This document shows, in pieces, positions 1-64,000 of a stretch of 64,000 nt of DNA (position 1 is its first letter; each line of letters opens with the position of its first letter). Origin of the DNA: Myxocyprinus asiaticus (taxonomy: Eukaryota > Chordata > Actinopteri > Cypriniformes > Catostomidae). A program made the translations under genes and the position numbers. The notes below the pieces were generated by a model, which worked only from the letters and a program-made list of their open reading frames with translations, was not told the origin of the DNA and did no database searches. The stretch spans positions 32,156,326 to 32,220,325 of the forward strand of contig NC_059362.1 of NCBI RefSeq assembly GCF_019703515.2, in the 5' to 3' direction.

Positions 1-937
1 ATGTGCGAAATACGTGTTAAACATCACCAACTTGTTTAGTTGGGCTAGACGTTCAGAATAATGAACGAAAAGTTTAGGCCTCAAACGAAATCTTTTCATT
101 TTTTTTTATTTTTTTTTATTTTTTATATAAGGCCTAAAGGAAACTGGCCTACTAATTTGGGCTGAAATAAAAGGGTACATAAATGTTCGTTTTTTATTTC
201 ATCTAAAAGAATTCCATTTTTTTTTTTTTTTTTTTTACATGGAAAAGCATTACTAATTAATGTGCATTGGAAATAATTGTGATTGAGTTGCCTAATTTCA
301 ATGCCTTTTACTTAAGTATTTTTTGAAATATATAAAAGTTGCTAATCACGTTAATTAAAACTTTCAACATTTTTCTCGATTTCATTTAAGCCTAAAAAAA
401 ACAAGCCAAACAGAGGCACATCTTATTTTTATTTGCACAAATGTATTACAGGCTTGCCTTTAATCATACTCAATGATCATCATTTTAAAAAATGTATCCT
501 GATGTCAGGAAATTGAGAATTTTGTCTGCAGCTGTTAAAGGATGAATTGCCAACACAATATTAATTATAGTTGAAAATTAGAGCACTTTCATTGAAATGA
601 ACTGAGGCTTATATAAATGACAAACGAGATGCTTAAAACAGCCTAATGAGGAAAACTCAGATCAGCTTTGCTCTCACAATACCAACACTACGTATAGTTT
701 ATGCATACCTTTGGAGCAAATTATAACTTTTTAAAACTCTACAGGCTGTTAAAATAGAAACTGTTAATTTTCAGAATTTCAGTAAGTAGCATATTAGTTG
801 CAAAGTAATTGTGACGTGAAAACAAAGCTGTCAAAACATTATTTGAACTTTAACTTTATTTATACTTTAAAACTTTTCTAAGCTTTTTTGCGCCTATAGG
901 CCTTATATATATATATAACGTCTATAGGCCTATAGGC

Positions 938-1017
<80 letters not shown>

Positions 1018-1023
1018 ATAATA

Positions 1024-1059
<36 letters not shown>

Positions 1060-1640
1060 TTTATTTATTTATTTATTTATTTATTTATTTCCCCCCCCCA
1101 CATCTAAGGTTAAGGAAAATGTTTAAATATTGTGTGTTTTGCCTGATTTGAGATGCTGCCAGAGTTGCAGCCAGGTAGGCAACAGTTTACAAACATTTAG
1201 ATTTACGTTTTGCAGCTCTGAGTTTGGTGTTTTTTTTTTTTTTTTGTCAGCGAATCCTCTACACAATAATTTCACGTACACGTATTTCGCATACAACAAT
1301 TAAGTTCTTTATCATTTATTTCTAACAACATTATAAACGCGACAATACAGACAATCTACTCACTGGATTTGACGTTTAAAATATCCAAACAACCACTTGT
1401 TGAACCAGCAGGCTTGCTCATGTTGAAGACTTCTGCTCCAAGAAAACTGCGTTGAAAAGTGAAACTTTTCAGGCCCAGGGGAGTGTAACACTTTAAACCG
1501 TGACTTAAAAAAAAATAAACGAGCATAAATTAAACATCCGATTTGCGATGACCGACGGTTGCGCTGGTTTCTATAAGTGCTTTCTATAATTGTGTCCAAG
1601 TCGCTCCTCTTCAGCAAATAGAATCCAGATTTGGTTTGAT
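1..1640. other. AT-rich intergenic DNA, no gene seen
   Basis: AT-rich sequence with poly-T runs and the complex microsatellite described separately. Short reading frames are present but none has splice signals or a recognisable protein. On synteny this should be part of the nr2e1-ostm1 intergenic interval. Confidence 0.6.
937..1098. repeat. Compound microsatellite (TAA)n-(TA)n-(ATT)n-(TTTA)n
   Basis: A run of TAA units passes into pure TA, then ATT units, then TTTA units and a short C run. The left TAA and right ATT blocks are reverse complements around the TA core, so the tract could fold into a hairpin. Confidence 0.9.
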
Positions 1641-1677
1641 TGTTGATTGATGAGATCGATGCAACCCCACAGACAAG

Positions 1678-1814
1678 ATGCCCAAGCCGGTCCCTGGTCT
1701 CTCAGTGCCATGGAAAGTTGGTGTACCTTATGGTAAAAACGCCAAGCACCCACACAGTACAGCTCAAAAACAGTACAACAAGAGCTGGGAAATGTGTCTC
1801 AACCCTGAGCCTTG
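1678..1814 (+). CDS. Candidate first coding exon, unidentified protein
   Basis: An ATG with A at -3 opens a 45-codon frame starting MPKPVPGLSVPWKVG and ending at a strong donor (GTGAGT at 1815). An in-frame TGA lies about 30 bases upstream, so this ATG would be the true start. If read through, the frame stops at once after the donor, as expected for a coding exon end. The peptide is rich in Pro, Lys and Trp and has no signal peptide. I do not recognise the protein and could not find a second exon. It is not the start of NR2E1, the gene expected on this side by synteny. A spurious frame or a decayed gene is possible. Confidence 0.35.
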
Positions 1815-2608
1815 GTGAGTGACTTTGTGATGTGTACCATCAGATTAAAGGTTTGGTAATATGTATGAGATGTATTAGAGTAGGAGGGCGGGAGAGAAGG
1901 AGGGTGGGAGGAGAGCCCAACTTCCTTTGACCACTTAGCTTTTCCCTGCCTTCTGCTTCAACTCCTGCTTACGCATGACGTCACAGAGGCGAATTAAGTG
2001 ATATTCCATACACAGTGTATTGAGACGCTGTCAAAGGCCAGTGGTGCGCTGTATAGGAATTGATTAGTCGGGTTTAGAATCAGGAAGGCTGTTTAAAATC
2101 AAACGTTTGCAAATAGCCTGCCACCTCCTTACAACTGATTAGATAAGAATTGGCTTGATCTGACTGAAATGCTCACAGACTATAGTAAATAATTGAAACT
2201 TTTCTATTTTATATTCTAATAACTTGTATAAATAATTACTTTTTTTTTTTTTTTTTGGTTATTTTCTGTGGGTGTGCGCTATGTGTATTCGCTCGTACTT
2301 CTCTGGGTCCCTCCATCAAGCGCGTGCACCTGTTGCAAGGAAGGACTCTCTCGAGCGCAAATATTAGCTACACATCGCGTTCTCGTCTTGACAGGTTTAA
2401 AATAGAGGATTTTTATGCATTTTTTAAATTTTTTGTATTCAATTCTAAATCAAGAAGAATGCTATATAGGCTACTGCCGCTCACTCATGATGCGAACAAA
2501 TCACTTCAGCGCACTCTTTCTCTTTTAATATTTTAAAAAGTGTCTTCAGCGCAAAATGCATTCTTATTTATCGGTTAGATGTTTAAACATCAATAGGGAC
2601 TAGGAAGA

Positions 2609-2678
<70 letters not shown>

Positions 2679-4267
2679 CTAAAAAGAGTTATGGCAACAA
2701 TACGACAAGCATTTTTGACGGAGTGCTCTTTGAAAAATTCAAGCAACTTCTCTACTGACTGCGCGCTCTGGACTGGAGGGGACACCTGCGTGGACTGGGA
2801 GAATCACAACTGTACCCCTTTGAGAGCGTGAGCATTGACATCTCGACCTTAACAGCGTGCCGTGTTGTGTCCGCCGCCAGTAGACACCCATATTTTAGGT
2901 TTAATTATGAATATTCCCACGGTAGCTCGGGGCCATATGGGAGCCCTGACTCTCGGTCTAAACGTGGCGAACGGGGGCGTATCTAATCGCAATTAGTAAT
3001 TGTCATGTCCTCCTTTAAATGGTATTCTCGGTGCACTGAAAACAAATTAGGATTTTTGACAGGTGAATGACTGCACATTCAAATGTTAGTTTTTTATGAC
3101 GTTGGGTGCCAGACTGAAAAACACAGTGCCCCACACTGGATTTCTCTGTAGGCATCACCAAGTGATTCATCGAGTGAATCAAAATGATTTTGAGTCAGTT
3201 GACTTTTAGACTGGCCTATACTGTGTGATCCGTGAAGAGCATAATGTTCATTTAAAAAAAAAATATGGGCTACTTTTGATTGTGAACACATTGGTGGGTC
3301 TTTTTTCCTCCCACCTCTCACTTTCTCTAACTTTGTGTTTGTATGTGTGTGTGTGTGTGTGCATGCGTGTGTGTCTTAGGGGTGGGGTGGTCTGCTAGTA
3401 GTAATCTGCTTAACTCACCCTAATCCTGTCATTCATAGATAGTCTTTACACAAACATAACCAACATCATGGTTGCCCCGGCTGCTTGCTTTCACTTTTTT
3501 GTGCTTGTGTCGCTCCTCTCTATAACAGTCAATGAAAATCTCTGACAAAGAACCATCTGATTGTGTATCTAGTTGTTGCCTTGACAGAATCAGTATGCAA
3601 CTGCTTACTTAGCCCTTAAAGTGGAGAGGAACAGCAACACCAGCACCATCTCTTATCCGCAACCACTCTGTAACAGCATGTTGGAGATGTTGGAAAAGAC
3701 AGTTGAGACTTTGGGAAAAACACACATATACAGTATGTATCAATAAGGCAGCATCAAACCAGGGAAAAGATGCAAGGACAGTGTAGATTACTGCAACTCA
3801 GAGCATATGATTAAGTCATTAATATATCTAATATTTTGGCCACTCTTAGTGCACTTCAGTCCCTTACTTGACTTTATTAACTTAATCAACATTTAGAGAA
3901 AGAAGCTACTGCAAGAATGTATCAGAACAAAATGCAACGTAATGTGCATTAAATATTTTTGGTTTTCTATTATGAATCTATTTTCAATGAGGTGGAAAAT
4001 CACTGTTTAGCAGTAATATGATTAAGTTTAGCACAAAAAACATCTCATGAGCATATCAGTCATATTTTTATGAACAATAAGATTATATAATAAGGACTGT
4101 TTACTTTCTAATCCATGATTTATGAGGGCAAAATATTAGGTCACTAAAAATTATATAACCTGGGCCATTAGTTCACTTTTTCACATTTTCAGAGCAGTTT
4201 TTTATAATTGAGGTTTAGGACTCATGACGATGCTACATTAGTGTATATTCATGTATATGTATGTGAT
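1815..4267. other. Intergenic DNA, no gene seen
   Basis: Mixed unique sequence with a (TA)n tract near 2610 and a short (TG)n near 3345. The part around 2700-3010 is GC-richer than its surroundings. No frame with splice signals or a protein match was found, unless it holds introns of the candidate gene starting at 1678. Confidence 0.5.
2608..2674. repeat. (TA)n microsatellite
   Basis: A near-perfect AT dinucleotide tract of about 65 bases is visible by eye. Confidence 0.95.
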
Positions 4268-5042
4268 ATACTGATCGGCCACAACATTAAAACCACCTGC
4301 CTAATATTGTGTAGGTCCCCCTCGTCCCACCAAAACAGCACCAACCCGCATCTCAGAATAGCACTCTGAGATGCTATTGTTCTCACCACAATTGTACAGT
4401 GTGGTTATCTGAGTTACCATAGACTTTGTCAGTTCGTACCAGTCTGGCCATTCTCTGTTGACCTCTCTCATCAACAAGGCAATTCCATCCACAGAACTAC
4501 CACTTACTGGATGTTTTTTGTTTTTGGCACCATTCTGAGTAAATTCTAAAGACTGCTGTGTGTGAAAATACCAGGAGATCAGCAGTTATAGAAATACTCA
4601 AACCAGCCCACCTGGCATCTAATCAGCCAATAGTGTGGCAGCAGTGCAGTGCATACAAACATGCAAATCGAGCTTCAGTTAATGTTCATATCAACCATCA
4701 GAATGGGGGAAAATGGGATCTCAGTGATTTGGACCGTGGCATGATTGTTGGTGCCATATGGGCTGGTCTGAGTATTTCTGTAACTGCTGATCTCCTGGGA
4801 TTTTCACACACAACAGTCTCTAGAATTTACTCAGAATGGTGCCAAAAACAAAAAACATCCAGTAAGTGGCAGTTCTGTGGATATAAATGCCTTGTTGATG
4901 AGAGAGATCAACAGAGAATGGTCCGACTGGGTTGAACAGACAAAGTCTACAGTAACTCAGATAACCGCTCTGTACAATTGTGGTGAGAAGAACAGTATCT
5001 CAGAACTCTATTCTGAGATGCAGGTTGGCACTGTTTTTCTGT
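4268..5042. mobile_element. Palindromic Tc1/mariner derivative
   Basis: The right part reads on + as the N-terminal region of a fish Tc1-type transposase: a helix-turn-helix stretch with GLSISVTADLLGFSHTTVSR at about 4765-4825, followed by CLVDERDQQRMVRL. The left part (4301-4492) encodes the following transposase segment on the minus strand, with VTQITTLYNCG. The two halves are therefore inverted copies meeting near 4545-4800. It begins with GATCGGCCACAACATTAAAA, typical of a Tc1-family end. No catalytic DDE region remains, so it is non-autonomous. Confidence 0.75.
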
Positions 5043-6985
5043 AGATTTTCTGTATTGAACAATTAACTTGTCTAACATTAGACAGCGAACAAGAGAACGA
5101 TTTCGCTATTTTCCCTGGTCGAGAATGTTTTATATTGTTTTAAATGATGTTACAGCTGAGTTTAGGGTAAGGTGTAATGAAAAGTATGCATTTTTGATCA
5201 ATAATGTTTGTTTTTTTTTCATGTTGGTATGACTGAGAAATTAGAGCAAGTGTGCATTTTCAAGGGAAGTATATTAATATATTTATGTTTATTAAAGAGA
5301 GAGCTTCTTAAACCTGACATCAATTCTGTTTTAAGAATTCTTATTTAACTGTAGAATATTTTGGCTTGTTTTTTGTTCTGTATGCATGGTAATATCAATT
5401 TCCTCATGAAGCTTACATATGACTACTTCTGTCTGTGGCCTGCACCATCACACATACATCCACATAACCTTTACAGTATATAGTATTTCCCATTATACTG
5501 CCTACATTTCAAAAATATTAATAATAGTAATAAAGGCCCAACAACGCAACCTCATCCTGTCTAACTGGCAGGTCGATGGACGCTTTCTGACAAATCTATT
5601 TGGGGCAAATTGTCAGTGAGAAACTTCCGCCTGAGCTGGCCTGGACAAAACTGGCTGTTGGACGGACTAAATCCTACTGCAGGAGGGTCGGGACAATGGG
5701 CTCTGAATGTGTTGATGTGCTGGCAGTGGCTTGGGCCTGACAATGGCCGGATTAATTGGTCCCTTGGCTGACTGATTTGAGATGGCTTCACTCAGGTCCT
5801 CTCCATGGGGAGCCCCATTGTCCTTCTCCTGATTCCCACTTTTCACAAACTCCAAACAAAAGTCAATTTCTTTCTCAAGGGGGTTTGGGAGAAGAGGAGA
5901 AATATCGAGACCTCGTGGTTCGGCTTCACGAGAGGTGACTTTAAAAGAGAGCTCCTTTCTCCCCTCATCGTCTAAGTTTTTAAATGGATGACTTAACTCA
6001 TTCCATTTCCCTTTCTCCCTGCCCTCCCTCTCTTTAAAGCACGGTGCTCCCCCTGAGACTTAGAGGTGTTATCATACGAGCGTATGCAAGGCTCCTTTAG
6101 CAGGACAGGACAGAGGTTGCCGCTCTATGCGGAGAGGAGCTGAGGCACCTGTTGAGAGTGCTGGCAGGCTGAACTGAGGAGCTTTCACTCATTAATATTA
6201 AAATAACAGAGATGCCATCATGTTGCAGCGCTGAAATCGGTCTGATGTTACCCCCCTGACGTGACTCCCTGGGGACCGACTCTCCGCTTCCACAGTCACT
6301 CATAAAGGGTACCCCCTCTACCCTCTCTCACTGCCTGTCTCTTTTTTCTGTCCTCTCATTATCATTCTGTTTTTTTTTTTAAAGTCTTGTTAATAAATTA
6401 TGACAGCTGGCTAGAGAAGCTTTGGCCGTTCACACCATTTTGACAAACAGTTTAGCGGCTCAAAATGACAAACTTCATTTTGCTGTGCCATCAGTTTTCT
6501 TCTGTTTGTTTGCACGCTCTTATTTGTCTCTTCAAGTGACATCTCATCAATGAAATATTTAAGAGAAATCATTTGCCTGCCAAAACCCATCAGATCATAT
6601 TATGGCTATAGCAGTTTTTATGTTATAAGTATAATATGGTGGTGCATATTAATTACTTTTATGCATTTGACTTGTGCTTTAAGTTACCACATAGTATCAG
6701 TGAAGGAACTGGATCATGTTGACTGAATTTCATCACAGTTATACACAGTTTTTAGTCCTGAATTGTGGTAAAACATTGGTATAAAAAAAGTAGATCTCTT
6801 GGACTTGTGTTGCAAACGTCAGAATATTCAACAGGCCTTTTAAGTCTTTTCTGCAGACCTTGATGCATGTAGAGCAGTACAGCAACAAATATTGGCAATT
6901 AAAATGAGAAAATAACTTTGATTTATTGTTTGATGCGTTTTTATTTATTTAATAATAGTCATAATTTCTAAATGTTTACATGAGC
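5043..6985. other. Intergenic DNA with repeat-poor island (about 5560-6560)
   Basis: After the Tc1 copy, 5550-6300 is clearly GC-richer than its surroundings and lacks recognisable repeats. 6400-6600 is unique sequence with several homeodomain-like and CAAA/TTTG motifs. Short frames occur on both strands at 5560-5940 but none has a recognisable product. I read it as non-coding and possibly conserved regulatory DNA. Confidence 0.4.
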
Positions 6986-7285
6986 CAAAGCCTTCTCTCT
7001 AAGGACCAAAATGCATACACCCTTGCTGATCTGAGCCTTCTTTAAGCTTGCATCTGTGTTCCACCATGGGCAGGAGAGCATTTTCTAGTCAGTGGATTTG
7101 CTTCAAAGCACTTCATACAGTATACAGTAGATTAATTAATTTTGTGACATTCATTCAAGTTTTCATTTGTGTTGTTTTCCTATTGAAATCTAATAATTTT
7201 TCTTGTCATTGACAAAGTCTACAGGTACACTCTGTACAGGTGTGGTAGAGCTGTTTACACAGATAAATCCATGAGAGGTATTGGG
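6986..7285. repeat. Copy 1 of a diverged intergenic duplication
   Basis: Several segments recur in the same order at 9757-10080. They include AAGCCTTCTCTCTAAGGACC, a GCTGATC..GAGCCTTCTTT block, CAGTGGATTTGCTTCAA and, further on, GGTGTGGTAG followed by CTGTT. The copies differ by many substitutions and indels. This is a diverged direct duplication, not a simple repeat. Confidence 0.7.
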
Positions 7286-9029
7286 AATAATACAAATAAA
7301 TTATTCGTTAATAAATACATTAATACAATCTTTTAAAATGAATTATTATGAATACATAAATGAATAATAAATATGACTAAATAAATGATTTTTTTTTTTT
7401 TTAGCAATAATCATTATCTTCTTATGCGCCTTTATTTTTTATATTGACATATCTGAAATACAGTGTACAGCTAAGTTCAACACAGAGAAGGAAAATAATT
7501 ATCTAAAAGAAACCTCTAGATTATATACACATTTTACCATACACCTGCTGTACACTGAAATTGTTTTTTTTTTTTGTGGTGCAGTAAATATAGCAGAAAA
7601 GATTAAGTACTTTCTACATTGAATAAGTTCATTTAAGTGTGAACTTGAAAATATTAAGTAAATTCTACATTCAAACATGTGAAAATTAATACTCTAGCTT
7701 ATAAATAAATATTACTTATGATTGCTATTTTACAATGTGTCATTATGTATTAATCCTAAAGTAGAAAACCTTTTCATATTTATTTGCTAATTTGAGTAAA
7801 TTTCACTGGAAAATAAAATAAGTAAATATAACTTAACTTTTCAAAGCTGTTGTTCCCAGCATGCACTGGGCTTGAATAATTAATAAGCTTGCATGGTTTC
7901 ACTGTTTGCAAGTTTATTTACATGTTTTTATTGTTAATTTTGTTGCTACATTTGGTAGCTTCTTATTTTGTTGAGTCTTAAGTACATTACATCTGTTGAT
8001 TGTCACCGTCATGGTGTTTTGTGCACTAAGTGTTGAGGTCTGTGTCTGCAGCTTTATAAATTGCTATAGTTCATAATGCAGAGTGTTGTTGTTTACATAA
8101 CTGCATAGCTTGCATTAAGTTAGATTGAGGAAGACTTCCATAAGTCACATAGTACATGATTAAACATGTTTATATGGACTTTCAAGTTTATTCAAGCACC
8201 ATGTGTTCATATTTGTAAGGAAAATTAACTGGAAAGTGTTTAAGATAAATTTAATCACTTTAATCAACATTATTGATATCATATTGATACAATATGATAT
8301 CATAACATTAAACATTGTAGTGCGCATGTACTGTATTCCTTTCCTATGAGAAGTTTGGGCCTTTGGGACACTGGATGTTGTCAAAGAAAAGGAAAATATC
8401 TTAAATAGCAGGCCAGACATGAATGATGCTGAAGCTGGCCTCACTGACTGTGGGAAGATCACACCCCACTCATCACATGTGGAGGCTTAATTTTTGGGAT
8501 CAGACGGGGGGGGTGAGACGATATCAGGGTGGACGGGGGTGTGGGAGAATAAGGTGTAACTGAGTGATTCTTTGTTTTCCAAAATAATGATTTGTGTTGT
8601 TATTATGTTCATTCTCCATGACTGACGTTATGTTCTTTAAGCTCCCTGGTGGCGATTAATGATATTCATATGTTCCATATATGTAAATTGCAGCCGTTGA
8701 CAACATTGACCCCACATCACTGTTGCCATTGTAGGCTGTGGGGAAGAGAGTGTGTCTGGCTGGTAGGTGGCCTAATTGAAGGAGATAATAAGGCTATAGT
8801 CCAATAAGTGTAATAACGGTAACATTTAAAACGTAGATTTTTTTTGTCTTCGTAGTGAGAAATGATAATCATACAGTTGTCAAACTGACAAGAAAGTCTA
8901 GAAAGTAACCCCCCCATACTCAGACTTTCTCAAAAGGTTCAAACACAAATGGTACACAGAAGACTGGCCCTTGCCCTTCACTCCTTAGACCCCAAACTAT
9001 CATTCATAACCTTTCTGCATTGCTCCAAA
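7286..9029. other. AT-rich intergenic DNA, no gene seen
   Basis: Mostly AT-rich sequence with poly-T runs near 7389 and 7564. No frame with gene-like features is seen. The 8480-8560 stretch is G-rich on the + strand. Confidence 0.5.
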
Positions 9030-9096
9030 AAGGAAAAGAGAAGAGAAGAGAGGAGAGGAGAGGAGAGGAGAGAGGGAGGGGAGAGGAGAGGAGGAC
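9030..9096. repeat. Purine-rich GA/GGA tract
   Basis: AGAGA and GGAGA units form an uninterrupted purine tract on the + strand. Confidence 0.85.
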
Positions 9097-9099
9097 TGT

Positions 9100-9490
9100 G
9101 GGGAGGACCATGAACGCTTATTTAAAAAGACTTCCTTTATTGGACCATGTGCAGGCAGTTCACTCACAAAGACCTTAAATAGGATATTTTCTGTTCCCTA
9201 TAGTTGCTTTCCCTTTTAAGTGCCGAGGCAAAAAAAGTAAGTTTACAACTCCTCTTACAATGAAGCTCTTCTCTCCCAGGTTGCTGAGACCCGGGGCTGA
9301 CCTGGGAAAGTTAATTAGGAGGCCAACAATGAGCGAGCCCGAGCAAAATACCTCGCCTCTCCTCTAGCCAAAGATGTCATCCATTAATTAGGCAAATCTT
9401 TAAGGTGGGCTTATTGAATTTACAGAAAGGCCGCAGTTTGGGCGGGCTGCGTTTTTTGATCAGGCCCTCACCCCAAACAATGCCTTCTCC
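9100..9490. promoter_or_regulatory. Candidate conserved non-coding element
   Basis: This is a repeat-free, GC-richer block between purine-rich tracts. It holds two ATTAATTAGG/GTTAATTAGG homeodomain-type sites (about 9311 and 9383), a CCTTTATTGGACC stretch and other non-repetitive sequence, with stops in all frames. The nr2e1 neighbourhood is rich in long-range enhancers in vertebrates, so an enhancer is plausible. Conservation was not tested. Confidence 0.35.
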
Positions 9491-9756
9491 TGGTTAAGGA
9501 AAAAGGGAGGGGATTGGTGGAAGGAGAGGAGGAAGAGAAAGAGAAGGAGAGAAAAAAGGAGAGGGACAGAAAGAAACGTATGGGTTGCAGAGGCTCAATG
9601 GGAATAAGGATGGGGAGATTCACAGGGGCTTGGGGGGCATGCTTCAACGATGATGTCATGCAAAGGCAACCTGGGGGCTTGGGAAGAGTGTGTGTGTGGT
9701 GGGGGGGTGGTCTTCAGCTATGGGGGCCACTCAAAGTTAACATGGCTGCATCTGGG

Positions 9757-10085
9757 CCAAAGCTTTCTCTCTAAAGGACCAGAATGCTTACACACCCCAG
9801 CTGATCAGAGCCTTCTTTTTCCTAGCATCTGTTTTCCATTATTTTCTAAAGTCAGTGGATTTGCTTCAATGCATTGCTTCTTGGTTAATTACCATTGACT
9901 AATGTCATTTGGCTAAAATTAATTAAGTTGAAAAACATTTTGAATCTATAAGGTATCATACTCATCTGTATGTAAATTCTGTATAGTAAACCTCCCAGAA
10001 TTACTTTTGGCTTGATAATTCATGCCTACAAAGGCATGAACTGGTGTGGTAGCTCTGTTCAAACTGATTTATGAGACACATTTCT
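9757..10085. repeat. Copy 2 of a diverged intergenic duplication
   Basis: This is the partner of 6986-7285 in the same orientation. Shared blocks include CAAAGCTTTCTCTCTAAAGG, GCTGATCAGAGCCTTCTTTT, the AGTCAGTGGATTTGCTTCAA block and GGTGTGGTAG. The alignment has gaps in the AT-rich middle part. Confidence 0.7.
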
Positions 10086-10589
10086 GTCAGTGCCCAGAGA
10101 ATTTTGTTTTTATTTCCGTGTTTTATCTGTATGTGATTAGTAATCCGAACACATCATGATACTGAAAATCAAACAGTGTTTAGTATCCATTAATATGAAC
10201 AAAGAAGTTGAGTTCCTATCCATTTATAAAAAAATGTGTTCAGACATTTTCGATTGGAGTAATGACACATTTCATTTTATTAGTTTTGATCCAGCCCTCA
10301 AGTTTCAGTTCTATTGACATGCAAAAATTGGAGTTGTGCAGAATTAGATGGCAACTGTCTGACAGTCAGGTTTTTTCAGGGAGGGCTCTAAGTGCTTTAG
10401 TGGTTTAATGAAACAGTTCACTTTACAATGAATAGCCTATCTCACTGGCTAACATTACAGGTCACACAGGGGAATTTCCTCCAAAAAAGTATTTTAGTTG
10501 GTTTGTCCTCTTCACACAAACCCTAGCTGCTCTCTTATTTGATGCTTACATACCCTCCTATTGATATCAGAATCTGCATAACCCTTTTG

Positions 10590-10835
10590 CATTCAGTTAC
10601 AGAAATACTCAAACAAGCCATCTGGTACCAACAATCATGCCACGGTCGAAATCACTGAGATCACATTTTTCCCCATTCTGATGGTTGATGTGAACATTAA
10701 CTGAAGCTTCTGACCCGTATCTGCATGATTTTATGAATTACACTGCTGCCAAACAATTGGCTGATTAGATAATCGCATGAATATGTAGGTGTACAGGTGT
10801 TCCTTATAAAGTGCTAAGTGGGTGTATAGCTTCTA
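10590..10835 (-). mobile_element. Tc1/mariner fragment
   Basis: Reverse-complemented relative of the element at 40202-40768. It shares the N-terminal transposase region (the sequence around ATCATGCCACGGTCGAAATCACTGAGATC) and an end like TAGGTGTACAGGTGTTCCTTATAAAGTGC. Only one terminal end and about 200 bases of body remain. Confidence 0.7.
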
Positions 10836-10898
10836 GATGCTGACTCTTGTATAAAAGCAGGTGGTAGTAAAATTTTGAGCAATGTGGATAATGGTGGG

Positions 10899-10983
10899 GT
10901 TGGGGGGGGGGGGGGGGGGTATCTCTCTGTCCTCCTTTTGACATGGCCAGTCTTTGTGAGCAAAAAAAAAAAAAAAAAAAAAC
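10899..10983. repeat. Poly-G and poly-A tracts
   Basis: A run of about 18 G at 10901-10919 is followed by a poly-A run of about 20 at 10962-10982. The G run is long enough to form a quadruplex in principle. Confidence 0.9.
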
Positions 10984-11089
10984 CCTTCTCCTAAAGGCCA
11001 GATCCCTTCTCTCATAGTTCATGCACTGACTGGGCTGAGCACTACCTCCCCTAAAATGCACCCTCCCCTGGTCTTCCTAATCGGAGGGG

Positions 11090-11920
11090 AGGATCTAGTA
11101 TGTGTTTTGTTGCTTGTCAAAAACAATCACTCTTCGGGCCATTACAGTTGCTGCACATCCTCCTTTAATTGGTGTAACGCACAGAGGAATGAAAGTGAGG
11201 GCGGCCCACAAAAGCCAGGCAGTGAATGAGAGCCGGCTTGCACTAAACTGCTCTTCAGGGCAAAAAAAGTTCATAGTTGGCAACTAACAAGGAATTGTAA
11301 GGGGGTGTTTCATTTGGCGATATCACAGGAAGCTGTCAGACGCCAACCCCCCCAAATATTTGGGCCAGTGTTGCTAACATGTAGTTTGAGTCATGTGCAA
11401 ACATAAATTTGATACATGGTTACAAAAAATATTGTAGGCCTATCCCCTGTCTGGTGTTCCTCCCAGTTAATAAAAGTCCCTGGCTCTCTTTAAGTGCACT
11501 TAGTAGGCTACACTCTAAACTGATGTGAAATTCTGGGATGAAACAACAGCTCTGTTTCCCAGAGAAAGTTAACCATGCACCCCTTTTCCCTCACTGCTTG
11601 GCCTGTGCTGGTGGTTGTCAGCCAGGTTTTATATCCAGTTCGCTGGAGCTGAAAGAAGTCAGCATCGTGTCTTGTTATGAAACAAGACGTCCTTGCCTCC
11701 CGTTCCGGGTGAACGATGCCTGGGTTGACTTGTGTGGAGCGATGGCCACGCCTTGGTGCTCCACAGAAGTAGCCAACAGTGAGGAAGTCAATGCTGCATT
11801 GTGTATCGAGCTCGCCAGCTACATGTTTGATAATTATCCCGTCTGTTTGTTGGATCTGTGAGCCAAGCGGGCCGACAGTGGAGCACAACACATTCAACAA
11901 AGATTAACTTCTTCACAAAT
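11090..11920. other. Repeat-poor island with open frames on both strands
   Basis: GC-richer unique DNA. The 11508-11900 part is open for 107 codons on + (11538-11861) and for 130 codons on - (11508-11900). Neither translation resembles a protein family I know, and neither has obvious splice sites. I favour conserved non-coding DNA with chance open frames, but a fast-evolving coding exon cannot be excluded. Confidence 0.35.
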
Positions 11921-12494
11921 TGTTGACATGTCTAGTTGAGGGAGACAAACTCGAAACATCATTGTTTAGTGCTACCAATAAGTTTTGCAACAACAAATTG
12001 GTAAGGTTTTAATAGTAAATCAATTAACACAATCCACAAAGTTTTCACTGGGTGGACAAATAAAAAGTGCTTTGTGCTTTTTGAGAAGACATATTCCTTT
12101 CTAACAAGGCAGTTTTATTTTCAAATAGGGTAAATGAAATATCTCCTTTGAAAGGTAAGTTGCCTGTATAGACCTTATTCAAAGTAACTCCATCTTTAGC
12201 TGTCCAGCTAACTTAAATGTTCTTAAAATGTTTTCCAAATGTTACATTGTACAATGTAGTGGGATCATGAAAATGGCTGTGGGAAAATGAAAAATTGTTT
12301 TCTTAATGTCAGTTGAACGTTCCTCAAAATGTAAAAACTACTGCCAATAGAAATACTGTTCAGTAAAGGGTGTTCACATTTGAGTCCACTTAAAAAAAAA
12401 AAAAGAAAAAAAAAAAGACTAAATAAATAAAGAAAATACAGTGAAACATAGAAGGGAACGAAAACAGATTCACATCATCTTCGCATTATATCAA
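11921..12494. other. Intergenic DNA, no gene seen
   Basis: AT-rich sequence with an interrupted poly-A tract at 12390-12418. The 12210-12310 stretch repeats AATGTT/ACGTT-type words also seen near 13920 and 17890, possibly degraded copies of one dispersed repeat. Confidence 0.45.
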
Positions 12495-13155
12495 CCCAGT
12501 CTCATTAAAATGCGTACATATTTTAAGAGTTGGCTATTTCGTATGATTTCGTACAAGTTCTTTCATATAAATTTGTATGATTTCATCATGTGCAACTGCC
12601 CAGATGTCTAATGCGGAAGTAAGCGCGAGTTTCGCGCACGAGGCGTTAAGGACATACTTATTAATATGATACCCTTACCCAAACCCCTTATCTAAACCTA
12701 ACCCATCAAAGTGTGTAAACATGATATGAAGCTGTTGTGTGTGACAGAAGCAAGTAATAATTTTTTTTTTAAATAATTTTCTTTATTTGTCACATTATAC
12801 ATTTGCACATATACAGTGAAATTCTTCTTTTTTTCACATATCCCAGCTAGGCTGGGGTCAGAGTGCAGAGTCAGCCATGATACGGCACCCCTGGAGCAGA
12901 TAGGGTCAAGGGCCTTGCTCAAGGGCCCAACAGTGGCATCTTGGCAGTGCTGGGGCTTGAACCCCCGACCTTCTGATCAGTAACCCAGAGCCCTAACCGC
13001 TGAGCTACCACTGCCCTAATTGTCACATATTAGATGGAAACCATGTCCAGTGACCTCATTGGCTGTAGTGAAAGTGGTAGGATATCATACCAATTAGCCA
13101 ATTTTAGAAAAGTCATATGAATCCTTACGAATTTGCTGTGAGTGTGTAGGTTATT
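12495..13155. repeat. Dispersed repeat split by a SINE
   Basis: The part right of about 12715 matches 35378-35540: AAGCTGTTGTGTGTGACAG, ATTAGATGGAAAC.ATGTCCAG and CATTGGCTGTAGTGAAAGT. The 35.4 kb copy lacks the roughly 245-base insertion seen here. The left part has repeated TCGTATGATTTCGTAC words that look like part of the same MITE-like unit. Confidence 0.7.
12772..13017 (-). mobile_element. tRNA-derived SINE, copy A
   Basis: Read on the minus strand, the right end is a tRNA-like head. It has an A-box-like GTGGTAGCTCAGCGGTTAG and a B-box-like GGTCGGGGGTTCAAGCCCC, followed by a body with TGACTCTGCACTCTGACCCC. It ends in an AT-rich tail with CACTGTATATGTGCAAATG. A second copy of about 90% similarity by eye lies at 21793-22062. 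It is a pol III-type retroposon, not a functional tRNA gene. Confidence 0.85.
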
Positions 13156-14015
13156 GTCATTATTATTATTGTTATTATATAACAGTTATGTAATATTTTC
13201 TTAACCTGCATGTGACATAGCTATGCGGCCTTTAGCGGAAGCTTTTATTTTGGCAGTACACTGAAGGAAGATATTTCTGCAGAGAAATGCTCTCATTCAC
13301 TCTTTTGTCCACAAAAACCCAGTGTTATGAGGTTACTTTAAATTTTCATTGTAACTTTTAGCAGCCAAGCGTATTTGGAATTACACAAATGTGCAATTAT
13401 TGAATCTAGAGTGCTGTAAATTTAACTTGCTCAGCTCATTAAGGCCAAAGTATTCTTTGGTTGTCTGCATTGCTGATCAGAACGCGCACAGTATATGTTC
13501 CGTCATCAGCACAGTCTCACAGACTGTACGCCTCCAGCCCACATTTCTCGATACGTGGCCAGTTCTCATCTGTGCACATTGTTGCTGCATAAGCCTGCCA
13601 TTCACTGTACTAAAAGAGTATCACAAAGCCTTCATACTGTGCATGCGTTGAACGCGTTTGTATCCGCTCAGTCAAAAGACTATATTCTGAAGGGCAACGC
13701 AGCCATCCGGGTGCGATCTTAATCCGAAATGCGGAAAAACTAAGTAAAACTATATTCCTGGACCTTTATATTCAAAGGCGCTGCACACATACATCAAGCG
13801 CAGTGAGAAGCGCATGCAGACTATTTATTTAATTAAATCGCAGTCTTAACGGTTTGATAATTGTACTACGACATATCACGATTCATCTAATAACATTATA
13901 TGGATGTTCCTTATACTAAAAATGTCATAAGGATGTTCCATTCATGTTGTTTTAACAACGTTTGTCCGTAACCTTTATATAATGTTAGCCAATGTTGTTG
14001 TAACCTTCCCTGTTA
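13156..14015. other. Intergenic DNA, no gene seen
   Basis: Unique sequence. 13480-13740 has short overlapping frames without recognisable products. 13890-14015 carries ACGTT/ATGTT words like those near 17890. Confidence 0.45.
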
Positions 14016-14150
14016 GGTTGGTAATTTTTGACGGGAATGAAAACGAGGCTGTGAGGAATATACTTAGTCTCTTCAGTGGCATGTAGGCTACTATTTAAAG
14101 CTCCTTCGCATCAAATTTTAACAATTTGTGCTTTCAGTTTTTTGTCTACT
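14016..14150. repeat. Dispersed repeat, half copy
   Basis: Shares GGGAATGAAAACGAGGCTGTGAGGAATA, AGTCTCT.CA.TGGCATG and TTTTAACA..TTGTG/TTTTC words with 23205-23335, where the full unit is palindromic. Confidence 0.65.
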
Positions 14151-14198
14151 GATTTTTTATTTTTATTTTTATTTTTTCAAGAATGCAAATCCAAGTCT

Positions 14199-14200
14199 TG

Positions 14201-14269
<69 letters not shown>

Positions 14270-14300
14270 TTATTTAATTTTTTTTATTTTTTATTTTGGG
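14199..14300. repeat. (TA)n plus T-rich tract
   Basis: About 60 bases of pure TA are followed by a T-rich run with TTTATTT units. Confidence 0.95.
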
Positions 14301-14319
14301 ACAGTCATGTCCGCCATTT

Positions 14320-15275
14320 ATATCATGCAAATTAGTGAGGTCCTTACATTCAAGTTTTTAACGAGAAAGTTAGGAGTAATTAATTAGGCCGCAGGGCTCT
14401 TTATGCTATTTAGGGGCATCCTTTCATTGAACATTGAGAGCGTGTTTCTCCTGTCTAAGGGCTTTTCTCCTGTCCAGCTCTTCTCAGTTCACGTTGGCTC
14501 TCAGAGGGCAGAATAGCCCAAGCCTTGATCCTCATCAGTTGTCATCCCCAGTTCTGGCTACTTTGGCCGCTGCTAGTGGGGAAGTCAGGCCTAATCCCTG
14601 GAAGGAATCATGGCAAAAGAAAAGCAACAATAACCAAGTCAACCGTAAAAAATGAAAGCGAAATCTCTATTATCAGCCTCAACATTTCCCAGCGATGCAG
14701 TGAAATCGGGCTGGTTTGTCATTCGAGTCAGACACCGGGGGGAGAATCTGGGGTCGCTTTGGGTTGGTAGACTCACAAGACGTTTAGAGAGCAATATTTC
14801 AGCGAAAGGGGGCCTCGCATTTGCAAAATCCCCCTCACATCCCGCATAAGCATTAAATGCAGTCTGACTTTATGTTGTATAGGCAGCGCAAAACAAGAAA
14901 AGAGGCACAGTCCTCGCATAAAGGAACGCGGTTTTGTGGAATTAGGGACGGCCTAAAGAACGGAGAATAACTTCTGCATAACTTCAGCTCCTCTCTCTCC
15001 TATTTCGGGAGGGAGCCAAGTTTATTCTAAAGGCTAAAAGCGCACCGATTTTAGAAAACCCTTAACTGGTCGCTTGTAGTCGATGTCACGAATTACAAAG
15101 CTATAGCAAAGTTATAGAAACTTGATGAATAATAGCGTACATGAAAAAGAGACTAAACCAACCTTTTTCCTTAATTTATTTTATTTGTAAGACTTATTAA
15201 AAAGTCATTGTGTTATAACATATGCACCAAACTTTTTAGCCACCAAGCGCCTTTTCTAATCATTCTCTCCTGTCT
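14320..15275. other. Repeat-poor GC-richer island
   Basis: Unique sequence with a TTAATTAGG site near 14379, many CG dinucleotides and no known repeat. Short overlapping frames at 14434-14849 have no recognisable product. It could be a regulatory block of the nr2e1-ostm1 interval. Confidence 0.35.
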
Positions 15276-15280
15276 TATTT

Positions 15281-16580
15281 AAGGAATATTCCTGGTTCAG
15301 TTGAAGTCAAGCCCAATCGACAGCATGTGTGACATAATGTTGATTACCACAAACATTAATTTAGACTCGTCCCTCTTTTCTTAAAAAAGAAGAAGAAGAA
15401 GAAGAAAGAAAAAAAATCGAGATAACAGTGAGGCACTTATACAATGGAAGTGAATGGGGCCAATTTTTGTAAAAAAAAAATGTCTGTAATTTTAATGGTA
15501 AAAGACTGTAAAAATGCTACAGAAAAAAAACGTTAATTGATTAATGAGTATTAACTGTAAAATATACAGTAAAAACTTGCAATATATTTTAAGACAATAC
15601 AGTAGTTTTTGCAATAAAATTTTGTAAAAATTAATTTTTTTAGAAAGTATAATTTTCCTGTATAATTAATGGTAAAAATGTACACTATGTTTAACAAGAG
15701 ATTACATGTACTTTTTACAGTAAATTATTGTTAAAATTACAATTAAAAAATTAATAATCGTGCATTCCCACAACTCCCTGCATGACCCATTATATTTCAT
15801 TATATTTGATGGGAATAGTTATGTTTCTTCTTATTTTTAATATCAGTTACATACTGATTCTGTGTTATATTTGATGTAGTTTAATGTTTACTGCATTATT
15901 TAAATTTCACATGTGTTACCCTGATGGTGTTTAGTGTTTGTGTGAGTGACACTGAGTCTCTACATGTGTATTGGTCATTGCTCCTGGAAGAGCCACTATT
16001 GGTGTACATCATGTCATCATGTGCTCTTCTGTAATTTTTACGTTGATTAACAATACCTTATAAAGTAAAAAGCTGATATTTACAGTTTCAGAAGCTTAAT
16101 TACAACAGTTTTAAACTGTAAAATGTTCAGGTTGTTCTGTAAAGCTGTTTACATGTTCACTGTATGTTTTACATAATTATTCTGGCAACCACAGCTGCCA
16201 TTTTTTACAGTGCAGATTAAATTCTTATTTGTCAACATGTTACATAGTCATGGCAGCAAAGTTGTAAACTTGGTAGACATATGATATAACTTTACAAAAA
16301 AAAAAAAAAAAAAAAAAAAGGTTAGTAAGCGATTTTACCACTAAAATCATTTTAACATGCATACTGTTTATGTCTTATGGCCATACATTTGAAATGTTAT
16401 CGTTTACGGATTGGTCCCATTCACTTCCATTGTAAGTGCCTTACTGTAACCCAGATTTGTGCTTTTTTAAAGAAAAGGAGGGAGAAGTTTTTTTTTTTTT
16501 GTTTTTTTGTTTTTAGTATTCAACATTATGCCACTAATGCTGTCAAATGAACTTTTATTGAACCCGGAATATTCATTTAA
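15281..16580. mobile_element. TTAA-flanked palindromic MITE, copy 1, with nested insertion
   Basis: Left end TTAAGGAATATTCCTGGTTC and right end GAACCCGGAATATTCATTTAA are inverted. Internal blocks (AGTGAGGCACTTA.ACAATGG near 15430 and its inverse near 16425) match the other copies. The middle, about 15475-16212, is foreign: a TTTTAC/GTAAAA-rich element ending TTTTTTACAGTG that splits the MITE. Confidence 0.75.
15475..16212. repeat. Nested AT-rich element inside MITE copy 1
   Basis: Many CTGTAAAA/TTTTACAG words occur in both orientations, ending in CCATTTTTTACAGTG. It interrupts the MITE between its CCAATTTTTG block and its GGCA(G)CAAAGTTGTAAA block. No coding content is seen. Confidence 0.5.
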
Positions 16581-18180
16581 GCATAATGTCCCTGAAGTGA
16601 TTTGAGGAGACAATCAAATTTGCAAATTTAGTTCTGCACTAATGTCATCTTAATTTTCATTTTATTTAGATGGAATATAAAATAGATGGTAGCAACTTGT
16701 TTTCGGCTATTTTATTTTAAACGCCTAATTGGAAGAACAAAAATAACTGATCCCGAGAAAATGTCGTCACATCCTCTGTGCCTCAGAAATGATTGTGATG
16801 GTGCTGATCCATGAAATCAGTGTCTCTTGTAGTTCCTTGAAAGCCTGCTTTTTCGATTTAAAATTTCATTAGGACAATCGTGAGCCACCCACTTTTATAA
16901 TTTTCAAAAATTTAAACAAAGTTACCCAGGCTTATCCTCTTGCTTAAGAGCTCTCCAGTCGATGAAGATTCTTCACTTTCACCGGCTAATTAGTGATTTT
17001 TGTCCTCGCTCAATTTCCTCTGTCTGCGTTGTGCATTCAAATGAAGCCCTTAATGCACTTGGTAATTGTAGGCCTACCTGTAAGAAAACCAGCATAAAGC
17101 CTGATTAGTTTCACACTGATCAATAAACTGATTTCTATGTTTTCCCCATGTAAAACTATAGGCTTATTTTCACCATTAACGTCATTCACTGCCTGGTATC
17201 GCAGTGGTGATAACCAAATATTTTGAATAATACTACTTTCATAAACTCTCTGCTTGCAAACCGCTGGAATCAGCTGCTGGGGGAGGGGTATGACTTGGAT
17301 CATCCAATTTAAGGCTATCACAATAACAGAGCTGCTACACTAGTAGTGGAGAGCTAATGCCACAATCCACGACATAAAACCTGCGAATTTACCCTCAGAC
17401 ATCAGCTCGCGCAGTAGAATAGCCCTTAATGCGAGACATTTTGAGTCCTCCATTTCCATCAGGCTCTCATGACTGCAGAATTGCCGCGGACTGCAAGTTA
17501 TCAAGAGGCACTAATTTCACATTAAAGACCATTGACTGCAGTGGCGTGATTCGAGGGTATGCGACAATTAACACAATCAGAATCGGAGCCCATATCGTTT
17601 AAGTTGACTCCGTAATTATATTTTATTATTTTTTTTGGCCGCGCGCGCTCACACATTCGAAAATTGCACGCTGTGTCAAAAACCGGGGCTGCGTGATGAG
17701 AAAATAGAAGATGCTATGCTTCTCCACACACAAAGTAAACAAGAACATAAAAAAGTATAAAGTACGAAATATATAGTTACATATGCTGTTTAATCTTAGC
17801 GACTGTTAATGATTATTTCATTGACAGAAATCAAGTTTTTGCGTTTATAAAATGTAGAGTTGTGTGTTTAGTCAGTCCAACTACAATTAAAACCTTCCTG
17901 CAACGTTCTGGGAAGGTTAGCTTATGGTTATAAAAATAAAACCTTAAAATAACAACCATTAGAGAAGCTTCTGTATAAGTTATTTTTAAGTTGCCACACA
18001 AAAACCTCCCTGCAACGTTCTCAGAACGTTATATAAACGGTTAGAAGAAATAGAACGCGAACGTTCCTAAAACATTAGAAATTGGTTTCCAATAAAACTT
18101 GAACTGTATGCTAACGTTGGGGGAATGTTCTATGTTTCCTGGGCAGTCAGCAGCACAGCAGCATGCAGTGACCTCAACTC
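16581..18180. other. Intergenic DNA, partly repeat-poor
   Basis: 16920-17640 is unique, with ATTAG-type sites (for example GGCTAATTAGTG near 16983), and could be regulatory. 17880-18140 repeats CTGCAACGTTCT and related AACGTT words at least twice, suggesting a degraded dispersed repeat. No coding exon is seen. Confidence 0.4.
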
Positions 18181-18181
18181 T

Positions 18182-18818
18182 TAAAGGAATATTCCGGGAT
18201 TAATATAAATTAAGCTCAGTCGAACGCATTTGTGGCATAATGTTGATTAGCCTATCACAATGAAAGAAGAAAGAAGCAAAAATCGAGGTTACAGTGAGGC
18301 ACTTACTAAGGAAGTGAAAGAGGCCAATTTTTGGAAGGGTTTTTAAACAGAAATGTGAAGCTTATAATGTTATAAAAGATGTTAAATTAGTTCTTCTGTT
18401 TACACTTGTGTATTATTTGAGCTGTAAAGTTGTTTAAATCGTCTTTTTTATGATCGTTTTAGGGTTTTAGTATTTAAGGTGTTAAGTCGCCATGGCAACA
18501 AAGTTGTAAAATTGCATATAAATTTACACAGAAAATGTTAGTAAGTGATTTTATCACACTAAAATCATGTTTACACGCATATTGTTTACATTTTTGGCAA
18601 TACTTTTCAAACAGTATTTTATTTATTTTTATTTATTTAAAGGTTAACAGATTGGCCCCATTCACTTCCATTGTAAGTACTCACTGTAACCCAGATTTTT
18701 GCTTTTTTTAAAGAAAATGATGGACAATTCTAAATTAGTTTTTGTAGTAATCAATATGATGCCACAAATGCTGTCGATTGAGCTTAATTTGTATTGAACC
18801 CAGAATATTCCTTTAATA
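18182..18818. mobile_element. TTAA-flanked palindromic MITE, copy 2
   Basis: TTAA then AGGAATATTCCGGGATTAAT at the left and GAACCCAGAATATTCCTTTAA at the right. Inner blocks with TGCCACAAATGCTGTCGATT and GGCCAATTTTTGGA occur in inverted pairs. It is non-coding. The TTAA flanks are typical of Kolobok or piggyBac targets. Confidence 0.8.
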
Positions 18819-18837
18819 GAATTTAGAGTAGGCCCTA

Positions 18838-19476
18838 TTAAGGAAATTTCAGGCTCAATACAAGTTAAGCTCAATCGACAGCATTTGTGGCATCATATTG
18901 ATTACTACAAAAACTAATTTTGAATTGCCTCCCTTTTTCTTTAAAAAAAAAGCAAAAATCTGGGTTACAGTGAGGTACTTACAATGGAAGTGAATGGGGC
19001 CAATCTGTTAACCTTTAAATGAACACTGTTTGAAAAGTATTGCCACAAAATATAAACAATATGAGCGCAAACATGATTTTAGTGTGATAAAATCACTTAC
19101 TAATCTTTTCTGCGTAAAGTTATATCAAATTTTACAACTTTGTTGCCATGACAATATAATGTCAAGAAATCCTAAAACCCTAAAACGACTGTACAAATTT
19201 AAACAACATTGCAGCTCAAATAATACACAAGTTTTGATAGAAGAATGAATGTAGGTACAATTCTAAATTTATAATCTTCATATTTCTTCCTTTAAACCCT
19301 CCAAAAATTGGGCCCATTAACTTCCATTGTAAGTTCCTCACAGTAACCTCGATTTTTGCTTTTTTTAAAGAAAAGGATGGACGAGTTGAAATTATTTTTT
19401 GGTGGTAGTCAACATTATGCCACAAATGCTGTAGATTGAGCTTAATTTGTTTTGAACCCGGAATATTCCTTTAATA
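18838..19476. mobile_element. TTAA-flanked palindromic MITE, copy 3
   Basis: Starts about 20 bases after copy 2 with TTAAGGAAATTTCAGGCTCA and ends GAACCCGGAATATTCCTTTAA. The inner blocks are the same, so copies 2 and 3 form a near-tandem pair. Confidence 0.8.
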
Positions 19477-20088
19477 GTGATAAAAAAAGGACTAGAAAAT
19501 TGACCATGATCAAAATCTGACGAAAGTAATATTAGACTTATTTTACAGCCATTTAGTCTGTTAAATTTGTATTAACAATACACATTTTATAAACAGTAAA
19601 ATGTATGTTTCTTGAGAGAGAGAGAGAGAGAGAGAGCGCGACTGTATACAGAACAGATGCATTACTTTTTTCCAAACAAGCTTTTATGTTATATAACTTT
19701 TTATATTATATAAACAACGTTTTATTTTAAAAACATTACAAACAATATCCACATAAATACAATAAAAACAGTAAAATAAATAAATAAATAAAAGTGCGTC
19801 ACTCATATACCCTATATGATATCCATTTTATAGCAACGCCATTTTTTAAACTTAAAATAATTAAAATAGACCGTCTAGAAATGGTTTATATGGGGTTTTA
19901 AAGCACTCAACTTTGTTTGATAAGACGCATCACTTTGGACATTACAGGTTTGACAGTCAGTTGAAATCCCGTCCATCGCGAGATTACCGTAGCCATGTGA
20001 CCGAGATGTCGGAAAAGAAAGAAACAGGAAGTGTGCAGAGTCTGGAAAGGCAGCAGCGTGTTGTACTATTTGGGATAAAAAAAAAGAT
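19477..20088. promoter_or_regulatory. ostm1 upstream region with uORF
   Basis: AT-rich sequence with a (GA)n tract at 19613-19637 and an A-rich tract near 19775. The last 200 bases, near the ostm1 start, are richer in CG. Upstream ATGs at 19913 and 20006 share one frame that ends at 20119, overlapping the ostm1 start out of frame. No TATA box was assigned. Confidence 0.4.
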
Positions 20089-23000
20089 ATGGGTTTTTGT
20101 ACGAAATTTGCATTTATAGTATCGTGTCTATTTGTAGGATGGGCGACTATTCAAATTACAGTTGTTAAATGCTCTGTTTACCCACCGGAGATGAGTGGCG
20201 AAGGTGCACTAAAGCTTCCCACACCAGTCATTCCCATGTCACCTGTTTTCCAAGCGAACAGTTTGGGATTTTTCTACTCTCTCAGTCTTTCATCTAACTT
20301 TCCAGAGGACTTGGAGGTTAACGAACATTGCATTAAACTGTTCCGCATCTTTGGTGAACGCTACGTGATTTATGCGAACTGTCTTGTGACTTATGCACGA
20401 CCCGTCAAAATCTGTCAGAACTGTTACACTGGCTTCAACAGTCTGGAGGAAATATATACAAATATCTCATCTGACCAGGTAAGTGCTAGTTGGAAGTGGA
20501 ATTTGTTCGAATTGTCGTCATATAACGCCAAACCAGTGTTCAGTTTCAGGCCTATAGATGTTCTTACATGTTTGAAGGGTGTTTGACATAATTTCCACCG
20601 GCTGGTCACATGCACTTATGTCTCGTGATTGTGTGTGGTCTGTGTATTACAACAGGCCTGGCACAGACGACTGGACTGTGTTAGTGAGCTTAAAGCACGT
20701 TTAAAGTTGTTTTTAAATAAAATAAGGGCAATTAAAATAGTTATATATCATTGTCCTATTCTCATTGCACTATTTTTGTTAATAAAACAACAGCTATGGA
20801 AAGCTGTTGTCATGACATCACATTGTATGCTTTTTTTGTCATTGTAGACACATTTGTTTCTTGTTACTGTAAATAAGTCAGTCATGAATTACACCGGTGG
20901 CCAGACGTTTGGAATAATGTACAGATTTTGCTCTTATGGAAAGAAATTGGTACTTTTATTCACCAAAGTGGCATTCAACTGATCACAATGTATAGTCAGG
21001 ACATTAATAATGTGAAACATTACTATTACAATTTGAAAAAAAATGTTCAGAACGTCTTAAACTACTTCAAAGAGTTCTCATCAAAAAATCCTCCACATGC
21101 AGCAATGACAACTTTGCAGATTCTTGGCATTCTAGCTGTCAGTTTGTCCAGATACCTGGGTAACATTTCACCCCACGCTTCCTGTAGCACTTGCCATAGA
21201 TGTGGCTGTCTTGTCTGACACTTCTCACGCACCTTACAGTCTAGCTGATCCCACAAAAGCTCAATGGGGTTAAGATCCATAACACTCTTTTCCAATTATC
21301 TGTGGTCCAATGTCTGTTTCTTTGCTCACTCTAACCTTTTCTTTTTGTTTTTCTGTTTCAAAAGTGGCTTTTTCTTTGCAATTCTTCTCATAAGGCCTGC
21401 ACCCCGAGTCTTCTCTTTACTGTTGTACATGAAACTGGTGTTGAGCGGGTAGAATTCAATGAAGCTGTCAGCTGAGGACATGTGAGGCATCTATTTCTCA
21501 AACGAGAGACTCTGATGTACTTATCCTCTTGTTTAGGTGTACATCTGGGCTTTCCACATCTCTTTCTGTCCTTGTTGTCTTTTGTCTTTGAAGACTGTAG
21601 TGTACACCTTTGTATGAAATCTTCAGTTGTTTGGCAATTTCAAGCATTGTATAGCCTTCATTCCTCAAAACAATGATTGAGTTTCTAGAGAAAGCTGTTT
21701 CTTTTTTTGCTATTTTTGACCTAATATTGTCCCAAAGACATGCCAGTCTATTGCATACTGTGGCAACTCAAAAACAAACACAAAGACAATGTAATTATAA
21801 TAATAATTAATTAATAATAATTTAATTAATAATTTTCTTTATTTATCACACATTATACATTTGCACATATACAGTGAAATTCTTCTTTTTTCACATATCC
21901 CAGCTAGGCTGGGGTCAGAGTGCAGGATCAGCCATGATATGGCGCCCCTGGAGCAGATAGGGTCAAGGGCCCAACAGTGGCACCTTGGCGGTGCTGGGGC
22001 TTGAACCCCTGACCTTCTGATCAGTAACCCAGAGCCTTAACTGCTGAGCTACCACTGCCCCCCAATGTTAAGCTTCATTTAATGAACCAAATAGCTGTAT
22101 TTGATATAATGGCAAGTGAATTTCTAGTACCAAATTAGCAATTTAGCATGATTACTCAAGGATAAGGTGTTGGAGTGATGGCTGCTGGAAATGGGGCCTG
22201 TCTAGATTTGATCAAAAATGACTTTTTTCAAATAGTGATAGTGCTGTTTTTTACATCAGTAATGTCCTGACTATACTTTGTGATGAGTTGAATGCCATTT
22301 TCGTGAAAGTAGCAATTTCCTTCTGAAACAGCTAAATCTGTACATTATTCCAAACTTTTGGCCGCCAGTGTAATAAATACAAAAATAATTTCAGTCTGAT
22401 TATGTGTTGTCTTCATAGCCGGGTCCTGGAAATGTCAGCTGCCATGACAGCCTGATGCGTTCTGATAGGCTGATGCTGCTCTATAACCTTTACAGCAATT
22501 TAGATGAGATTTGGACATCAGCAGGATGCAAACGTAAGTAACGTGTCACAGCCTAAAATATTGTAGGTTCAGTTAGAGCTTGCATTATGATGTGTCATTG
22601 AGACCTAGAAAGAAAGAGAGTATAACTGCACAACTCAAAATATAGGATTATTTTATTAACCAATGTTTCGGCTATCAGCCATTTCCAATGTATAATTTTA
22701 TCACAATAGAAAAACAAACATACTGTATATAAAGTCAGCAATTACCAACAGGTGAAAATGATTTACATCATAATAGAATGTGTGACGGGATTACTCTCCA
22801 TGATCTGGCTGTTTTTGTGTGTGTGTGTGTGTGTGTGTTTTTTTTTGTTGTTTTTTTTTTAGTTTTAAATGTAGTTTAAAAAACTGACATGCTTGTTAGC
22901 CAATGAGAAACTTCTATTATGATGTAATCGTCTTCACCTGTTGGTAATTGCTGACTTCCAATGTGATGAAATTATACCTTGAAAAAGGCTGATAGCTGAA

Positions 23001-26000
23001 ACATTGGTTAATAAATTAGCCTTTATTTTGAGTTGTGCAGTTATACTCTTTTATTTTATTTATTTATAATTTTTGCCATTACTTGCACCTCTGAATCTAA
23101 GGTGTGCGTTTACTTAATTGTCATTTCTAAAGTGTCACTGAGACCTTACAACTGACCTTTCTAAAGTATTTTTCCTAGACCGTATTCACAGTAGTGCCAT
23201 ATTTGATTTTGGACGTGAATGAAAATGAGGCTATGAGGAATAGACATGCAGTCTCTACAATGGCATGCACTGTATGTCCTAGTTCACATCTACATTTTAA
23301 CAGCTTTTGTTTTCTGGAGTTTATTTGTAAACCAACATTTTTTGGAGAGATTTTTTTTTACTTGTTTCCTTAGTGGAATGATACAAAACACTTAAAACAG
23401 TACAGTCCATTGAAGAGACTGCAAGTCTATGCCTCACAGCTTTGAAAAAAAATAAATTGCAATTCTGTTATTCTACTAAACTTGTCATTCTAAACCCATA
23501 TCAATTTAATTCTTCTGCAGAACACATAAGGAGAATTAAAATGAATATCCCTGTCTGTCTTTTCAATACAGTGGCAGTGGATAGAGATTCACTTTCAAGC
23601 TTCATAAAGGATGCAAAAGTACTCTAAAAGTTGCCCATGCATCTTGACCTATTTGTTATATTCTGAGTCTCCTTAAGACATATGATATGGTTTTGTGAAT
23701 AAGCTTCTCTCAAGCACTCATGAACGCAAAATGAACATCAAGATTTTCACTTTTTTTTATTTTTTATTTCTCACCAAAACCTATCATATGTTATAAGAAG
23801 ACTTGGAATATGATACATGAGTTACATGGACTTCGGTTATATTATTATTATTTATTTGAATATACTAAGATATTCATTAAAATTTCTCCTTTTGTGTTCC
23901 GCATTAGAAAGAAAGTCATTTGGGTTTAGAATTTCACACGGAAAGGCACAATGAAGAAATTTGATTAGCCTTCCTGTAATGTCATGACTTATTCACTTAA
24001 AGGAATATTCTAGGTTCAGTAAAAGTTAAGCACAATCAACAGCATTTGAGGCAAAATGTTGATTAACACACAAAATAATTTCAACTCGTCCGTCCTTTTC
24101 TTTAAAAAAAAAAAAAAAGAAGCAAAAATCGAAGTTACAGTGAGGCACTTACAATGGAAATTAATGGGGCCAATTTTTGGAGGGTTTAAAGACAGAAATG
24201 TTAAGCTTATGATTTTATAAAATAACTTACATTAATTCTTCTGTTAAAACTTGCATATTATTTGAGCTGTAAAGTTGTAAAATTGGAAATAAATTTACAC
24301 AGTTATTTTATAACACTATTGTTTATGTCTTGTGGCTATACTTAGTGAGTATTTTATCGTTTACAGATTGGCCTCCATTGTAAATGCCTCACTGGAACCC
24401 AGATTTTGGCTTTGTTTTTTATAGAAAAGGAGGGACAAGTCAAAATAATTTTTATTGTAATCAATATTGTCACAAATGCTGTCGATTGAATTTAACTTGT
24501 ATTGAGCCCGGAATATTCCTTTCATTTGATTCATTTAACATGATTTTGAGAATGGTTGTTGTTGTTATATATATACACACACACATACATATATACACAC
24601 AGTTGTGCTCAAAAGTTTGCATACCCTGGCAGAAATTGTGAAATTTTGGCATTGATTTTGAAAATAGGACTGATCATGCAAAAAAAAAAAAAAAAAAAAA
24701 TTTTATTTAAGTATAGTGATTATATGACATATATATATATAACATATATATAACATAGTTGTTTGGCTCCTTTTTAAATCATAATGGTAACAGAAATCAC
24801 CCAAATGGCCCTGATCAAAAGTTTACATACCCTTGAATGTTTGGCCTTGTTACAGACACACAAGGTGACACACACAGGTTTAAATGGCAATTAAAGGTTA
24901 ATTTCCCACACCTGTGGCTTTTTAAATTGCAATTAGTGTCTGTGTATAAATAGTCAATGTGTTTGTTAGCTCTCACTTGGATGAACTGAGCAGGCTAGAT
25001 ACTGAGCTATGGGAAGCAGAAAAGAACTGTCAAAAGACCTGCGTTACAAGGTAATGGAACTTTATAAAGATGGAAAAGGATATAAAAAGATATCCAAAGC
25101 CTTGAAAATGCCAGTCAGTACTGTTCAATCACTTAAGAAGTGGAAAATTCAGGGATCTCTTGATACAAAGCCAAGGTCAGGTAGACCAAGAAAGATTTCA
25201 GCCACAACTGCCAGAAGAATTGTTCGGGATACAAAGAAAAACCCACAGGTAACCTCAGGAGAAATACAGGCTGCTCTGGAAAAAGACGGTGAGGTTGTTT
25301 CAAGGAGCACAATATGAGGATACTTGAACAAAAATGAGCTGCATGGTCGAGTTGCCAGAAAGAAGCCAATGTCACAAAAAAGCCCGGTTACAATATGCCC
25401 GACAACACCTTGACACGCCTCACAGATTCTGGCACACTGTAATTTGGAGTGACGAGATCAAAATAGAGCTTTATGGTCACAACCATAAGCGCTATGTTTG
25501 GAGAGGGGTCAACAAGTATTGTGCTCCTAGAAACAACCACACCGTCTTTTTCCAGAGCAGCCTGTATTTCTCCTGAGGTTACCTGTGGGTTTTTCTTTGT
25601 ATCCCGAACAATTCTTCTGGCAGTTGTGGCTGCAATCTTTCTTGGTCTACCTGACCTTGGCTTGGTATCAAGAGATCCCCAAATGTTCCACTTCTTAATA
25701 AGTGATTGAACAGTACTGACTGACATTTTCAAGACTTTGGATATCTCTTTATATCCTTTTCCATCTTTATAAAGTTCCATTACCTTGTTATGCAGGTCTT
25801 TTGACAGTTCTTTTCTGCTCCCCATGGCTCAGTATCTAGCCTGCTCAGTGCATCCAAGTGAGAGCTAACAAACTCATTGACTATTTATACACAGACACTA
25901 ATTGCAATTTAAAAAGCCACAGGTGTGGGAAATTAACCTTTAATTGCCATTTAAACCTGTGTGTGTCACCTTGTGTGTCTGTAACAAGGCCAAACATTCA

Positions 26001-26209
26001 AGGGTATGTAAACTTTTGATCAGGGCCATTTGGGTGATTTCTGTTATCATTATGATTTAAAAAGTAGCCAAACAACTATGTGATGATAAACGGCTTCATA
26101 TGATCACCATCCTTAAATAAAAGATTGCATTATCAGTCATGTTTTCAAAATCAAAGCCAAAATTTCACAATTTTCGAATTTCTGCCAGGGTATGCAAACT
26201 TTTGAGCAC

Positions 26210-26295
<86 letters not shown>

Positions 26296-28154
26296 TATTT
26301 ATTTATTATGCTCATTAGAATGTCTAAGTGGAGATCAACAGACTCTGTCCAATGATACCATTTACTTCATGGCTACTCTGAATAAATCACTGACCTGCTT
26401 TGAGAAATATCAGGTAACATTAAGTGACTCATCTAGACACATACAAGCTCAGTTAATTATATTGAAATCGTATGACATTGGGTATGAGAGTATCTTTCAT
26501 TTTCAATGTTTTTAAACAGGGGAACTACTCTGAATTGTGTAAAGACTGTAAAGGCTCATACAAAAGGTTAAACGAGCTCTATGGCAGCATGGAGAAAAAC
26601 CAAACACTCTGCATTGATATAGAGGATGCAGTAAGTCTTTTTGTATGCACTAATATACACAGTCCCTTCTATCTTACTCAGACACAGTCAGATTATACAT
26701 TTATGAAGCAAGAATATAGTATTGTTAATTTCATGTTTGTATTGGTATTTTGCATGAAAACCAAAAATGCTTTGCCATAGGCCAAATATTTGCAAGATCA
26801 TGAGTCAACTAAAATGCTTATACTGAATGCTGTCTGTACTTTTGTAAAGTTTTCAATAGTCAAATACTTTCAATGCAGAGACAACTTTAAACCATTTCGT
26901 AGGTTCTTTTTCTTGAAAACTTTAAACACTGTGTCTCTGTGGTGCTATAAAAATTCCTCTTTGTTTTGAGCGACAGTACAACATTGACCAATGGCGTGAG
27001 TTGCTAGCAGGACTATCTATTTGTTTGAAAACAAAGTTTATTTTTGCTATTCAATTCGGCGGCACTAGTGGTGCAGAAATTACACGCTTCAGGTTTGAGT
27101 TATTAGCCAGTTTATTATTACGATTTGGAGGTTTGTGGGAACTGTAAAATGGCACCCTCTTACACCTGTACAAACAGCTTGAAGAAGATAAAAAGAAACT
27201 AGAAGGCATTAAGCAATGAAATGCAGGAAAGAGGGACATTAATGGTTTATAACAACAAAACTATCAGAATCGTCCTACAAATCACCTTGTGTTTTTCTCA
27301 GGTAAACATGACACGGCAGTTATGGAGTAAAACGTTTGGTTGCTCATTCCCTCGTGAGGAGATTGTGCCTGTCATTGCAGTGTCCTGCTTCATGCTCTTC
27401 CTTCCCATCATCTTCTACTTAAGCAGTTTCCTGCACTCAGAACAAAAGAAACGCAAGCTCATACACCGTGAGTAACTCACCAAGCCATCCCAATTGTCCC
27501 TGCAGAGGGTTGAAGGAAAAGGGCAGAGGTGTTATACTCTGTTAATTGGTGGCAGAGTAATGAGAGTCCTCTGAATGGTTGGGCAATGTCTGCATTCTTT
27601 GTGTTTGCTGTCTGTACATTTGAAAAAATGGAATTTGTGAAATTGAAATTATGGGACCAAATCACTTACAATGGAAATGAATGGTGGCAATTTTTGGAGG
27701 GTTTAAAAATGGAAATGTGAAGCTTATAATTTTATAAAAGCACTTACATTAATTCTTCTGCTAAAATGTATTTATTATTTGAGCTGTAAAGCTGTTTATA
27801 ACTTTACAAAGAAAAGGTTAGTAAGCGATTATATCACACTAAAATCACATTAACGCGGATATTGTTTAGGTCTTGTGGCTATACTTTATTGGCCCCGTTC
27901 ACTTCCATTGTAAGTGCCTCACTGTAACCCAGATTTGTGCTTTTTTTTTTAAAGAAAATTAGAAATAAATTTTTGCAATAATCAATATTATGCCAAAAAT
28001 GCTGTCGATTGAGCGTAACTTTTATCGATCCCGGAATATTCCTTTATTGGAAAGGTTCATTTCTGACACTGCTTCCCACTCGCAAATGTACATTTGATTA
28101 GTTTAGGCTTCAGGGTCAACCACTTTCAGACAGTGCTTAACCAAGCAGCCTCAG

Positions 28155-28195
<41 letters not shown>

Positions 28196-28378
28196 ATCCT
28201 TCACAAACTGTGCTCTTAAAGACCTGAACAAGTCTCTGACTTCAAGGTTAAGCTATGCATTAAATATTCTGTTGCATCCCCTGCCAATCTGGTCTAATCT
28301 ATTCCATTATCCTGATCCACAGCCAACAGAGCCAAGTCCAGTAGTAGCCTAATGAATATCCAGGACAAATTCAGCTGA
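20089..28378 (+). CDS. ostm1: Osteopetrosis-associated transmembrane protein 1 (ClC-7 beta subunit)
   Basis: Six coding exons join in frame: 20089-20478, 22419-22533, 26319-26413, 26520-26630, 27302-27467 and 28323-28378 (310 aa; human 334). All have GT/AG borders. OSTM1 is the heavily glycosylated beta subunit that stabilises the lysosomal Cl-/H+ exchanger ClC-7; its loss causes osteopetrosis and lysosomal storage in mammals. Visible here are a signal peptide (about 1-28), Cys pairs CQNC (109-112), CKQC and CKDC, and N-glycosylation sites at N125 and N135 plus NDT, NKS, NYS and NMT. One membrane span (about 258-281) precedes the near-invariant [13 protein letters not shown] tail and a final NIQ motif. 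The start was chosen because it gives the signal peptide. Introns 1, 2 and 5 carry transposons, but no exon is broken. Confidence 0.96.
21062..21276 (-). pseudogene. Tc1 transposase C-terminal fragment
   Basis: The minus-strand translation contains [19 protein letters not shown] and then a C-terminal helix ending ACGGFFDEN, standard for fish Tc1-type transposases. In active copies the residue after LLWD is Glu; here it is Gln. No upstream DDE segment joins it in frame. Confidence 0.8.
21793..22062 (-). mobile_element. tRNA-derived SINE, copy B
   Basis: Same SINE as at 12772-13017: tRNA-like head at the right end with GTAGCTCAGCAGTTAAGG on the minus strand and an AT-rich tail at the left. AATGT flanks both ends, a plausible target duplication. 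It is nested in the Tc1 remnant, so it inserted later. Confidence 0.85.
22615..23055. mobile_element. MITE with long terminal inverted repeats, ostm1 intron 2
   Basis: Left GAGTATAACTGCACAACTCA and its inverse at the right end begin arms of about 70 bases, including ACCAATGTTTC.GCTATCAGCC. The interior has no coding content and a (GT)n tract at 22815-22838. Confidence 0.8.
23205..23440. repeat. Palindromic dispersed repeat, ostm1 intron 2
   Basis: Left block AATGAGGCTATGAGGAATAG..GCAGTCTCT is inverted at the right as AGAGACTGCAAGTCTATGCCTCA. The left half recurs at 14016-14150. Confidence 0.65.
23997..24526. mobile_element. TTAA-flanked palindromic MITE, copy 4, ostm1 intron 2
   Basis: Left TTAAAGGAATATTCTAGGTT, right GAGCCCGGAATATTCCTTTC. 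Contains the AGTGAGGCACTTACAATGG block and its inverse. The right target base has decayed from TTAA to TTCA. Confidence 0.8.
25009..25520 (+). pseudogene. Tc1 transposase fragment, left arm
   Basis: Starts [20 protein letters not shown]. The paired-like helix-turn-helix region runs to about residue 100 with GRPRKIS and [14 protein letters not shown] stop (TGA, 25315) follows RSTI, then the frame moves on to [15 protein letters not shown] and a catalytic-region WSDE. It is truncated where the sequence flips into the inverted arm. Confidence 0.85.
25523..25825 (-). pseudogene. Tc1 transposase N-terminus, inverted arm
   Basis: The minus-strand frame starts [20 protein letters not shown] and runs through the DNA-binding region to VVSRSTI. 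It then continues into antisense of the left-arm core, so the C-terminal catalytic part is absent. Confidence 0.85.
26212..26296. repeat. (TG)n-(TA)n tract before ostm1 exon 3
   Basis: About 40 bases of TG followed by TATG/TA units, ending 25 bases before the exon 3 acceptor at 26318. Confidence 0.95.
27627..28048. mobile_element. TTAA-type palindromic MITE, copy 5 (left-truncated), ostm1 intron 5
   Basis: Begins inside the left arm (CACTTACAATGGAAATGAATGG) and retains the right half to GATCCCGGAATATTCCTTTA. The terminal left 100 bases are missing. Confidence 0.75.
28160..28193. repeat. Poly-T tract
   Basis: An uninterrupted run of about 33 T in ostm1 intron 5, about 130 bases before the last exon. 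Confidence 0.95.
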
Positions 28379-28635
28379 GTGGAGAAGATGGAAAGAGGGG
28401 CCACAGACTGAATCTTTGGCTCACCTCTTCCACTAAAGGAAAAGGCGCTTTCTGCATGGATAGGTGGGGTTCACTGCTTTTCTTGGACTCCAAGATCATC
28501 CTGGATCAAAGACTTTACGATGCTGCCCAGCTGCTGTGATCACATTCTAGCATTCTATTTATGTAGAAAGTGTAAGATTTGCACTATTAATATGCCAAAT
28601 ACAAGATTTGCAGCCATTTTTCGCTGATGTGTTAA

Positions 28636-28641
28636 AATAAA
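28636..28641 (+). terminator. Candidate ostm1 polyadenylation signal
   Basis: AATAAA lies 258 bases after the ostm1 stop and is the first canonical signal downstream. Confidence 0.5.
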
Positions 28642-28644
28642 GAG

Positions 28645-29429
28645 CTGTATTTCAGTGAGGATCAATGATAATTTCAATATTATAAAGGATGTTAGTATTA
28701 TAAATTTATATTTAATGAATGAATGAGAGAGGGAGATTTATCTTTTACATGAGACTGGTTTTGCTTCATTTTTACTGCACTAAGAGAGCATGTTACATTT
28801 TAAATTCATTATTTTGTTAGGTAATGGTGAATTCACACACACGCACAACATGGCAATGGTACCACTTCTGGAAGCACTCCATGTGCATTAGAGAAAAATC
28901 TGGTAACAAATACCTGATTCAAGGTCAAAGGTATGCCGTTAGTAGAAGAGAAAAGTAAATGATAAAATAAAGGGAAAGGGAAAACAGTCATGGAAAGGCA
29001 ACATAAGGCATTTTTAAACACCTCATGTGCCTGTTTACTATAGACCTTTCATTATATAAATGGAGTACTTGTAGTCTTTCTTCACTTATATGGTTAGATA
29101 CTTTCAATCAGTTATCATTTAAAAAACAGAAGACCAATTATTCAAATAGAATTAGACAAGGAAAATGAAAGAATAACTAATAGTGTTGCATCAGAATAAT
29201 CATTCATTTGTTCAGACCAGATGTTGCCTATTTCTAAAAGTATTTAAGTGTAATATTTATAGAAACTCGAATCCATTACGTTTATTCATAGGATCTGTTC
29301 AGTTTAATACAAGAAATAGAACTACACCTGTGAAATTGTTTTTTACCCCAAAGCTTCCTCATACCTCTCTTTTAAAATATGTTAATTGTGGTTTACTTCT
29401 TAAGACTTTTCCTTGGTGCGATTGACAGG
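28645..29429. other. Intergenic DNA, no gene seen
   Basis: AT-rich unique sequence between the ostm1 3' end and a repeat-poor island. No gene-like frame. Confidence 0.5.
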
Positions 29430-30260
29430 CTTGTTGTTTTCAGGGTTATGTGGACTTTCCTTGGATTGCAAAGCGCCCATTTCCCCTGTCATTAGCAGCT
29501 AATCTAAATGTAGGATAAAGTTACTTGGCCAAATAATCGTAACAACACATCCGTTTAAGCTGCCTTGGCTTTTTGGTCTTATGGAGGCGAGCCATTGCCT
29601 ATCACACTGGCCGTTAAGCGCATTTCGCTTGATTTGTTCAATCATATGATCTAGCAGGAAGATGTGGGAAAAATAGCCTTTTCATGCACGGCTTATGAGC
29701 GCAATGTGTATCGAGAATGTCAGCTTTCATCCCTGCAATGCCAGATCCATTAAGCGGTGATGAAAGTCATTACTCCTGACCTGACTTGAAATTGTAGTGA
29801 GTAGGCAAATTTTATGGCCACATGTTAGAGGAACTGACGCAAAACCAAAATACCTTTAAGGCGTATAACCCAAGCCTTATTTTACCTGACAAGAACCTTA
29901 GAGACGATGAGGGGAAACTGCTGGGGGATATGAGATTATGCTTCACCACGTTTTGCCCCGGCAAGAATCAAAGCAGTGACTTTGGACCTTAAGCAATGAG
30001 CCCGTTATGAAATATCCCTCTTAGCCTGAAACTCAACATTATTTCAGAAATCCACCAAACCAAGATTTTCAGCAGAGATAAGGCACTCGTTTTAAAAGTT
30101 GCCATTAGGATTTTGGATGACCTGTCATTATAAATGAGATCAGCGTTTTCAATTAAATCATTTTGTGTGTAGGTGATTGCTATCTGTTTGTGCTTCTTCT
30201 GAAGAACTTGCATAATCAAAAGTCTGATTGTACCTTTTGTAAGGCTGTGGTTTTATTATG
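29430..30260. promoter_or_regulatory. Candidate conserved non-coding block between ostm1 and the HARBI1-like gene
   Basis: About 800 bases of complex, repeat-free sequence with balanced composition in an otherwise repeat-rich interval. It has motifs such as CATTAGCAGCTAATC, AATCATATGATC and TTCAATTAAATCATTTTG. All frames are broken by stops, so it is unlikely to be coding. It resembles fish enhancer-type DNA, but conservation was not tested. Confidence 0.35.
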
Positions 30261-30637
30261 AATAAAATGACATACTAATGCTAAAGCTACTTGTGTTTTA
30301 TTGGCTTTTATTAGCTTATTTAAAAAAATAAAACAATGTGAGTCGAGATGATGCAATTCCATACCATTCTTTTTCCTCATAATACCTCCTCTGGCCTGTT
30401 TCCATTCCCTCTAATCTACCCACAAGGAGCTTTCATAGGAACTGACTGTGAACAAGTCTTTGTTAAGTGGCTTTTTAAAAATAAAAAAAATAAATGCAAT
30501 TTTGTAACTTGATTTTATGTCCTCCATCCTCTTCCTCACCCTTTAAAATTATTCATATTGTCTCAGTTTTGCATGAAATAGATTTGGTATTTTGCTAGAA
30601 ACTGGTTTAATATAAAAAAAAGAAAATAAAAAAAATA

Positions 30638-30938
30638 GTAACACTTTACAGCAAGGTTCAATTCATTAACCTTAGTTAATGCATTAGGTATCATAAACTA
30701 ACAATCATGAATAATGTTATTTTTATATATTGTATAGGAATTACTCATTGTTTGTTCATGTAGTCTATAATACATAAACTATTGTTAACGTATATAACTT
30801 TTAATCCAAAAAATGTTTTTGTGTAGAAAAGAACATTAATCAAGATTAGTAAATGCTGTAAAAGTACTGTTCATTGTTAGTCCATGTTAACTACTGCCAA
30901 CTGATGTTAACAAATACAACCTTATTGTAAAGTGTTAC
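30638..30938. mobile_element. MITE, GTAACACTTTACA ends
   Basis: Left GTAACACTTTACAGCAAGGTT and right AACCTTATTGTAAAGTGTTAC are inverted. Inner ..GTTAATG/CATTAAC and CATTGTTAGTCCATG words are also paired. About 300 bases, no coding content. Confidence 0.85.
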
Positions 30939-31978
30939 CAAGCCATTGCTTATAAAATAGTGGCATGTAAAGTTTAATGCAATGCATGTTTTTTTCATTC
31001 ATTGTTTCATTCATTCATGTTATGTTGGACAGTTTTATAAGTGAGTATTTAAGTGCAAGAAAAAGCTCAACTAGCCGATTCCTTTATTTCTGTGTATATC
31101 TGTTCATTATTCCTTTATTGTTCCTTTACCTATACAAATCTGCTTTTTCATTCATCATTTATCACAATTATGGATCCTTATTTTGAGCTGATTCAGTAGT
31201 TACGGGGACTTTTTAACCCCTTTAAACCCACCAATTAGTACAGCTTAAGCTACCTAATATATCTCTGAAAATGAACATGGTGCTTTGTTGAAGAAATATA
31301 ACACAAAGAACTGTAATTAGAGAAATCTTAAGAGCCAACATGTGTTATTCAATGAAAGGGGAGCATTATGACCTCATGAGGGTCAAAGTCTGAAGATCAT
31401 GGGATTATGGTATTATGATAGATTATAGAATCACTTCATCACAGTGGTCACTTAGCACGGCTGATGGCTGCAGAACTCTCAACACCAATCTCCATTTGCT
31501 GCTGATCATTCTCAAATGCTCCACCCCGTTACAAAGGTTGTATGAGAGGTCAGCTGGAGGAGACATCGCAGATGCTGATTGGTGTGTCAGAAACCTAAGG
31601 TGGATGACTTCTGTCCCCTATAGCTGTGGTCTTTTAATAAGAAGCCTGCAAACCTTACACATACCCAGGGGGTTTGACAGAGTAAGAGCATTTGAAAAAA
31701 AAAAGACTATGGCATAAGGGCAGAAACATCTGACCCTGTTGGGCACCCCTGCCCATTCAGCTCTAGGTACAGTGCATCACCCATCAGCTGGATAAGACGG
31801 CTATAAAGCCTCTTGAGGAGAATAATGGACAAAGGTTCAGAGAGGCAATAGATGCTCACTGTGGTGCTTGGAGTATCACAGATTCAATTATCATCTAATG
31901 ATGTAGCTGTGTGTACTTTGTTTTTGACACCTGAATAGGTCAATAAAACAAAAAGTATTGCATAAAATAAAACTGAAA
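30939..31978. other. Intergenic DNA, no gene seen
   Basis: 31400-31870 is unique and GC-richer, with a 100-codon open frame (31415-31717) that has no recognisable product or splice context. Treated as non-coding. Confidence 0.45.
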
Positions 31979-32352
31979 ACACTTTACATTAATGTTCCCT
32001 TTATTAAGCGTTTATAAAGGGTTTATAAAATAATTTACAAATGCAATTAACATTTTTGAAATGCAGTCATAACATAAATAGAAAGGTGACTTTCATGCAA
32101 TACTTGCCAAATAGTGAGCATTTTAACTTATTTGTTATAAATGCTTAATAAATACACTTATTCATACTTTATTATAGTGAGATTTAAAGGAGGAATTGTG
32201 TCATTTTGCTACAGTGTGCTTATATTATTATTTTATGCATGTTGTTATAACCCCATATCAATGATTTATAATGCACTTGTAAATTATTTATTAGTCACTA
32301 ATGAACCCCTTTATAAACACCCAACAAAGGGAACATTAATGTAAAGTGTTAC
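31979..32352. mobile_element. MITE, ACACTTTACATTAATGTTCCC ends
   Basis: Left ACACTTTACATTAATGTTCC and the exact inverse at the right end. Inner TTTATAAAGGG/CCCTTTATAAA words are paired too. About 375 bases and non-coding. Confidence 0.85.
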
Positions 32353-34190
32353 CATAAAACCTAAGCAAAACTAATGTAAATCCATGCCCATGATCTTAGA
32401 CACTCAACTCAAGGTTATAATCCTCTTTCCTTGTCCGGGTAGTTGACATGCCCTGCAGTGTGACATTCTATATACTCCATCTAAACTATTTTTCTAATTC
32501 CTTTACTATTATTATGAATGAGCTCAAATTAATTGAAGGACTACATGCAACATTTGTACTTCAATAAATAGTCACATCACAGGACTATTTAAAAAAGAAA
32601 AGTTAAAAAATGGTGACCAGTTACAGAGCCTAAAATATACACTTTCCCTTATAAATTTACAGTATATACATTTAAACCTAAAATATGTTGATGAGAAAAG
32701 GGTCCATATACATTTTGTGTCAACTACCCATTCACTGATCTTTGAGATGTGACTGAACAATTGAAATTTGCTCTCTATTTCTTATTTGGACTGAACGCAG
32801 ATGATTGCACCACATACTTCTGAAGAAATGGCTTACACTACAATATTATGTTTAAAGATATGTCCACTTTTAGGTCACAAATGATTATGATGCATTGGGA
32901 TTTTTATGGTGCATTTAATTTGAATGGAAATAAACTTTATTGTACAAGTGGATTGTAATTTAGTGTCAACCGATGTGACTCGATTGTAAAAGTAATTATT
33001 TGTTGAATATCCATTGATAAGATCCTATCTGTTCAAGTAAACTGTAATTATCAATGGACAATCATGACCCTCTCTGTAAAACAGAATATTTTTTATAGTA
33101 TCTTTGGCCATGAAGCAAACATAATGTCACATTCTTAATTTCCCTTAAACTTGTTATAGTTGATTTTTATACAGATTTATGGCCTTACGGAGCATAACCT
33201 TTTTTTTTTTTTATTAATGTTTTGATGTGTAAATTAAGATGTGGTGTTGTGACCTACACAATTACTCCCTAAATGTTTAACTCTGTCTGATTAAAGCACA
33301 ATGGCAAGAGCATCTCTCAAGTTTGAAGTAAGCAGTCTCATCACTGTAGCTCTTATTTGCTATTTTGTACTGCCATCATTATTCAGGTCAATGGGACTGC
33401 AGAGGAAATGGCAAAGGTTATTGAAGAGGGTTTTTCAAGGTTTAAGCATGATCACTTCCTCTCATTTCTTTCTTTCTCTCTCTCTCTCATATCAGCATAA
33501 TCACTTGATTTTTTTTTTAATGGTGAGGAATTGAATAACAATTGTTTTGAATTGGCTGTTTTGAAGGCCATATTGTTACCACCTCCATGGACATACAGTA
33601 ACTCAGGAATTAGGTTAAATGTATTACTCTGGTGCCATCTATTGATGAAATATGAGACTCAGCTATTTTTGTTCATTGCTTTATGATTCAACTGACTGAC
33701 TGTAATAGACTGAGACAGATATACTTTCGTGAAGCAACTTTAAGAGGTAAAAATGTTTTTCTGGAATATTCTTGTTAATTCAAACCAGGCCCACATCCTA
33801 TTTCAAAAGTGTTAGCATCTTTACAAATGCACTTACTTTGCTGATATTAATGTATCATTTTGAGAGGGACTGCAATAACCATAAAATAATGTTTTATGTT
33901 AAAAATTATCAGAAAATTATTTGTAAATATAAACCAACCACTGGGAAATTCCAAATGCTTAATTGTAAATTAATTTTGAACAGATAATTTGATTAAAGCT
34001 CTCATTTTAAGGCAAGGGACTAGGCTTGGAAAGGTTTATGAAGAAAGTAGGCTATGTATTATAATGGGCTACTTACAACAAAAGACTTGTTATTGTGTTG
34101 TGCTTTACAATATAAATATCACAAAGAACAAATTTAGTACATGGATTTCAATGAATAAGAGTAAAAATGAAGAAAATCTGATAATTTGTT
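32353..34190. other. AT-rich intergenic DNA, no gene seen
   Basis: Mostly AT-rich unique sequence. A 77-codon frame at 33301-33534 includes a (CT)n-derived stretch and is judged spurious. Confidence 0.5.
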
Positions 34191-34464
34191 AAAAGAATAG
34201 TTCACCCAAAAATGGAAATTCTCTCATCATTTACTCACCCTCATGCCATCCCAGATGTGTATAACTTTCTGTCTCCTGCTGAACAGAAATGAAGATTTTT
34301 AGAAGAATATCTCAGCTCTGTAGGTCCATACAATGCAAGTGAATGGTGAACAAAATTTAAATCTCCAAAATCACATAAAGACAGCATTAAAGTAATCCAT
34401 AAAGCTGCAGTGGTTAATTCCATATCTTTAGAAGCATTATGATAGGTAAAACAGATCAGTATTT

Positions 34465-35010
34465 AAAGGAATAGTTCACCCAAAAATGAAAATTCTCTCA
34501 TTATTCACTTACGCTGATGCCATCCTAGATGTGTATGACTGTCTTCAGCAGAACACAAATGAAGATTTTTAGAAGAAGATAGAGCTCTGTCAGGTCTTTA
34601 TAATAGAAGTACATGGGTGCCAGCACTTTGACGGTCCAAAAGTCATATTTAGGCAGCATAAAAGTAATCCATGCGACTCCAGTCGATCAATGAGTATCTT
34701 CTGAAGCGAATCGATAGGTTTACGTAAGAAACAAGTCGATAATTAAAACGCTTTTAACTTTAAGTTTAAGACATTCATTGATCAACTGGAGTTGTGTGGA
34801 TTACTTTATTTCTGCCTTAATATGACTTTTGGACCATCAAAGTGCTGGCACCTGTGTACTTCTATTATAAGGACCTGACAGAGCTCTATCGTCTTCTAAA
34901 AATCTTAATTTGTGTTCTGCTGAAGAAAGACAGATATACACATCTGGGATGGCATCAGTGTAAGTGAATAATAAGAGAAGTTTCATTTTTGGGTGAACTA
35001 TTCCTTTAAG
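34465..35010. mobile_element. Complete inner copy of the GTTCACCCAAAAATG palindrome
   Basis: Left AAAGGAATAGTTCACCCAAA and right TTTGGGTGAACTATTCCTTT are perfect inverses. Arms of about 200 bases include GGTGCCAGCACTTTGACGGTCC and its inverse near 34840. Confidence 0.9.
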
Positions 35011-35377
35011 TCCTTTTTTACTATAAATCTCCACTTTCACTTTCACGTTCTTCTTTTGTTTTGGGCGATTCACATTCTTTGTGTGTATCGCCACCTACTG
35101 GGCAGGGAGGAGAATTTATAGTATAAAAAGGACTTAAATATTGATCTGTTTCTCACCCACACCATCATATTGCTTCTGAAGATCTGGGGTGCGTTCCATT
35201 CCAAAGGCCTCATCCCTATGCCCTAAATCCTTCAGAGGGTTTACCCTCCAGAGTGAGAGCTTCGGAGGGTTGAAGGGTGTAGGGCTAAAAAATATTGGTA
35301 ATTCGGAACGCACTTCAGCGTTGTCTATCCAAACCAAAGGAGCTGCTGCCGTTGCACAAAGGCTGATGCTAATGAAC

Positions 35378-35540
35378 ATGATAGGAAGCTGTTGTGTGTG
35401 ACAGAAGCAAGTAATTGTTGCGTATTAGATGGAAACGATGTCCAGCGATGTCATTGGCTGTAGTGAAAGTCGTACAAATTCATACGAGGGCAGTCGTACA
35501 ATATCATATCCTTACGATTTCGCCATGAGAGTGTGTTGTG
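35378..35540. repeat. Repeat copy without the SINE (empty site)
   Basis: Matches 12720-12757 and 13021-13150 across the point where SINE copy A is inserted. Here AGAAGCAAGTAATTGTTGCG runs on without interruption to ATTAGATGGAAACGATG. Confidence 0.75.
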
Positions 35541-36335
35541 ATGTTATATGCTTTTGTTAATAGAAAGAGATTGCAGTTGCAGCTGGTTTAATTTACACTA
35601 AATTACACCTGGCAAAACTGCCAGATTTGTGACATACACCAGTTTCGGTCCACTTGGCAGTGAAGTGTCCATCTGTTGAACCCTACGGAAACACCCGTTT
35701 CGAAGGGTCCTTCAAAGCAGCTATTTATTAGCCCTTCGGTTTGGAACAACCCTTCAACATGGCAGCCAAAATTGTTCCCTCTTCGAAGTGCCCTTCGGAG
35801 GTGGATTTATCGCGTTTGGAACGCAGGGATAAATTTAACCACTGGAGTCGTGTGGATTACTTTAATGCTGCCTTTATGTGCTTTTGGAGCTTCAAAATTT
35901 TGGTCACCATTCACTTGCATTGTAAGGAAGTACAGATCTGAAATGTACTTCTAAAAATCTTTGTGTTCAGCTGAAGAAAGAAAGTCATACACATCTGGGA
36001 TAGCATGAGGGTGAGTAAATGAAGAGAGAAGGGTCTAAAAGGGTCTGTATTTAAAATATTTATTTACTTATTGACTTTAATATAAGGCTATAAACATTAT
36101 CATACATGGGCCTACCTACACAATAAAAACATTATAAAATTTAAAAATGGACAGCACATTTATGCTAAAAGGTATAAATAACAAATGTGGGAGACAAGCT
36201 GGCATATTACATTATCTCTGTGACAAACCAGTTCACAACTGGAAAAAAGAATCACATTGGAGGGAAAAGTCGATCTAGCAAATATGAGCGTTTTGCCACA
36301 AGAAGGCGACATTTCGAAACTCTGAGTCCGGAAAC

Positions 36336-37883
36336 ATGGCGCTGGAAACATGTATTGCTTTTTTATTAGCAGACAGTTACGATATTGACGATTTTTTAAT
36401 TCTCAAGAAAAATGCATTTCGTAAACGCCGGAAAGCCAGGTGAATAAAAACTCTTCATCATCTCATAATGATGCCACCGCCTCGTTCGTGTTCATGCTGC
36501 GTTGTTTACACACCTTACAATAATTATGCTTGGTAACCTGCTGCAGCGCGTGGTTGTTGTTTTACTATTGGATATATTCCTGTTACCAGTAAAGTATCTT
36601 ATACATATTATATTAATTTGTATTCCTATAGAATGAAGCAGAAAGTTGAACAGACTGACAAATTGCAAAGGTAAGATGATCCACAGTCTTTAGAAATTAT
36701 GCTGTGTAGACAATGTTTATAATGAAGCTGTCTGTTTCACATATCAGAGGTGATGGCGAAAGACACATTTTCAATACAGTGCTACACAGCCTGTCGATCT
36801 GTGAGTTTAAGAGTCACTTTCAGTTGACACCAACCCAAACTGAGGTACTTGTTCTTCTTACAGGTATCTCATTTGTTAAAAGTATCAGAAATCAAGAGAT
36901 TATTGATTATAAATCAAGTTGTTCTTTTCCTTTTCTTGTAGGAGTTGGTACGACTGCTGACACCCTGTAAATGGACTGCTATTAGGCAGGAGGGATGGAC
37001 AGTGTGGCATGCAGTTCTTGCTAGTCTTTGGACTCTGTCGACCCAGGAGTCTTACCAAAGCGTAGCATGCCGCTTCCACGTCACAGAGTCACTCATTCGT
37101 GAACAGCTGGATGAATTCTGCACCCTTGTTACCAGCAACTTGGCTAACGCAATTCACTGGCCCCAGGGGGAGGAAGCAGAAATGTCTGTGGCCGGGTTCT
37201 TTTCCACTGTGGGGTTACCAGACACTCTCTGTGTAGTAGGAACCGGTTTCATTCCTATTGAAAAACCCACCGATGTGCCAGACCCAGAGGTTTATAAAGA
37301 TGCAGGGCAGTCCTACTCTGTCAAACTCATGGCTTTTTGTGACCACAGGGGTTGTTTTACCTATGTGACAGCACAACACCCTAGAAACTGGCATAACTCA
37401 AGGGTCCTGTTAGCCACAGAGGTTGGCAAAGCACTGCAGGAAGACCCAGTGGCACTGCTACATGGCAAACACATCGTAGGTGATTCCACCTTCCCACTTT
37501 CAGAGCACTTTCTTACCCCGTTCCCTGATCATGGAACACTAGGACAGAAAAAGGTGTGTTATAACCAGAAAGTGCACGCAGCTCTTACAGTGGTACAAGG
37601 CTCCATCCATAATCTGAGGTCTTGCTTTCAAAGGATTAAATGTCTGCAGAAGCATTCCATATGCCAAACCAGTACAGCCGTCGAGGCCTGCTGTATTCTC
37701 CACAGCATGTTCCTAGAAACCTATAATGTGCCAGTGGACTGCATGGAGGATGACGTAACCCAAGAACCTTTCCATGAACTACCCTATGGGCACTCTGGAA
37801 GTCTTGGTGGAATATCTAAAAGACAAGACATTGCAGCCTCACTTGGACGAAGCACTAAAAAAAGGAAATATATGTACAAGTAA
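36336..37883 (+). CDS. HARBI1-like protein, transposase-derived, probably domesticated
   Basis: Four coding exons join in frame: 36336-36439, 36632-36670, 36748-36844 and 36942-37883 (393 aa), all GT/AG. The protein follows the PIF/Harbinger transposase plan (DDE_Tnp_4 type). It has an N-terminal helical region in exons 3-4 (LTPTQTEELVRLL, then ESYQSVACRFHVTESLI) and an RNase H-like core from about residue 170. Core motifs include GFIPIEKP, FCDHRG (D214) and a GDSTFPL block (D261). The first catalytic Asp position is Gly180 and the final Glu position is Gln299, so nuclease activity is unlikely. The C-terminus is basic (KKRKYMYK). No terminal inverted repeats or Myb-like partner gene were seen nearby. 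It sits alone between ostm1 and sec63, same strand. Function unknown. A recently dead transposon is less likely given 393 uninterrupted codons. Confidence 0.85.
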
Positions 37884-38125
37884 ATATTTATTTGAAATTG
37901 AAGCTGTGGCATTATCACACGAGGTTGCATTTGATAATGTTTGGGAAAATATCCTATCTTAGATCATACTTTATTGGTTTAACATCATAAAAATGTCTTA
38001 TATGTAGGCTAAATAAGGCAAAAAGCACAAAAATATATTTATTTTAATGTATGCATTAACACTGCAAAACCATGCATGTACTATGCTGGAGTGAAGTGTT
38101 TTTGCAAATTTTGCCTAATTGCAAG

Positions 38126-38131
38126 ATTAAA
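38126..38131 (+). terminator. Candidate polyadenylation signal of the HARBI1-like gene
   Basis: ATTAAA lies about 240 bases after the stop and is followed by T-rich sequence. Confidence 0.35.
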
Positions 38132-38139
38132 AAGGACAG

Positions 38140-39479
38140 CTAACTTTTTGTTTAATCTCTGTAAGTATTTAAAGGGGTTGACTACAAAATATTTATAGTG
38201 TTTGTTCTTGTGAATTACACAACGTCAAGAATCTACTTCATACTTTTTTTGTTGCTTTTTTTATTTTTTTTATTGTAAACAGACCAATACAATAACAATC
38301 AGCATAAAACAGCAAAATTGTCACAAGAAGACTATTAAGAAATAACAGATACCAGATAAGTGACCTGGACATATAAATTAAAGCAATACAAATATAGTAA
38401 TTTATTCATCAACTGATGTAGAGATTGAAAGCAGAGCAAATTAAGTACAAATAGTGGCAAAGCAATTACTACCATAAAGCGCATGCGTAGAACACGTACA
38501 CTCCTCTGAAACGGCGCACAGATTTTTCGTGTTTCAGGCCTACGCAATACTAGAGATCTTATATATAAACATAAAAACCTCGGCGTTTTTAACCAAAGGA
38601 GAGAGCATACCGGTCAACTAGCATGTTACGACAGTTAGTCACCGTTTGCGGATACCATACAATCGAATAGGTAATGCCGTAAACTGACACCTACCTGTCG
38701 CAAAATTGTCCACGTCTTCTCTTACGTGAGAACCGTAGTAAACACCACACATGGTTTATTCCAAAGGGATTTTTAGTTCAGAACATGTTGAAGATTACCG
38801 GACAGACTGTCATTTCATTAAATGATGAGCTGTTTCCTCACAAAAGCAGTTTAGTCAGCACACTGAAATATCTCCCCCATAGACATCCATCCAAAAAACG
38901 GTCTCTGGTCTCCTCACCGATGTACCGCCATAGAATGTCCATGGTACCGCTGCGTTAAGGGCTCTGGTAATACCTAAACCAGCAAGCTGAGAGGCGTTAT
39001 TAAATCACCAAAATAAAAGTCACTGACAATATTCGCGAAATACAAGCATATTCCACTGTGTAAATGGGTTGTAAATCCATTCTTTCGAAAATTTTCCAAT
39101 TTAATTGAATTATGTTTTACGTACAATATACACAGAAAGTTGTATTGCCTGTGTTTCGTGAGTGACGGCACTATTTTCGAGCATATAAATATATATTCCC
39201 GCTGCACATTTGATGACGAGGGGTAAAAGAAAAAGTGAACAAATCGGTCATAATGCTATAAAATAGTAAACAATTCTGATCCATGATGCTTTTCAGGCAG
39301 TTGATGTATTAGTCACAATAAAAATAATCGAGACTTTTATTTTGAAAGCGATTGCTATCCGTGGCAGAAAATGCGTGGCCGCTGGCTTCATTCTCCCGCA
39401 TATGTGAATAGTCCAACAGAGAAGAGACTGTTAGGGTGGTAAAGCGGCAGAAAATATCGGGGTTTAGTGCCGCTGCGAA
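38140..39479. promoter_or_regulatory. Intergenic DNA and sec63 upstream region
   Basis: No gene-like frame on +. CG dinucleotides rise toward sec63, and the 100 bases before its ATG (GCGGCAG, GTGCCGCTGCG) look like a TATA-less housekeeping promoter. A 34-codon minus-strand frame starting at 38942 has a strong initiation context but no recognised product. Confidence 0.4.
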
Positions 39480-42400
39480 ATGGCTGGACAGCAGTTTCAG
39501 TACGACAACAGTGGCAACACGTTTTTCTATTTCCTCACGTCATTTGTGGGACTAATAGTCATCCCAGCCACCTATTACCTCTGGCCCCGGGATCAGAATG
39601 CGGGTAAGGCCCCATATGCTATTGCACGACCAGCTAACCAGTTACCTTGATCTGTTCTAATAGCCAGATTGTCACCCCTGTGAGGAGCGTTTGTTGACGT
39701 TTGATAACTGATTTTTAACAAAATGAGGGTCTGCTGTAAATTCAGTGATGGCTCGTTAAATTGTTGATATGTAGCATTAGCAGCTGACCCCCACTCAGTT
39801 AAACTACACTAAAGGGAATCAGTATTTTGTAATATTATTAATGGATCATGCTGATACGATGTTTGCACGAGTATTTCTTATGCTGACGCTTATTTGTGGT
39901 CCTGTACAGTTATAGAGCATCGTTATCTGGAGAGCTGAACTTCAGCCTGTCATGCAGCTCCAAGCAAACAGCATCATACAAGAGCTTTCAAAGTGTCTCA
40001 CATGTTAAGGAGTAGGTCCATAAAAAGAAATGTATATTAGAGACACATCTTCTTAATTTATATAACCCCGGACGCCACCCCCAAAAGCATAATTATACCA
40101 GCCTGTTGGAGATGGTGTGGTATTTGATGCAACTTAAGAAATACAGTGTGTCTAAAATTAAAGTAGCAGTTACAGACATCTGTGGGCAACAATTGTTTTA
40201 TATACACTCACTAAGCACTTTATTAGGAACACCTGTACATCTACTTATTCATGCAATTATCTAATCAGCCAATCATGTGGCAGGAGTGCAGTGCATAAAG
40301 TCATGCAGATATGGGTCAGGAGCTTCAGTTAATTTTCACATCAACCATCGTGGAGGGGGATGTGATCTCAGTGATTTCGACCGTGGCATGATTGTTGGTG
40401 CCAGATGGGCTAGTTTGAGTATTTCTGTAGCTGCTGATCTCTTGGGATTTTCACACACAACAGTCTCTAGAATTTACTCAGAATGGTGGCAAAAAATAAA
40501 TCATCCAGGGATGATCAGGGGTGGCAGTTCTTTGGATGGAAACGCCTTGTTGATGAGAGCGGTCAACGGAGAATGGCCAGACTGGTTCGAGCTGACAGAA
40601 AGGCTACAGTAACTCAGATAACCACTCTGTACAATTGTAGAGAGCAGAATAGCATCTCAGAATGCACAACAGGTCAAACCTTGAGGCGGATGGGCTACAA
40701 CAGCAGAAGACCATGTCTGGCACTTTATTAGGACCATAGTGTTCCTAATAAAGTTCTTAGTGAGTGTATAAATCCCTTTAGATAGTTTAAGAGATGGTTT
40801 TATTGTACAAAGATTCCCCCTGTCTTTTCCGTGTCTGTTATACAACAATAGTGTTTTTGGCACACTTGCAAACAGCTTGTGTAATATGGCGCGCAATGTA
40901 AGAGGGGCACACAGGAATCTGAATGTGAGTTCAGATTTAAAAAAAATCAAATGCCTTGAGGTTGCTTACCCAACTCACAAAATGTACCATGGTTCTTCAA
41001 TGAGTATTTAGACATGGTAATACTGACACCGTTGTTGCACATGTTCTGTGATTACCATGACATGAATATGGTAATCACTGGGTATCATAGTATAAAAGTA
41101 GCATAGTATTGCCATCTGATAACCATTGTGCCATGGTAGCACCACAGTGCTTTTTTTTTTTTTTTTGTGAGTGGCCTTATGTTTGCATGGTGGATGTGAA
41201 CCAGGTGGCAAAACATTGCCAATTTTCTGACTGTTGTCTGTTATGTAAATTTTTTCACAGAGCAATTACGGTTGAAGAGTTTACGAAGAGTTCATGGAAG
41301 ATGTCTGTGGTATCGCCTTCGGCTTATGAAATCACAGCAGAGCATTGTTCCAACACTTAAGTGAGTGATTGTGTTTGCATGTGATTACTGTTAAGAGCGT
41401 TTCAGTGATATTAATCCCAACTTGCTTGTGTTGCCTGCCAGTACTTTTTAACATACTGCAGAAAGGTTTTTTTTGCAGTTTTTACGCATTTAGTGTTATC
41501 ATTAATAAATCTGGGTAGTTACTGCTTGTTCTGTAACTTTGTGTATATAGCGTTAAATCTACCTCTTATTTTTATTCTCCTGTGTCATTTTAGAAAAGCA
41601 GCCCTGTTGTTTGGGTGGGCAGTATTTCTTTTACTGGCCTATAAGGTGTCTAAATTAGATCGTGAGTACCAGGAATATAACCCCTATGAGGTCCTCAACC
41701 TGGACGCAGTAAGGACAAAATTCTTTCTTCCCCTTTTGATAATCTCATTCTTAATCTAATCTTTAAAATACTTCCTTTTAAGATTTATAGATCTATTATA
41801 TCTCTGTCTAGGGAGCATCTGTTGCTGAGATTAAGAAGCAATACAGAGTGCTGTCTTTAAAACACCATCCTGATAAAGGTGGAGATGAGGCCATGTTCAT
41901 GAAGCTTGCTAAAGCTTACTCAGCGTAAGAATGTTTTCATCACCCATTTTATTAATTGTTGCTGCCTAAATGTAATGCTATGTTATTTATAGTAATTGAA
42001 ACTTAGTTTTCATTATGCAGTGTGGAATGGGGGTGGGGTTTGGGGGAAACGACACGACACAATACAGTTCTTCAAAGCTTTTCATAAAAACATCATCCAC
42101 TGTGGCAGAATTAAAGACTAAACCTTTCTATAGCTTGTCAGTATTGTGCAGCAATTAACGATCAATGGTTTTGACATTTTTGTAATTATGTCCACATTGA
42201 TCATTTTTCACAGTTTGACTAATGAGGAATCCCGGAAAAATTGGGAGACTTATGGCAACCCTGATGGCCCAAGAGGTGAGGTGCCTTAACCTTTTAGCTT
42301 ACATCCTAAAGACTCCGATATTCTTCCGGAGAAGTTCTTCTTTGTTCTTTGTTCAGGGGTAAAAAGAAGTTTAAAACAGCCGAGCAACGGTATACTGTTT

Positions 42401-45400
42401 GTAAACATTCAGACACCCGCCACACTACTGTGGAAGGCATTTAGAGGAGCATTTAAATATGAGGACGCTCAGTAAAACCTTAACTAATGTTACATTAAAA
42501 TGCGTTTTCAATGACTTTATGCCTCATTCTATGAGTAGAATTCACATGAGGTTAGTGGTGCACCGATCAGGAAATTTGAGGCCGATACCGATCACCGATG
42601 TTTTTTTTTTTTTTTTCAACACTAAGATTGGCCAATACTGATACTGCTTTAAAAAAAAAAAAAAAACAAGTGCCCTTTGCCACACTTTTACAAGTTACAG
42701 TTGTGCTCAAAAGTTTGCATACCCTTGGAGAATTGGTAATATATGTACCATTTTTAAAGAAACCATGAGCAGGCAAAACACATTTCTTTTATTTCTTATG
42801 GGATTCATATTCAACTGTAGGTTATAACAGAATGGCACAATCATAAAACAAAACATGGCAACAAAGAAAAAAATGAAATGACCCCTGTTCAAAAGTCTGC
42901 ATACCCTTAGTTCTTAATACTGTGTATTGCCCCCTTTAGCATCAGTGACAGTGTGCAATCTTTTGTAATAGTTGTCTATGAGGCCCCAAATTCTTGCAGG
43001 TTGTATAGCTGCCCATTCGTCTTGGCAAAATGCCTCCAGGTCATGCAAAGTCTTTGGTCGTCTTGCATGAACCGCACGTTTGAGATCTCCCCAGAGTGGC
43101 TCAATGATATTATGGTCAGGAGACTGTGATGGCCACTCCAGAATCTTCACCTTTCTCTGCTGTAACCACTGGAGGGTCAACTTGACCTTGTGCTTAGGGT
43201 CATTGTCGTGCTGGAAAGTCCAAGAGCATCCCATGCGCTGCTTTCGTGCAGAAGAATGCAAATTGTCTGCCAGTATTTTCTGATAACATGCTGCATTCAT
43301 CTTGCCATCAATTTTCACAAGATTCCCTGTGCCTTTAGAGCTCACACACCCCCAAAACATCAGTGAACACCAGCATGCTTCACAGTGGGGATGGTATTCT
43401 TTTCACTATAGGCCTTGTTGTCCCCTCTTCAGACATAGCGCTTATGGTTGTGACCATAAAGCTCTATTTTGGTCTCGTCACTCCAAATTACAGTGTGCCA
43501 GAAGCTGTGAGGCGTGTCAAGGTGTTGTCGGGCATATTGTAACCGGGCTTTTTTGTGGCATTGGCGCAGTAAAGGCTTCTTTCTGGCAACTCGACCATGC
43601 AGCTCATTTTTGTTCAAGTATCGTTGTATTGTGCTCCTTGAAACAACCACACCGTCTTTTTTCCAGAGCAGCCTGTATTTCTCCTGAGGTTACCTGTGGG
43701 TTTTTCTTTGTATCCCGAACAATTCTTCTGGCAGTTGTGGCTGAAAACTTTCTTGGTCTACCTGACCTTGGCTTGGTATCAAGAGATCCCCGAATTTTCC
43801 ACTTCTTAATAAGTGATTGAACAGTACTGACTGGCATTTTCAAGGCTTTGGATATATTTTTATATCCTTTTCCATCTTTATAAAGTTCCATTACCTTGTT
43901 ACGCAGGTCTTTTGACAGTTCCACGTGAGAACTAACAAACTTATTGACTATTTATACACAGACACTAATTGCAATTTTAAAAGCCACAGGTGTGGGAAAT
44001 TAACCTTTAATTGCCATTTAAACCTGTGTGTGTCACCTTGTGTGTCTGTAACAAGGCCAAACATTCAAGGGTATGTAAACTTTTGATCAGGGCCATTTGG
44101 GTGATTTCTGTTATCATTATGATTTAAAAAGGAGCCAAACAACTATGTGATAATAAATGGTTTCGTATGATCACTATCCTTAAATAAAAGAGTTTTTTTT
44201 GCATGATCAGTCTTATTTTCAAAATCAATGCCAAAATTTCACAATTTCTGCCAGGGTATGCAAACTTTTGAGCACAACTGTATATTCTGCAGTTATGTTT
44301 ATGCCCCACACAGTAAAATTACATTAATTGTGAATTGCTAACATTTATTGGTATTGAAAACAGTTATGAATAGTGCTGTTGTCCATATCAAAGGTCATTG
44401 TGACATACTGGCCACCAATAAAAAACCTTGAGGGCATCACACACAGCAGAGATACGTTCAAAAATAAGAAAGTTGTCTATTACTAGCTCCAAAACTGCTT
44501 TATTTTTATTATTTTCAATAAAAAAAATGTTTACCGCCTTTGGCATTTTGTTGCGATACAAATCACTAATTAATAAGCAAATGCGTGAATGCGTGGTGCC
44601 GTTATATAAGGTTAAACAGTTATATCGCTTATTATTTAGTGGCATTGCGACCAACATCAGTCTGATTTAAATTGGGATGCTCAATTAAATTGGGAATAGC
44701 GCTGAGATGAGTGACTGATGAGATATTGAGAGCACCTGGAGAGCGTGGGTTCAGTTGGTTGTTTAATTGACACCGAGAGTGCTCATGTTGAAGGGGGAGA
44801 GGCTAATAGTGCTCATGATCGCTCAAACAGTCTCTATCGCTCCACACACACATCAGATTGTCATGACTCACGTTACATCACGTATACTCAGATTTGCATT
44901 TGCTTGTTTATTTTTTGTTTAATTTGTTTTTATGCCCGTTTGCAGTCTCTCTATCCACTCCGTGCTCACTGTGCAGTGAGTCAGAATAACTAATGTGTTG
45001 ACTCTAGATATTGGTCAGCTTAATATTCATACACGTTATTCTTACACGTTTTAAAACAAACCGGCATATTTGTCTAAATTACAGCATGTCTGAAAGTTTA
45101 AATTCGTAAATGCTTAGAATTGCCCCCAACTCGCCCTCCAGTGGCCACACTGTATGCTTCAAGGGCTGAGCAGGCGCTCATTCATTAGAGTAGCAATGCA
45201 TGTGTGCTACAAAAAAGATCTACCCTGAATCTAGGCATGATCAGCCGATCGCGATCATGGATTTAAGATGAAAATCAGCCTATTTAGATCAGTGGCCGAT
45301 TGATCGTGCACCCCTACATGAGGTCAGTAAAAGATGCTTTTTCTAACCACTCGATGCGCCGATTGCACTCTGTTTTTGTAATTTATGATCACACTGATAC

Positions 45401-48400
45401 AACTGCAAAGATTTGTGTATAAAGAGTGTTAATGGGAAGAATACAAACAAAAGAATGATGATAAGAGGGGCATATCTTACTATGGGCAGATGTGTGAATG
45501 GCTTTCACTGCAGAAGGCACATGAGTGTAGCAGCATATAAAACAAATGAGTGAATGGGCACTTCAGAGTATTTGAGTAGATTTGATTCCTTTTATAGGCT
45601 AATTAAACCAAAAAAAAATGCATGACATATTCTTGGAAAATGTCTCTACATGAACGATCGTACAGACTTAGGTAAATTTGCACCAGCTCGCTAATAAATG
45701 CACACCGGTGTGTACATGTTGACTGATCTTAACTGACTGAATGGCGTGAACAGGAATTAGCTGCCAGCCTCAAGGTAGGTGCAGCTCCAGGTCACACCTA
45801 CCGATCACGTGGACCAATGGCAGTAAGAAGGTTTTTAGCAACCGGCAAGAAGTTTCGGTCACACTTTATATTAGGTGGCCTTAACTACTATGTACTAAAC
45901 TAACATTTAATACATACCAGACTATGTATTTACTGTGTAACTACATGCTGTTCTGCAAAATTCCCACATTTATTGCTACTGAGGTTGAGGTACGGGTAGG
46001 TTTAGGAGTAAGGGCAGGGTTAGGATTAGTGGTTAGAGTTAGTTTTTGGGTAGGGTTAGATTAGGGTTAGGGGTAAAGTTAACAGTGTAACTACAAATGT
46101 AATCAAATGCAATTACTTAATTTAATTACAATGCAACAACATGTATATACATAAGTACATTGTATCAAATGGTTAAGTATGTAGTAGTTAAGGCCACCTA
46201 ATATAAAGTGGGTCCGAAGATTTCCTAAAAGTTTGCCCAGGCCCGAACCAACAAAACAAACTTTAGAACACCTTTTTTTGGGGGGCCAGAGTTTGTTTTA
46301 AATGAGATCACATGCATTCGTTCTTTAATTTCGAATGAAGGATAGCAGGGTCTTAAGGGTTGATCCTTCAACATTTGTTACACTGAAAATAAAATAATTG
46401 TTCTGTTTTTTTCTCTCTATATTCTTTCCACTCTTAATCAGTGACAAGTTTTGGAATTGCTCTTCCTGCATGGATCGTTGACCAAAAAAACTCAATGCTG
46501 GTAAATTCCCATAATCATTGTTTTCCAGCTGGCATTTACAATTTTTCCATAATTATATTTGTTGCATAAGAGTGACATATTTGAATTGGCAAAATCTTCT
46601 TGTCTGTGCCCTTCTCAGGTGCTGCTGGTCTATGGATTGGCTTTTATGGTCATTCTTCCTGTGGTTGTGGTAAGGCAGTCTTCTAGTAGCAATCAGTAAC
46701 TTTGACATTTAGTTTTAATTGAAAACGTATACCTTTTTGTATCTTTTAAATTTTTTTTTGTACATGCATTTTGTAAACTGTATTATTGAAACTCTTTAAT
46801 TGATTAATACAAAGATAAACTCTTTAGTAATGTACATGCATTTGTGTTTAGGGCACATGGTGGTATCGTTCCATCCGTTACAGTGGTGATCAGATCCTGA
46901 TCAACACAACACAGCTTTTCATGCACTTTATGTACAAAACACCTACAATGAACATGAAACGTAAGTGCACCACCATTTAGCGTGCATGCTTATTCTACAC
47001 ACCTTTCAGGATGTAATGTTGCCTGTGAGAAAAATAGGAGGTTCCTTAGTCTCTCCTTTGTTTGACAGGGTTGGTGATGGTGTTAACAGCAGCATTTGAG
47101 TTTGATCCTCGTAGTAACAAAGAGGCCATTATAAGACCAACAGACAACATTGAAGTTCCCCAGGTAAAATGTTCAGTTTCCTAAACATGTATACACAGAT
47201 TGTGAAATGTGTTGTGGACATTTTTGTGCAAATGATTTGGAGTGCTTGAAGAAATGGCTGGTGATTTCTAATACTTGCATCCTAAAAAAAGTGTGCATAT
47301 GTTTTTTGTAGTTGATTCGGGAGCTGGGGAACATTAATGTTAAGAAGAAGGAGCCTCCGTTCTGCTACCCCTACAGCCTGAAGGCTCGAGTCTTATTACT
47401 TGCACACCTTGCCAGGATGGAGGTTTCTGAGAACGTAGATGAAGGTAGTCCTTCACGCACCTGTCACAAGTGTCAGCCTTTGTTCTCATAATATTGCAGA
47501 TCTTTAGACAACAACCTCTCTGACATAATTCATACTGACTAACATGCATCACATAACATGTTTATTTAGTTTTGGTTTATTCAGCGATAATTAATTATGA
47601 TGGCTTAACTAAACGATCAATTTTATTAAACCCAGATGGGGTACGGTCATGACCTGACTGTACATTTATCCTATTTATTACACAGCTTTATACAAATAAC
47701 AAAATGAATCAACATGAAATATTGATTTGAGTTTAAATTAGTTTATGATGTGAAACAAGACCTGAGAGTGATACAAGAGATATAAAACTAGCATAGCTAT
47801 CTAGGAAATTGGGTGCCTGGAACAATGACCAGTTGTAATGTATACAGTCACTGTACAAAAATATTTGCTGCAATAAGAATCAACGATTCCAGAGGGTTCT
47901 GTAATTATTTATTGTTTATTAATTGGAAGATTTATATCCCCTTCAGATCAAAGGTTTGTGGAGAAGAAGTGTCCTGCCTTACTTCAGGAAATGATCAATG
48001 TTGGCTGTCAACTCACCATGATGGCAACCAGTAGAGGAGGTAAGTCAAAAAGACACCAATAAAACTCTTGAGCTAAGGCACACGTTGTCATTAATAAATG
48101 ATTTATGGTTAAAATATGATTTTTGCTGGTGTTTGGTTTTATAGGCCTTCGAGCTCCCAGGCTGACTTCCATAGAGAACTGCATGAAGCTGTCTCAGATG
48201 GTGGTTCAGGGACTGCAGGAGGCCAAGTCTCCTCTACTGCAGCTGCCCCATTTTGAAGAGGAGCACCTCAGATACTGCATCTCTAAGAAGGTACAACAAC
48301 AAATAGGGAAAGTGGGATGAGATAATTCGCTTTTCAAAAGTTGTCATCTAGGCAAGGAGAATTAATATTAAACAAATACACCTAATTATATTTCAGGATG

Positions 48401-49456
48401 CCTGCTTGCATTCAGATGAAAGAGCCTTTAACTTAAAGCCCAAAGTATACTTCGGTTGGCTAGCTTTTCAAATTTACTTCATTTGACTGAGGCATACACA
48501 GGCGGTTGTTGCACGCATACTTCGACTGCTATGAGAGACTGAACTATTTCTCTTCATTCAGTTTTTGACCCATAAATATGTTTTTATAGTCCTTCAGACT
48601 CGAGTTATACAAAAGCATGTATCTCCTGACCTCCTCGCACACGTTCTTGACCTCCACATCCACTGTTGTTGTTTTCACATTCGTCTCCTGTTGTTTAGCG
48701 GCAATTACATCTTTTAGCGCTTCTTCGTGACAGCAACGGAAGAATGAATGAATTCGTTGCCACCTTGTGGACCCACTAATTAGTGCAAATAAATCCAGGC
48801 GCATGGGCATTCTACGCGCATTCAGAGTACGCACGGTTAGTAAAATCGGGCTGCACATGTTCAGTGCCTAGCGTTCGTGACTGACCTAAGTATACTTTGG
48901 TCTGAAGGCCCTAAAATTAGTACTCCAGTGACACAATTTGCCCCATGTTAGGGTTAGGATGTCTCATCGGGAAATAAGTGTACAAATGGCTTTTACAAAT
49001 TAAAATATCAACATATATTAGTTGTTTGTACTAAAAGCAATTTAACAATAGAATGTCCCATTGCGGTGTTGCTTTGCTGCACATTATTCACATTTTCATA
49101 AACCAGCCAAGAGAAGGTTTACTATTCAGACAATTTTCAACGTTTTTTTAATAGTTTTTCCTAGGGATGCACCGATGTATCGACCAGTTATTGATCAAAT
49201 TAAAACCATCGGTAATCAGGATGACAACGTCAATATGGAAAAACCGATGGTTGATTTATAATTAATTAGTAACAAACTTTGTAAAATTCACAGAGTTTCA
49301 AATTCACAATCCAGAAATAATAATAGCCACAATATGTAGAAGGGTTGTGTAACGGGTAAGGATGGGCAAGGAGGTGGCGGGAACCGGCTGAGCAGTCAAC
49401 GAAACATTTAATGACATAAATCAACTTAAACACACAGACACACACACAGCGGCCGC

Positions 49457-49502
<46 letters not shown>

Positions 49503-52500
49503 AACTGGCGCCTCCGGCTCGTCTTTATCCCCCTCCCGACTGATTAGAACAATTCCATGCCCACCACCTCGTCACAGGTTGGCACTCCTAAGAATATGCA
49601 GTATTTATCTCTCTCGCATAAATGCGGAAAAAAACGCCATAAGTTGACGTGACAGTTGTGAAAGTGGCACTTACCTATAGGCTATATAATGAGGGAGACC
49701 ATCCAAAATGCTTTGAAACCAGCAGACTTTGACTTCAGAGACATCAGTGTGATATCCATTAATGCTGCATGATTGATTGAATTAAGACTGAAATTGCAAT
49801 ATGGCCTTATGTGATTAGTAAACCTTAAAAGGCTGCGTTTTAAACTGCAAAAACAGAAGTGCAAAAATGTTTTGGAACTACAAAATGACCTTTTTTCATA
49901 TCGATCGTCATCATGTAATCAGTCACTTTTTGTATCTTTTGTCTTTTTATCTTGTATTTATCTTTCACTGTGGCTCCCTTTAAAATGTTGGCCTGTCATG
50001 TGTTCAACAGATCCAGTGTTCTGTGGAATTAATTATTGTTAGAACAGTAAAAAAGGTTTTGTACCTCTTTGTAAATTTTTTGAGCATTCCTAAGTAAAAC
50101 AGTGATCTGATGACAATATTAGGTAAGTTGCAAAATATCGGTATCATTATCAGTCTGTAGATTTTGTTAAAATCATAATCGGCCAAAAAGTTCCATCTGT
50201 GCATCCCTAGTTTTTCCAGCATTTGGATGCATAGCAGTCATACTACTTATACCACAGTTAAATAGTTGTTACTATGCAATGTCTATGTTTTTCAAAATCT
50301 GAATTTGGTTCCTCTGTGTTCTTCTCTCTCTCAGTATAAGGTGCGGACACTGCAGGATCTGGTCAGTCTGAAGGAATCTGACAGGAGAAACATGCTGAGA
50401 TTCCTTGGGGAGGAGAAGTATGATGAGGTCATGGCAGTCTTAGGGAGCTTCCCTTACATCAACATGGAAACCAAACTTCAAGGTGGGTTTCTTCACTCTC
50501 AAGAATTCAGTAATTACTATTACTTGTGATTTAAAGATTTGAACTTTTTGTGTGTGTTTTTCCTCACTCCATAGTGCTGGATGATGAAGATAGCAATAAC
50601 ATCACTGCTGGATCCATCGTCACCGTTACGGTTACCTTGACAAGGAAGAGAATGTCTGTAAGTAGCACATTTAGTAGCACAAGTAGCACATTTACTAGAA
50701 TGTCTCATTGGCTCAAAACACCCACCCAGTATGTTACTCATACTATAGCAGTTGATGTGTTGCATGTATGATATGAGATGATTGTCATGAATTGGTACGT
50801 GTTGCAGTTGCAGCAGGCATCCACAAGAGGTCAATGTTAAACTTGTTTGGATTATCAGTTAAGGATCAATTATAGCTAAATGGCTTTTTGATTTCTGTGA
50901 CCAAGTTGTAGTGTTTCAGAACAATCTGTATTTGAATTCTTTACACAGAATAACAGTATACTAAATTTCTATTTGTTTAGGAGATGTTTGAGAAAGAGGA
51001 ACCACCGCAGCCAACAGAGGAAACTAATACAGAGGAGGTGGTGATTTGTCTGCTTTTAATTAGCTACACATTTTAAATCACGATTTAATGATTTTAAAAT
51101 GCATTAGTACTTTATCTTGCTACATGGTCGTTGTGATGTCCAAAGGTTACTTTGAATAGGTAAATTGATTATATTGAATAGTTGAATGATTTATTTATTT
51201 TTTATTTTTTTCATATGCAGCAAGGTGATGCCAAAAACAAAACAAAAGTCTGGCAAAACAAGAATAAAGGAGCAAAAAAAGCCAGCAAGTCCAAAAAGAA
51301 GAAACTGACTAAAAAGAAACCAGTCACCCAACAGCAAACAAAGGGAGACAAGGCTAAACAGGCCAATGGAAATGTGGCTGGAAATGTATGGAGCCAATTT
51401 GAACTCTGGATATGTTTGACTGGGTGTCTTTTTGCATTTGATTTCATTTAAATGCTGGTATTTCCTCCACAGGAAGTCGCTGCTCTTTCAAAAGAGGAAG
51501 AGGACGAGCTCTCTGATAAAGGCAGCGAATCAGATGAAGCAGAGGGAAACAAGGACTCGCCCAGTGAGAGAGACGACGAGAGTGACAAGCAAAGTGACAC
51601 GGAGGTGGACGAGATTGCTGGAGATGATGAGGAGGTGTGTTTGTGTTGCAGACTCGGTTACTTTATAAAAATGGTTCTTGTTTTATTAGCTGTATATTAT
51701 ATAACATTATCAGTTCAATTAATTGCTGTCACCCTAATTGTTAGTATATAAATAATAGTTACATATTTAAATAGCTATAATGTAGTTTGCTTTTTGTAAG
51801 CAGCTTGAAGTATAGCTCACTTTTTTTTTCTTTTTTTTTTTTAAAGAGGGTAGCTTGACAATAGTTTAGCTACTTTAAATATTGAGTTGTCTGTAGCTTG
51901 GGAAGTTATAGTTTCAAAGTAAACTCCATAGGACTGGACTGCAAATGGCATTGAGTGCAGTACAGTTTTCTATAACCGGCATGTCTTTCCTGTAGGAATG
52001 GGAGGCCTTGCAACAAAGTATTCAGCGCCGTGAGAGGGCACTTTTGGAGACCAAGTCAAAGGTCACGCACCCTGTGTACAGCCTGTACTTCCCTGAAGAG
52101 AAGCAGGAGTGGTGGTGGCTCTATATCGCAGATAGGAAGGAACAGACACTGGTGTCTATGCCTAATCATGTGTGCACACTCAGAGACACAGAAGAGGTGA
52201 GGTTACAACCACTTGTTTACTGTCTATCACACTTTATTTATTATGGAGAGGAAGACCTTGCCTTGCTCCTTAAAAAAATCTGTTAATTGGTTTCCAGTTG
52301 TGGCAGTGGGTTGTGTCATGCTGGGATTGGGTAATGTTTTTGTCTAAGTGCACAGTCCCATTTGGAACAATGCAAGATTTTCAGTTTATTCATTAGGTGT
52401 TTTTTTTCTTTTTTTTTTTTCTTCTTTCAATTCTTGCAATAGGAAAACCAAGGCATTCAGAATGTAAATACATTATGCCAAAAGCAAATTACTTGAATTA

Positions 52501-52563
52501 ATTGCAATTTGGTGTGCTTTCATTTTAATGTAGTAAAATATAATAAAAGAATGAGTGAGTGTT

Positions 52564-52603
<40 letters not shown>

Positions 52604-53735
52604 AGAGAGAGAGACAGAGAGATGTGTTTGTGTGACTGGCTGAATGGTGCTAGTCTCCTGCACAGCAGTTTTTCCCATAGCCTGTTGCCAGGCAACCTCC
52701 ATACTGCAGTCTCTGTCTATTTAAGGCACTAGTTACAAGGCAGCCAGACGCCCATCATAATTCTGTCTGACATAACAGGTGCCTCTTCTCTGTGAGGAAC
52801 ATGAGAATGTAAGGATGTAAACAAAAGGGTCATAGATCTCCTTCACATCTCAGCATTACTCCTTGTTCGCTGTTGTATTAGATTTTGATGAGTTTGCAGA
52901 CGTGTAAAGTGAACAATGATTACGTTAACTTCTCATTTGTCCCAGGTTGAACTGAAATTCCCCGCTCCATCCAAAACCGGAAACTATCAGTATTCTGTGA
53001 TTCTCAGATCAGATTCATACATGGGATTAGATCAGGTCAAGCCATTGAAGGTCAGTTTTTTTCTTTTTTTTTTTTTCTTCTAATATCACTTTGGAAAATG
53101 CTCTTTCCTATTTTATAAAATTGTCCTATGTGGCCTAATTTTCAAAAGCTATGTTTTATCTGTCCATCTATCTGTCCGTCTGTCCATCTGTCTGTCTGTC
53201 TGTCTATCTATCGCACGCTCGCTCTCTAGCTGTCTTATCGCGCGCTCTGTCTATTGCTCTCTTGCTATCTGTCTTATCGCGCGCTCGCTCTCTAGCTGTC
53301 TTATCGCGCGCGCTCTCTGTCTATTGCTCTCTCTCTTATCGCGTGCTCGCTCGCTCTGTCTATTGCTCTCTCTCTCACGCGCTCTCTCTATCTGTCTATT
53401 GCGCTCTCTCTATGTATATTGCTCTCTCTCGCACTCTCTCTATCTGTCTGTTGTGCTCTCTCTCTCTCTCTCTCTCTCCATCTATCTCTCTGTATCTATC
53501 TATTATGTTTCAGTTTCTTACATATATGAAGATTATGGTAGAAATGTGTTTAGGTATTTTCTAAAATCTTTGTGACCTTGGTTTTGTTTCTATTTAGCTG
53601 GAGGTTCATGAGGCGAAAGCCATGTTGGATAACCATCCACAGTGGGACATCCCAGAAACTGAGGAAGACGAGGATGACCAGGAGGACAGTGATGGTATTG
53701 AGGAGTCTGAGGAAGACGATGAAGACAACGACTAA
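39480..53735 (+). CDS. sec63: SEC63 homolog, ER translocon J-domain protein
   Basis: Twenty coding exons join in frame to 752 aa (human 760): 39480-39603, 41261-41360, 41594-41708, 41812-41924, 42214-42275, 46442-46500, 46619-46669, 46852-46960, 47069-47163, 47312-47444, 47947-48039, 48145-48290, 50335-50482, 50575-50657, 50981-51037, 51221-51385, 51473-51634, 51996-52196, 52946-53050, 53598-53735. SEC63 works with SEC61/SEC62 and recruits BiP for protein import into the ER; human mutations cause polycystic liver disease. Visible are three membrane spans (about 14-36, 76-93, 190-208), a lumenal J domain with HPD at 132-134, and Sec63/Brl-type domains after residue 209. A lysine-rich stretch (exon 16) and an acidic stretch (exon 17) interrupt the second part, and the tail is very acidic (EEDDEDND). 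The start MAGQQFQYD matches the family. Introns carry hAT, Tc1 and MITE insertions. Confidence 0.97.
40202..40768 (+). mobile_element. Internally deleted Tc1/mariner element, sec63 intron 1
   Basis: Ends ACACTCACTAAGCACTTTAT and, inverted, ATAAAGTTCTTAGTGAGTGT. The interior encodes the transposase N-terminus on + (CDLSDFDRGMIVGARWASLS, then a helix-turn-helix LLGFSHTTVSR). A frameshift near 40500 leads to RQRRMARLVRADRKATVTQI-type sequence. The catalytic half is missing. Related fragments lie at 10590 and 4268. Confidence 0.85.
41000..41180. repeat. Low-copy repeat-like DNA with poly-T, sec63 intron 1
   Basis: Recurring CATGGTAAT/ATTACCATGACATG and CCATGGTAGCACC words in both orientations suggest a degraded palindromic repeat, followed by about 16 T. 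Confidence 0.4.
42698..44280 (-). mobile_element. Near full-length Tc1 transposon nested in the hAT element
   Basis: Both ends are CAGTTGTGCTCAAAAGTTTG with TA on each side, identical to the ends of the fold-back element at 24600. Length of 1.58 kb is typical for an autonomous Tc1. Transposase reads on the minus strand but is frame-shifted. Confidence 0.92.
42914..43924 (-). pseudogene. Tc1 transposase pseudogene
   Basis: Three minus-strand frames cover a whole Tc1-type transposase: DNA-binding N-terminus (43604-43924), core with [18 protein letters not shown] (43429-43650), then MFWGCVSSKGTGNLVKIDG through FQHDNDPKHK and [20 protein letters not shown] (42914-43360). The DDE-type Asp and Glu motifs are present but spread over frames broken near 43640 and 43430, and the first few codons are missing. 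Confidence 0.9.
45857..46214. mobile_element. MITE, CACTTTATATTAGGTGGCCTTAACTA ends
   Basis: Left CACTTTATATTAGGTGGCC and inverse GGCCACCTAATATAAAGTG at the right. The interior has a degenerate TTAGGG-like stretch (46005-46080) and no coding content. Lies in sec63 intron 5. Confidence 0.88.
48441..48900. mobile_element. MITE, CAAAGTATACTTCGG ends, sec63 intron 12
   Basis: Left CAAAGTATACTTCGGTTGG and right CCTAAGTATACTTTGG are inverted. About 460 bases. A 104-codon minus-strand frame inside (48544-48858) has no recognised product. Confidence 0.75.
49162..50209. mobile_element. hAT-type element with perfect 8-base duplication, sec63 intron 12
   Basis: Ends TAGGGATGCACCGATGTATC and ..TCTGTGCATCCCTA are inverted, and GTTTTTCC occurs exactly on both sides (49154-49161 and 50210-50217). 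The interior holds a (CT)n tract and no transposase frame, so it is non-autonomous. Confidence 0.9.
49456..49501. repeat. (CT)n microsatellite
   Basis: A pure TC dinucleotide run of about 45 bases inside the hAT element. Confidence 0.95.
52568..52622. repeat. (GT)n and (GA)n tract, sec63 intron 18
   Basis: About 32 bases of GT followed by GAGAGAGA units. Confidence 0.95.
52684..52696. promoter_or_regulatory. Perfect X-box (RFX-type) site in sec63 intron 18
   Basis: GTTGCCAGGCAAC matches the RFX half-sites GTNRCC and RGYAAC with a one-base spacer and is palindromic. It lies in a repeat-free 180-base stretch. Whether it is bound is unknown. Confidence 0.4.
53155..53500. repeat. Pyrimidine-rich minisatellite/microsatellite, sec63 intron 19
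   Basis: Begins with TCTG/TCTA tetranucleotides, then repeats a unit containing TAGCTGTCTTATCGCGCGCTC and TCTATTGCTCTCT several times, and ends in pure (CT)n. It occupies most of the intron just before the last exon. Confidence 0.9.
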
Positions 53736-55905
53736 ACCAACCAATCAATTCATACAAACTTAAACACAGCTCACACGCCCGTGTGCCCACTCATGTTCAC
53801 ACTCACACACACACACACAAACAGACCTACATACCCACATAGCCTCAGACATCTGCTGTCTTCAGGGCCACAACAAGGACATTGACGCCCCATTTTCCTG
53901 TTTCAAACTCTCATGAATCACAAATTTGTCCAAACCTCTTATTTCGGCAATCATAAGACTTGAAGAACTGTTGGTTATCTTTCCCTGCATTCATCCAGCC
54001 ATTATCAGATATTGAATGGTTGTTGGTGGGGTCCAGCTGTGTGTCAGATTTCTCTCCACTTAATGAAAGGTGTCTGACCAACCAATGCATCAGAAAAATA
54101 AAAACTAGACTACTGCTAAAAAAAAATTACACACTTCATGACTGTCATTTCCCAAAGTTGCAGTGTATTCTTCAAGGGTATTTTCAAACTTCATCATTTT
54201 GTAGTTTTATGTAGTTTATTAGAATGCAGATTTACCAGCTGTTCCCACTTTGACGTGGCCATGTGAAGCATAATCTAGAGCAAGCATGAACCACAGGGAC
54301 ACATGTGTGCGTACTGAGGTTGAGCAGGAATTCGGGGGAACCACTGTGGGTTGTATTTCAGTTTGACTCCATGGTCATGAAGCCTGGAAGTAAAGTGCTG
54401 TACATTTATAAATCTGTTTTGCCTTCTTCAAACTTTTCGTCAACAATGGAGGTTGTTTCAGCCTCACAAAGAAATAATGACTGCAGACGTTCCACGGCCA
54501 GGTCTACAGTTTAGTCCTGATTTAATGCCAAATGTTGCTAGAACTGCTATTCTGCTCTTCCACACATAAGCAGGTTGATATCAGGAGGCTTTCTTGGCAC
54601 TCTGTTATCGCAAGGCCTAATTTCCGTTGTACTTTTTTTTTTTTTTTTTTTTTCAGATTTGGAACCGCCTTTAAGACAATTGACATTTGTTATTGATATT
54701 TGTTGACTTTTTAAACTGGAAACAGGAAATCCCCCACGGTTGCTGACTGCAACTGTTACAAAGACACAGTGTCTCTAGTAGAGACCTATTGCTATTGATT
54801 AGACTAATTCATTATTCATTGGCCATAGAACGAAAAACATTTTTTTTTTTTTTAATAACTTTAGAACAAATGTTTCCATTTTATTTCCATGGATCACTGG
54901 ATCTAAATGCCTCAGTCATAGCTCATAGTTTATTTGTATTTATTTTTTTATTTTTTTGGTCTTACATTCCACTCAACAAATATGAACGCCTTATTCACTG
55001 TACAGATTTTTTTACTGGCCACAAATAAGGTTCCATCATCTATTGCAGATGGTTTGTGATACAGAAGCACCAATAAGATTGCAGGGAATAATTAAGGGTC
55101 CGTTTTTATTTCTGTAAATTTTTCTTAATTTTCTTTTTGTGGGGGGAAGTGTGGCAACAAGGCTAAAAAAGAAGTATAAAATGTGGCTTTTTTTGTGGAT
55201 GTATTTGAATCCCCATTAAAATATATTTTCACTAGTGTAAGGTGTGACAGCGTATTGAATGCGCTGATGTAGTGATTGTGGAAAAGACTGTCTGCTCTGT
55301 GCTTTTGTCAAACATTGAGAGAGGTTAAGCCAACTGAGATACAAATATTTCAAATGTAATCTCTCCATTCATTGTTGATTTGCCTTTTTATTTCTGTCAT
55401 AAATTTATCACAAGAATTGAGATTTTCTCGTTTGTTCCCAATAGCTAATGTATGTGTTTTAGAATTCTTTTTTGGACAACTGCAGATATTTAGTAGGAAA
55501 TTCTTTTAATTATTTTCCACCTCTTTGTTCATTTGCATAGTGCAATCTTTATTACAGAGGAAAATTTTATTCTGACTGCATGTAACACATTCAAAACCAG
55601 TTTTATAAAATGGTAAAGGTTTTACAGATAAACAGACATTTTAGTATTATTGCTCCAACAAAGAATGTAGCCTCAGAATTCATGTTGTGTACTGAATGCA
55701 GTGATTCAAGTGTACAGATTATGAGAAATCAAGTCTTCGCATACACACACACACACACACACAGAGACTCACCGGCCAGAGAAAAGGCTTTTGCCTATGA
55801 AACAGTATCTGCCACTTTTGTTTACAAGGAAACTGTCATTGTAAATTGAAAATATATATTATTTGTATTTAAATAATTTCAAATAAAATAACTTTTAAAT
55901 GACTT
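53736..55905 (+). other. Probable sec63 3' untranslated region
   Basis: About 2.1 kb after the stop without any gene-like frame and without recognised transposons. It holds an ATTAAA at 55216 and a canonical AATAAA at 55882, so long and short 3' ends are both possible. Short tracts of poly-T (54631) and (AC)n (55743-55763) occur. Confidence 0.6.
55882..55887 (+). terminator. Candidate sec63 polyadenylation signal
   Basis: AATAAA in an A/T-rich setting about 2.15 kb after the stop. An earlier ATTAAA at 55216 is an alternative. Confidence 0.5.
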
Positions 55906-56801
55906 TCTTTTTTGGTTACCTTAACACACATATAGTTGGGGTTTTGGGTATTTTTTTACCCTGACAATTTTGATAAATAAAAAAGGGGTTTTATAAGAAC
56001 TTCATAGACTAGACTAAGCTTTAATCTTGTAAGTCAATGTCCTATCCATTATTTAAAAAAAAAAAAAAATGTTTCTGTAGCTTCAACTGGAGGCTCTAAT
56101 AGATCCTGCATGTTCAGACTTCTTTGAAAGTTTTCATTGAATTGTGGATTTGCCATATTGAATTAGGCTATATGACAGCCAGTTCTCCTAAATGTTTTAT
56201 GTCTGTATTTTGAGAAGCTCTCCAAGCCTCTGCATCTCATGAATTTGAATGTCGATTTAATTTTATTAAATAGTCTTGAGTGTAAATGCGTTCCATAATT
56301 CTTCATATTAACGGTAATACTCACCGATAGCTAATTGTTGCAGTTTGGAGCAATGGAATTAATGTATCAAACCAAAACCAACGTCTAAACAAAATACTAT
56401 AGGCTATATGTTTAAAAGAAAAAAAAAAAGGAATGTCTAATTCGCACCTTATTGTGACGAGACACTGATTTCCGTGGAATTGTCGGGCTTGTGTGCGTTC
56501 AGTGGCGTGTAAACTCAAATTGTGCCGTATTTCTAAATGTTGTACGTCACACGCATGACTGTCATGTTTTAAGTGGGTCTGTAGCCTATATATTGTAGCC
56601 TACTACATCAAAATCTTGTTTGTCCTAATTTTTTCACTAACCTTGCGTGTCGTCCGGAACAGGTTGCGATACATATTCACACGCAAATCTAACATAGGTG
56701 AGATCTTTTTTCCATCTGATTTGAATAGATTTCAGGAAGTCAACAAGATTAAAGAGCAAACTGACAGATTTTAAACACAGGCTATTTAAATAACTGTAAA
56801 T

Positions 56802-56836
<35 letters not shown>

Positions 56837-57600
56837 CTGAATCTCATTAATAAGGATCAAATGACAACTGAATGCATAAAATCATGAAAGACAAATAGTA
56901 GATTTTTTTTTCTTCATTTAAAACGTTTAAGATTCATCTATCCACAAAGTTGGAAAAACATTCAAATTAAACATCCACATAAATCAGCACACAACTTTAC
57001 CAAAATATAGCCTACCACCAATATGAACTGACCCATATTTATAGGCCAGGCTTATTCTTTTAGTTCATTTTCTTTTTAAATTCTGGAGGGTCCACTTAGA
57101 GGAATGGCAGAGGGGGTTATAACAGCCCATTGGTAATATGTTGATTTCGCATTCAAGTAAAAAACTTAATAACAAAGATTTATGTGATGTTTAAAATAAC
57201 GTAACTGATACATCTATTTTTGGTGGGTTGGTTTTTATGTAAATGGCTCTTAGATGCTGTGATGAAGAAAATGACGTTGTTGATGCAACAGCCTACATAT
57301 CTTAAAAAAAAAAAAAAAAAAACAAAGAAAAAGAAAAAGAAAAGAAAAGAAAAAACACTTTTAAGCAAATCGAAAATTCTGAAACGCTGCATTATTATGC
57401 ACGTAAGTGACAATAACCTGATAGGAAACATTGTGTTTAGCCCCGACACCTCCTAGGGATTTCATTAACAAGCTTTATGTGGGGTTTTCAAGTTGGCATG
57501 TTCCGAAACCCAATAACCGAATAGAGATTTCAAGCTCCACATACAGTATACACAGGGGCTAATGCAGTATTTATGCAATAGATTTTTTAGGATACAGTCG
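55906..57600. other. Intergenic DNA, no gene seen
   Basis: AT-rich with poly-T (56803-56832) and A-rich (57304-57353) tracts. Short frames only. Confidence 0.5.
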
Positions 57601-57699
57601 GATATCCTGTATGGGTGTTTATGTATTCTCCATCGTTTCGCATACCTTGGCGAAATATGTAAACGTTTCACCATACGCCCCAGTGTCTTGCCTTTTAAT

Positions 57700-57949
57700 T
57701 AGATCCCCGGTGTGCGGATCAGCTTGGCACCGTCTCTACGTGCGAAACCGGCTGTTTTTTTTTGTTTGTTTTTTGTTTTTTTGCTCCGGGAACCCTGGCC
57801 ACGGTCCTCGCGCGACTTCACTTCAGCACCGGCGGCGCGGGAAGAAAATCGAGCCCGGAGTCCAGCTCCTGCTCTTGGGGCAGATTGTTCTGCACAACTC
57901 GATCGGATGGATGACAATCTAAATGTTTGGTCACCTACAAACGCACGAG
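57700..57949 (+). other. Candidate first exon of the next gene (scml4 by synteny)
   Basis: An abrupt GC- and CG-rich patch (57780-57905) ends in a possible donor (GTAAAT at 57950). The first ATG, at 57907, opens a frame MDDNLNVWSPTNAR that runs to the donor. In human, SCML4 follows SEC63 in the same direction, so this may be its promoter and first exon. The peptide does not match the SCML4 start I know, and no later exon (SAM domain) is in the window. Confidence 0.35.
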
Positions 57950-58830
57950 GTAAATAATTGTGGCACGAGCTCATTTTCCCAAATGGATCTTTGCTGATTT
58001 CAGTGTCATTTGAGACGGCAAGTTGAATGAGGCAAAAATGAAATGGCCACAGTAATGCTGTTTGGCTGGTGATTAATCAACATTATCGGCTATAATAACG
58101 TACTGTTCGGTGCCTGTAGATCTGTTTATCAGATGGAGTGCATGTTAATCAGTCACTCGTACAGTCTACTAATTTCCACACTAATGGTGCGCATAGGTAC
58201 CCTAATTTTTTTATGTGAAAAATCTCTGAGATGTAGACGTTGGTATAACCGTCAAATAAATCATTTTTAGTACATGTTTGAATTATTTCCCACCATCTAC
58301 CGAATAGAAATTTGAGTGGTTTATTTTGCTGAGTCAGTACATTTACCTATAAATGTTTTTTATTTATTGTGTTTTTTTAGAAACAACGTAAAGAATTCAG
58401 TTTTTTAGTCGTGAGGTTGTTTTTGTGCTATAAGGTACACGGTGTTAAATCCGCTGGGACAAAATACCTGCCCCACCTGTGCCACCGCTTGTTTTGCCGG
58501 CAATATCTCTAAAGTCTTATGCTAAAGGCCTACAGTTTTAACCTTGGAGTTATAGTGAGATTTGTGATTAATAAATGTGAATGTAATGTGCAATTTATTG
58601 CTTTCAGGTAAGTAAACTGCTTTTCAGACCAAAAAAATAAATAAAAAATTTGTTTAATGTTGGCCAATTGTCTATTAGCCTGTTGATTTCCCTTAGTTGA
58701 TCAGATTTTAGATTTAACATGAAACTTTGAAATCATTAATCTAATAGTCATCATTGTCGGATAATTATTAATTCTCTTGCAATGGGTTTTGGAAAAGAGT
58801 GACTTCAGAGGTTAAGCACACTTGAAATTA
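57950..58830. other. Non-coding DNA, no gene seen
   Basis: Unique AT-rich sequence, possibly the start of the intron after the candidate exon. No further exon is recognised. Confidence 0.45.
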
Positions 58831-60427
58831 CAGTTGAAGTCAGTAGATTACATACACCTTAGCCAAATACATTTAAACTCAGTTTTTCACAATTCCTGAC
58901 ATTTAATCGTAGAAAACTTTCCCTGTCTTATGTCAGTTAGGATTACTATTTTAATAATGTGAAATGTCAGAATATTAGTAGAGAGAATTATTTATTTCAG
59001 CTTTTATTTCTTTCATCACATTCCCAGTGGGTCAGAAGTTTACATACAATGCTAGTATTTGGTAGCATTGCCTTTATTTGTTTAACTTGGGTCAAATTTT
59101 TTGGGTAGCCTTCCACAAGCTTCTCACAGAACTGGTGTAACTGAGTCATGTTTGTAGGCCTCCTTGCTCGCACACGCTTTTAGTTCGGCCCACAAATTTT
59201 CTGTCGGATTGAGGTCAGGGCTTTGTGATGGCCACTCCGATACCTTGACTTTGTTGTCCTTAAGCCATTTTGCCACAACTTTCGAGGTATGCTTGGGGTC
59301 ATTGTCCATTTGGAAGACCCATTTGCGACTGAGCTTTAACTTCCTGGCAGATGTCTTGAGATGTTGCTTCAATATATCCACATAACTTTACTTCCTCATG
59401 ATGCCATCTATTTTGTGAAGTGCACCAGTCCCTCCTGCAGCAAAGCACCCCCACAACATGACGCTGCCACCCACATGCTTCACCGTTGGAATGATGTTCT
59501 TTGGCTTGCAAGGCTCACCCTTTTCCCTCCAAACAGAACAATGGTCATTATGGCCAAACAGTTAAATTTTTGTTTCATCAGACCAGAGGATGTTTCTCCA
59601 AAAAGAAAGATCTTTGTTCTCATGTGCACTTGCAAACTGTAGTCTGGCTTTTTTTATGGTGGTTTTGGAGCAGTGGCTTCTTCCTTGCTGAGCAGTCTTT
59701 CAGGTTATGTCGTTATAAGACTCGTTTTACTGTGGATATAGACACTTGTCTACCTGTTTCCTCCAGCATCTTCACAAGGTACTTTGCTGTTGTTCTGGGA
59801 TTGATTTGCACTTTTCGCACCAAACTACGTTCATCTCTAGGAGACAGAATGAGTCTCCTTCTGAGCAGTATGACGGCTGCGTGGTCTCATGGTGTTTATA
59901 CTTGCGTACTATTGTTTGTACAGATGAACGTGGTACCTTCAGGCATTTGGAAATTGCTCCCAAGGATTAACCAGACTTGTGGGGGTCCGCAATTTTTTTT
60001 TTTCTTCTTCTGGGGTCTTGGCTGATTTCTTTTGATTTTCCCATTATGTCAAGCAACGACGCACAGAGTTTGAAGGTAGGCCTTAAAATACATCCACATA
60101 CACCTCCAATTGACTCCAATTAGCCAATTAGCCTATCAGAAGTTAATTGGCTTGACATCATTTTCTGGAACTTTCCAAGCTGCTTAAAGGCACAGTTAAC
60201 TTAGTGTATGTAAACTTCTGACCCACTGGAATTTTGATATAGTCAATTAAAAGTGAAACAATCTGTCTGTGAACAATTGTTGGAAAAATTACTTGTGTCA
60301 TGCACAAAGTAGATGTCCTAAACGACTTGCCAAAACTATGGTTTGTTAATATGAAATCTATGGAGTGGTTAAAAAATGAGTTTTAATGACTTCAACCTAA
60401 ATGTATGTAAACTTCTGACTTTAACTG
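58831..60427 (-). mobile_element. Tc1 transposon of the Sleeping Beauty type
   Basis: Ends CAGTTGAAGTCAGTAGATTA and, inverted, AAACTTCTGACTTTAACTG, with TA on each side. Each end also has the inner direct repeat (CCAGTGGGTCAGAAGTTTACATA), the double-repeat layout of salmonid and cyprinid Tc1 elements from which Sleeping Beauty was rebuilt. Length of 1.6 kb is full size, but the transposase on the minus strand is broken. Confidence 0.92.
59060..60044 (-). pseudogene. Sleeping Beauty-type transposase pseudogene
   Basis: Starts on the minus strand at 60044 with MGKSKEISQDPRRR. DNA-binding region fragments at 59772-59963 include KVPRSSVQTIVRKYK. The C-terminal part (59124-59381) has [16 protein letters not shown] and [18 protein letters not shown], with the catalytic Asp and Glu regions. 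Several frameshifts separate the pieces. Confidence 0.88.
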
Positions 60428-60445
60428 TAGGTCCTTTTCCTCTGT

Positions 60446-60511
<66 letters not shown>
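60446..60511. repeat. (AC)n microsatellite
   Basis: About 64 bases of pure AC, 20 bases after the Tc1 end. Confidence 0.95.
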
Positions 60512-60513
<2 letters not shown>

Positions 60514-60776
60514 TGTTGGTTTTGCTATACTTGTGAGGACCCTCCATGGACATAATGATTTTTATACTGTACAAACTATAGATTCTATCCCCTAACCCTA
60601 TCCCTAAACCTAACCCTCACAGAAACCTTTTTGCATTTTTACATTTTCAAAAAGACATCATTTAATATGCCATTTCCCTTGTGAGGACCACCCAAAAGGT
60701 CCTCACAACCAGAAATGTCCTCACAGAACAGGTTGATTTTCAATACATGGTCCTCACAAGTATAGCAAAACCTGTA

Positions 60777-60777
<1 letters not shown>
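60511..60777. mobile_element. MITE-like inverted repeat between two (AC)n tracts
   Basis: Left GGTTTTGCTATACTTGTGAGGACC and right GGTCCTCACAAGTATAGCAAAACC are inverse copies. A further GTGAGGACC../..GGTCCTCAC pair lies inside. About 265 bases with CCCTAACCCTA-like sequence in the middle. (AC)n abuts both sides in the same orientation. Confidence 0.8.

Positions 60778-60823
<46 letters not shown>
60776..60823. repeat. (AC)n microsatellite
   Basis: About 45 bases of AC on the right side of the inverted repeat. Confidence 0.95.
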
Positions 60824-60828
<5 letters not shown>

Positions 60829-60839
60829 CACACAGTGCA

Positions 60840-63800
60840 GTGGTGTGTGTATTAACAGACCCTCAGGCAGTGTGTCAGAGTGAATAAGTGGATACACACA
60901 GACTTTATTATTGGTCCAAATAAGCCACTAGAGATGGGCTGTGTGAAAGTGTGTGTGGTTACAAGGTTAGAGAAACACACTCCAGTCACAGAGCAATTCA
61001 GGGTCATGCAAAAACCAGCCTTGCCCTTTCAAAGTTTGTGGTATGGTCTGTGTGAGGAAATACCACTGCCAGATAGATAAATAATTTTCTGTTGACCTTG
61101 TACCGAGACATCAGAGAAATGAGCAGGATATTGTGGAGCGTCATACATGTCCATTTAAAATTCACACTCCGCTCTGATCTGAACAGTAGGCCTGAAATAA
61201 GACATTATTGTTGATTAATGGCTTCAGAAGTTGCTAATCTTTTAGTGGTAGACAGAATGCTTTTTCATGGGCCAGTGAGCTTGGCGATTTTCTGAAGTGA
61301 TTCTTGAGAGTATGATTATGATTGAGATTTAAATTGGTGAAATTTCAGATTTCAGAGTCTTCAGCATGTACTACCATATTTATCTGTTTATGAAAACCTT
61401 CAGCACCTAACCATTAAGTATATTGCCATTGTTAGATCCTGCACTTTTCTGATTGCATTGCTCTTGCTATATTTTCATGAATTTGCCTTTTTTAACGGTC
61501 ACTACAATAAATACTTAAGTAGCCTAATACTTGCTTAATTTAAAATTTATATAATTTCATTACATTTTTCTTGAACTTTTTCTAATTCTGATCTTTATTG
61601 AAAAAATATTGATGCATTGTGCAATATGTAATATTATGAGAATGATTTTTAACTTTTGCTCTCCCTTCAATGTAATAAAGTTAAAAAGACCCAAACAAAG
61701 GTGGTTTCCTGATAAATTAAATTGAGGGTGGGGGCTTGATTATTAAGGGATAGAAAATGAGCACATCAGAGCTGGGACTAATTCACAGTGTTTTATCACT
61801 TTAAACTTTAATTATTTACCAAACTATGATTTACCATTTGGGGTAGAAAACAGTTTGCAATGCAACTTCCTCCTTGTACTTCTTGCTTATTGCCCCATAG
61901 CCCTAATCAAAACTGAGATATTCAAATATTGAGAATACAGGTACAGTAAAGCTAGAGGGAAGTGTATTTGAATATTGCTCACCGATTGAAGTCCAGAATG
62001 AAATTCAATCTTCTTGGTTTTCTGACTGGACCTAACAGTGACAGTGATAGTCAGGGCTCTTCACTTCTATTACACAAGACATCAGAACGAAGGGTTATTT
62101 CATTTATTTGAGTAGGCAAAATAGGCTCTGTACTGTACACTGTCTGCAGTGTGTGTACCTCCTCTTAAGTCCCATTTCGATGAATTTTTTTGCATTTCAA
62201 ATGTTTCAGAATAATAATTTTGCATGTGAGCATGTGTGTACTCAGTGTGAATCAAGGGAGTGGGTGTGGCTGTGTCCTGGGCACAAGTGGACTTTAATGT
62301 TTATATTCTGAGTGTGTCGGTGTCTCTGATTTCTTCTTTTGTTGTAATTTCTCAAGAGGAGCCTAAGCCTCTCTCAGCCTACAGAGCACAAGGGCAAATA
62401 CAAATAAATAGGATGAATGCTAATAAACCACTGGCCAAGTGTGGCCCTCACTAAAACACTTATCTATTACAGAGGTGGCTGCTGGTCTGCTGTGACAACA
62501 ATGTATGGAAACTTTACACATTCATAGTGGGCATCTCTGTTTAATTTATTATAGGGCCTATAATAACCAAAGGGAAAGAGAGACAGAGAGATCATTATTA
62601 GTGAGTGCTCCGACCCCTGGATAAAATTATCTTCATGATTCCACCTGCAACCCTTTGTTGTTAGACTACTATATTGTGTTTCCCTGAAGTTAGCTCACTT
62701 GCAAATTATGCAAAAACCAACAGCAACATTGATTCAGTTTAATCATAATGAATTATAGAGGGGCCACTCAGAATTTAAAAAGAAAAAACAAACAAACAGA
62801 AAGCCTGTTTTGCTGTGTACACAGTACACTATCACACACAAATTAAACAGCACAACAACTTTAGTCATGCAATACTCTGCAATACTCTCTCAAATGCTGC
62901 AATACTTGCCTGAAAATAAAATTTCAGCAGTGATTTCACTCGGCTACTATTAAGATGAAAACAGTGTATCTTAAGCCAACTAATACCAAATGTTTCCCTT
63001 TGCAGGAAATTTGCACACATGAAAGCAGATTTAAAAACATATAATGAATTTTGAATTAATTCATTAAATTAAACCCCCATATCCTTGTTTAGGATAGATT
63101 TCATGAATGCATGTAGAGAGAAACATCTCTGAAAAGCCACAAAAGTACCAGCCAGTAAAATATGCATTCATGACAAAGAGGATGCTTGCATTAGGATATA
63201 TCTTAAAAGACAGGATGAGGGAGAGGAAGAAGCTTTGTCCAGTATACTTTTTTCTTCTGTGGTGAAAAATCAGCTTTTCTCCTGTCCAGTTTTTCTAACA
63301 ATAGCTCTACTGTTTGAAACAGTTAGCTAATTTGCTTTTTTCAATATATATATATATTATTCTGTTGGTTATTCAGTAAACGCCATTGCTTTATCAAATC
63401 CAACCACACATTTCAGGCTACATCTTTTGTTTGGACACTGAGAAGGGATGGAAATGGTTATTTATGGTTAAAAAAGGACTAGTGAATCAGTGATACCTTT
63501 ATATTAAAAGTAGAGGTAGTGAGAGCTTACAATTTATTGGAGTTTTTTAAAACTTTTATAACATTTTGTATTATGCACAGAGGCTGTCACTACGCCTTAA
63601 AGGTTGAACATACACATGTAAATAAACTAATAAAAGATTTGAATTAGAGATGACATTTCGACCCTTCCCCCGTGAACAATAGAAAATGCAATCAAGACTG
63701 CTTTATTCGAGGCTTGTGGATGTCAAGGCCTAGATCAGATGAAAACTAAGCTCAAGATGAATAATAATATGCTTTACTTTAATAAATAAATGTATCCAAT

Positions 63801-64000
63801 TTCTAGAAAGGACAGTAACCATAAATTAGGTGCATTTTTAAAGATGGACAGCGAGAGATGTGTGTGTGTACTATACTAAAACACCTGCTCCAGCACATAC
63901 ACTTATACATAATTAATAATAATGCACCCATGTTCGGGCTTAACCTCCATCCCATGTACACACAACATCACTAACAAAATGGTGCAATGGTGTCATGGTG
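60840..64000. other. Non-coding DNA to the window end, no gene seen
   Basis: Unique sequence with only short frames. 61100-61330 and 62460-62780 are repeat-poor and could be regulatory. If scml4 starts near 57.9 kb, this is its first intron. Confidence 0.45.

Follow-up and report, generated by a model that had tools for sequence, protein, structure and literature searches.

A PIF/Harbinger transposase-derived gene of ray-finned fishes with a broken catalytic triad, located between ostm1 and sec63 in Myxocyprinus asiaticus

The window, a stretch of 64,000 nucleotides on C19 of Myxocyprinus asiaticus, contains a gene of four exons at 36336-37883 on the forward strand. Each junction has a GT donor and an AG acceptor, and the spliced exons form one open frame of 393 codons that ends in TAA. 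The features of the locus are as follows.

20191..27466, + strand: ostm1, the upstream neighbour, located by tblastn with the Labeo OSTM1 fusion protein P0008 and by PF09777
36336..36439, + strand: exon 1, start codon at 36336, GT donor, in-frame join; identity to the public protein P0001
36632..36670, + strand: exon 2, phase 2 introns on either side, AG and GT borders, in-frame join
36748..36844, + strand: exon 3, AG and GT borders, in-frame join
36845..36941, + strand: intron 3, phase 0, between TQTE and ELVRLL; acceptor site common to relic copies on C6 and C29
36942..37883, + strand: exon 4, with the helical region, the predicted RNase H-like core and the C-terminal motif; stop codon at 37881-37883
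37239..37241, + strand: codon 180, Gly, where DDE transposases have the first catalytic Asp (alignment, position from the exons)
37482..37484, + strand: codon 261, Asp, the second catalytic position, kept (alignment, position from the exons)
37596..37598, + strand: codon 299, Gln, where DDE transposases have Glu (alignment, position from the exons)
37767..37847, + strand: codons 356-382, C-terminal motif PFHELP..GHSGSLGGISKRQDIAASLG, conservation 0.90 in ray-fin against 0.42 in transposase rows
39480..39605, + strand: first exon of the downstream neighbour, an open frame 97.6% conserved on C25

The translated protein is identical at 393 of 393 residues to a public Myxocyprinus asiaticus record, "uncharacterized protein si:ch73-257c13.2" (P0001). 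The gene is therefore already annotated but lacks a proper name, and a literature search under this name returned no paper on it. The identical record and the splice borders confirm the four exons and 393 codons of the preliminary description, which was made from the sequence alone. The placement between ostm1 and sec63 given there also holds. The exon pieces of ostm1 (20191-20481, 22422-22535, 26318-26413, 26517-26639 and about 27293-27466) lie on the same strand as the gene. The frame starting at 39480 is taken to be the start of sec63 by recognition of the protein; a Pfam scan of this frame named no family. Full-length frames of relatives are found on contigs of only 1,304 bases (P0009) and 1,586 bases (P0006), which from their size fit spliced transcripts; the "lgn" label on relatives' contigs presumably denotes assembled sequencing runs. 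Just upstream of the gene, at 34189-36030, are nested long inverted repeats, the remains of a palindromic element, with for instance arms at 34536-34700 and 34768-34932 that are 89% complementary. Pieces of Tc1-type transposases (Pfam HTH_SB and DDE_3) are present in separate frames at 25006-25828 and 42917-43951 of the window.

Judged by its sequence, the window protein is a relative of PIF/Harbinger transposases, as had been proposed. PF13359 (DDE_Tnp_4) matches residues 184-334 with an E-value of 3.8e-21 and 75.8 bits (cut-off 24.8), and the same family matches all 30 rows of an alignment of relatives. The match lies in exon 4, an open stretch of 313 codons. A structure model built from 13 sequences reached a pLDDT of 43.5, and a later model 81.5. 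A sequence search of the protein against solved structures gave 0 matches, and in a Foldseek search with the predicted model none of the solved structures reached E 0.001. In the BFVD fold search there were four matches at E 0.001 or better, all named as transposases of giant viruses; a scan of viral contigs for relatives gave 21 pattern matches and 0 true relatives.

The catalytic residues are not those of an active transposase: in place of the DDE triad, the window protein has G-D-Q. From the alignment, the triad is broken in 38 of 38 ray-fin rows, while it is kept in 25 of 26 transposase rows. The first Asp is replaced in all 37 ray-fin rows that have a letter there (36 Gly, one Ser), 35 of 38 rows retain the second Asp, and the Glu is replaced in 36 of 37, the sole keeper being the reedfish, which lacks both Asp. 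Most fish rows read G-D-Q or G-D-R. The broken triad, overlooked in the preliminary description, is the strongest single sign in these sequences of a changed function. It could be argued that substitute acidic residues leave some nuclease activity, as the second Asp is so often retained and gar and bowfin have Asp at the Glu position. However, all 37 rows with a letter at the first position have Gly or Ser there, and 34 of 37 carry Gln, Arg, Lys or His in place of the Glu; we consider residual activity very improbable.

Protein searches for relatives returned 44, 45 and 71 sequences, the last set with E-values up to 1e-8 and the 7,998 best-sharing candidates scored. Named relatives with at least 46% identity come from carps, loaches, suckers, characins, catfishes, electric fishes, eels, tarpon, bonefish, bowfin and gar. 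The frame is also kept in Xyrauchen, whose protein P0002 is 92% identical. The reedfish protein P0046 shares 51% identity with gar and 39% with the window protein. Further away are the crab Portunus P0048 and the decapod-type P0050, P0052 and P0053 (41-43% identical to gar), a copy from Oryzias melastigma (P0054, 37% identical to gar) that has an intact DDE triad, and other transposases at 21-30%. Two of the relatives' records, P0017 and P0038, carry the name "putative nuclease HARBI1". Beyond the Oryzias transposase copy, protein searches requiring shared 5-residue words found no relative of the gene in tetrapods, sharks or euteleosts; this absence is weak evidence, since the search needs such shared words.

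In the tree without the transposon relics described below, the ray-fin rows including reedfish form one clade (support 100/99), the decapod-type clade adjoins it (88/86) and P0054 falls outside. When the C29 relic fragment, which is 35% filled, is added, the gar, bowfin, eel and otophysan rows are still grouped (97/99), with no resolved order among the reedfish, the relic, the decapod type and the rest. A grouping of the Oryzias copy with the fish gene, tested against the decapod-type clade, has a p-AU of 0.09. The preliminary description had suggested a fish-specific gene; ray-fin is the more fitting term, and there are related sequences of decapod type. As for its position in other species, synteny outside Myxocyprinus asiaticus comes from a single fused gene model of Labeo. 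In this Labeo rohita record (P0008), the annotated protein is OSTM1 fused to the Harbinger-derived protein, which is either a gene-model error or read-through of co-oriented neighbours.

Within the genome, the window protein was searched against 2.34 Gb in 345 contigs, giving 57 match rows from 105 of 204 candidates scored. Seven of these rows belong to the window gene on C19 and one locus on C25, at 74-95% identity; the remaining 50 are at 22-41%. Among the match rows scored, identity above 70% is thus found only at C19 and C25, and not in the many near-identical copies that the preliminary description had named as an argument against domestication. On C25 the locus is flanked by ostm1 pieces and, on its opposite side, by the sec63 start, and we therefore take it to be the duplicate from the catostomid genome duplication, which is described for Myxocyprinus asiaticus in the cited part of PMC8412299.

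The C25 copy (C25:15651169-15652322) is a pseudogene with four in-register stops, five frameshifting and two in-frame indels, and intact splice dinucleotides. Between the C19 and C25 copies dN is 0.091, dS 0.238 and the pairwise omega 0.385 (386 of 393 codons; seven with gaps or stops were dropped). This value alone was rejected as proof of constraint, since the three exon pieces of C25 ostm1, without stops in 129 codons, give a dS of 0.127 and an omega of 0.34 against C19. Polarised changes were therefore used instead: the 73 amino-acid differences were assigned with eight outgroup proteins under a strict and a weak rule. Under the strict rule 47 changes are assigned, 37 on C25 and 10 on C19 (binomial p 1e-4); the weak rule adds 10 on C25 and eight on C19, leaving eight undecided. 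If silent change is split evenly, the omega implied by these protein outgroups is 0.16-0.21 on C19 and 0.55-0.60 on C25. The gene pair has diverged more at silent sites than have the ostm1 pieces or sec63 exon 1 (dS 0.164, 42 codons, no stops). With the ostm1 silent rate the omega on C19 becomes 0.31-0.40, and with that of sec63 exon 1 0.24-0.31, still below 1. By this comparison of sequences, the window copy appears to be under purifying selection.

The dead copy on C25 could also suggest that the gene is decaying and that both copies will be lost. Loss may be tolerated, since beyond the Oryzias transposase copy there is no euteleost record of the gene in the 5-residue-word searches. Nevertheless, the window branch has fewer protein changes than the dead copy and the frame is kept in Xyrauchen, so that ongoing decay seems to us a very unlikely fate.

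Chance is excluded as the explanation for an intact frame over such distances. In a neutral simulation down to 47% protein identity, the level to gar, none of 200 runs stayed open and the mean number of stops was 10.8; down to 92% identity, 31 of 200 runs were still open. This result is softened by the fact that public protein models are selected for being open. A transposase copy that is intact by chance, or a recent insertion, could be suggested by the abundance of Harbinger-type sequences in the genome, where 144 match rows are obtained with the Oryzias P0054, and there is an imperfect AT-rich inverted pair bracketing the gene (36049-36069 and 37878-37898, 18 of 21 bases). However, the flanks contain no terminal inverted repeats of an active Harbinger transposon above chance, in agreement with the earlier claim. 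Between 36031-36335 and 37884-39479 no exact inverted match is longer than 11 nt, a length reached in 68 of 300 shuffles. The best inverted score between the flanks is equalled by 5 of 60 shuffles, one arm of the imperfect pair overlaps the stop codon, and there is no target duplication outside it (outer three bases TGT against TGA). Since the homeolog on C25 occupies the corresponding position, gar and bowfin have relatives, and the triad is broken in every ray-fin row, an intact transposon or recent insertion was rejected; we give it next to no chance.

The domestication proposed in the preliminary description is instead supported by the occurrence of the gene as one copy plus its homeolog, by the location of that homeolog between the same two genes, by the different fates of the two copies, one decayed and one constrained, and by the frame kept in many ray-fins. 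We conclude that the gene is almost certainly a ray-fin host gene, derived from a PIF/Harbinger transposase and fixed between ostm1 and sec63.

The genome also contains relics of a sister Harbinger transposon, in three decayed copies at C6:50715884-50719765, C29:20765568-20768888 and C1 about 17249550-17250750. The C29 locus is 42% identical to gar and the C6 locus 24-50% in pieces. C6 and C29 have in common a collinear unit of about 3.3 kb that is 84-95% identical, and the 60 kb around each locus shows no further collinear match; the C1 copy is partial and 85-91% identical. Their transposase frames are broken, and the DDE residues that can be read are all three in C29, the first two in C6 and the last two in C1. 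In C6 and C29 a Myb-like frame (PF13837) runs convergently on the other strand, with 27.5 bits in C6 (cut-off 27) and 23.3 bits, below the cut-off, in C29. A transposase together with a Myb-like frame is the two-gene plan of Harbinger elements. At the low ends of both copies TAA is followed by GGGCATGT, and this TAA fits a target duplication, although an unproven one; the far terminal repeat was searched for in the relic element and not found. The relic DNA has no match in the window, while three short pieces of 47-108 bases match the C25 neighbourhood. With the Myb-like domain of the relic as the tblastn query, there was no match in the window (E up to 1) or in the C25 pieces.

In both C6 and C29 an acceptor lies directly before the codon that matches the start of exon 4. 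As it is at the same site, intron 3 probably predates the domestication. Splicing was therefore rejected as proof of domestication, and more generally some caution is needed, as the introns of a transposase-derived gene can come from the transposon.

Constraint along the protein was compared as mean conservation in 21 of the 38 ray-fin rows and in 25 transposase rows. At the first motif it is 0.74 in ray-fins against 0.84 in transposases, at the second 0.84 against 0.79 and at the third 0.71 against 0.83. Residues 267-276 reach 0.96 against 0.59, and the C-terminal motif has the values listed above. In these alignments a region close to the C terminus now appears to be under the strongest constraint in ray-fins. 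The lower conservation at the first and third motifs is the more secure part of this result, because the transposase set as a whole varies more. Residues 14-62 are basic in sucker and bream (P0001, P0003), nearly neutral in loaches, and acidic in both characins and catfishes.

We suggest that the protein no longer cuts DNA and would act as a nuclear adaptor, not as a nuclease. A partner could be held by the N-terminal helical region and the predicted RNase H-like fold; the analogy with the HARBI1-NAIF1 and ALP1-ALP2 pairs would make it a Myb/SANT-like or chromatin protein. The conserved C-terminal motif may be a second contact surface. The mechanism in these details is proposed tentatively, at a little short of an even chance. 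The explanation as a whole is considered likely.

A different role would be that of a decoy restraining related Harbinger transposons. Such a protein would bind the ends of the element or its Myb-like protein, be unable to cut, and so compete with an active transposase. A kept domain and predicted fold with lost nuclease residues would suit it, as would the sister-transposon relics with DDE residues in the same genome, two of them with the Myb-like frame. On the other hand, the searches turned up just three decayed copies of the sister element, and transposases show weak conservation in the C-terminal stretch where the fish gene is most constrained. The decoy is therefore unlikely, and the adaptor is preferred.

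Several known systems resemble the adaptor. ADF-1L, presumably a fish gene, is also a PIF/Harbinger-derived host gene. It differs, in the available part of its description, in having a MADF domain and in deriving from the partner gene and not from the transposase (PMC11893794). HARBI1, a vertebrate domesticated Harbinger transposase with the partner NAIF1 (PMC9710019, as far as the cited part goes), has the same type of origin as the fish gene and is likewise a vertebrate host gene. However, as far as the rows compared go, the fish family is a different lineage, separated from generic HARBI-type rows with 100/100 support and long branches; canonical HARBI1 was not identified among these rows. 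In the sections cited, ALP1 of Arabidopsis reads DGA at the DDE positions and is an accessory of PRC2 (PMC4671723), and both HDP1 and ALP1 have lost DDE and still bind Myb-derived partners (PMC7282668). They are, like the fish protein, domesticated Harbinger nucleases that lost DDE residues. Both are plant genes, however, and ALP1 keeps the first Asp and loses the other two, whereas in the fish protein it is the first and third residues that are gone. Among insects, Drosophila DPLG7, Anopheles APLG1 and APLG2, and Lepidoptera LPLG2 are given in the cited part of PMC9710019 as syntenic, constrained and transposase-derived. The fish gene shares this pattern; all four insect genes were, according to the same part, co-domesticated with a MADF gene, while the tblastn search with the relic's Myb-like domain found no such neighbour at the fish gene. 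The nearest relatives with DDE residues are the C1, C6 and C29 relics and the Oryzias P0054. The C6 and C29 relics share the intron 3 site with the gene and also carry a Myb-like frame; unlike the gene, the relics are broken transposon copies at scattered places.

The gene would add an old and widely kept case to the few vertebrate genes from Harbinger transposons, of which Harbi1 and Naif1 are named in the cited part of PMC5741667. The locus also comes with internal controls, namely an intact and a decayed homeolog of one duplication and sister-transposon relics that keep catalytic residues. The loss of nuclease activity can therefore be ordered, and it can be asked what a dead transposase is for. 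Names of the si:ch73 type belong to the zebrafish nomenclature, and a knockout test should therefore be within reach.

The catalytic Glu is absent from the decapod-type P0048, P0050, P0052 and P0053, with D-D-S or D-D-T in three of these four rows; they may represent a second, separate domestication. It can be speculated from the sequences that one Harbinger lineage was domesticated twice, in ray-fins before the split of gar and teleosts (perhaps before that of the reedfish) and in decapod-type animals. The nuclease would then have been disabled at different residues each time, and what remained would be an adaptor with its constraint shifted to a new C-terminal motif. We regard this scenario as possible, though with the balance somewhat against it. 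Elsewhere in the Myxocyprinus asiaticus genome, Harbinger-like matches at C41:25245415, C11:37269412, C5:32183829 and C27:4702939 are 30-32% identical to P0054; their open frames span 264-357 aa, and two of the four contain no stops. These are possibly other transposase-derived genes.
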